From contig JAPYUM010000036.1 of assembly GCA_029940535.1 (NCBI GenBank), positions 1-39,695 of the forward strand: 39,695 nt of DNA, given 5' to 3'. The notes beneath the pieces are model-generated. The model was not told the DNA's origin. It saw only the letters and a program-made list of their open reading frames with translations, and ran no database searches. Shown here piece after piece: positions 1 through 39,695 of the stretch. This DNA comes from Vicinamibacterales bacterium (GTDB lineage: Bacteria > Acidobacteriota > Vicinamibacteria > Vicinamibacterales > UBA8438). Position numbers and translations under genes: made by a program. Position 1 is the stretch's first letter, and each line of letters begins with the position of its first letter.

Positions 1-97
1 CCGCCTCGTGAAACTCCGCTTGCGCGTCCCGAAGCTCGCTCACGGGCAGCGCCATGCAGGCCACAGCGGCAATCGCAAAGACTTTGAGCACGGTCAT
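1..97 (-). CDS. Partial small secreted protein, N-terminus only
   Basis: Only the first 32 residues lie in the window; the gene runs off the left edge. It starts with ATG (95-97 on the plus strand) behind an AGGAG ribosome site. The N-terminus is a lysine followed by a hydrophobic stretch (FAIAAVACMAL), which looks like a signal peptide. It begins 9 nt after the stop of the secreted protein encoded at 107-658, so the two are probably co-transcribed. Nothing in the visible part allows a functional call. Confidence 0.55.
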   Translation of the reverse strand, partial: MTVLKVFAIAAVACMALPVSELRDAQAEFHEA

Positions 98-106
98 CGT
101 GAGCTC

Positions 107-658
107 CTACTGTGCGTTAGAGGAATCGACCCACACGCGAACCGTCGTCTCGCGGTCACGAACCGTGACCATGTTACCGTCGTCATACTCGGCCAAGGTG
201 CGAATCGCCGCGCTGAAGTCCAGGCGTCCATCCGGGCCCGACAGCAGCGCGTCGATCACCGGCAGCGGGAAACGGACGTCGATTTGTGTGTCGCTCGACT
301 CGTCGGAGTCGACGACCAGAAAATCACCCGACTTCCGCGCATTGAAATTGTGGTCGTCGTCCCGCACCGTGACATAGGTCGCGTCGCCGCCGCCGCGCAC
401 CTCGCGCCAAAGCTCGCGCAGCTCGTCGCCCGAGAAGCCGACCTCGTCCAGCTCGATCTCCAACTCACGGGTCAGCTCCCGGCTGATTTCTTCGGGAATC
501 AGCTTCACGGCCGACTCGATCAACGTCAATGGTAGGTTGACGCTCACCGGGGCTCCACCCGAGGACCGATCGTCGACATGGACGTGAAACCAGCGGTCAG
601 CCGCTGCGGCCGTCAGGGGCAAGGCCAGGCCAAGCACGATGGCACCGGCAAGACGCAT
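107..658 (-). CDS. Secreted protein of unknown function with an internal duplication
   Basis: The product has 183 residues with a clear signal peptide (residues 1-20, ending TAAAA). I do not recognise the family. The mature part appears to contain two related copies. Residues 38-108 run from VSVNLPLTLIESA to YVTVRDDDHNFNA. Residues 126-177 run from IDVRFPLPVIDALLSG to MVTVRDRETTVRV. Each has a hydrophobic NLPL/RFPL helix start and ends in a VTVRD strand. A charged helix (residues 55-90) sits in copy one. An AAAGAGAGT ribosome site precedes the ATG. It is followed 9 nt later by another signal-peptide gene. Function is unknown; an exported sensor or structural role is possible but not shown. 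Confidence 0.7.
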   Translation of the reverse strand: MRLAGAIVLGLALPLTAAAADRWFHVHVDDRSSGGAPVSVNLPLTLIESAVKLIPEEISRELTRELEIELDEVGFSGDELRELWREVRGGGDATYVTVRDDDHNFNARKSGDFLVVDSDESSDTQIDVRFPLPVIDALLSGPDGRLDFSAAIRTLAEYDDGNMVTVRDRETTVRVWVDSSNAQ

Positions 659-798
659 ACTCTCTTTACTCGTGGGGTCTGAATCATGGCGCTCTCCTCT
701 ACATCAGGGCTCTTGACTGCCTGACGGATGGCGCGGGCCGCAAGTTCCAGGGGGAGCGGCGTCCAGATCGGCGCCAGCCTTGCCGTCGCCCATACGGC

Positions 799-804
799 TA
801 CAAT
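799..804 (+). promoter_or_regulatory. Possible -10 box of the selenoprotein operon
   Basis: TACAAT lies 37 nt upstream of the ATG at 842. No good -35 hexamer sits 16-18 nt further upstream, so this is weak evidence based on the -10 match and its position only. Confidence 0.25.
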
Positions 805-841
805 GACGGCACACCGTCAACGGCTCTCGAGAGGAGCGTGC

Positions 842-1978
842 ATGCGACGTGAGACAACCTTTGTGCTGGCCGCGGTGCTCGCGGCACCCGCATTTGCGGC
901 GGCGGAACCGGTGACGGTCCTCTACGACGATCAAGTCATCGAGATCGCGAGGACGCTGGCGGACCCCGACGACCTCTGGGTCGTACCGGCCGATCTGCCG
1001 CGTGTGAACGGTTTCGAGCTGAAGCCCGAGGGGGCCTGCCTCGAGGAACTGTGCGTGCCCGTGCTGCAGGTCCGTGACAGCGAGATGTTCGTCCGTCGAT
1101 CGGGCCAGGCGTGGTTCAACGTCACCGCCCTGGCTCGCCGCCTGGAGCAAGCGTATGTGGCGGACCACGACCACCATGTGTGGAGTTTCGGCGAGGTGCC
1201 GGTTACCCGGAGCCGTTTCCTGCGCTCGGCCATGGCACCCGATTTCGAGCTTCCCAATCGCGAGGGCGAGTTGGTGCGGCTGTCCGACTTTCTCGGCAAG
1301 AAGGTCCTCATCGTCACCTGGGCGTCCTGGTGAGGATGCCGTTTCGACCTGCCCGGGTGGCAGGCCGTCTATGAGGAGCTTCAGGACCAGAACTTCGAGA
1401 TCATCACGGTCGCGCAGGACATGTTGGGCGCAACAGCGACCGCCGAGTGGCACGACCAGACCGAGTTGACTTACACCACGCTGATCGACACCACCCATCG
1501 GGTCACGTCGCTCTACAACCTGTTCAATGTCCCCACCGGCATCCTCGTCGATGAAGAGGGACGGGTGCGGCGGATCGACGACGGCGCCTATTCAGGTGGC
1601 CGGCCGACCAGCGGCGGCACGATCGGAGCCCACGACTACTCACCGGTGGTACGCGACTGGGTCGCGAGGGGCGAGGACAGCCCGATGCTCTGGTCACGGG
1701 ACGAGATGCTCGACCGGGTCCGCCGGAGGACACCGAACGAGGCCCGCGCCGAGCCGACGTTCAAGCTAGGCGTCCACTTCTTCGGCCAAGGTAATGAGGC
1801 GCTGGCGCGTCGCTACTGGGAGCAGGCGCAGGTGCTCTCGCCGGGCGCCTGGAACTTCCACCGGCAGGACTGGAATCTCACGGAGGGACTGGCGGGACCG
1901 AAGCTGCGCGAGAAGATGGGCGCCCTCGGCCGCGCGTTCTACGATCCGCTGGAATTACCCGAGACCCCGCAGCGCTGA
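842..1978 (+). CDS. Thioredoxin-like selenoprotein (Sec164), exported
   Basis: Read through one in-frame TGA (1331-1333), this gives 378 residues. There is a signal peptide (1-21), a variable N-terminal domain, and an AhpC/TSA-Redoxin thioredoxin fold from about residue 132 (APDFELPNREGELVRLSDF). The TGA falls in TWASW-U-GCRFDLPGW, the place of the active-site cysteine, giving U164-G-C166. The same frame continues as normal thioredoxin sequence (YEELQDQNFEIITVAQD, then NVPTGILVDEEGRV with the cis-proline) and on to a TPR-like tail. A SECIS-like hairpin follows the TGA. The ATG at 842 is chosen for its GAGAGGAG ribosome site and signal peptide. Cupin and MBL genes follow at 22- and 44-nt gaps. 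The expected role is periplasmic thiol/selenol redox chemistry; the substrate is unknown. A conventional caller would split it at 1333. Confidence 0.88.
1345..1367 (+). promoter_or_regulatory. Bacterial SECIS-like hairpin after TGA 1331-1333
   Basis: CCTGCC (1348-1353) pairs perfectly with GGCAGG (1359-1364) around a 5-nt CGGGT loop. Two more pairs (C1345-G1367, G1346-C1366) lie beyond one mismatch. The spacing from the TGA to the loop is 20 nt, and a G is among the first two loop bases. Both match what is known of bacterial SECIS elements. The geometry is identical to that of the hairpin in the second TGA gene of this window. Confidence 0.82.
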
Positions 1979-2000
1979 CCCAATACCAGAGAGGTGCCAC

Positions 2001-2594
2001 ATGTCAGGACCGAACACTGGAGATCGCCCCGGCCACGAGATGGGGCGCCGGACCATGCTCGAACGCACCGCTGTCGGGGGAGTGGCCGTAGCCGCAGGGC
2101 TCCTGGGTGCGACCAGTGTTCCCGCGGCGGGTGCGCAGGCCGACGCCGGCCTGGCCCACGCCGTCACGACTGGCCGCATGCGTCGTGTGGTGTCGGCGCA
2201 TGACTCCGAAGGCAAGTCGTTCATCGAGAGCGACGAAGAGGTCGACATCGGCAGTCTCTGGGCAACGACGAGCAACCAGCTCCTCGGCCCCGGCCCGGAT
2301 GGCGAGCCTGCACCCCGCCTCCGCCCCACGGGCGCTAGCCGTTATTACATCGCGACCATCGCCAGGTCGCCGGCCCCCATGCCCACACTCAAGAACCGGA
2401 TCGGGTTCCACCGAACCCCAGGAGTCGCCTACGTCCACGTGCTGACCGGCGAGATCGTCTACATGGTCGACCGCCAGGAGGTCAGGCTGCAGGCCGGCGA
2501 TCTGGTCGTCGAGCGGGGCACCGAGCACTCGTGGCGCAACGAAGGAGCGACGCCGGTCGGGCTCCTCGTCACTGTGGTGAGCGGCGAGGTCTGA
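2001..2594 (+). CDS. Exported cupin-domain protein
   Basis: The product has 197 residues. A twin-arginine-like leader (GRRTMLERTAVGGVAVAAGLL) suggests Tat export. The C-terminal third is a cupin barrel: VAYVHVLTGEIVYMVDRQEV, then LQAGDLVVERGTEHSWRNEG, with the His of GTEHSW as a likely metal ligand. The start at 2001 follows a GAGAGGTG ribosome site. It lies 22 nt after the selenoprotein and 44 nt before an MBL hydrolase, so the three genes probably form one transcript. Proteins of this shape often bind a metal and either oxidise or isomerise small molecules or only bind ligands; the sequence does not say which. Confidence 0.8.
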   Translation: MSGPNTGDRPGHEMGRRTMLERTAVGGVAVAAGLLGATSVPAAGAQADAGLAHAVTTGRMRRVVSAHDSEGKSFIESDEEVDIGSLWATTSNQLLGPGPDGEPAPRLRPTGASRYYIATIARSPAPMPTLKNRIGFHRTPGVAYVHVLTGEIVYMVDRQEVRLQAGDLVVERGTEHSWRNEGATPVGLLVTVVSGEV

Positions 2595-2638
2595 CGGCCG
2601 AGTGGGCGCCCGTCGTTAATCCGCACAGGAGGCACGTC

Positions 2639-3544
2639 ATGAAACGCACCATTGTGTTCGCCGTCGTCGTGGCGCTCTCGCTTGCCGTCGGGGCCGCGCA
2701 AGACACACCCAAGGTCATCGACGTCGAGCAGCTCGAAGACAACTTGTTCGTGCTGCGGGGCCAGGGCGGCGGTGGCAACACCGGCGTCTTCGTCACGACG
2801 GATGGCGTGGTGGTCGTCGACACCAAGAACCCGGGATGGGGACAGCCGATCCTCGAGGCCATCGGGGAGCTGACCACCAATCCGGTCACTACCCTCATCA
2901 ACACCCACAGTCACGGCGACCACGTCAGCGGAAACGTGGCCTTCGCGACCACGGTCGAGTTCGTGGCCCACGCAACGACCAAAACCAACATGGAGGCGAT
3001 GCGGCCCTACACCGGTCGCACCGAGCCGCCAGTGAATGTGTTTGCCGACACGAACGGCCATGGGCTGCCGACACGGACGTTCACCGACCGGCTGTCGCTC
3101 GGGAGCGGTGCCGACCAGATCGACCTGTACTACTTCGGGCGCGCCCATACGGGCGGCGACGCCTGGGTGGTCTTCCCTGCCCTGCGCACGCTACATGCCG
3201 GCGACGCATTCCTGGGCAAGCGGGTGCCGTTTCTCGATGCCGAGAACGGCGGTAGCGGCGTCGCGATTCCCGACACGCTGCAGAAGGCGCACGACACGAT
3301 CCCGAATGTCGACACCATCATCACCGGGCACAGCACGCAGGCGAGCTGGGCGGACCTGAACGAATGGGCCGCGTTCAATCGCGACTTTCTGGAAATGGTG
3401 CGAACGGGCCGGGCAGCGGGCCGCAGTGTGGACGAGATCGCCAACGGCTGGGCCGTGCCGGCGAAGTATGCCGACTACGATCCACCCAACCCGGCTTCCG
3501 TCAGACGTAACATCCGGGTAATCGTCGACGAGCTCGAGGGGTAG
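2639..3544 (+). CDS. Secreted metallo-beta-lactamase-fold hydrolase
   Basis: The product has 301 residues with a signal peptide (1-20). The metal-binding pattern of the MBL superfamily is complete: THSHGDH (H90, H92, D94, H95), GRAHTGGD (H170), HAGD (D189) and GHS (H231). A CACAGGAGG ribosome site fixes the ATG at 2639. It is the last gene of the selenoprotein-cupin-MBL run. The fold covers lactamases, lactonases, thioesterases and others; the sequence resembles secreted cyclase/hydrolase-like members rather than a proven antibiotic-resistance enzyme. Two metal ions in the periplasm are expected. Substrate unknown. Confidence 0.88.
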   Translation: MKRTIVFAVVVALSLAVGAAQDTPKVIDVEQLEDNLFVLRGQGGGGNTGVFVTTDGVVVVDTKNPGWGQPILEAIGELTTNPVTTLINTHSHGDHVSGNVAFATTVEFVAHATTKTNMEAMRPYTGRTEPPVNVFADTNGHGLPTRTFTDRLSLGSGADQIDLYYFGRAHTGGDAWVVFPALRTLHAGDAFLGKRVPFLDAENGGSGVAIPDTLQKAHDTIPNVDTIITGHSTQASWADLNEWAAFNRDFLEMVRTGRAAGRSVDEIANGWAVPAKYADYDPPNPASVRRNIRVIVDELEG

Positions 3545-3569
3545 GCTACGGTCTTTTGTGCTATTAATC

Positions 3570-3590
3570 GTATGTTTATAGTATGTTTAT
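3570..3590 (+). promoter_or_regulatory. Tandem repeat upstream of the toxin-antitoxin pair, candidate operator
   Basis: GTATGTTTAT occurs twice, at 3570-3579 and 3581-3590, separated by one base and ending 3 nt before the antitoxin ATG. The patch is AT-rich in an otherwise GC-rich window. Antitoxins of the ribbon-helix-helix type commonly bind such repeats to repress their own operon. The operator role is inferred. Confidence 0.5.
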
Positions 3591-3593
3591 CGC

Positions 3594-3899
3594 ATGGCAA
3601 GACAACCCGTCTCGGTGACGCTGGATTCCGACAACCTGCTCTGGCTTCGCGGCCAGGCCGGTCCGAGCCGGAGCGTCAGCCGGATCGTCGACGAGTTGGT
3701 CGGTGAGGCTCGCGCGAGCCGCCGGAACCGAGGCGAGACGGCGCGTTCAGTCGTGGGCACGGTGAACCTTCACGATTTCGACCCGGTGTCCGCCGACCGC
3801 GAGATACGGGCGCTCTTCGACGGCACCAGGGGAAGTACCGGGGCCGTGCACGAAACTCACGCCCGCTACGTACGACAGCGACGCAAAGCGAAACGCTGA
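3594..3899 (+). CDS. Probable ribbon-helix-helix antitoxin
   Basis: The product has 101 residues and is basic overall. The start VSVTLDSDNLLWLRGQAG followed by SVSRIVDELVGEAR fits a beta strand plus two helices, as in ribbon-helix-helix DNA-binding antitoxins. The C-terminal half, which would wrap the toxin, is variable. One base separates its TGA from the ATG of a PIN-domain gene, which is the classic antitoxin-toxin arrangement. A tandem AT-rich repeat just upstream could be its operator. The family name rests on the partner and the predicted fold. Confidence 0.72.
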   Translation: MARQPVSVTLDSDNLLWLRGQAGPSRSVSRIVDELVGEARASRRNRGETARSVVGTVNLHDFDPVSADREIRALFDGTRGSTGAVHETHARYVRQRRKAKR

Positions 3900-3900
3900 G

Positions 3901-4311
3901 ATGGCTCGCGGGGTCACCGCCGCCGTCTGTGATACACACGCGCTCCTCTTTCACGCGGCACGCGACCGGCGACTCGGCCGCCGGGCCGCGGCAGTCTTTG
4001 CCGCGTGCGAGGCACGCCAGGCGCTGATGTATGTGCCGGCTGCCGTCTTGTGGGAGATCGCGCTGCTGGCACGACGGGCACGGATCGATCTAGGACGCCC
4101 TCTGGCCAGCTTCTCGGACGACCTGTTCAGCAACCCCGCCTTCCAACCACTCGACCTCGGGGTGGAGCAGATCTTGCTCGCCACGGAATACCCACCCAAC
4201 GCCGACCCGTTCGACGGCCTGATTGTGGCGGCGGCACGCCTGCTCGAGTTGCCGCTGGTGACGCAGGACCGAGCGATCGTCGCGTCTGCGCTCGTGCCGA
4301 CCCTGTGGTGA
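3901..4311 (+). CDS. vapC: PIN-domain ribonuclease toxin, VapC type
   Basis: The product has 136 residues, the usual size for VapC. Acidic residues of the PIN active site are present: D11 (AAVCDTHAL), E52 (PAAVLWEIALL), D102/D105 (NADPFDGLIVAAA) and D123 (LVTQDRAI). VapC toxins are Mg-dependent RNases that cleave tRNA or rRNA when not held by the antitoxin. It lies directly behind the putative antitoxin. A run of ten C residues (4351-4360) lies beyond its stop, before the convergent gene that ends at 4367. Confidence 0.85.
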   Translation: MARGVTAAVCDTHALLFHAARDRRLGRRAAAVFAACEARQALMYVPAAVLWEIALLARRARIDLGRPLASFSDDLFSNPAFQPLDLGVEQILLATEYPPNADPFDGLIVAAARLLELPLVTQDRAIVASALVPTLW

Positions 4312-4366
4312 GCCGGCAGGCGGAACCGTGTAGGGGGACTGGGCATCGCGCCCCCCCCCCGGCCCA

Positions 4367-6544
4367 TTAGTGCGCCAGCGGATCCGGACGTACCTGAAAC
4401 TTGAAGACCGGGGCCACTCGCTCGGTTCCGCCTTCGGCGTGGAACGGGGCTCGGCTGCCTGAGGTCGTCCAGATCGCGCGGCCTTTCCAGCCGGCGTCGG
4501 GGTCGTCGATGCGCCCGTCCAGCCCCTTACCGAAGAAACTCCCCATCGGGTATGGCACGCGGAAGTTGTAGAACTCGCCGTCCACCAGCGCGAGGACTCC
4601 CTCGGACAGGTTGCCGGTGGCCAACGGGATATTTTCGCCGACACCCAGCAGGTTGAACCGATCGGTGAAGTTGTAATACGCGGAGTCGGCGCTGGCGGAA
4701 TCAGTCGCGCCCTTGTAGTTCGGCCCCGGGAACGGATACAGCGTCCAGCCTTCGCCGCAATGCGTACCGGTCGCGGTGGGCCCGTTGAGCGGACCGTCGC
4801 ACCGACTGCGATCGAAGCTCGCGAAGTGACCGCTCGACAGCACCGTCCAGACGATACCGTTGCTGTCGACGTCCATGCCGCGTGGCGAGTATCCCTGGAC
4901 GGGCACGTCCGCGTCGTTCCACGGGACCTCGTAGTATTCCACCAGCCCCGTGTTCACCGGATCGTCACCTGGCACGAACCTGACGAGTCCACCCGGCATC
5001 CCCAGCGTCGACCCCCAGATCGATCCGTCGAGCGGACTCGGCGCGACCCCGTAGTAGCCGCGCGCGATCCGGGTGTCCTTGGCGGGGTCCATCGGCTCGC
5101 CGGGCTCGACATACGCGTCTCGTTGGCCATTGCCGTTGGTGTCGAGGACCTGTGCTGACCAGCCCTGCGCCGCCGCCTCGTCTCCGGTCTCGTCGAACAC
5201 CTTCGTGTCGAACCACGCGACCACGGGGCCGCTCCCGGTGAACCACATCACGTCCTCGTCGTCGAGATTCAAATGGTGCGTCCCGAAGCAGGTGTCCACG
5301 GTGGTGATGTCACGGGTGGCGGGGTCCCACACCTGCATGTGCCGGTTGCTCCGCTCGAGCGGAAACGCCCGCGCCGACGGATGACTCGACCCTTCTCGAC
5401 AGAAGGCCGGGGTGTCGGCCTGACGCACCCGCGCCGCGATCCAGACGCGCGCCTGCCCATCCATCGCAAAGCTGTGCGCCACGCTCTGGCTGTCCCAGAT
5501 GACCTCGTCGTCCCAGTAGGGCGACGGCGCCAGCGGCGGGGTCGACGCCGTGGTGGGGGTGTTCGGGTCCCGGACCTCCAACGAGAACCTGCTCGCCACG
5601 TGCGTCGTCGGATTCACGACCGGCACGTAATCGACGCTGTTCTCGGCGGCACCGTACACCGGACCGTTCGCGTTGATGTTCGGATCGCGCTTGTCGGCCG
5701 AGATCAGGTCGTGCATGTAGGCGCGAGGGTCGGCCCAGTCCCACAGGCTGACGACCGCATTGCGCTCGATGCCTTGCGGACGTGGCGGAGCCGTCATCGG
5801 ATACTCGCCGGCTTGAATACGGTCGGTCCAATCGGCGTACATAGCCAGGGCGGGTTCGCGCCCCACTTGGGCCAACCGCGATTCCATGTTCCCGCCCGCC
5901 TGCCCGGACTGCACGCGGCGGTCCCAGGCGTCCAGGTGCGAATCGAAGTCGCCAAGCTCGGACGGGATCTCCCGCGTGGCCTTGTTGCCCAGCGCGTGGC
6001 AGCCGGTGCAGCCATCCGTGTTGACGACTGAGCGGATCCATTCGCCCTGACTCTCGATGCTGGGCGAGATGCCGTTCCCTTGCGGGCCCGTGCCCGGGAA
6101 CTCGCTTGGCTCCGGAAGTTGCAGCAGGGCGAACCAGTACTGGGCCGGGTAGTAGTCGGCGGCTACCTTGGCGTCTGGCGCGAGGGTGGCGGTCAGATTG
6201 AGCGCCGCGCCAGGTTCGGTCTGTATCTTGTCGGAGTCGACCAGGCCATAGCCACGCACCCACACGTCGTAGGTGGCGTCCGGTAGATCAGGGAGCAGGT
6301 AGCGTCCCTGATCGTCGGTCACCACGATTTTGATGTGCCGGGTCGGAAGGTCCCGTGTTTCCGCGATCACCCAGACGCCGGCTTCCGGACCATTCGGGCC
6401 AGTGACCACCCCGGCGATGTCATCCGCATCCATTGGCACCGCGGCGCCGGACGGCTGGCCAGCCTGCAGCGCGACAAGCGAGACCACGAGCACCATGACC
6501 GTCACGACCCCGAGCCTTCTCAGAGAGAACGTGCTTCGTGCCAT
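4367..6544 (-). CDS. Secreted Cna-B/propeller protein with a haem c motif
   Basis: The product has 725 residues with a signal peptide (about 1-30). Residues 42-122 form a carboxypeptidase-regulatory-like (Cna-B) beta-sandwich (GVVTGPNGPEAGVWVIAETR, DDQGRYLLPDLPDATYDVWV). C179-TG-C182-H183 is a haem c attachment motif in a short cytochrome-like segment. The rest looks like a beta-propeller of the kind seen in virginiamycin-B-lyase-like proteins (YSPRGMDVDSNGIVWTVLSS, GVAPSPLDGSIWGSTLG). The ATG has an AAGGAG ribosome site. The combination suggests a periplasmic electron-transfer or sugar/aromatic-oxidising protein; the substrate cannot be told from sequence. It stands alone. Confidence 0.8.
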   Translation of the reverse strand: MARSTFSLRRLGVVTVMVLVVSLVALQAGQPSGAAVPMDADDIAGVVTGPNGPEAGVWVIAETRDLPTRHIKIVVTDDQGRYLLPDLPDATYDVWVRGYGLVDSDKIQTEPGAALNLTATLAPDAKVAADYYPAQYWFALLQLPEPSEFPGTGPQGNGISPSIESQGEWIRSVVNTDGCTGCHALGNKATREIPSELGDFDSHLDAWDRRVQSGQAGGNMESRLAQVGREPALAMYADWTDRIQAGEYPMTAPPRPQGIERNAVVSLWDWADPRAYMHDLISADKRDPNINANGPVYGAAENSVDYVPVVNPTTHVASRFSLEVRDPNTPTTASTPPLAPSPYWDDEVIWDSQSVAHSFAMDGQARVWIAARVRQADTPAFCREGSSHPSARAFPLERSNRHMQVWDPATRDITTVDTCFGTHHLNLDDEDVMWFTGSGPVVAWFDTKVFDETGDEAAAQGWSAQVLDTNGNGQRDAYVEPGEPMDPAKDTRIARGYYGVAPSPLDGSIWGSTLGMPGGLVRFVPGDDPVNTGLVEYYEVPWNDADVPVQGYSPRGMDVDSNGIVWTVLSSGHFASFDRSRCDGPLNGPTATGTHCGEGWTLYPFPGPNYKGATDSASADSAYYNFTDRFNLLGVGENIPLATGNLSEGVLALVDGEFYNFRVPYPMGSFFGKGLDGRIDDPDAGWKGRAIWTTSGSRAPFHAEGGTERVAPVFKFQVRPDPLAH

Positions 6545-6910
6545 TGTCTATCTCCTTGTCCGCCAGCCAGGTTCAGCGCTCAACGCCTCCGGACGTGCGC
6601 CACGGAAGAGGGGCATCTCTTGTTTACGTGTTGTCGGATTATATCGGCAGTCAGTTGTCGGCGCCCGAGTAAAGGGCGCGCAGCGACCGATTGTCGCCGA
6701 ACCGTTCCTGTTGTGTAGCGACATCATTGCTTGGACAATGTCATCGGTGCAGCCACGAGACACTGACGGCATCGACTGGACGGGCGTTGGACCCGACACG
6801 TCGCCCCTGGAACCGCTCGATAGTCGGTCTTTCTCCGTCCGTCTGCGGATACTGGACGCGCGCGCCCGCAGTCTGATGGTCCTTCGCAAGGCGTTCACAA
6901 AACAGCAGTC

Positions 6911-7033
6911 GGTCAGCGGACGTTCTTCGTCGCCTCGATCGACGATCTGGTCGTCATGAAGGAGCGCGCCGGCCGGCCGCAGGATCTCCTCGACATCGCA
7001 GAACTGCGGAATATTCAAAAGCGGGGCGGCTGA
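6911..7033 (+). pseudogene. Remnant of a nucleotidyltransferase-like C-terminus
   Basis: About 40 codons ending in TGA read TFFVASIDDLVVMKERAG then RPQDLLDIAELRNIQKR. This resembles the C-terminal end of MNT/AbiEii-like nucleotidyltransferases (ASLDDLIxMKxxAGRPxDLxDI). The reading frame closes at a TAG shortly upstream and no N-terminal domain is present. The rest of 6545-6910 shows no convincing coding sequence on either strand. It therefore looks like the tail of a lost antitoxin- or toxin-like gene. Confidence 0.5.
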
Positions 7034-7035
7034 CG

Positions 7036-7823
7036 GTGACGAATCAACTGTCTGCGACCGGCTCAGTATGTTTCTACAGCCCGCGCGCCCCGGCCCCGCT
7101 CGGCGTCGACCGGCTTGGCGGAAAAGCCATAGAGCCACACGAGCTCGTGCGCGACATCGACGCCTTCCCGGAGCATCGAGCCTATCTCTACTTCCTCGAG
7201 CTGGCCCTGCAGGAGCAGGCGGCGGCGTCGGCGTTCCGTGGTGGGATTGGCTCAGCGACGACGCCCACACGCAGGGCCTCGCGCCGGCGTTTACGACTCC
7301 GTCCACGGCGGCAAATCCACTCCTCCGCTCGGATGTGGAATTGCACCCGAACTACGTGCCACTGATTCAGGCGAACCTCCCCGGTCGGGTCGACTTCACC
7401 GCCCCCGATCGCCCGCGCACGCTGCGGGAGCCGGGCGACACCCGCTTCCTGCCGCACCGGACGCCGCCCGCCGACTTGCCGCCCCAGTTCCAGACCATCG
7501 ACTGGTTCAACGTCGACGAGATCCTGGAGGACAGCAACTGGGTTAGCTTCTCGAATCCGCTCGAGGACATCCACGGTGGAGTCCACGGCTGGGTCGGAGG
7601 ATCGATGTCGACCGTCGCCACCGCCGCGTTCGATCCGATGTTCTTCTCGCACCACAGCATGGTCGACAAGCTGGGGTTCGACTGGCAGGTCAAACACGGC
7701 GCGGTGGGTCCGGACGAGCAGATGTGGGATGTCGTGCTCACGCCCTTTCCCGTGACGGTGCGAGACATGCTGAATGTCGAGCAGCTCAACTACGACTATG
7801 TCGAGAAAGTCGTCGAGGTGTAG
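7036..7823 (+). pseudogene. Broken tyrosinase / polyphenol oxidase
   Basis: Tyrosinases carry two copper sites of three histidines each. Here 7036 to about 7228 reads, in frame 1, FPEHRAYLYFLELALQEQ, the third CuA histidine region, but the first two CuA histidines are missing. The sequence then shifts to frame 3, with GVPWWDWLSDDAHTQG onward. The CuB site is complete: DIHGGVHGWVGGSM and AFDPMFFSHHSMVDKL. The N-terminal deletion plus the frameshift near 7225-7240 indicate a pseudogene, unless the assembly is in error. The next gene is the usual C-terminal partner domain of this enzyme and is intact. Confidence 0.7.
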
Positions 7824-7831
7824 GTGACATC

Positions 7832-8347
7832 ATGAGAGCGAACATCAACCCCAACGTCGCCTCGGTTCAGCCTTCGTCGATGAATCTGACGCGAGAAGTA
7901 TCGATCACGCCGCAAGACCGTCCTCCGCACTCGTTCAACCGAGCGGACCTCGTGTTCGAGGGCATCGACCACTCGGACGACTCGTTCGAGGCTCTGATCT
8001 ATTTCAACAACCCCAAGGCCAACTACCGAACGGGGCGGAGCGCAGAGAAGGGGTATGTCGAGTCTTTCAACATCTTCGGGCACGGGCGTTGTTTCGGGGC
8101 CCCGGGCCACTGCGATATTTCGAACCGATCGCTGCGACACGGCGACCTACGGGAGCCGCACGCGCTGACCCCGTTGCAGAAGCGCGTGGTCGGGACCGCG
8201 GCCCTGCGGGCGGCACTCCAGGAGCACGCCGATGGGCTCACCTGTATCAAGGTGGTGCCGGTGCAGCGGGCGCAAGAGGGCAAGTCGTGGCGCAAGTCAG
8301 CGACGAAGCTCTTGCGCTTTGGCAAGGTCACGTTGAAGACGTACTAG
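7832..8347 (+). CDS. Tyrosinase-associated beta-sandwich domain protein
   Basis: The product has 171 residues and no signal peptide. FNRADLVFEGIDHSDDSFEA, FNIFGHGRCFGAPGHCDI and PHALTPLQKRVVGTAALRAA resemble the C-terminal domain that follows the copper domain in some bacterial tyrosinases. The ATG at 7832 lies 8 nt after the broken tyrosinase stop, so it was probably one operon or a split enzyme. Its stop codon overlaps, by two bases (8345-8346), the stop of the convergent serine hydrolase. With the catalytic part broken, its present role is unclear. Confidence 0.6.
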   Translation: MRANINPNVASVQPSSMNLTREVSITPQDRPPHSFNRADLVFEGIDHSDDSFEALIYFNNPKANYRTGRSAEKGYVESFNIFGHGRCFGAPGHCDISNRSLRHGDLREPHALTPLQKRVVGTAALRAALQEHADGLTCIKVVPVQRAQEGKSWRKSATKLLRFGKVTLKTY

Positions 8348-9609
8348 TCCACAATCGCCTGCATCAACGCGTTTTCCACATCGCGCGAGACCTGGAAGTT
8401 GGGGGTCTGGATCATCACCACGCCGACGATCTGCTCGGCCGGGTCGACCCAGAAGTGCGTCCCGTATGCGCCGTCCCAGCCGAAGCTGCCCGCGCCGACG
8501 CGCTGATTGGCGGCCACCGGGTCGTTCACGACCTGGACGCTCAGTCCGAAACCGAGACCGGGGCTGATCCGGCCAAACCCGAACTCCGCCACGTGCGGCG
8601 ACGACATCAGGTCAATGGTGGAGGGACTGAGCAACCGCGCGCCGTTCAGCTCACCGCCGTTGAGCAGCATCTGACCGAACTGCAGGTAGTCAGTCGCGGT
8701 GCTCATGAGGCCGCCGCCGCCGGAGAAGTAGGTCTGGCTGGTGGCGCCGACCTGGTTCTGCGAACGCGTGAGCCCGTCCCGCGTTCGCTGATAGACGGTC
8801 GCCACTCTGGAGCGAGCGGCCTCCGGCGCCCAGAAGTAGGTATCGGTCATCCCGAGCGGGTCGAAGATCCGCGTCCGCAGGAACTGGTCGGCCGGTTGCC
8901 CCGACGCGATCTCGACAATGCGCAACAACACGTCGAAGCCTCTCGACGCGCTGTAGGCCCAGCGGTCGCCCGGCTGGAATTCGAGCGGGGCCTCGCCGAG
9001 TTTGGGAATCAGGTCGGCCAGGGCGTCGCCGGGCGCCTGGGCGGCGACCAGACCCGCCTCGCGATTGCTGATCGGACCGCTGGCCAGGCCTGAGGTGTGG
9101 GTGAGCAGGTCCTGGACCGTGATTGGGCGACTCGCGGGCACGGTATAGAACGGCGGTGGGCCATCGCCACGATTGCGTCCCGCCGGTCTCTCGACCGCGA
9201 CGGACAGATCAGCCAGTTCCGGAATGAACCGCGAGACCGGGTCGTTGAGTCGAAGCGCGCCCTCCTCCATGAGCATGAGGATGGCGACGCCAACGACCGG
9301 CTTGGTCATCGACATGATCTTGAAGATGGCGTCCTCCGTCATCGCCGTGCCAGCCTCGACATCCATCAAGCCGTGGGCTTCGAGATGGACCAGCCGATGG
9401 CGGCGGGTCACGGCGGTCACCGCGCCGGTGATGTTCTGGTCGGCGATGTGGCGCTGGACGGCTTCGTGGATGCGCCCGAGCCGGTCGGTGGACAGGCCGA
9501 CGTCCTCGGGGTTGGCAATCTCGATCGACGCGATCGCGGACAGGGTGACCAACGCGACCGGCAGTAGCAGCACCGCGACCGCGGTCGTCCAATGTACGCG
9601 TCTTCGCAT
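8344..9609 (-). CDS. Serine beta-lactamase-family hydrolase (class C-like esterase)
   Basis: The product has 421 residues with an N-terminal signal or anchor (residues 9-28). Catalytic motifs of the beta-lactamase/PBP family are S100-M-T-K103 (SxxK) and Y219-S-A-S (the YxN site, with Ala in place of Asn). GWDGAYGTHFWVD stands at the third (HxG-like) motif. VQDLLTHTSGL is typical of the esterase/D-aminopeptidase branch. The ATG at 9609 has an AGGAG site five bases upstream; the in-frame GTG at 9621 is less likely. It is expected to act in the periplasm on esters or amides. The atypical YSA site argues against a true beta-lactamase. Confidence 0.88.
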   Translation of the reverse strand: MRRRVHWTTAVAVLLLPVALVTLSAIASIEIANPEDVGLSTDRLGRIHEAVQRHIADQNITGAVTAVTRRHRLVHLEAHGLMDVEAGTAMTEDAIFKIMSMTKPVVGVAILMLMEEGALRLNDPVSRFIPELADLSVAVERPAGRNRGDGPPPFYTVPASRPITVQDLLTHTSGLASGPISNREAGLVAAQAPGDALADLIPKLGEAPLEFQPGDRWAYSASRGFDVLLRIVEIASGQPADQFLRTRIFDPLGMTDTYFWAPEAARSRVATVYQRTRDGLTRSQNQVGATSQTYFSGGGGLMSTATDYLQFGQMLLNGGELNGARLLSPSTIDLMSSPHVAEFGFGRISPGLGFGLSVQVVNDPVAANQRVGAGSFGWDGAYGTHFWVDPAEQIVGVVMIQTPNFQVSRDVENALMQAIVD

Positions 9610-9687
9610 GGGGCTCCTCACTGTTGGAGAGGCGTATATCCCGGGAATCGTCGCACATTCCCGCGCCTACGCAAGTCGCCGAAGACG

Positions 9688-10239
9688 CTAGCGCGGCGCC
9701 CGGGGTGGCAGCGTGCCACCCTCGGCGAGCGTCTTCATGTTCTCGAGCGCCCTCGTGAACGCCCCGAGTCGTCGCGCTCGATCGGCGTCCCGGGCCGCGT
9801 CGTCGGCCAGCATTGAGTTGTCAAAGACCAAGGTATAGACCAGTTTCGACGTGGTTTCGGTGACCGGCCGCGCCTCCAGAGTGCCGTGGTAGAGGTTGTA
9901 GGGCCGACCTTCTCTGGGGGCCTGGGTGTAGGTATAGGACAGCTCGGTCTTGCCGACGAGAATCTCGTTGCCGACGCTACGCACCGACCCGAACTCCTCT
10001 CCCGTACCGGACGTGATCTCGCACTCAAGCCCGAACCACTCTCCGATGTCGCAATACCCCCCGACACGCGCCCACACTTCAGCTGCGGGGCGATCGACAT
10101 CGATCTGCATCGGAAGGAACGTGTAGGTTGGGGAGGCCACCACGACACTGCCCGACGCGGGTGCCTGGGCGGTGACGGTGACCGCGCACGCCAGTGCCAC
10201 CGCACACCCCGCACTGATTCGAATGAGTGGGTTCCGCAT
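9688..10239 (-). CDS. Secreted SRPBCC (polyketide cyclase-like) protein
   Basis: The product has 183 residues with a signal peptide ending at TVTAQA. IDVDRPAAEVWARVGGYCDIGEW, a stretch around VGNEILVGKTELSYTYTQAP and a final long helix (DADRARRLGAFTRALENMKTL) match the START/SRPBCC helix-grip fold, which binds hydrophobic ligands. The start at 10239 has a GGAGGAACTC ribosome site. It lies upstream of the serine hydrolase on the same strand with a 78-nt gap. Ligand and role are unknown. Confidence 0.75.
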   Translation of the reverse strand: MRNPLIRISAGCAVALACAVTVTAQAPASGSVVVASPTYTFLPMQIDVDRPAAEVWARVGGYCDIGEWFGLECEITSGTGEEFGSVRSVGNEILVGKTELSYTYTQAPREGRPYNLYHGTLEARPVTETTSKLVYTLVFDNSMLADDAARDADRARRLGAFTRALENMKTLAEGGTLPPRAPR

Positions 10240-10674
10240 GAGTTCCTCCGTTTCGTTCGGCTCCACGCCGGTATCGCTGGACATTCTGTCACAGGTGCCC
10301 TGGGGGAACCCCTACTGTCGCCGCTGCTTGAACAACTACTCGGTCAGCGCCGGAGAAGCGTAGGCCACGTCCCAGAGGACTTCAACTTCTCGAACGGCAT
10401 GACTGGCCGCATCCGTCAGTGCACCGGGACCCGTGCCGTTCCGCCGCTGGGAATGCCCGGCCGACGAGCTCATCGCGGCAACGAGCGTCGTGCACCGGGT
10501 GCCGCTGGTGACGCGCGACCGGCAGATTCGGCGATCGAAGCTCGTGCCGCTGGCCCACTGAGACAGGAGCCGCTCTCACGGCGCGCAGTGCCGTCCGGGC
10601 CCCAGCGCCTCTCCCCTCTGCGACCCCACCGACGACGGGCACCAGCCTTCCAGTGCGCCGTCGCGTGAGTAAGA
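10240..10674. other. Gene-poor stretch with one toxin remnant
   Basis: Apart from the PIN-domain tail at 10463-10561 I see no supportable gene, terminator or repeat here. The long reading frames crossing it look like shadows of GC-rich sequence. Confidence 0.6.
10463..10561 (+). pseudogene. C-terminal remnant of a PIN-domain (VapC) toxin
   Basis: The 32 codons before TGA read DELIAATSVVHRVPLVTRDR then QIRRSKLVPLAH, the last third of a VapC toxin including the final acidic motif (VTRDR). Upstream of it the frame no longer looks like a PIN domain and no antitoxin gene is visible. It is a second, dead toxin relic, distinct in sequence from the intact pair at 3.6-4.3 kb. Confidence 0.65.
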
Positions 10675-11919
10675 ATGAGCGGGCGCCTTATGTCTGTCCC
10701 TCGCATCTGCTGTCTCGACCTGGACACCTTCTTTGTCTCGGTCGAACGGGTGTTGGACCCATCGCTCGAAGGCAAGCCAGTTGTCGTTGGTGGACGTCCA
10801 GGGACCCGCGGTGTGGTGACTGCTTGCAGCTACGAAGTGCGCGCGTTGGGGGTGCGCTCGGGCATGTCCCTCGCCGAAGCCGGCCGCCTGGCCCCTGACG
10901 CGGTCTATCTGCCGGTGCGGGGCGACACCTATGGGGAGTATGCCGCGCAGGTGCGGAAGATCGCCGGTCGCTACTCGCCGGTGATTCAGGTCGCCAGCAT
11001 CGATGAGTTGTATATGGACTTCGCTGGCTGCGAGCGTCTCTACCGGACGTCTCGGGACGCATCCAACGACGCCACCATCGAGCGTACCGTGCGCGGGATG
11101 ACAGCCGCGATTCACGACGAGCTCGGGCTGCCGTCCAGCGCGGGAATCGCGACCAGCCGGTCGATGGCGAAAATCGGGAGCGGGCTGGCCAAACCGGCGG
11201 GCGTGCTCTTGGTAACCGACGGGAGCGAGGCGGCCTTGCTGGCCCCGCTGCCGGTGCGCAAGCTGCCGGGGATCGGGCCGGTGGCGGAGAAGAAGCTCGA
11301 GCGAGCCGGGCTCACGACGCTGGGTCAGGTCGCGGCGATGCCGTTGTCTGATCTGCGGCGGATCTTTGGAGCCTGGGCGGAGCACGTCAAGGAGGGTGCA
11401 CGGGGACTCGGCTCCAGCGATCTGAGTCGCGACCGTCTCGCCTTCCGCGAGCATGACGTCGAGGGCGACTCGGTGGGCAGCATCTCCAACGAGCGGACCT
11501 TTCGGGCGGACGTCGGCGACTCGGCGACCATTGAGTCCCAGTTGTGCTCGTTGTGCGAACGGGTCTGCTGGCGCGCGCGGCGCCGCGGCGTGAAAGCGCG
11601 CACGGTGACACTGAAGCTGCGGTACTCCAATTTCCAGACCCTTACGCGGTCGCGCACCATCGCGCCAACCTGCTCGGAAATGGAGCTCTACCCGGTGATC
11701 AAGGACCTCTATCTGGGAGCTCGAGATCGCCGACGTCGCGTACGTCTGCTCGGCGTCGGTCTCTCTCAACTCGGGCTGTTTGATAGCCAGCTCCCCCTCT
11801 TCGACGACGACCGACGACGAGACGCCACGGTGGACGCGATTCGCGATCGCTTCGGCTACGACGCGGTACGGCTCGCCGGCGGGACCGGCGGCGGACGCTC
11901 GGGGCCACGACGCGACTGA
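10675..11919 (+). CDS. dinB: Y-family DNA polymerase IV
   Basis: The product has 414 residues. The palm metal ligands are D15 in CCLDLDTFFVSVE and D110-E111 in VASIDELYMDF; most relatives have SIDEAYLD. The helix-hairpin-helix KLPGIGPVAEKKLERAGLTT and a little-finger domain follow. Q372-L-P-L-F376 near the end is a beta-clamp binding motif. The enzyme makes low-fidelity bypass synthesis past damaged bases. Start: ATG 10675 or the in-frame ATG 10690; neither has a strong ribosome site. It is not accompanied by imuA or dnaE2. Confidence 0.9.
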   Translation: MSGRLMSVPRICCLDLDTFFVSVERVLDPSLEGKPVVVGGRPGTRGVVTACSYEVRALGVRSGMSLAEAGRLAPDAVYLPVRGDTYGEYAAQVRKIAGRYSPVIQVASIDELYMDFAGCERLYRTSRDASNDATIERTVRGMTAAIHDELGLPSSAGIATSRSMAKIGSGLAKPAGVLLVTDGSEAALLAPLPVRKLPGIGPVAEKKLERAGLTTLGQVAAMPLSDLRRIFGAWAEHVKEGARGLGSSDLSRDRLAFREHDVEGDSVGSISNERTFRADVGDSATIESQLCSLCERVCWRARRRGVKARTVTLKLRYSNFQTLTRSRTIAPTCSEMELYPVIKDLYLGARDRRRRVRLLGVGLSQLGLFDSQLPLFDDDRRRDATVDAIRDRFGYDAVRLAGGTGGGRSGPRRD

Positions 11920-11981
11920 CCGACGCCCGCACCCCGTTTATGCCATGCGACGCACAACCGCTGAGGACTGCGTGGTCGCGA

Positions 11982-13448
11982 TCACCGCCCGCCGCCAATG
12001 AACTCGACGAAACTCGACAACGACGCCGGACTCCCGTGGATACCCACGATCGTCTCCACATCAAGATCGAGTCGCTGCAGCGTTCGCAGCAATGTCCGGG
12101 AGCTGGCGTTGGGGGCCTGCTGCTGGTCACTATGCAGGTCGGCTTGGACAAGGATCTTCTCGGCCGGAAGATACGCGAGGAGCATGCCCGCCACATGCCC
12201 GAGCCCCTGGACGTGGTGCAGTTCCACCGTTCTCGTCTGATCGGCGAGGACATATTTTTCGTTCACGGTCTCGAAGATGTAGCCTTCCGACCACTCCTCC
12301 GGCGGATACAGCGACAATCTGTCAGGTTCCAAAAGCCAGGGGCCGGCCCGGAGCACCTCCTGGTAGTAGGGCTTGTTGCTCTCGTGGGTGATCACGGTTG
12401 CGCCTTCGTGAACGTAGGCCCGCAGCCCACCCAGATGGTCCCAGTGATGATGGGTCGTCACGATGAACCGGATCGGCTTGCTCGGTATCAGCCGATACAC
12501 TTCGTCGATGACGGCCAGCGACCGTCCTTCGTTCAACGGCGCCTCGATGACCGCCACATGGTCCTCGAACTCGATGGCCACGCTGTGGTGCGAACCTCCC
12601 CCGATCAGCCACACGCCGTCGGCCAGCCGCTGTGAGTCCACGCGGACTGGCGGTATGCTCGCGCGCTGCACATCGGTCGGCACGGTCAGCGCGGCGTTGG
12701 CCACATTCGCCTGAAGCTCCGAGACGGTTTCGAGGCCAAACGCATGGTCGCCACCGCTGACGTTGGGCAGGTTCGCGCCATCGTCATAGTCCTGATGTTG
12801 ATGAAACCGGGGGATCTGTACGCCGCCAACTTCCCGATATTGGGTGTAGACATTTTCGTAATACATGTCGCCGACGACCGCATTGGGGACCCACGTTTGC
12901 ACGCGCTCGAGCATGCCCTCGGGGTTGATCGTGCCGTTGACCCGGTACTTGCCGAATGCGATGAATGAGATGACGGTCGATCGCCCGCCGTACTCCTGGC
13001 GCGTGACCATCGTCGGGTTGGCCCCGGGCGCCATCGCGCCCTTGATGAACCCCCACGGGGTCAGGAGGATCTCGAGCCGCCGCACCTCGGCCAGAGCGGG
13101 TTGCGGAAGCGACTGCCCCTGTGCGTCCAGGGCCCAGGCATGGTCACCGGCGACCAGACTGGTGGCCCGACCGCCCTGCTCCAGGACGTACTCCTCTTTC
13201 GAGGACATCGTCTCAAAATCGATCGTCCTCGTGTAACTCGTCAATTCCACCCGCGGCCAGTCGCGATCGGGTGCGACGTTCTGGCCGACCCGGCCGCGCC
13301 ACCCCGTGCCGGAGTACCGGATCGACGTCAGGCTTTCCATGCCCATCGCGATCGCGGTGGCCTGTAGGACGCTTTGGACGTTCTGCGCCGTCGCCGGGCT
13401 AGCCGCCAGCAGCAATACGGCGAATAGGAGCCAAGATCGTCTAGGCAT
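11982..13448 (-). CDS. Secreted metallo-beta-lactamase protein with extra N-terminal domain
   Basis: The product has 488 residues with a signal peptide (1-21). Residues 22-260 form a lipoprotein-carrier-like beta domain (MGMESLTSIRYSGTGWRGRV). The MBL domain follows, with H333-x-H335-x-D337-H338 (TTHHHWDHLGG), HHVQGLGHVAG, ILVQADLHSD and GIHGSPA. The ATG at 13448 has a GGAGGG ribosome site. It is downstream, on the same strand, of the peroxiredoxin-like selenoprotein and a small membrane protein, possibly one transcript. The substrate is unknown. The third-motif His/Asp are present, so it should bind metal. Confidence 0.85.
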   Translation of the reverse strand: MPRRSWLLFAVLLLAASPATAQNVQSVLQATAIAMGMESLTSIRYSGTGWRGRVGQNVAPDRDWPRVELTSYTRTIDFETMSSKEEYVLEQGGRATSLVAGDHAWALDAQGQSLPQPALAEVRRLEILLTPWGFIKGAMAPGANPTMVTRQEYGGRSTVISFIAFGKYRVNGTINPEGMLERVQTWVPNAVVGDMYYENVYTQYREVGGVQIPRFHQHQDYDDGANLPNVSGGDHAFGLETVSELQANVANAALTVPTDVQRASIPPVRVDSQRLADGVWLIGGGSHHSVAIEFEDHVAVIEAPLNEGRSLAVIDEVYRLIPSKPIRFIVTTHHHWDHLGGLRAYVHEGATVITHESNKPYYQEVLRAGPWLLEPDRLSLYPPEEWSEGYIFETVNEKYVLADQTRTVELHHVQGLGHVAGMLLAYLPAEKILVQADLHSDQQQAPNASSRTLLRTLQRLDLDVETIVGIHGSPASLSSFVEFIGGGR

Positions 13449-13493
13449 GAATGCCCTCCAAATCAACGTGGGTTTCAACGAGAAGTCAGGCCA

Positions 13494-13808
13494 TCAGAGA
13501 AAATCGCGTGCGACCAGCAACCGGCACAGCAGCTTGGTGCGCGCCGGCCACATAAGCTGCTCAACCCGGTCGACCGCTTCACACGCGCGCTCGGCGTCCA
13601 CCCAGGCCTGACGGTTCAGCGCCAACTCGGCCCATTCGGTTTGCTGTGAATGTATTGCCGCCAACTGGGCGCGCACCGCGGCCCGTGCGCCTACCAGCTC
13701 ATGTCGCAGCTGGACGACGAGACCCAGCCAGACCACAGCCAGCAGGGAGGCCAGGACCGTGACGAGGGCGGTGTTGCGCTTCAGTGGCATCGGCTCGTTG
13801 ACCGGCAC
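13494..13808 (-). CDS. Small single-pass membrane protein
   Basis: The product has 104 residues. One transmembrane helix (ALVTVLASLLAVVWLGLVV) is followed by a charged, helical region (RHELVGARAAVRAQLAAIHS) that could form a coiled coil. No family is recognised. The start is unsure: GTG 13808 or ATG 13790, neither with a good ribosome site. It lies 51 nt after the selenoprotein stop and 45 nt before the MBL gene, all on the minus strand. Confidence 0.5.
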   Translation of the reverse strand: MPVNEPMPLKRNTALVTVLASLLAVVWLGLVVQLRHELVGARAAVRAQLAAIHSQQTEWAELALNRQAWVDAERACEAVDRVEQLMWPARTKLLCRLLVARDFL

Positions 13809-13859
13809 TCGCGCCTGTGGGTGCCCCGCACCCTCATGAAGTCGCTGCGAGCGAACCAG

Positions 13860-15056
13860 CTACCGTGCGCGCGGCGCGCCCGGTCTCAGCAACGGCCCGA
13901 CCGGCAGCGTCAGCGACAACGTCTCTGTCCTCGGCGTGTAACAGATCGTCTCGCTGCAGACCTGGAACAGCACCGACACCGGCACCACCAACGTCTCCGG
14001 CTGGTCGCTTTTGCTCGGACCGAACAGCTCGGCGTTCGGCGTGATCGGAATCGCAACATCGACGACGCCCTCGTACACGTTGAGCGTGACCCCCAACTCG
14101 GGGAACGCGCGCGTGTGGGTCGTGGGGTATCGCGTGGCCCCCACCCGCAGTCCGGGCGTATCCGGGATGCTCGCCTCGGAGGCGATGTAGCCGTCGGGCA
14201 GCGGACGGCCATACATGTGCAGGCCCTCCTCGAGCTCGAACCGCACGTAGACCGTCGACTGGGTCTCGAACCTCAGCGACGGATCGGACAGGAAGGCGGA
14301 GATCTGAACCTGGTCGGTGCCCAGCTCGATGGCCGGTGCCTCGTGACGAGCCAGAATTTCGCCCAGGGCGGAGTCGCGGATGGCGCCGGCCGACTCCCGG
14401 GTACCGTAGTGCCGGTGGAAGAACTTCTCGGTGACTACACCGTGCTCGTCGGTCACGTAGACGCCGGGGAACGGCACGCCGTAAAAGCTTTTACCCGCCG
14501 CCTGCTCGGGGTCGTCGGGTGAGACCAGCGTGTTGAGAATACCGAACTCACGGATCACGGCCGAATCGGTGTCCGACAACAGGTCGTAGGTCACGTCGTA
14601 CTGCTCCGCGAAAGCCAGGAGTTCCTCTGAGCTGTCATAGCTGATGCCGTAGACGCGGATACCGGCGTCCTCGAAGAGTTCCAGGTTGTCTTGCAGCTCG
14701 ACCAGCTGCGTTCGGCAGTATGGTCACCATACCGCCGAGCGGTAGAACACCACGACCGACTTCGAGTCGCCCCGGTCAGCGTGGTAGTCGACCAGGCGCC
14801 CCTCCTGGTTGGGCAACGAGAACGACGGGAGTCGCTCGCCAACGTCGGGTCCGGTGGGAAACTCCTGAGACGCCGGATATCGACGGCCAGGGTGGTCCAC
14901 CGGAATGCCGATGGTAATGCCGAGGTCGTCGGTGCGGGTGCCCGGCTCGAGGCTGTCGTGGGCGGGCCGCACCGCCTCCGGCGTCTGCGCCGCGGCCGCG
15001 GCGGCCACACCCAGCAGCAGCGTCATCGTCCCCAGGACGTTCCCATGTCTCATCAT
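13860..15056 (-). CDS. Peroxiredoxin-like selenoprotein (Sec111) with DsbD-like C-terminal domain
   Basis: Read through one TGA (14726-14724), this gives 398 residues. There is a signal peptide (about 1-23) and an AhpC/TSA peroxiredoxin fold (residues 72-230). The TGA falls in VVVFYRSAVW-U-PYCRTQLVEL, exactly where relatives have SADWCPYC, giving U111-P-Y-C114. The same frame continues with normal peroxiredoxin sequence (GIRVYGISYDSSEELLAFAE, SFYGVPFPGVYVTDEHGVV). Residues 240-390 resemble the N-terminal domain of DsbD, with C367-SETI-C372. The start at 15056 has GGGAGA upstream; ATG 15086 is possible. A SECIS-like hairpin follows the TGA. The likely role is periplasmic peroxide or disulfide reduction, with the C-terminal cysteine pair as a possible electron relay (inferred). 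Confidence 0.88.
14693..14709 (-). promoter_or_regulatory. Bacterial SECIS-like hairpin after TGA 14726-14724
   Basis: On the minus strand GCAGCT (14709-14704) pairs perfectly with AGCTGC (14698-14693) around the loop GGTCG. The loop is 20 nt from the TGA and starts with GGUC, as in the known E. coli fdhF element. Stem length, loop length and spacing equal those at 1348-1364. Confidence 0.85.
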
Positions 15057-15183
15057 TGATTCTCCCAGTGCGACCAACATACTCACCCTGCCTCACCCAG
15101 GTCACGAGGCCTGCATCGTTGAGAAGCACCCGAGTATACCGCCGCTCGGCGCGGTGCGGCAGGCCGTCAAGTAGGATCATCCA

Positions 15184-16179
15184 ATGAAGCGCCGCACGTT
15201 AGGAAAGAGCGACATCGACGTGTCCGCGATCGGCCTCGGCTGTATGGGCATGTCGCAGAGCTACGGTCCCGGCGACGACGAGGAGTCGGTCAAGACGCTG
15301 AATCGGGCCCTGGACCTCGGCGTCAACTTTCTGGATACCGCCGCCATCTATGGGAACGGCGCCAACGAACAACTGCTTGGCCGCGTCATCCCCGACCGGC
15401 GAGATGACGTCGTGCTGGCCACCAAGTGCGGCATTCAGGCGGCGGCCGTGGGGCGCCCGAGCGGTCTCGACGGGTCGCCGGAAGAGATCCGTCGCTCGTG
15501 CGACGAGAGCCTGCAACGGTTGAACGTAGACGTCATCGATCTCTTCTATCTCCACCGGGTCGACCCCAAGACCCCGATCGAAGACTCGGTCGGCACCCTG
15601 GCCGAACTGGTCCGGGCCGGCAAGGTCCGGCACATCGGACTGTCGGAGGCGGCGCCGGCGACCATTCGGCGCGCCTACGACGTCCACCCGATCACGGCCG
15701 TCCAGAGCGAATATTCCCTATGGTGGCGTGGCCCGGAAACACAGGTCCTGCCGGTCTGCCGCGAGCTTGGCATCACCTTCGTGCCGTTCTGCCCACTCGG
15801 TCGCGGCTTCCTCTCCGGGCGTGTCTCCAGCCTCGCGCCCCTTCACGATGAGGACCTTCGGAGACGGCTGCCACGCTTCCAAGGCGACAACCTGGCCAGG
15901 AATCGCATGTTGGTGGAACATCTCGAGGCGTTCGCCGCAGAACGCGCGGTGCCCCCTTCGCAGATTGCTCTCGCGTGGATCCTCGCCAAGGGCGACAACA
16001 TCGTCCCCATTCCAGGGACAAAACGACGCGCCTATCTCGAAAGCAACGCGGCCGCGATGGAAATCTCGCTCTCGCCGACCGAGATCACCGAGCTCGAGGC
16101 GCTGTTTCCTCCCGACGCTGCGGTGGGCGAACGCTATAACGAACAGATGGCGCAGTGGGTGGACCGCACGACGGCCTGA
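15184..16179 (+). CDS. Aldo/keto reductase
   Basis: The product has 331 residues with no signal peptide, so it is cytosolic. It is a TIM barrel with the AKR catalytic tetrad D51, Y56 ([14 protein letters not shown]), K81 (VLATKCG) and H124 (FYLHRVD). The NADPH-binding tail [19 protein letters not shown] is present. The sequence resembles the AKR13 / YakC branch, which reduces small aldehydes. It is divergent from the selenoprotein gene (start 15056), sharing a 127-nt gap, and about 260 nt upstream of the PQQ dehydrogenase. Start ATG 15184; no strong ribosome site. Confidence 0.92.
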
Positions 16180-16438
16180 GCCTGGTTTCCCGCCGAGGTG
16201 CCCGCCGAGGGCGGACGTCGCGGCATGGCTCAGCGGGGTCACAGCCCGCCTGGCTGCTCCCTCCTTGCGCCTTGCCAGCCGAACACCTCGACAGGAAACC
16301 CCCTCGGAGCTTTTCCGCGGCCTGTCAGGACCCGCGCGGTCGCATCTGTCCGTGCCGGCTGCTACCATGGCTGCGCGGTTGCCGCGCCCGGGTGCTCGGG
16401 TGCGTGGACCACGAGACCAGACGACAGGAGTTACTGCC

Positions 16439-18544
16439 ATGAAAGCCGACCCACGACGTTGGGCCACTCGCACTGTGACACTCGGACTCGGACTCGTGTT
16501 GGCCGTGACCTGCGGCCTGCTCGCGCCGAGCGCTGCGACTGCCCAGGGGCCCGGGACCGCGGACGGACAATGGACCTACTTGGGCGGCGACGCCTGGCAC
16601 ACTCGGTACACCCCCGCTGACGAGATCACCGCGGAGAACTTCAACGACCTCGAGGTCGTGTGGGAGTGGAGTGCGACCAGCTTCGGGCCCAGCACGGCGC
16701 GGGCCACGCCCACGTATGTGGACGGCAAAATGATCACGGTGGCCGGCGACCGGCGTCACGTGGTGGCGCTCGACCCAAAGAACGGCGACCTGATCTGGAG
16801 CTTCCGCGAGCCGAACACCGCCCGCCACGACTACTCGATGCGGAAGGGCTACGGCAAGGGCATCGCCTATTCCGAGATCGACGGAAGGGGCGTCATCTTC
16901 ATCACCTCGCCGGCCTTCTTCCTCCATGCGCTGGACGCCGACACCGGCGAGCCCCTCGAGAACTGGGGCCGCCCGGTGCCGATCGACGGCTTCGAGCCAA
17001 GTGGCACGGTCGACCTGGTCGAGGACCTGATCTCCGACTGGGGCCCGTGGATCTCCATGGACCGGCCGTACGACGCCGGTCAGGGCATCCCGATCGAGAT
17101 CGGCTATGTCACGGCGTCGTCCCCGCCGATCGTGGTCAACGACACCGTGGTCGTCGGCAACTCCGCCGAGCAGGGGTATCTGCAGACCCGGGTCGAGAAC
17201 GTCCCGGGTGACATTCTCGGCTACGACACGCGCACCGGCGACTTCAAGTGGAGGTTCCACGTCGTGCCGAGACCCGGCGAGGTCGGGCACGAGACCTGGG
17301 AGAACGACGCCTGGCAAACCATCGGCGACGTGTCCTCCTGGGCGCCCATGTCGGCCGACCCTGAACTGGGGCTGGTCTACATCGTCACCAACGGGGCCAC
17401 CATCGACTACTACGGCGGACATCATCCGGGCGATAACTTATTCAGCACGAGCATCATCGCGCTGGACGCCGACACCGGGGAACGACGATGGCACTACCAG
17501 ATGGTGCACCACGACATCTGGAACTACGACACGCCGACGGCGCCTGTCTTGATGAACGTGACGGTCGACGGGCGCGAGGTGAAGGGCCTGTTCCAGGCGA
17601 CCAAGCAGTCGTTCCTCTACGCCATCAACCGCGAGACCGGCGAGCCGATCTGGCCGATCGAAGAGCGCCCGACTCCCCGCCAGTCCAACGTTCCCGGCGA
17701 GCAACTCGCCGCGACCCAGCCGTTCCCGACCAGACCGGCGCCATACGACCTGCAGGGACGCACCGAAGATCACTTGATCGACTACACCCCGGAGATCAAG
17801 GAGATGGCGCGTCAGGTGGCGTTGGAGAACAACCTGTTCAATAACCTGTTCGACCCGCCCACGACCATCGACGACCCGGCGGGACCGGCCTGGAACTGCC
17901 CGGGAGGCGGAGGCGGCACCAATATCACCGGACCGGCGGTGGGTGACCCGGTCAACGGGATCATCTTCACCAGTTCGCAGAGCAACTGCTTCCGACTACA
18001 GGTGATGCCGGGCGTGGAGTCGCCGCTCGACGAACTGGAACAGTCCGGCACCACGCACACTGACTGGGCGGCGGTGTCCACCACCGTGCGCGGCAGCATC
18101 GAGCAGTTCACCATCGACGGGCTGCCAATTTGGAAGGGACCGGTCGGCCGGATCACGGCGATTGACGTCAACACCGGCGACCACCTCTGGGCCGTCCCCT
18201 ACGCGGACGCCACCGAGGCACAGCAGGACCGCATCCGGAATCACCCGCTCGTGCAGGGGCTCGACGGGGTCGAGATCAACCGTGGCCGTGGCGGGAATAC
18301 CGCGATGGTGGTGACGCCGACGCTGCTCATCGCCGGCGGGCTGAGTGCCGACAACACCCCCATGCTCTACGCTTATGACAAGCAGACCGGCGAGCGGGCC
18401 GGCGGTATCGAGATCCCGGGCGTCACCCGGTACGGCATGTCGAGCTGGGTGCACGATGGGCACCAGTACGTCATCGTGCAGCTGGCCAACGGTCTCGCCG
18501 CGGTGGCGATGCCGAGTGCCGCCCCCGGCGGCGACGGCCACTAG
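16439..18544 (+). CDS. PQQ-dependent quinoprotein dehydrogenase
   Basis: The product has 701 residues with a signal peptide (about 1-36). It has eight-bladed propeller repeats: ALDPKNGDLIWSF, LDADTGEPLENWG, ALDADTGERRWHYQ, AINRETGEPIWPIEE, VNTGDHLWAVP and AYDKQTGER. QMVHHDIWNYDTPTAP and NITGPAVGDPVNG resemble the PQQ pocket of glucose- and alcohol-type dehydrogenases. There is no CxxCH, so electrons must pass to a separate carrier. GACAGGAG precedes the ATG. It ends 4 nt from the convergent Uma2 gene. The substrate (alcohol or sugar) cannot be fixed from sequence. Confidence 0.9.
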   Translation: MKADPRRWATRTVTLGLGLVLAVTCGLLAPSAATAQGPGTADGQWTYLGGDAWHTRYTPADEITAENFNDLEVVWEWSATSFGPSTARATPTYVDGKMITVAGDRRHVVALDPKNGDLIWSFREPNTARHDYSMRKGYGKGIAYSEIDGRGVIFITSPAFFLHALDADTGEPLENWGRPVPIDGFEPSGTVDLVEDLISDWGPWISMDRPYDAGQGIPIEIGYVTASSPPIVVNDTVVVGNSAEQGYLQTRVENVPGDILGYDTRTGDFKWRFHVVPRPGEVGHETWENDAWQTIGDVSSWAPMSADPELGLVYIVTNGATIDYYGGHHPGDNLFSTSIIALDADTGERRWHYQMVHHDIWNYDTPTAPVLMNVTVDGREVKGLFQATKQSFLYAINRETGEPIWPIEERPTPRQSNVPGEQLAATQPFPTRPAPYDLQGRTEDHLIDYTPEIKEMARQVALENNLFNNLFDPPTTIDDPAGPAWNCPGGGGGTNITGPAVGDPVNGIIFTSSQSNCFRLQVMPGVESPLDELEQSGTTHTDWAAVSTTVRGSIEQFTIDGLPIWKGPVGRITAIDVNTGDHLWAVPYADATEAQQDRIRNHPLVQGLDGVEINRGRGGNTAMVVTPTLLIAGGLSADNTPMLYAYDKQTGERAGGIEIPGVTRYGMSSWVHDGHQYVIVQLANGLAAVAMPSAAPGGDGH

Positions 18545-18548
18545 TGCA

Positions 18549-19112
18549 CTATCCTGCTGGGAAGACGCCAGAGGCGGCAAAGCTCAGGTCCGGCAGCAGG
18601 ACCGAACGTACGGTGTCGTCGACATGGGCGACTTGGGTTCGGTGGTAGGTCTTGCCGTCAAGGACGTGGACTTCGAGTTGTTCGAGCACCGGGTCCACGA
18701 TCCAGTATTCAGGCACGCCGTAGCGGGCGAACATCGGCATCTTCCTGCCTCGGTCGGTCACCGCGGTTGACGGCGACAGCACCTCGACGGCGATGTCCGG
18801 GGCATCGCGAGTCACCGCGTCCGGCTGAACCAGGTGGCGACGCTCCGCACGAAAGAACACCACGTCAGGCTGCACGACGTCGTACTCGTCGAAAACGATG
18901 TCCAGCGGCGCCGCCAACGCTATGCCACCGGAGACGGACGCGTAGGTGTCCAAGTGCTTGTAGACGGCGAGGGCGGCCATCTGGTGACGCGGCAACGGTG
19001 ATGGGACCACGAAGACCTCCCCCTCGTAGATCTCGTAGCGGTGCCCGTCCTCCGGCGCGTTCACCAGGTCGGAATAGCCGACCTGTGGTCGCACGACCTG
19101 CATGGGCGCCAT
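18549..19112 (-). CDS. Uma2-family (DUF820) PD-(D/E)XK protein
   Basis: The product has 187 residues. HRYEIYEGEVFVVPSPLPRH, VQPDVVFFRAER, PDIAVEVLSPST and YGVPEYWIVDPVLEQLEV are the conserved blocks of Uma2/DUF820. The D and ExL residues are those of a PD-(D/E)XK nuclease core. Many genomes carry many copies; the biological role is unsettled. The start at 19112 encodes MAPMQVV; a second ATG lies 9 nt inside. Convergent with the PQQ dehydrogenase. Confidence 0.88.
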   Translation of the reverse strand: MAPMQVVRPQVGYSDLVNAPEDGHRYEIYEGEVFVVPSPLPRHQMAALAVYKHLDTYASVSGGIALAAPLDIVFDEYDVVQPDVVFFRAERRHLVQPDAVTRDAPDIAVEVLSPSTAVTDRGRKMPMFARYGVPEYWIVDPVLEQLEVHVLDGKTYHRTQVAHVDDTVRSVLLPDLSFAASGVFPAG

Positions 19113-19236
19113 GTTACCACCGGGTTCTTGCTAGACCCGTGCCGCCGCTTTTCGCCTGAGAACGAAGGGGAGGAGTTAACGATCAAGGTAGAAACTGCGC
19201 ATAAGGTCGACGCAGTGCAGGGCAGAGACTGCCACT

Positions 19237-19263
19237 CTCGAATGGACGGCCAGGCCATTCGAG
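19237..19263. repeat. Inverted repeat in an intergenic gap
   Basis: CTCGAATGG (19237-19245) and CCATTCGAG (19255-19263) form a perfect 9-bp stem with a 9-nt loop. There is no T-tract, so it is not a clear terminator. The rest of the 19113-19361 gap shows nothing else. Confidence 0.5.
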
Positions 19264-19361
19264 TGCCTCGACCATCCGTTGCGCCTATGTTGTCAAACGG
19301 TCGTCTCACCGGCACACGTGGCGGCCGGTTCGTGGTGGTCATACCGTCTTCTCCGACCGGG

Positions 19362-21588
19362 TTACTGCGTCGGCACGAGTCGTTCCAGCTCTGTGAACCA
19401 GTTCTGGATAATGCGGATCTCCCGTGTCGCGGTTTCGGCCAACAGCCGGTGAATCACCAGACGCTGCCCATCCGGCGACAGGTCGAATGAGCTGATGCCG
19501 GGCATGTCGAGGAACGGGGACGGCCGCCCCAGCGACACCGCGACGGAGTTGGCATCGGTCTCAACCGTCACCCGGGCGATACCGTCGTCGGTCACGTAGA
19601 GAATCTCTCGTCCGTCCTGGCTCCACACCGGCCGCCGGCCGGACGCGACGCGCCATTGCCCCGTATCAACCTCGGGGAAAGGACGAATGACAATGCCAGG
19701 GTCGGTCTCCAGCGGCACCGACTCGAAGTCGATGAAGCGGCCGTCGGGCGAAAATCGAGCCCACTTCTCGGCTGCTTCAGTGTCGAGTAGCGGTCTCGGA
19801 TCGGAGCCTTGACCGGGCGACGCGACCCAGAGGTCCCAACCGGTGGCCCCGCCGTCGTAGATCACCCGGTGTCGCCCCGTCTCGAGGTCGGCCACCGCCA
19901 GCCGGGCCACATCCCAGGACTGTGATCCGGACCAGATCGTGAAGAGCACGTCGCGACCATTCGACAGGATCTGCGGCCACATATGACCGCCTTCTCCGGC
20001 GTCACGGTTCAAGGTGGACAACCACGCGGCCTCCGTGTCCTGGCCCGGTCGTTTCACTTTGAGCGCTTGTGCCCAGTTCTCGGCGAACACGAGCGTGCCA
20101 TCCGCTCCCCAACTCGCGCCCGCCGGTTCTCCTCCCGCAATGTCCACCAACCCAGTGGCGGCACCGCCCGAAAGCTCGACCTGTCGCAACCCACCCGACA
20201 GTCCGAAGAATCCGATCGACTCTTCGTCTGGCGAGAAGACCGGCATGGTCGCGTTATGCGTCCCTTCCAGAAGCCGGGAAGTGAAACCGTCGAAGCTATG
20301 GAGGTAGAGGTCGGCTTCGGCGATCAGATTGTTCAAGCCGACGGCGTAGGCCAAACGTCTGCCGTCGCGCGACAGAGCCAGCGGCGTATTCGCGGCCAGG
20401 GACTCTCCCGATGCGCTGATGACGCTGAACCGGAGGGCTGGCGGCGATTCGATCTCAGAGGCTCCGAGCGTGAGCGCTAGCACGGCCCCCACCGCCGTGG
20501 CCAGCAGCACCGGGACGACGGCAAAGACCAGCGCCCGGCGAGTCCTCGGTCGCTCCCCAGGCACCATCGGTCTTCTGGTGGCTCATCTATCTCCAGCCTG
20601 GCCACGCCCACTGACCGAAGACGTCGCGACTTGTCCGGCTCCAGGCATCGCCGGAGCAGCCGCCGAATCGCGCTTGACGTCTCCCGTGGCAGCGCGTCCC
20701 AGTCGGGTCTCTCCTTGAGCACGGCCGCCATGGTGTCGGACACTGACGCGGCCGCGAACAACGAGCTCCACCAACATCTCGTAGAGCACGAGGCCAAACG
20801 ACCAGACATCGGAACTGCGGTCGATGACGGCCCCACGCACCTGCTCCGGTGACATGTAGACCGCCGTGCCCATGATCATGCCCACCTCGGTCGCAGCGGC
20901 GGTCAACGTCGGAGACAGCGACGGGTCGCCGGCCGGCGCCGGGTCTCGCGCTTTGGCCAGCCCGAAATCCAACACCTTCACCGTGCCGTCCTCGCGCACC
21001 TTGATGTTCGCGGGCTTCAAATCCCGATGAATAACCCCAGCCTCGTGGGCGGCTTCGAGCGCGTCGGCGACCTGTCTGGCAATGGGAAGCGCTTCGTCGA
21101 GCGGGACGGGTCCTTGGGCAATGCGATCGGCCAGCGTCGGTCCTTCAACGAGTTCGAGCACGAGCGCCCTGACGCCATCGCGTCCTCGAACCCGTAGATG
21201 TTCCCGATGTTCGGGTGGTTCAGCGAAGCGAGGACCCTGGCTTTACGTTCGAAGCGGGCGAGGCGGTCGGGATCCTCCGTAAACGCGTCCGGCAGATAGG
21301 ATGAAGCGGCTGGTGACCCGGACCGTGGCGGGAACGGTGTGTGGCTTCGTTCGCGCGCGCATCGCCGACTGGCTGAGGCGGCGCGCGCTCACCGGAGGTG
21401 TGTGCTGAAACACTAAACGTCTTCGACGATCAAGGGGCACTTGGCACGCCGCTTCATAGAAGCACCTTGAGGGCGACGTCACGGTCGAGCTTCGTGTCGC
21501 GAGCCTGATACACCTCGCCCATGCCGCCTTCGCCGATCTTGGCCGTGACTTGATAGAGACCGAGGGTGGTGCCGGATTCGAGAGGCAT
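19362..21588 (-). pseudogene. Serine/threonine kinase with TolB-like propeller, disrupted
   Basis: The intact form would be a PknB-type kinase, a transmembrane helix and a TolB/WD40-like propeller. The pieces run from 21588. The glycine loop is [15 protein letters not shown], with VALKVL. An insertion (21301-21457) follows, then LPDAFTEDPDRLARFERKA. After a frameshift near 21178 come the catalytic GVIHRDLKPANIKV, VLDFGLAKA and YMSPEQVRG. After a second shift near 20768 comes SLFAAASVSDTMAAVL, and a third lies near 20575. The membrane helix (FAVVPVLLATAVGAVLAL) and propeller (19362-20567) follow. The propeller also seems shortened after RHRVIYDGGATG. Three frameshifts plus an insertion make a functional kinase very unlikely. 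Confidence 0.85.
21301..21457. mobile_element. 157-bp inverted-repeat insertion in the kinase gene (MITE-like)
   Basis: ATGAAGCGGC (21301-21310) and GCCGCTTCAT (21448-21457) are perfect 10-bp terminal inverted repeats. The segment interrupts the kinase between VALKVL and PDAFTEDP, which are adjacent in homologues. It has no coding capacity. Short ATAG matches flank both ends and could be target duplication. No second copy is in the window, so the mobile-element call is tentative. Confidence 0.5.
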
Positions 21589-21698
21589 CAGTCGGTGGGT
21601 AAGACGTCAGCGTACGAAGTGACGCCAGGTGTGTCAACGGCGCCAGTCAGTGTCGCTGATGGTGCGGTCAGTCAAGGCGAAGATATTTGACCGGTTGG

Positions 21699-21726
21699 TT
21701 GCATTCGGCCGCCGTTCGTTTACACT
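21699..21726 (+). promoter_or_regulatory. Candidate sigma-70-type promoter for the FMN oxidase gene
   Basis: TTGCAT (21699-21704), a 16-nt spacer and TACACT (21721-21726) lie about 110 nt upstream of the ATG at 21834. The match is fair. No other promoter-like pair was seen in 21589-21833. Confidence 0.4.
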
Positions 21727-21833
21727 TTGCGAACCGAGTTCCTGGTCGGAACTACTCGGCTCGCGACCGGCGCGGCACTGCCGTGAGCGGGCACGATGAC
21801 GTCCGGCATCGTAGCAATCGAGGAGAGTGAAGA

Positions 21834-23258
21834 ATGAGTGAACGAGCATCACAGACGGGTCTCTCGCAGCGCGCGGCGAGTCGGCGGCAGTTGGTCAAGC
21901 TGTTGGCGGCGAGCCCCCTGCTGGGACTGGCGTATCAGGGTCTGCCAGCCGCCTGGCAAGAGGCGCTGGCGCACGAGTCGCGCCACGGTGCGGAGCGCGG
22001 GATGCGCTGCCCAGGCTGTGGCGCGGAGATGCCGTTCCGGTCTTCGGCGCAGGGCCGTCCCCAAGCCGTGCAGGACCCCGTGATGCCGCCGCAAAATGCG
22101 CTGGAAGAACAGTTGACCGGACAGCTCATTGAAACGGTCGACGACGCGGTCAATATCTGGGATTTCGAGCGCGTGGCCCATGCCAACAATCTGCCCCAGC
22201 ATTGGGACTATCTGCACATGGGGGTGGAGGACTACGAGACGCGCAAGGCGAACCGAGAGGGGTTCAACCGTCTGATGCTGCGCCCCCGACGTCTCGGGGC
22301 CGAACCGGCGACCCGACTCGATACGTCGGTGGAAATGTTTGGTCGCCGATGGGACTCGCCGCTGTTTCTATGCCCCGTGGCAAGCCTCGAGGCGTATCAC
22401 ACGCAGGGCGAGAGCGGCGCCGCCAGAGCGGCTCGCGCGCGAGGCGTGCTGCAGATCCAATCGCACCAGAGCTCGCAGTCTTACGACGAGATCGCCGAGG
22501 CGCGTGGCGAGCCGCACTGGTTTCAGATTTACACGCAGCCCGACTGGAACGTGAACCAGCGTGTCATCGACCGCGTGGCGAGCGCCGGGTGCCCCGCCCT
22601 GGTCTGGACCATCGACCTGCTGGGCGGAAGTAACCGGGAACTCCAGCGTCGCACGTTGGCCGGTGAAGGCACCGACTCGGAACTCTGCCAGCAATGCCAC
22701 AACCATCGGCCTGACTATCAGAGGCCGATGCGCGCCGGGCTGGAGGGGCCCGCTGGCGAGCGTCCGCCTTACACCTGGGATTATGTGAAGCGGCTCAAAG
22801 ACGCCAGCGACATGAAGGTCATCCTGAAGGGCATCGTCACGGCCGAAGATGCCGAGATGGCGATCGAGCACGGCGCCGACGGCATCTTCGTGTCGAACCA
22901 CGGCGGTCGCGCGGTGAACAGTATGTGGTCGACGATCGACGCGCTACCGGAAGTCGTGGGCGCGGTGCGCGGTCGAGTGCCCGTCATGATCGACAGCGGC
23001 GTGCGACGTGGCAACGACATCTTCAAGGCGCTGGCCCTGGGCGCCGACGCGGTGGGCATCGGGCGCCCCTACGTCTGGGGACTCGGTGGATTCGGTGAGG
23101 ACGGCGTCGACAGAGTCATCCAACTGATCCTCGGCGAGTTCCAGATGGCGATGCGGCAGACCCGCACGACGAGCACCAATCAAATCACCTCTCGCTTCGT
23201 GATGGAGGGCAAGAATCCGATCATGATGCGTCACAACGAGTTTGGCTTTGGGCTCTAA
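21834..23258 (+). CDS. FMN-dependent alpha-hydroxy-acid oxidase/dehydrogenase with CxxC and CxxCH motifs
   Basis: The product has 474 residues. A Tat-like leader (SRRQLVKLLAASPLLGLA) suggests export. The TIM-barrel enzyme domain covers about 105-465. FLCPVASLEAYHTQGE is the FMN-binding start, HWFQIYTQPD a core strand, K332 (KVILKGI) and S354-N-H-G-G-R359 the active site, and MIDSGVRRGNDIFKALALGA the phosphate site. The family oxidises L-lactate or similar acids. Two features are unusual: C59-PG-C62 in the N-terminal stretch and C285-QQ-C288-H289, a haem c-type motif, in the loop where relatives vary. GAGGAGAG precedes the ATG. A YceI gene follows 36 nt later. Confidence 0.88.
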   Translation: MSERASQTGLSQRAASRRQLVKLLAASPLLGLAYQGLPAAWQEALAHESRHGAERGMRCPGCGAEMPFRSSAQGRPQAVQDPVMPPQNALEEQLTGQLIETVDDAVNIWDFERVAHANNLPQHWDYLHMGVEDYETRKANREGFNRLMLRPRRLGAEPATRLDTSVEMFGRRWDSPLFLCPVASLEAYHTQGESGAARAARARGVLQIQSHQSSQSYDEIAEARGEPHWFQIYTQPDWNVNQRVIDRVASAGCPALVWTIDLLGGSNRELQRRTLAGEGTDSELCQQCHNHRPDYQRPMRAGLEGPAGERPPYTWDYVKRLKDASDMKVILKGIVTAEDAEMAIEHGADGIFVSNHGGRAVNSMWSTIDALPEVVGAVRGRVPVMIDSGVRRGNDIFKALALGADAVGIGRPYVWGLGGFGEDGVDRVIQLILGEFQMAMRQTRTTSTNQITSRFVMEGKNPIMMRHNEFGFGL

Positions 23259-23294
23259 GTTGGTGTCGTCAGTGCGCTCGACTCTCGGAGGACC

Positions 23295-23882
23295 ATGCGA
23301 ATGTCGGTAGTGAGGATCTCGCCTCGAATGGGCATCAGACGGTTCGCGATCGTGCTGCTGGCCAGCGTAGCGCTGCTCTACAGCACGCCCGCGACGGCGC
23401 AATCCGACGTCGAGTTCACAGTGTCGGGGACCTCGACGATACGGGGATGGACCTGTACGGTGACCGGCTCGGCTGAGGTGACGCCCGGATCTGGCGGGGC
23501 GGCGCCCGGATTCGCGAACGGAGTGCAGACGGCCACGCTCACGGTGCCGGTCGACGCCTTCGAGTGCCCGAATGAGGAGATGACCGAGCACCTGTTGACC
23601 GCACTTCGGCCGGACGACTTCGCCGAGATCACCTTCCAGCTCGAGAGCTACGAGACGTCTCGACAAGGAGCCGAGGCCACGGGGACACTCACCATCCTCG
23701 ACAGCAGCCAGCCGGTGACCTTCCCTATCTCCCTGACACCGTCGGGGCCGGGTGTAGAGATCGAAGGTGACGTGCAACTCGACATGACCACCTACGGGGT
23801 GGAGCCGCCGGTGGTCATGCTGGGCCTCATGAACGTGCGACCCCAGATCCGCATCCAGTTCGCCGGGACCCTGTCGCCCTAG
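23295..23882 (+). CDS. YceI-family periplasmic lipid-binding protein
   Basis: The product has 195 residues with a signal peptide ending PATAQS. VEFTVSGTSTIRGWTCTVTG, ALRPDDFAEITFQLESYE, ATGTLTILDSSQPVTFPI and IEGDVQLDMTTYGVEPP follow the YceI lipocalin-like barrel, which binds isoprenoids or other lipids. The start at 23295 has CGGAGGACC; the ATG at 23301 is second choice. It lies 36 nt after the FMN oxidase, probably in one transcript. It converges with the DUF2147 gene. Confidence 0.85.
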   Translation: MRMSVVRISPRMGIRRFAIVLLASVALLYSTPATAQSDVEFTVSGTSTIRGWTCTVTGSAEVTPGSGGAAPGFANGVQTATLTVPVDAFECPNEEMTEHLLTALRPDDFAEITFQLESYETSRQGAEATGTLTILDSSQPVTFPISLTPSGPGVEIEGDVQLDMTTYGVEPPVVMLGLMNVRPQIRIQFAGTLSP

Positions 23883-23909
23883 ATCGCGGCTCACGCGGTC
23901 TACACGCAC

Positions 23910-24365
23910 CTACTCGCTGTCGATTCGGGTCCACTTCACGGTGCGGCCCAGCAGCCGCACGCCGAGCCATCCTCGTACCTTGAGGATGCCGTCCTCCAAC
24001 TCGAGGTCGGCCTTGTATTGCTTGCCGTTCTCCGGGTTGTAAATCCGGCCGTCCTGCCATTTTTTGCCCTCGAACTCGAAGTTGAGAATGAAATCGGCCC
24101 CGACGAGGGGGCGACCCCGAAGGGCGGGGTCGGGGTTCTCGGCGTCAACGCCGCCGGCAGGTGGCTCCTCGTAGAAGTGCATGAACTTGCCGTGATACAG
24201 ACCGTCGCGTTCATACATCTCCACGTGAGCGCCATCGCCGGTATCCCACAGACCGATGATGTCGCCGGGCAGCTCATCGGCCATCGTCAACTGGACGACG
24301 CCCAGCCCAATGACCAGCACGGCGAGCGGATTTCGCAGGAGACGAGTACGAGGCATCAGCCGCAT
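23910..24365 (-). CDS. DUF2147-family secreted protein
   Basis: The product has 151 residues with a signal peptide (LLRNPLAVLVIGLGVVQLTMA). IIGLWDTGDGAHVEMYERDG, WQDGRIYNPENGKQYKADLE and LKVRGWLGVRLLGRTVKWTR are the hallmarks of DUF2147, a small lipocalin-like domain of unknown role. The ATG at 24365 has GAGGT upstream; a GTG lies immediately before it. The start touches the stop of the upstream gene (24369), so the two genes are translationally linked. Confidence 0.82.
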   Translation of the reverse strand: MRLMPRTRLLRNPLAVLVIGLGVVQLTMADELPGDIIGLWDTGDGAHVEMYERDGLYHGKFMHFYEEPPAGGVDAENPDPALRGRPLVGADFILNFEFEGKKWQDGRIYNPENGKQYKADLELEDGILKVRGWLGVRLLGRTVKWTRIDSE

Positions 24366-24368
24366 CAC

Positions 24369-25370
24369 TTACCTCGACGCGGCCGCCTCGGCCGCGGCTT
24401 CCTGCCCTCGAGCCCCCGCGAGGATGTTGTAGAGACCGTAGTTGCCTTCGTGGCAGGCGTACTCGTAGAGCGGGAACTGGCTCTGCACCATCGGAATGCG
24501 GTAGGTCCACGGTCGCGCCCACGTGTTCGGATCCTCGACCGTCACCTCATACAGCAGCGTCCCATCCGACACCCGGGTAAAACGTTCGATCAGATGCAGG
24601 TCCGACGTGGTGACCCCGGCCCGAAAGCTTGTCTCGCGCAGGAAGTTGGTCGTATCGACGACCAAGGTGTCGCCCTCCCAGTGCCCGCGCGAGTCGCCCT
24701 TCCACTGCCGCATGCTGTCTGGCAGATGCGGCCGGCCGTCGAGCGGCACGACCCGCGAGCTGTGGACCATCTCGTTCAGCAGGAGGACGTAGTCTTCGGT
24801 CTGGGTTACTTGAACGTTTTGGTTGTAGCCGGCCGGCGTCATCGGCGGACCGGAGTTGAAGCCGAGGATGCACCGCACGGCGAACATCCCGGAGCCAAGA
24901 TCGTCGACGAATCCGCCATAGGTCGGTGAGTGACGATCGACACCTTCTCGAGCCAGCCGCGCCGCCTCGACCGTGGCCGCCGCCGTCGGAATCAATGGCG
25001 GCACCCGCCCGTCGGAGGGATCGACGACCAGCGATGTCTGTTTGGTCTCGCTGACCTTGTTGCCGGGGTCAAACCAAAACTGGTTGTAGTTGCCGACGAT
25101 GTCGGCCGGTTCCTGGTCGTCGCGCACCGCGAACTCGGCCAGCCGATCGGCCTCGAAGGCCGCCGCGTCTTCGTCGGTGAAGAACTCCTGGTCGGCCAGC
25201 TCAGCCGGACGCTCGAACGGCGTCAGCGTGCGAAAGTCCCACACGCCGTTCAGATCGGGGGCACCCCATGCCGTCCGCGGTGCCTGAGCCGTGGCCGGGG
25301 TCACCGTCAGCAACAAAGCAACGGCGGCCGTGCACGTCGACCGAAGAATGTGTCGGATCATGAGCGCCAT
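24369..25370 (-). CDS. Secreted YACHEGNYG-family protein, copy 1
   Basis: The product has 333 residues with a signal peptide (about 1-28, ending PATAQA). I do not recognise a characterised family. Landmarks are RTAWGAPDLNGVWDFRTLTP, SLVVDPSDGRVPPLIP, CILGFNSGPP, EMVHSSRVVPLDGRPHL, DSRGHWEGDTLVVDTTNF, VSDGTLLYEVTVEDPNTW and, at the end, YEYACHEGNYGLYNILAGAR. Two other copies in the window share these blocks. The ATG at 25370 has GGGGTAAG just upstream. It is co-directional with and touching the DUF2147 gene. The Cys-His pair in the C-terminal motif could bind metal or haem, but this is a guess. Confidence 0.8.
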   Translation of the reverse strand: MALMIRHILRSTCTAAVALLLTVTPATAQAPRTAWGAPDLNGVWDFRTLTPFERPAELADQEFFTDEDAAAFEADRLAEFAVRDDQEPADIVGNYNQFWFDPGNKVSETKQTSLVVDPSDGRVPPLIPTAAATVEAARLAREGVDRHSPTYGGFVDDLGSGMFAVRCILGFNSGPPMTPAGYNQNVQVTQTEDYVLLLNEMVHSSRVVPLDGRPHLPDSMRQWKGDSRGHWEGDTLVVDTTNFLRETSFRAGVTTSDLHLIERFTRVSDGTLLYEVTVEDPNTWARPWTYRIPMVQSQFPLYEYACHEGNYGLYNILAGARGQEAAAEAAASR

Positions 25371-25488
25371 CTTACCCCGGGCTGCTAGACAGACCCAGGG
25401 CCTGCGAGGGACGATAGGCCCGACTGCCCCCACCGCGAGTGCATGTTGGCACTCGGGAGTTGGTCTTCAACTGCAAAAAGAATCTGCC

Positions 25489-26535
25489 ATGACACCTGTA
25501 TCCCGACCAAATGGTCTCGTCCGCGCTCTGACGTTGGCACTTTGCGTGACTTTGTGCCCAGCTGCCGCGTGGGCCCAGGCGACGCCGGGCGACGGTGCCA
25601 CGATGCCCCGCACGGCCTGGGGCGCCCCTGACATCGGGGGGGTCTGGAGCAGCGCCACGGTGACGCCGCTGCAACGGCCCGTCGGTCAAGCGGACAAAGA
25701 GTTTCTGTCAGAAGAAGAAGCGGCGGAAATTGAGCAACGGGTCGCCGCAGGCAACGCCCGCGCCAACGCGCCCAGCGCCGTCCGCACCGAACCGCTTCCC
25801 GTTGGCGGGTCGATCGGGGCCTACAACAGCTTTTGGATCGATCGTGGGACAACCGTCGTCCCCACCCGCCGCACCTCGCTGATCGTCGACCCGCCCAATG
25901 GTCGGCTGCCGACGTTGACGGCGGCCGCTGAGCGTCGCATCAATTCACCCGAGCGTCGTCACCTCAAAGACGTGCGGGAGGGCCTCGCGCCAGCCGACTC
26001 CTACACCCAGTTCGATGCGGGCGATCGGTGTATCTGGTATCGCGGGGTGCCGTCGTTGCCCACCGCCTACAACAACAACTACCTGATCGTGCAGACGCCC
26101 GATCTTGTGGCCATCGTCCAGGAGCACATCCACGATGTGCGCTACATCCCCTTGGACGGGCGTCCGCACATCGACCAGGGTATCGACCAGTATGCGGGCG
26201 ACTCGCGGGGGCACTGGGAGGACGACACGCTCGTGGTCGAGACGACGCACTTCGGGAGTCGGGCCTACCTGTTTCTCTCTGGACCTGACGGACCACAGGG
26301 AGGCACGAACTGGCATCTCAGTGGGGCCCAGCGCGTGGTGGAACGATTTACGCGCGTCGGCCCGGAGACGCTCGACTACGAGTTCACGGTCGAGGATGAG
26401 AATACCTGGACCACGCCGTGGTCCGGCTCGTCTCCGTGGACGGTGGCTGACGGCCCGATGTTCGAGTACGCCTGCCACGAAGGCAACTACGGCCTCCCGA
26501 ATATTCTCGCGGGGTCACGCATCGCCGAACGGTAG
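25489..26535 (+). CDS. Secreted YACHEGNYG-family protein, copy 2
   Basis: The product has 348 residues with a signal peptide (residues 1-29, ending AAAWAQ). It is a paralogue of the divergent neighbour: RTAWGAPDIGGVWSSATVTP, SLIVDPPNGRLPTLT, HIHDVRYIPLDGRPHIDQ, DSRGHWEDDTLVVETTHF, RVGPETLDYEFTVEDENTW and FEYACHEGNYGLPNILAGSR. Function unknown. The ATG at 25489 follows a purine-rich AAAAAGAA. The gene sits head to head with copy 1 over a 118-nt gap, which must hold both promoters. Confidence 0.82.
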   Translation: MTPVSRPNGLVRALTLALCVTLCPAAAWAQATPGDGATMPRTAWGAPDIGGVWSSATVTPLQRPVGQADKEFLSEEEAAEIEQRVAAGNARANAPSAVRTEPLPVGGSIGAYNSFWIDRGTTVVPTRRTSLIVDPPNGRLPTLTAAAERRINSPERRHLKDVREGLAPADSYTQFDAGDRCIWYRGVPSLPTAYNNNYLIVQTPDLVAIVQEHIHDVRYIPLDGRPHIDQGIDQYAGDSRGHWEDDTLVVETTHFGSRAYLFLSGPDGPQGGTNWHLSGAQRVVERFTRVGPETLDYEFTVEDENTWTTPWSGSSPWTVADGPMFEYACHEGNYGLPNILAGSRIAER

Positions 26536-26553
26536 GGGCGACGAGCCACGCCG

Positions 26554-27384
26554 CTACCCGGCCTTCCGCGCCATCAGCTCCACTGGAGCGATGGTACCGC
26601 TGGCGATGTTGCCAACCATGTTCGCGAGTTTGCGCGGCGTGGTCTCGCCCATGAGGAGGTGCAGGCCGAGCGGCGCCGGACCACCGGAGTCGACCGCGCG
26701 CGCCTGCATCTGTGCGAAGAACTCGAGAGCGAATTCGCGACGACGGCACTCGTCCGTGATGGTGAACCCCGCGGTCTCGAGCGCCCGTCGGTAGTCGTCC
26801 GGGGTCTGGACGATGCTGGTCTCGGGGGTCGAGGCCCAGGGCACCGGGTAGGCCAGCTCGCCGCCGCCTGTGCGCATCAGGTCGTAGATTCCGAAGCCGG
26901 CACCGGGCCGAAGCACCCGATAGGCCTCGGCACAGAGCCGGTCCTTGTCGGCGATGTTCATACCCACATGCAGCATGTAGGCGCCGTCGAAAGCCTCGGC
27001 CTCGAAGGGCATGGCCAGGGCGCTGCCCTGCCGCAGCGAGACCTGACCGGCCAGGCCAACCCAGTCGCACAAGACCTTGCCGGTCGCGACGAACGCGTCC
27101 GTCAGATCGAGTCCGGTCACGTGACAACCATACCGGGTAGCGGCGAACCGCGCGCTCCCGCCAAGGCCGCACCCGACATCGAGTATGTGTTGGACCGAGG
27201 TCAAGCCGAGTTGCCCGAGAAAATGCTCCGAGGCCTGGCGCCCCCCGACGTGGAACTCGTCTACCGGGGCCAGGTCGTCCACCGTCGCGGTGGCCGGTGT
27301 CTTCCCCAGTTTCGCGACACCGTCGCGGATGGCGGCCAGTAGCCCGGCGCTAGTGTAGTGGGCGGCGACGTCGTCATCTGACAC
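26554..27384 (-). CDS. SAM-dependent methyltransferase (UbiE/type-11-like)
   Basis: From the GTG at 27384 the product has 276 residues. The SAM-binding motif I is HILDVGCGLGGSARFAA; motif II is VTGLDLTDAFV; AFDGAYMLHVGMNI and YRVLRPGAGFGIYDLMRT follow. The order matches the class I small-molecule methyltransferases related to sarcosine/dimethylglycine and ubiquinone methylases. GTG 27384 is preferred over ATG 27426 because GGAG from the end of the upstream gene precedes it and it avoids an overlap. It is the last gene of the amidase-propeller-propeller-methyltransferase run. Substrate unknown. Confidence 0.85.
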   Translation of the reverse strand: MSDDDVAAHYTSAGLLAAIRDGVAKLGKTPATATVDDLAPVDEFHVGGRQASEHFLGQLGLTSVQHILDVGCGLGGSARFAATRYGCHVTGLDLTDAFVATGKVLCDWVGLAGQVSLRQGSALAMPFEAEAFDGAYMLHVGMNIADKDRLCAEAYRVLRPGAGFGIYDLMRTGGGELAYPVPWASTPETSIVQTPDDYRRALETAGFTITDECRRREFALEFFAQMQARAVDSGGPAPLGLHLLMGETTPRKLANMVGNIASGTIAPVELMARKAG

Positions 27385-27388
27385 AGCT

Positions 27389-28387
27389 CTACTCCGGCAT
27401 TGGAACATACGCGATCCGTTCCCCACGGTAGGTGCCCAGCCACATCTCGTCGCCGATCTGGATGGCCGTCGTGCTGGCGGCGAATCCGTCGATGAAGGGG
27501 TGCTCGAAGATCGGCTGAACGGCCAGCGTGTCTGGATCGAGGCTGGCCACGTTCGACGTTTCTTGAGACGTGTCTCGTGGGGTCTGTATGTTGCCGGGAC
27601 CGGCCGCGAAAATCTCCGAACCGTCCAGTGACATCCGGAGGTTGTCGGGCCGGAAATCCAACGCTACCACCGCCTTCTGCACCGTCGCCTGGCCTCGCGA
27701 CAACCGGGTCACCTTGGACTCGGCAAACCCGGCCACGTACAGCCAGCGGCCATCTGGCGAGACCTCTAGACCGTTTGGCGCGGTATCGTCGCTGCCCGGT
27801 ACCTGTCGCCACCCGGACGCGGCATGCCACTCCCAGACATCGCCGGTCCGAGGACTCGTCGCCACCAGCCCCTCCTCGGGCAACGCCACCACGGAGTTGA
27901 ACCCGACCGGCTCCGGGCCAACGACGCATCCGACCCAGGTCAACGCCGGTCGACCTGTTCGGGCATCCACCTCGAACACCTCGATCGACTCCCGCACCCC
28001 ATGGTGGACGACATACAGCGTATGCACCCCGGATGACCCGGGGGTGAGATAGAGACCGTGGGCTCGGAAGTCGTCGCCCTCGGGCGGGAGCGGACCGGGA
28101 CAGGTGGGGTAGGTCGTAGCGTCGAGCCGCTCGCGGCGGGTGGGCGTCGGAAACAGCAGTGTCGCCGTTTTGTCCCGCACGTTGACCAGGTGAATGCGAC
28201 CGCCCTCCTGGTCCCCCGAAGCGATCACCCACTCCGCGCCGGGGACGACGGCCAGATCTTCAGGACTGATGAGGTCGCAGATGAACTGCACCTCTCCGAC
28301 CGCGGTGCACGGTGTCGCCGTCTGCTGGACGCCGCCCAGCGACAGCGCCCCCGCGACCGACACCCCGAGCAAATTCAGTACTCTCAC
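27389..28387 (-). CDS. Secreted SMP-30/arylesterase-like propeller protein
   Basis: From the GTG at 28387 the product has 332 residues with a signal-like start (LLGVSVAGALSLGG). LISPEDLAVVPGAEWVIASG, DDFRAHGLYLTPGSSG, LYVVHHGVRESIEVFEVD, PVGFNSVVALPEEGLVATSP and NGLEVSPDGRWLYVAG resemble the six-bladed SMP-30/paraoxonase propellers, which are Ca-dependent lactonases or esterases. The GTG start has AGGAG six bases upstream; the longer in-frame extension is arginine-rich and unlikely. The gaps are 19 nt from the NHL gene and 4 nt to the methyltransferase. Confidence 0.82.
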   Translation of the reverse strand: MRVLNLLGVSVAGALSLGGVQQTATPCTAVGEVQFICDLISPEDLAVVPGAEWVIASGDQEGGRIHLVNVRDKTATLLFPTPTRRERLDATTYPTCPGPLPPEGDDFRAHGLYLTPGSSGVHTLYVVHHGVRESIEVFEVDARTGRPALTWVGCVVGPEPVGFNSVVALPEEGLVATSPRTGDVWEWHAASGWRQVPGSDDTAPNGLEVSPDGRWLYVAGFAESKVTRLSRGQATVQKAVVALDFRPDNLRMSLDGSEIFAAGPGNIQTPRDTSQETSNVASLDPDTLAVQPIFEHPFIDGFAASTTAIQIGDEMWLGTYRGERIAYVPMPE

Positions 28388-28406
28388 GACATTCTCCTGA
28401 CCACCA

Positions 28407-29552
28407 CTAATTGCCGGTGCCTTTCGTGACGAGCTTCTGCACGCGCCAGTTGATGAGCTCGGCCACCCAGATCTCGTCCTCGGACGGGCAGGCGATGCCG
28501 TGGATCCACCCAAACTCGCCGAGGTTGCGGCCCGGCTGGCCGTAGACGCCCAGCACCTCACCCTGCAGCGACACCTTGTAGACACGGCTCGGGTAGATGT
28601 CGCCGACGAAGAGCACGGGATTCGGCCCCGGGGTCATGCAGAGAGCGTCGGGAGCGCCCGGGGCCAGGGAGCCCCGCGTGGAGTTCGGATTCCCTCCGCC
28701 ATACACGATTTTGCCGCGCGTCGTGTCAACCGGCACGTCGATGGTGAACTCGCGCAGGTAGCTGCCGTCGGGCTCAAACACCTGAATCCGTCGATTGCCG
28801 CGGTCCGCCACGTAGATTTCGTCCTCTGGAGACACCGCGATGCCGTGCGGCGTATCGAACTCGCCGGGGCCGTCGCCGAGCTGTCCCCAGCTGGCCACCC
28901 ACTCGCCACGCGCGTTGGCCTTCCCCACCCTCGAGTTGATGTACCCGTCACTGAAGTACGAATTCCCGTTTGAGTCCCAGGCGACGTCGGTGGGCTGATT
29001 GAAGCTGTTGTCCCGGTGCACCGGAATTGGCCAGCGCGGGTTGTTGTTCTCGGGGATGTCCACCGGCACGCCGGCCCGGTCGAGCAGCCTCGCCATGACC
29101 GTCTGATAGTCGGGTGGGACGATGAGGTGCGAGGCCTCGCCCTTGCGGCCGAAGACCCAATCCACATGTCCCTCCGGCGTGAATCTGAGGATCATGTTCG
29201 ATCCCTTGTCGACCACCCAGATGTTGTCCTGAGGATCGATGCGCACGGCGTGTGCGTACGACCAGGCGTTCAGGTTCTTGCCGATCTCGCGGACGAAGTT
29301 GCCGCTGGCGTCGAATTCGAGCAACTGCGACGCGGTGGCCATGTAGGACGGTCCAACCGAGTTGCCGCGTGAGAACACAAACACATGACCACTCGAATTG
29401 ACCGCCACGCCGGCAATCTCACCGAAGTGGATGTCGTTGGGCAATTTGAGCGGATTCGGCACCGACTCGAACGGAAGTTCCGGCACGTTCTGCGCGGTCG
29501 ACGGGGCGACGGACAGGCCGAGCACGACGGCCGCAAGAAGTACACGTTTCAC
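28407..29552 (-). CDS. Secreted NHL-repeat beta-propeller protein
   Basis: The product has 381 residues with a signal peptide (ending PSTAQN). NHL blades recur: IAGVAVNSSGHVFVFSRGNS, AHAVRIDPQDNIWVVDKGSN, PTDVAWDSNGNSYFSDGYIN, PHGIAVSPEDEIYVADRGNR and IHGIACPSEDEIWVAELINW. The fold is that of peptidylglycine alpha-amidating lyase-like and other six-bladed propellers; activity is not shown. Two GTG codons compete (29555 and 29552). The second is better spaced from GGGAGG. It is flanked by the amidase and the SMP-30-like gene on the same strand. Confidence 0.85.
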   Translation of the reverse strand: MKRVLLAAVVLGLSVAPSTAQNVPELPFESVPNPLKLPNDIHFGEIAGVAVNSSGHVFVFSRGNSVGPSYMATASQLLEFDASGNFVREIGKNLNAWSYAHAVRIDPQDNIWVVDKGSNMILRFTPEGHVDWVFGRKGEASHLIVPPDYQTVMARLLDRAGVPVDIPENNNPRWPIPVHRDNSFNQPTDVAWDSNGNSYFSDGYINSRVGKANARGEWVASWGQLGDGPGEFDTPHGIAVSPEDEIYVADRGNRRIQVFEPDGSYLREFTIDVPVDTTRGKIVYGGGNPNSTRGSLAPGAPDALCMTPGPNPVLFVGDIYPSRVYKVSLQGEVLGVYGQPGRNLGEFGWIHGIACPSEDEIWVAELINWRVQKLVTKGTGN

Positions 29553-29606
29553 CACACACCTCCCTGATATTCATTCACGACGCCCCGGCGGGGCCACGAG
29601 CAACAT

Positions 29607-31133
29607 CTACACGGCGCTCGTCAAACGGGGTCGACGTTCGAGGTGGCCAGTCACGACTTCATAGGCCCTCGCGAATTGCAACACACGTCGATCATCTCCG
29701 AAGCGACCCATGATCTGCATCCCCATGGGTCGGCCCTGGGTGTCAAAGCCCGCGGGTACATTCACCACCGGTAGGCCCGCCAGACTCCCTCCGATCACCA
29801 CTTCCATCCAGCGGTGATAGGTATCCATCGTGCGACCGTCGATCTCGGATGGCCAGTGCACCTCTTTGGAAAACGGAAACAGTTGCGCCGTGGGAAGGGC
29901 CAGCACATCGTAACGGTCGAAGAGACGGTGTATCTCCCGATACCACCGCGACCTCACGGCATTCGCTCCACGGATATCCTTGACCGTGAGCGCCAGCGAG
30001 TTTTCGATCTCCCAGACCAATTCCGGCTTCAGCAGAACGCGTGTCTCGGACCGCTCGTAGAGCTCCTGCATGCCCACGCGCGACCAGTGTCGCAAATCCA
30101 ACCAACACTGCCACAGCGCCGACATGTCGAAATCGGGCGTGGTCGGTTCGACGACGGCACCGGCCGAGGCGACCGACGCCAGACTGGAGGCACACAGATC
30201 CAGCACGTCAGGCTCCATGGCCAGGTAGCCTTCGTAGTTGCCCAGCCACCCGACCTTCACGTCCTGCAGGCTCACCCCGTCGAATTGCTCCGTGTCTGAC
30301 AACACGTGGTGCAACGCCATGGGTTGATCTGGCCCTGGCTCCGCGACAAGCGTATGTAGGAGTCTGATGGCGTCTTCGGTATTACGCCCCATCGGTCCGG
30401 ATGTGCTGAGACCTTTCGACAACGGATCGCCGGCGGCCACCAGTCCGATGCTGGGTCTGAATCCGATCACGTTGTTGAACGCGCCCGGGTTACGGAGCGA
30501 CCCCATAGCGTCGCTGCCATCGGCGACCGGCAGCATGTGGGTGCCCAGGCCGCTGGCCGCTCCCCCGCTGCTGCCACCGGCGGTCAGGGCGGGATTGTAG
30601 GCACTACCGGTGGCGCCAAACACGGGGTTGTAGGACTGGGAGCCCAGACCGAATTCGGGTGAATTGGTCTTGCCGATAAAGATGGCCCCCTGCGCTCGCA
30701 TACGGGCCACGATGCCGCTGTCGCGTGTCGCGACGCGATCAGCGTAGATAGGAGACCCACTGGTAAACGGCAAACCCGCGACCGCGGTCAGGTCTTTTGC
30801 CGCGTGCGGCATTCCGTGCATCCACCCCCGATACTCACCGCGGGCAAGCGCCTGGTCCGCGCTCTGGGCCTGAGACAGCAGCGCATCGTCGTCCACCAGG
30901 CTGACAATCGCGTTGTAGGTGGGATTGTAGCGGTGAATACGGTCGAGATAGGCCTGCATGACCTCGACGCAACTGACCTGCCGGTCGCGGATCGTGGCCG
31001 AGAGCGCCGACGCCGAGAGTTCCGTAATCTCTGTCGGCAACTGCCGAGCCACCAGACTGGCTGGCCACGTCATGGCCGCCCCGAGACCCAGAGCGCCTCT
31101 CAGCGAACGGTTGACGAACTCTCGACGGTTCAC
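29607..31133 (-). CDS. Tat-exported amidase (amidase signature family)
   Basis: The product has 508 residues from the GTG at 31133. NRREFVNRSLRGALGLGAAM is a twin-arginine leader. The Ser-cisSer-Lys triad of the amidase signature family is present: K113 (AAKDLTAVAG), S188 (LTAGGSSGGAASG) and S212 (AMGSLRNPGAF). The end, YEVVTGHLERRPRL, is also typical. The family hydrolyses amides; the substrate is unknown, and the periplasmic location points to an external one. GAGAGAG precedes the start. It heads the run that continues into two propeller proteins and a methyltransferase. Confidence 0.9.
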   Translation of the reverse strand: MNRREFVNRSLRGALGLGAAMTWPASLVARQLPTEITELSASALSATIRDRQVSCVEVMQAYLDRIHRYNPTYNAIVSLVDDDALLSQAQSADQALARGEYRGWMHGMPHAAKDLTAVAGLPFTSGSPIYADRVATRDSGIVARMRAQGAIFIGKTNSPEFGLGSQSYNPVFGATGSAYNPALTAGGSSGGAASGLGTHMLPVADGSDAMGSLRNPGAFNNVIGFRPSIGLVAAGDPLSKGLSTSGPMGRNTEDAIRLLHTLVAEPGPDQPMALHHVLSDTEQFDGVSLQDVKVGWLGNYEGYLAMEPDVLDLCASSLASVASAGAVVEPTTPDFDMSALWQCWLDLRHWSRVGMQELYERSETRVLLKPELVWEIENSLALTVKDIRGANAVRSRWYREIHRLFDRYDVLALPTAQLFPFSKEVHWPSEIDGRTMDTYHRWMEVVIGGSLAGLPVVNVPAGFDTQGRPMGMQIMGRFGDDRRVLQFARAYEVVTGHLERRPRLTSAV

Positions 31134-31200
31134 ACTGTCTCTCTCTCCGTGTGTTCCACGATCCGACGGTGTGCATCGTCGTCGGCGCTCGACCGCTCTT

Positions 31201-31220
31201 GGCCGGTCTGAAGACCGGCC
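31201..31220. repeat. Perfect 20-bp palindrome between amidase and trmB
   Basis: GGCCGGTCTGAAGACCGGCC is a 9-bp inverted repeat with a 2-nt centre, in the 189-nt gap between two divergent genes. It resembles short dispersed palindromes of high-GC genomes. An operator is the other option. No second copy was found in the window. Confidence 0.5.
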
Positions 31221-31322
31221 GCTACGAAAATAAGAACGCAGCGGCGGGGCCAATACTGGGGCGCGACGGGAACGCCCAATGATACACGCGCGTAGAGACC
31301 CTGGTAGGCTACTGGCCAACAG

Positions 31323-31955
31323 ATGGCCCGACAGAAACAGCTCCGTTTCGCCGCACTCCAAACGATGGACAACGTGGTCGATGGCCGGCGCTGTCGGCCG
31401 GACTGGTTCGAGCGGGCCTTTGGTCTAGAGCAGGCGGTCGTCATCGAACTGGGCTGCGGTCGCGGCGAGCACACGTTGGCCCAGGCCCGACGTCGGCCGG
31501 ACCGCGGATGCCTTGGCGTGGATCGCAACGGGGCTCGGTTGTGGAAAGGCGCGACGGCGGCGTTGGACGATGGCCTCACCAATGCCTTCTTCCTCCGCTC
31601 GGCGGTCGAGCATCTGGACAGCCATATCCCACCCGGCCGAGTGGACGAGATCTGGATCCCGTTTCCGGACCCGCTGCCCAAGGCGCGGCAGGCCAGACAC
31701 CGCCTGGTCTCTCGGCTGTTTCTGGAACGCTACCGGCCCCTGTTGCGATCTGGGGGCGCGGTTCACCTGAAGACGGACGACGTCGACTTGGTCGACTTTG
31801 CCGAACGTGCCGTACGGACGGTTGGTGGCCGCCTCCTTGGCGGCGCCGACACCCGTGCAGGCGACGAGGACGAGACGTCGGTTCAGACGGCGTACGAGAA
31901 GAGATACCGAGGAAAGGGACGAACCATCTATGAGCGACAGTTTTGTCTCGTGTGA
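31323..31955 (+). CDS. trmB: tRNA (guanine-N7-)-methyltransferase
   Basis: The product has 210 residues and is cytosolic. VIELGCGRGEHTLAQA is the SAM site, GCLGVDRNGARLWKGA motif II, and EIWIPFPDPLPKARQARHRL the TrmB signature around the PFPDP loop. VHLKTDD and TAYEKRYRGKGRTIYE close the fold. TrmB makes m7G46 in tRNA. It is slightly shorter than average. Its last 26 nt overlap the start of the epoxide hydrolase gene in another frame. Confidence 0.9.
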   Translation: MARQKQLRFAALQTMDNVVDGRRCRPDWFERAFGLEQAVVIELGCGRGEHTLAQARRRPDRGCLGVDRNGARLWKGATAALDDGLTNAFFLRSAVEHLDSHIPPGRVDEIWIPFPDPLPKARQARHRLVSRLFLERYRPLLRSGGAVHLKTDDVDLVDFAERAVRTVGGRLLGGADTRAGDEDETSVQTAYEKRYRGKGRTIYERQFCLV

Positions 31956-33237
31956 AGGGAGCGGTCTGACCCAGCGACTTCTCTCCGTTCTTCTAGTGCT
32001 GGGTATGGTGGTCGGGTGCGGAGACGGCGAGGATCCGTCGGCGGTTTCGGCGCCGGCCCCAGCCACCGAGTTCGCAGTCGAGGTGGACCCCATGGCTATC
32101 CGACCGTTCGTGGTCCAGGTCCCAGACGCCGTGCTCGACGACCTGCAGGCCCGGCTGCGGCAGACCCGATACCCCGACGAGATATCGGGCGCAGAGTGGG
32201 ATTACGGCACCAATTTGGCCTACCAGCGAGAGTTGATCACGTACTGGACCAACGACTTCGACTGGCGTGAGCAGGAGCGTCAGATCAACGCGTTCGATCA
32301 CTACAAGACGATGATCGACGGGCTCGACATCCACTTCATCCACCAGCGGTCGTCGGTCGAGGGTGCGACGCCGCTACTCATCTCGCACGGCTGGCCCGGG
32401 TCGTTCCTGGAATTCATGAAAGTGATCGGGCCGCTGACCGACCCGGTGGCGTACGGGGGCAACGCCGACGATGCGTTTCACGTCGTCATCCCGTCGATTC
32501 CAGGGTTCGGCTTCTCGGACAAGCCGAGCGAACGGGGCTACGGACCGGCCCAGATGGGCGACATCTTCGCGAAGTTGATGGAGCGGCTCGGTTACGAACG
32601 GTACGGCGCTCAGGGCGGCGACTGGGGCAGCGCCATCACGCGTCGGGTCGTGGCGGAACACCCCGATCGGGTGATCGGGCTCCATCTCAACCTCGTCTCG
32701 GCCGGGCCACCGCCCGGGGTGGACGACCCCGAGGCGGGTGTCCCCGCCGCCGAGTTGGAGCGGATGCGTGAGCGCCAGGCGTTCTGGGCGCCAGAGCGAG
32801 GCTACAGCGACATTCAAGGCACGAAACCGCAAACCCTCGGATACGCGCTCAACGACTCACCGGCCGGCCAGGCTGCCTGGATCATCGACAAAGTGCACGT
32901 GCTGTGCGACTGCCCCGGGGGCCACGAGGAGAAGTTCACCAAGGACGAACTGCTGGCCAACATCACCCTGTATTGGGTGACCCAGACCGCGACCTCGGCC
33001 TCACGGATCTATTTCGAGTCGCGTCGCGGGACCGGTGGCAACGCCGGATACATCGAGGTCCCCACCGCGGCCGCGCTCTTTCCGAACGAAATCGCGCTGC
33101 CCCCGCGCAAGTGGGCCGAAGCGCGGTACAACATCGTTCGTTGGACGGAAATGCCCCGCGGGGGCCATTTCGCCGCGCTGGAGGAGCCCGAGCTCTATGT
33201 GGACGACGTGCGCGCGTTCTTTGGCAGTCTGCGGTGA
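31930..33237 (+). CDS. Epoxide hydrolase, lipoprotein form
   Basis: The product has 435 residues. A lipobox (LVLGMVVGC, Cys30) indicates a lipid-anchored periplasmic protein, unusual for a family that is often cytosolic. An EHN N-terminal domain (IRPFVVQVPDAVLDDLQARL) precedes the alpha/beta hydrolase core. The oxyanion motif is HGWPGS (153-158), nucleophile D231 (GAQGGDWGSA) and catalytic H413 (RGGHFAALEEP). Family members open epoxides with water. The start at 31930 overlaps trmB by 26 nt, so translation is coupled; GAAAGGGACG lies upstream. Confidence 0.9.
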   Translation: MSDSFVSCEGSGLTQRLLSVLLVLGMVVGCGDGEDPSAVSAPAPATEFAVEVDPMAIRPFVVQVPDAVLDDLQARLRQTRYPDEISGAEWDYGTNLAYQRELITYWTNDFDWREQERQINAFDHYKTMIDGLDIHFIHQRSSVEGATPLLISHGWPGSFLEFMKVIGPLTDPVAYGGNADDAFHVVIPSIPGFGFSDKPSERGYGPAQMGDIFAKLMERLGYERYGAQGGDWGSAITRRVVAEHPDRVIGLHLNLVSAGPPPGVDDPEAGVPAAELERMRERQAFWAPERGYSDIQGTKPQTLGYALNDSPAGQAAWIIDKVHVLCDCPGGHEEKFTKDELLANITLYWVTQTATSASRIYFESRRGTGGNAGYIEVPTAAALFPNEIALPPRKWAEARYNIVRWTEMPRGGHFAALEEPELYVDDVRAFFGSLR

Positions 33238-33250
33238 CCGGGCGTCGAAC

Positions 33251-34240
33251 CTACTGCTCGTCCTCCTCCATGCGGGCTCCACGGAGGATGTTCTCCATCC
33301 CGTAGTTGCCCTCGTGGCAGGCGTACTCGTACATTTCGCCGGCGACTTTGGTCATCGGCACGATCGCCGTGATCTTGTCGGCAAACGTGGAGGGGTCTTC
33401 AATGGTCCACTCGTAGTTCACCGTATACGGACCAATGCGACTGAACCGTTCGGTCAACACCTTGTCTTTCGAAGTGCCGAAGGCGCTGAAGCTCTGGGTG
33501 AGACCATTGAAGTTTCTCGTCTCCACCACCAGCGTGTCCCCGTCCCAATAGCCACGCGGGTCGCCCGACCAGAGACCGATCGCCTCGTCCAGCGGCGGCC
33601 GATCGCCCAGCGGCACGACACGCGTGTCGTGAATCATCTCCGTCATGATCACGGCGTGACCCTCATTGTGGATAATCTGGACATTGTTGTTGTACAGACT
33701 GGGCACAAAGGGCGGTCCGGAATTGAAGCCCACGATACAGCGTTCGGACAACCCGCGATCCTCGGGGCCATCCTTGGCGATGCCACCGACGACAAACCGC
33801 ACCGGGCGCGCGCCCGACACGTCATCTCCCAACCCACCCGCGATGATGTCAATGCCGGCCACGGTGTCCGGGAGTCGGCCCGTGAGGGGAAACACGATAT
33901 GGGACGTACGAATCTGATCGGTCAGCCCCGCGCTTTCGACCCAGAAGTCGTTGTAGCCCCCAGGTCCGCCATCCCGCTGGGGCACGGCCTGATCTGAGGC
34001 CGCATCGGCCGCCGCCAATCGAGCTCGCAGTTGCGCGACCTCTTCCGCGGTCATGAATTCCCGATCACCGAATCGTTGCGGTCGCTGCATGGACACGTTT
34101 GAAGAAAAATTCCAAACCCCCTGGAGGTCTGGGTGGCCGGCTGCCGTGCGGGGGGGCTCGTACCCGTCGGGGGCCTGACCAGCCACGGCCACCGAGGAGA
34201 CGAGCATCACGAAACACAAAAGCGTGATTGTCGTTTTCAT
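33251..34240 (-). CDS. Secreted YACHEGNYG-family protein, copy 3
   Basis: The product has 329 residues with a signal peptide (LLCFVMLVSSVAVAGQA). It shares the block order of the copies at 24.4-26.5 kb: RTAAGHPDLQGVWNFSSNVS, CIVGFNSGPPFVPSLYNNN, EMIHDTRVVPLGDRPPL, DPRGYWDGDTLVVETRNF, YTVNYEWTIEDPSTF and YEYACHEGNYGMENILRGAR. It is more distant than those two are to each other. The ATG at 34240 is chosen for the signal peptide; the ribosome site is weak. Convergent with the epoxide hydrolase. Confidence 0.8.
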   Translation of the reverse strand: MKTTITLLCFVMLVSSVAVAGQAPDGYEPPRTAAGHPDLQGVWNFSSNVSMQRPQRFGDREFMTAEEVAQLRARLAAADAASDQAVPQRDGGPGGYNDFWVESAGLTDQIRTSHIVFPLTGRLPDTVAGIDIIAGGLGDDVSGARPVRFVVGGIAKDGPEDRGLSERCIVGFNSGPPFVPSLYNNNVQIIHNEGHAVIMTEMIHDTRVVPLGDRPPLDEAIGLWSGDPRGYWDGDTLVVETRNFNGLTQSFSAFGTSKDKVLTERFSRIGPYTVNYEWTIEDPSTFADKITAIVPMTKVAGEMYEYACHEGNYGMENILRGARMEEDEQ

Positions 34241-34460
34241 AAGCTCACTGTAGTCGTTTCCCGACCTCACTTCACCGGATTCGATACCGACGCTCACGGC
34301 GGCACGACGAGACGGCGGCCCAACAGGTGAGCCAAGCCCGTGAAGAAACCTGGCGGAGGGGACCGAGGATCGGTGTATAACGGGAATACGCTGGGTCTGT
34401 GTCACCATCCCGGATGCCGGGAGGGGCCCTACCCGACCCGAACACGACGGGAATCAACCC

Positions 34461-36323
34461 ATGACGATTCGACACTACGCCTGCGCGGTGGCGGCTGCGG
34501 CCGTCCTGACGGCCGCCATCGCCGGCCACGCCGGTTCGACCCATCTGCTGGCCGCGGCAGCACCTGGGCCCGCCTCGTGGCAGGACGACCTGGCGCCGAT
34601 CACCGCGCCGGACTGGGACTACGACAGCGCCGAGCATCTGCTGGACCGCGCGGGCTTCAGCGGCACCCCGGAGGAGATCCAGAAGCTGGCGGCCATGACG
34701 CCGGAACAGGCCGTGCGCTCCCTCGTCTATTACGACCGCGTGCCGACTGACCACCTGCCGCCCTTTGAGCACTCAGGATTCTGGGATGACACATTGACCC
34801 ACTTCCCACCGAGCCGCCCGGCCGCCACCGAGTTGGCGATGAAGAACGGCGAGAGCATGGGCATCCGGGTCAAGCCCGAGGGCGTCAATCGGCATATGCA
34901 GCCGATCTCGGATCGCTTCTTCTACTGGCTTCGCGCGACCCAACTCGAAACCCGCCGTGTGAGTTACTGGTGGGCCGAGCGGATGCTCGACACCGACCGG
35001 CCGCTCGAGGAAAAGATGGCGTTGTTCTGGCACGGGCACTTCGCCACGGCCGAGAACAAGGTGCGGGACTATCGCAAGATGCTGGGGCAAATCGAGCTGT
35101 TCCAACGTCAGGCGACCGGCAACTTCGGCGAGCTGGCGATCGCGGTGGCCCAGAACCCCGCGATGCTGTATTACCTCGATGCCGGTGTGAACGTGAAGGG
35201 GGCCGCCAACGAGAACTTCGCCCGCGAGGTCATGGAACTGTTCACGATGGGGGTGGGCAACTACACAGAGCAGGATGTCCGCGAGGGCGCCCGCGCGTTC
35301 ACCGGCTGGAATTTCGAGAACCTCGACTTCGTGGTCAACACCGTGCACCACGACGACGCGCCAAAGACATTCCTTGGTCGCACCGGTAACTTCGACGGCG
35401 TGGACGTGCTGAACATCATTCTCGAGCAGCCGGTCACGGCCGAGTACATCGGGTCGAAGCTCTATCGCTTTTTTGTGCGAGACGATGTGTCGCCTGAGTT
35501 GGCCACGAAGCTGGGTGCCGTGTTGCGCGACAACGACTATGAGATCCGGCCGCTGTTGAGCACGATCTTCCTCTCACGAGACTTCTACAGCGAAGCCAGC
35601 CACGGCAGCCACATCAAAGGACCGGTCGAGCACGTGGTCACGATGCTGAAACAGCTTGGCGCCGCCGACGTGCCGGGTGTTCCGGACTTCAACCGCACCA
35701 CCATCGCGTTGGGCCAGCACCTGCTCAATCCTCCATCCGTGGCCGGATGGGCGCAGGGCAAGTCGTGGATCACGCCTGCCCTGCTCCAGGAACGGGGCAA
35801 CGTCGCCTTCGACTACCTGTTGCCGAATGTCATCGACTTCAACGATCCGAACTTCCTCTCGCGAAATGGAGACGGCGTCGTCGGCGAGCGCCTCCGACGT
35901 GGTCTGGACTTTGGCGCGGCCATTGCCTTGGTCGATGACCCGGATGACAACCCGAACATGATGACGGCCTTCGACCTGGCTAACCAAGAGCGGGACGAAC
36001 TGTTCAACACGCGTGTCTCGGGCTACCGCGCGTGGGCCCAGGCCATGCAGCGGCTGATTCCGACTCCGCGGGGCGCGGCGCGGATCAATCTGACGGACAT
36101 CGTCCTGACGTCTGGCGCGACGACCACCACAGACGCGGTCGATGCGTTACTGGAACGGTTTCTCCGGCTTTCGGTGTCGGACGAGACTCGTCGCTCATTT
36201 GTGACAATGCTGGACGCCGAGCTCGGCACCACCGATCTCGCCCGCGCCCAGACCTACATGGAAGATCCGTTGCGCATGGTGACGCACCTCATCATGAGTA
36301 CGCCGGAATATCAGATCAACTGA
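34461..36323 (+). CDS. DUF1800 family protein
   Basis: The product has 620 residues with a signal peptide (about 1-32). SAEHLLDRAGFSGTPEEIQK, EKMALFWHGHFATAENKVRD, ENFAREVMELFTMGVGNYTE, VREGARAFTGWNF and NPPSVAGWAQGKSWITPALL are the core DUF1800 blocks. These proteins are exported and almost always paired with DUF1501 proteins; their chemical role is not settled. The partner starts 18 nt later. The 220-nt gap upstream, shared with copy 3 of the YACHEGNYG family, should hold divergent promoters. Confidence 0.92.
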   Translation: MTIRHYACAVAAAAVLTAAIAGHAGSTHLLAAAAPGPASWQDDLAPITAPDWDYDSAEHLLDRAGFSGTPEEIQKLAAMTPEQAVRSLVYYDRVPTDHLPPFEHSGFWDDTLTHFPPSRPAATELAMKNGESMGIRVKPEGVNRHMQPISDRFFYWLRATQLETRRVSYWWAERMLDTDRPLEEKMALFWHGHFATAENKVRDYRKMLGQIELFQRQATGNFGELAIAVAQNPAMLYYLDAGVNVKGAANENFAREVMELFTMGVGNYTEQDVREGARAFTGWNFENLDFVVNTVHHDDAPKTFLGRTGNFDGVDVLNIILEQPVTAEYIGSKLYRFFVRDDVSPELATKLGAVLRDNDYEIRPLLSTIFLSRDFYSEASHGSHIKGPVEHVVTMLKQLGAADVPGVPDFNRTTIALGQHLLNPPSVAGWAQGKSWITPALLQERGNVAFDYLLPNVIDFNDPNFLSRNGDGVVGERLRRGLDFGAAIALVDDPDDNPNMMTAFDLANQERDELFNTRVSGYRAWAQAMQRLIPTPRGAARINLTDIVLTSGATTTTDAVDALLERFLRLSVSDETRRSFVTMLDAELGTTDLARAQTYMEDPLRMVTHLIMSTPEYQIN

Positions 36324-36341
36324 CCGCCCGAGGGCATACCC

Positions 36342-37592
36342 ATGACAACCCGACGAAAGAACCTGCTCGAGATGAGTGGCGTGTCTCGCCGCCAGGCGCT
36401 GAAGATTGGTGCCCGCGGCCTCGGTCTCGGCATGCTCGGGGGCCTGGGTCCCCTCCCGCCGCTGTTTGGGGCGGCGTCCGAAGCGCTGGCAGCCACCGAG
36501 GGGAAGATCCTGGTGGTGTTCGAATGGTTTGGCGGCTACGACGGCCTCAGCACCTTTGTCCCCTATGGTGATGACGCGCTATATCGGCACCGACCGAACG
36601 TCGGTGTCCGCGAGGCCGACGTCATCAAGGTCGACGACCATTTCGGGTTCCAGCGGTCGATGATCGGCATGCACCGGATGTGGGACGAGGGCAACCTCGC
36701 GGTCATCCACGGCGCCGGCTACGACCAGCCGTCGTTCTCGCACTTTGCGTCCAGTTCGTATTGGCACACCGGTGCCCCAAACAGCGGCGAGCCCTACGGA
36801 TGGTATGGCCGCACCGCCGATGCGCTGGACCCGACGGGGGCGTCGAATTACCTGGTCAACATCGCCGGCGCGCAGACGTTGGCGGTGCGAGCACGCGACC
36901 ACGTCCCGGTCGTCTTCAACGACCCGAATGCGTTCGGTCGAGACCTGCTGCACTCGCAGCGGGAGAGTATCGAAACGTTGGGCAACGGGCAGACGCCACG
37001 GACGGACGCGCACAAGTTCCTGCTCGACGTGAACCAGAGCGCCCGTGAGGCCTCGGCCCTCGTCCGCCAGGCCTGGCAGAACTACAACGCGACCCGCAAC
37101 CCGGACCTCCGCCTGCTGGACCTCGACAAGGTGGTGGCGCTGATCGAGAACGACTTCCCGGCTCGGCTCTACTACGTGCGGCTTCGCAACAGCCTGTTCG
37201 ACACCCATGTCAACCAGGAGAGCCCGCACAACCGTCAGGTGCAATACTGCTCAGACGCGGTCTGGGGATTCTTCGAAGAGATGAAGCGGCTCGGCAAACA
37301 GGACGAGGTGGCTATCCTCGTGCACAGCGAGTTCGGTCGTCGCGTCCCGGAGAACACCGGCATGGGCACCGACCACGGGACGGCCAACGTCTCGTTCGTG
37401 ATCGGGGGCGGGGTCACCGGTGGTCAGTACAGCACGCCGCCCAGCTTGACGGAGCTGGTGCACATGGACAACTTGCAGCACACTACCGACTTCCGTCGGG
37501 TGTACGCGACGCTCATCGAGGAGTTCCTCGGCTACTCGAAGTCGGAAGATGTGCTGGGGAGCAAGTTTCAGACGCTCAAGATGTTCACATAG
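36342..37592 (+). CDS. DUF1501 family protein, Tat-exported
   Basis: The product has 416 residues. SRRQALKIGARGLGLGMLGG is a Tat leader. The rest is an alkaline-phosphatase-superfamily-like sulfatase relative: ILVVFEWFGGYDGLSTFVPY, LAVIHGAGYDQPSFSHFASS, VAILVHSEFGRRVPENTGMG and TDHGTANVSFVIGGGVTGGQ. The motifs SEFGRR and DHGTA suit metal binding. It forms the usual pair with the DUF1800 gene 18 nt upstream. No catalytic function is established for the family. Confidence 0.92.
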   Translation: MTTRRKNLLEMSGVSRRQALKIGARGLGLGMLGGLGPLPPLFGAASEALAATEGKILVVFEWFGGYDGLSTFVPYGDDALYRHRPNVGVREADVIKVDDHFGFQRSMIGMHRMWDEGNLAVIHGAGYDQPSFSHFASSSYWHTGAPNSGEPYGWYGRTADALDPTGASNYLVNIAGAQTLAVRARDHVPVVFNDPNAFGRDLLHSQRESIETLGNGQTPRTDAHKFLLDVNQSAREASALVRQAWQNYNATRNPDLRLLDLDKVVALIENDFPARLYYVRLRNSLFDTHVNQESPHNRQVQYCSDAVWGFFEEMKRLGKQDEVAILVHSEFGRRVPENTGMGTDHGTANVSFVIGGGVTGGQYSTPPSLTELVHMDNLQHTTDFRRVYATLIEEFLGYSKSEDVLGSKFQTLKMFT

Positions 37593-37651
37593 CGACGTCC
37601 ACCGGTCCCGCCTCCTGGCGATGTGAACTGCCCGTGAGAGGATTGAGCGGA

Positions 37652-37857
37652 TACAGGCAGTCCCGAGGCACCCGCCTGTGCGATGACATCCTGCATCACC
37701 CCGGTACCAAGGCCCTTCGATTGAAGCTCAGGAATCACCTGCAGTTCATGAACGTAGAGCGAATCGGGTAGCACTCCAGGACCAGGGCACCGGCTGCCCG
37801 CCCTTCGGCTTCGACGACCGACACGAGGTACGCATCCCAACGACGGTCAAACCAATG
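37652..37857 (-). pseudogene. Fragment of a GNAT acetyltransferase
   Basis: Two frames join. First comes WFDRRWDAYLVSVVEAEGRA (from 37857). After a shift near 37770 comes DSLYVHELQVIPELQSKGLG followed by TGVMQDVIAQ (to 37652). This contains the acetyl-CoA loop (Q-x-x-G-x-G). Both ends of the usual 150-residue domain are missing, and the fragment lies between the DUF1501 gene and the start of a membrane-protein gene on the other strand. It is dead. Confidence 0.7.
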
Positions 37858-39695
37858 CGTCCCATGTTCTTGCTTCTCCGAGAGGCGGCCACGGTCGTCG
37901 GACTCTTCACCGTTCTGACGTTGGGGATGACGTACCCCCTCGTCTTGCATCTGCACGATGGCCTGGCGGGCGATCTCGGTGATCCGCTCCTGAACGCGTG
38001 GATTCTGGCCTGGGATGCCGACCGATTGGCCCAGGGTCTTGCCGGCCTGTGGCAGACCCCCATCTTCCACCCATATGCCAACACATTGGCCTACTCGGAG
38101 CACCTACTTGGCATTGCCCTGTGGGTGGCCCCGATACAGTGGGTCTTCGGCAACCTGGTGCTCACCTACAACGCCGCGTTTCTCGGCTCCTACATTCTGG
38201 CGGGAAGCGGCATGTACCTCCTCGTCCGGTCGCTCACCGGATCGCGGTGGGCAGGCGGGCTGGCAGGGATCGCGTTCGCGTTCTGTCCGTATCGAGGTGT
38301 GCAGGTGTTTCACCTGCAGGTGTTAATGAGCGGATGGATGCCGGTCGGTCTCTGGGCGTTGCACCGATACCACCTCACCGGAAGTCGGCTGGCGCTCGCG
38401 GGTTTCGCCAGCTCGTTCGCGATGCAGGGCCTGGCGAACGGCTACTACCTATACTTCTTTTCACTGCCCGCCGCGATTATCTGTCTCTACGCGATCTGCT
38501 GGCCCCGGCGCGCTCGGCGGCGGATGATACTGGAACTCGGGGTCGCGGCAGCTGCCCTACTGGCCGTGTTCGCCCCCATTGGCGTCATCTACTACGAGGT
38601 GAGACGGTCGCAGGGGCTGGTGCGCGGCATCGAGGAGATCGCGTTCTACAGTGCCGACCTCGCTGCCTACTTTCATGTCGGTCAAGACTCGTTCCTGTGG
38701 GACGGGTGGTTGAGCGTGGGCGCGCCGGAGGCCGAGCTCTTCGGCGGGTTCGTCGCTATGGCGCTCGCCGCGGCCGCGGTTGTCGGGGCAGTCCGGTCTT
38801 CTCGTGACGCCCGGTCGATTGACAGCGCGGACGCGCGACTCGCGATACCCACGGTCACCTGGCTCTATACCGGAATCGCGTGTCTGGCCGTCCTGCTGTC
38901 GCTGGGTCCCGTACCCACGGTGTGGGGAACGCCGGTCCTGCCGTTTGGGCCCTACCGGCTTGGCATGCTCGTGATACCCGGACTCGACGGTTTGCGGGTG
39001 CCGGCGCGTCTGGCCATGGTGGTCTATCTGGCGCTCTCGGTGCTGGGTGGGCTCGCCGTGGCGACCTGGTTCTCCCGGCTGTCCTCGCGCGTCCGCGCCG
39101 GCCTGGGGGCCACGCTTGCGGTGGGCTTACTACTCGAGGGGTATGCCGGACCGCCGAGGGTCGAACTGTTGGCGACAGATGCCCGATCCTTCGATTCGGC
39201 GATCTACGACTGGCTGGCCGCTCGGCCGCCGGGCGCCGTCCTGGAGCTCCCCCTGGAAGGGCGGCACCGGCATCAGCAGGCCCATCACACGCTCGGGTAT
39301 CAGTACCGGACCCTTGAACATGGACACCCGCTGGTCAACGGGTTCAGCGGCTACTCATCGCCGCTCGTTAGCTTCCTGCCGGTGGCGCCGCTCTGGAACA
39401 CCGCGGTCACCGGAGAGCTACTGCAAGGGCTCCGCACGATCGGGGTTCGCTACGTCATCGTTCATGAGCAGCTGTACGTTGACCAGGAACTGGCGCGGGC
39501 GACGACCGCCGCTCTACGCGCGCAGCGCGACCAAATGGCCGCAGTCCAGTCGGCTGGGACCACGCACGTCTTCGATCTCGGTGAGGTGCCCTGGCCCTAT
39601 CGGAGCGACCGGGTCGACGGTGTAGACGGCACGGAGACGCTGCCCGTCGACGCACGGCCTCTGTCGCCCAGTGCGTTTCGCGCCGACGCGTCTCA
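37855..39695 (+). CDS. Large multipass membrane protein, GT-C-like, partial
   Basis: The frame is open to the end of the window (613 codons, no stop). The N-terminal helix is TVVGLFTVLTLGMTYPLVLH. A GDPLLNAWILAWDADRLAQG loop follows, and then repeated hydrophobic helices (FLGSYILAGSGMYLLVRSL; SLPAAIICLYAICW; LLAVFAPIGVIYY; WLYTGIACLAVLLSLG). A periplasmic C-terminal part (AVLELPLEGRHRHQQAHHTL, VRYVIVHEQLYVDQE) begins near residue 460. This is the layout of GT-C glycosyltransferase-like membrane proteins that use lipid-linked sugars; the acidic loop after helix 1 would be catalytic. Starts ATG 37855 or 37864. Substrate unknown. Confidence 0.85.
   Translation, partial: MRPMFLLLREAATVVGLFTVLTLGMTYPLVLHLHDGLAGDLGDPLLNAWILAWDADRLAQGLAGLWQTPIFHPYANTLAYSEHLLGIALWVAPIQWVFGNLVLTYNAAFLGSYILAGSGMYLLVRSLTGSRWAGGLAGIAFAFCPYRGVQVFHLQVLMSGWMPVGLWALHRYHLTGSRLALAGFASSFAMQGLANGYYLYFFSLPAAIICLYAICWPRRARRRMILELGVAAAALLAVFAPIGVIYYEVRRSQGLVRGIEEIAFYSADLAAYFHVGQDSFLWDGWLSVGAPEAELFGGFVAMALAAAAVVGAVRSSRDARSIDSADARLAIPTVTWLYTGIACLAVLLSLGPVPTVWGTPVLPFGPYRLGMLVIPGLDGLRVPARLAMVVYLALSVLGGLAVATWFSRLSSRVRAGLGATLAVGLLLEGYAGPPRVELLATDARSFDSAIYDWLAARPPGAVLELPLEGRHRHQQAHHTLGYQYRTLEHGHPLVNGFSGYSSPLVSFLPVAPLWNTAVTGELLQGLRTIGVRYVIVHEQLYVDQELARATTAALRAQRDQMAAVQSAGTTHVFDLGEVPWPYRSDRVDGVDGTETLPVDARPLSPSAFRADAS

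Follow-up and report, generated by a model that had tools for sequence, protein, structure and literature searches.

Gene structure and predicted product

The window analysed here is a stretch of 39,695 nucleotides from a Vicinamibacterales bacterium (GCA_029940535.1, contig JAPYUM010000036.1). On its reverse strand, at 13860..15056, lies a gene predicted to encode a selenoprotein of 398 aa that consists of a signal peptide, a peroxiredoxin (Prx)-like domain with a UxxC motif and a DsbD_N domain. The ORF (15056-13860) contains 398 codons, is closed by a TAG stop and has a single in-frame TGA at codon 111 (14726-14724). The gene stands alone. A divergent aldo/keto reductase gene is located at 15184-16179 on the forward strand, and downstream there are a small ORF without any Pfam match and a gene for a metallo-beta-lactamase-fold protein. 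A PQQ dehydrogenase beta-propeller gene is also found nearby (15728-18541, forward strand), and a relative of it adjoins the fusion gene in another locus (L012).

The putative signal peptide covers approximately residues 1-24 (MMRHGNVLGTMTLLLGVAAAAAAQ; 14985..15056, reverse strand). It was recognised from sequence and hydropathy, has a hydrophobic core without a lipobox Cys, and the homologs start with similar leaders. Judged by eye, it looks like a Sec-type signal peptide, and the protein would thus be exported, in agreement with the earlier note on this DNA. We searched the protein against Pfam with the TGA read as an amino acid, and both domain matches exceeded the curated cut-offs. AhpC-TSA matched at residues 72-210 (14427..14843, reverse strand; E 7.9e-29) and DsbD_N (PF11412) at residues 264-382 (13911..14267, reverse strand; E 7.5e-12, 45.8 bits with a cut-off of 25). 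Such a domain search had been suggested in the earlier note, and it recovered both of the domains named there. The same two profiles were present in 16/16 family members of the family alignment, and none of the NCBIfam models reached its cut-off for the window protein. The whole protein contains Cys or selenocysteine (Sec) only at residues 111, 114, 367 and 372, and these four positions are invariant in 22/22 aligned relatives. In the full-length structure model confidence is low at residues 175-230, and the placement of the UxxC site relative to the Cx4C site in it is uncertain.

Selenocysteine coding at codon 111

The TGA at codon 111 (14724..14726, reverse strand) lies within the motif W-U-P-Y-C. 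Among 84,980 species genomes scanned, 32 relatives of the query were found. Every homolog in another assembly with coverage of codon 111 (30/30, 58-84 % identical) has TGA there, while the one distant match, from Sulfopaludibacter (31 % identity), has TGC. More distant members of the family carry TGC or TGT in place of TGA, and the retrieved loci, read at the residue level, have W-U-P-[YFW]-C or W-C-P-Y-C there. In a 27-member tree, four changes are required to account for the four Cys sequences, which means at least four separate switches between Sec and Cys. The in-frame TGA is therefore aligned with Cys of homologs, a hallmark of bacterial selenoproteins. A chance event or sequencing error at TGA 14726 was considered and ruled out by the presence of TGA in 30/30 homologs from independent assemblies.

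Another hallmark, a SECIS-like hairpin directly downstream of the TGA, was also found. The putative SECIS element, GCAGCU-GGUCG-AGCUGC (14693..14709, reverse strand), begins 15 nt past the UGA, that is from +18 to +34 counted from its U. Codons 116-121 (ACG CAG CTG GTC GAG CTG) are identical in 27/27 genes; the mean codon identity between two groups at amino acid-identical sites of the gene is 0.57, and nowhere in the gene are codons better conserved than directly 3′ of the TGA. In a paralog group the hairpin takes the form GCAGCUC-GUG-GAGCUGC. In a 24-nt fold its energy is -10.4 or -11.6 kcal/mol, and it is intact in every Sec gene read, whereas among the Cys genes read it has decayed in three of four (-3.4, -2.5 and -5.5 kcal/mol) and is retained in one. 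The latter case is a Cys-type fusion in locus L039 (4001-5017, forward strand), and its SECIS-like hairpin is as expected after a recent change from Sec to Cys. Some caution is due, as the window's own 40-nt stretch, folded in isolation, prefers a different stem, and in folds of a longer stretch of the window the hairpin loses to a stem involving bases immediately 3′ of the UGA. Rfam gave no SECIS match at the window site.

The host genome encodes selA, selB and selD, each above its family cut-off, and tRNA-Sec. We examined co-occurrence with selA in 48 other fusion-bearing genomes. The gene was present in 36/41 genomes with a Sec copy and in 2/7 with Cys copies only (Fisher p 0.0025), and the five Sec genomes in which selA is missing may be incomplete assemblies. 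In one genome (G028) the fusion gene is followed by selA on the same strand. In another (G175, L094 124-3949, reverse strand) an AIR-synthase-family gene, which we read as selD-like, selA and the Sec fusion gene are arranged in this order on a single strand.

The alternative is that translation truly ends at TGA 14726 or that this codon is a sequencing error, the two halves being separate or forming a pseudogene. Nothing except the standard code speaks for this reading, and it is contradicted by the conservation of the TGA and of the codons 3′ of it, by the hairpin, by the switches to Cys and by the co-occurrence with selA. We consider its probability vanishingly small. The window protein is, as predicted from genes alone, a selenoprotein, and the earlier proposal of a selenoprotein with TGA at 14726-14724 is borne out by TGA conservation, Cys switches, hairpin and Sec machinery.

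Redoxin domain and its active site

The AhpC-TSA domain adopts a Prx fold in the structure model, with VIA Z scores of approximately 18-19. To this extent it resembles catalytic peroxiredoxins, but the active site differs from theirs. We aligned it with peroxiredoxins of the BCP and AhpE types from PDB and with ResA-like and Prx proteins encoded by the host genome. Sec111 falls on the position held by Thr/Ser in TxxC of peroxiredoxins and by the initial Cys in CxxC of thioredoxins, and its partner Cys114 (14715..14717, reverse strand) occupies the place of the peroxidatic Cys. The TGA had previously been taken to stand for the peroxidatic cysteine, which is off by three residues. The peroxiredoxin motif PxxxT/SxxC is absent from the window protein, which reads RSAVWUPYC with Sec replacing Thr.

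The place of the catalytic Arg, six residues before a conserved Asp in peroxiredoxins, is taken by an invariant Pro197 preceding Asp203, while a Prx of the same genome used as a control (L006) has Arg at the matching position. Pro197 was assigned by motif counting; the mafft alignment is gapped near PFPG and differs from this motif reading, so that the assignment rests on the spacing to Asp203. Read in this way, Pro197 resembles the residue of thioredoxins at the same position. With both the motif and the Arg missing, the description of the domain as a normal peroxiredoxin could not be upheld. The PF00578 profile and the UxxC motif are those of the Prx-like selenoprotein family. The position of Sec111 at the Thr/first-Cys place, of Cys114 at the peroxidatic place and the presence of Pro197 point to a Prx-like domain with a thioredoxin-type UxxC, and the active site is, by alignment, of the TlpA/Prx-like thiol-oxidoreductase type on a Prx fold.

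These features bear on the possibility that the protein is a true periplasmic peroxidase, in which the selenol would reduce peroxides and the DsbD_N domain would recycle the selenol. The Prx scaffold, with its VIA Z scores and AhpC-TSA profile, is consistent with such a role, and selenols are good peroxide nucleophiles. A precedent is known from Caulobacter, where the ScsB-TlpA-PprX chain supplies a peroxiredoxin of the envelope (Cho et al. 2012, reviewed in PMC5403849). It resembles the system proposed for the window protein in that the relay belongs to the DsbD family, but the Caulobacter proteins are separate and the excerpt of the review notes no Sec in them. We nevertheless regard a peroxidase as rather unlikely, given the missing PxxxT/SxxC, the location of Sec away from the peroxidatic place and the invariant thioredoxin-like Pro at the place of the catalytic Arg.

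DsbD-like C-terminal domain

With the full model as query, the Prx domain took up the hit lists of both Foldseek and VIA, and we therefore predicted and searched the C-terminal domain separately. The isolated domain was modelled with pLDDT 86. The top 11 rows of its VIA list were N-terminal domains of ScsB/DsbD (Z 10.3-12.2), with adaptin ear domains at 8.4, and the Foldseek search of the isolated domain agreed with the ScsB/DsbD N-domain fold. The fold starts around residue 242, somewhat ahead of the Pfam match. The earlier note had proposed a DsbD N-terminal-like domain after the redoxin and structure prediction as a check on it; both the profile and the best matches of the isolated model support this proposal.

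The pair Cys367-x4-Cys372 (13941..13958, reverse strand) is located where it had been placed before, within the DsbD_N domain. In alignments the two residues match the redox Cys pair in the E. coli nDsbD chains 5nhi and 3pfu, as well as the pair within QACNETMC in the host's full-length DsbD (contig C115). The window Cx4C is one residue shorter than the spacing in E. coli nDsbD and equal to that in the host DsbD. With the N-domain of DsbD/ScsB (PF11412; PDB 6c29, 1vrs, 1l6p) the window domain thus shares the profile, the predicted fold and the redox Cys pair. It differs in being C-terminal to a redoxin and in having no DsbD_TM and gamma domain after it. As neither DsbD_TM nor a C-terminal thioredoxin domain was among the Pfam matches of the window protein, it is not a whole DsbD. 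Its C-terminal part is, according to the model, nDsbD-like with an immunoglobulin fold and carries a Cx4C pair.

Such a domain could also serve purely for docking or structure, its sole task being to bring the redoxin into contact with DsbD or a substrate. Ig-like domains frequently mediate binding, and the overall identity to nDsbD structures is low (12-18 %). On the other hand, no member examined, not even those of the Cys type or with 31 % identity, deviates from C367 and C372, and we find a purely docking role very improbable.

Distribution and genomic neighbourhood

In a sample of 396 Acidobacteriota genomes the full-length fusion was found in 49, with about 55 copies containing the in-frame TGA and eight Cys copies, as counted by hand from the match list. 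The eight copies provide the Cys-containing relatives with the same fusion for which the earlier note had proposed a search. No full-length match to the fusion was found in plasmid records. The fusion family is real, widespread in the phylum and apparently undescribed. Two more Sec-type redoxin/DsbD_N fusions are encoded in the same genome (L002, G000:C49:13095-14183, and L003, G000:C25:67676-68629). They share about 30-35 % identity with the window protein, so that this genome has three paralogs.

We did not find any conserved operon that would point to a substrate, as neighbours differ between groups. Those in common are confined to close relatives, namely the PQQ dehydrogenase, and GST with homogentisate dioxygenase in one group (f51). 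In one genome (G309, L092 831-4188, reverse strand) a Sec fusion gene lies downstream of dsbD in the same orientation, separated from it by one small ORF that has no Pfam match. Regarding DsbD itself, the situation is less uniform. The host genome has a full-length DsbD, while some fusion-bearing genomes (G028, G054 and G277) have only short CcdA-size DsbD_TM proteins, and three fusion-bearing genomes have no DsbD_TM protein at the threshold used. Co-occurrence with DsbD does not discriminate, since in the genomes tested DsbD_TM is nearly universal and about equally common without the fusion.

Possible electron flow

Sec coding, the two domains with their folds, the four invariant redox residues and the occurrence across the phylum are supported by computation. 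Beyond this, we infer a mechanism of electron flow. We lean towards a UxxC redoxin that is re-reduced in cis by its own nDsbD-like C367/C372 pair, which is in turn fed by DsbD or CcdA. The selenol would attack an oxidised periplasmic substrate, which may be a protein disulfide, a low-molecular disulfide or a hydroperoxide, and a Sec111-Cys114 selenenyl-sulfide would form. The fused nDsbD-like domain would then reduce this bond in cis through C367/C372. The resulting C367/C372 disulfide would be reduced by the membrane pathway, from the gamma domain of DsbD or, where DsbD is missing, from a CcdA-linked thioredoxin. In the fusion, one molecule would hold both the final step of the DsbD relay and the client that it serves.

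This relay is suggested by the DsbD_N profile and fold, by the invariant C367/C372, by the Cx4C of the full-length host DsbD and by the order of dsbD and the fusion gene in G309. The reduction of the thioredoxin-like N-domain of PilB by nDsbD (PMC6210582) is a precedent for the step from nDsbD to a client, and the ScsB-TlpA-PprX chain of Caulobacter (PMC5403849) is a further precedent for a single step. Counted against it are the genomes with short CcdA-size proteins or no DsbD_TM and the mostly unconserved neighbourhood. The protein had been described earlier as a possible self-contained reductase, which appears doubtful because its four redox residues would still require an electron source from outside.

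Electrons could also flow in reverse. The Sec domain would then become oxidised by peroxide or a different oxidant and pass a disulfide via C367/C372 to clients, as a disulfide-forming or redox-sensing protein. The redox residues would be identical in this case, anatomy does not fix the direction, and some relatives have no full-length DsbD. Known nDsbD domains are, however, reductants of Trx-fold partners (PMC6210582), and dsbD lies close to the fusion gene in G309, which makes the reverse flow quite improbable.

If the relay from DsbD through C367/C372 to Sec111 works, it would show how an exported selenoenzyme stays reduced in an oxidising compartment, and it would offer a one-chain model of electron transfer from nDsbD to a client. 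As a tentative suggestion, a little short of probable, the protein may be a Sec envelope reductase that carries a terminal DsbD relay, the first Sec enzyme in the DsbD/CcdA pathway and one of the commoner selenoprotein architectures of Acidobacteriota.

Comparison with known selenoproteins

Prx-like thiol:disulfide oxidoreductase selenoproteins with UxxC or UxxU (PF00578) are included in reviews of 2022 and 2026 (PMC9312934, PMC13188914). The window protein shares with the UxxC ones the AhpC-TSA profile, the Sec-first motif and the predicted redox role, but their listing mentions no C-terminal DsbD_N domain. TsoB (NF045694), listed in PMC13188914 as a rhodanese/DsbD fusion-like selenoprotein, is likewise described as a DsbD-like fusion. 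It differs by its rhodanese partner and by UxxxxU with two Sec, and the window protein has no NF045694 match. In the GOS ocean samples, according to the excerpt of PMC2398784, Prx-like 2/3 selenoproteins are fused to Cys-bearing unknown domains, which resembles the combination of a Prx-like selenoprotein and a domain with conserved Cys seen here. Unknown_3, the partner of Prx-like 3, is probably set apart by its description in that excerpt, having CxxC and three conserved Cys as compared with two in Cx4C in the window domain.

Both parts of the protein are known, and as far as the searched literature goes, it is their fusion that is new. The earlier note knew of no characterised protein with such a fusion, and this still stands, as the redoxin/DsbD_N fusion is absent from the selenoprotein lists consulted for comparison and from the literature searched, although the search covered open-licence literature and is weak evidence of absence. 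The family is sizeable, and automatic annotation likely halts at the TGA and calls two broken genes.

The redoxin half may also occur alone. Many shorter matches with one in-frame TGA were found (e.g. in G033:C6, G275:C17 and G088:C3), and unfused candidates of the UxxC type are common across the phylum. The window itself contains a second selenoprotein candidate at 728-1978 on the forward strand, which, when its TGA at 1331-1333 is read through, gives an AhpC-TSA protein of 416 aa with the motif WASWUGC. Its best NCBIfam model is NF041054, the ResA-like WAxxUGC protein (2.9e-78, below the cut-off).
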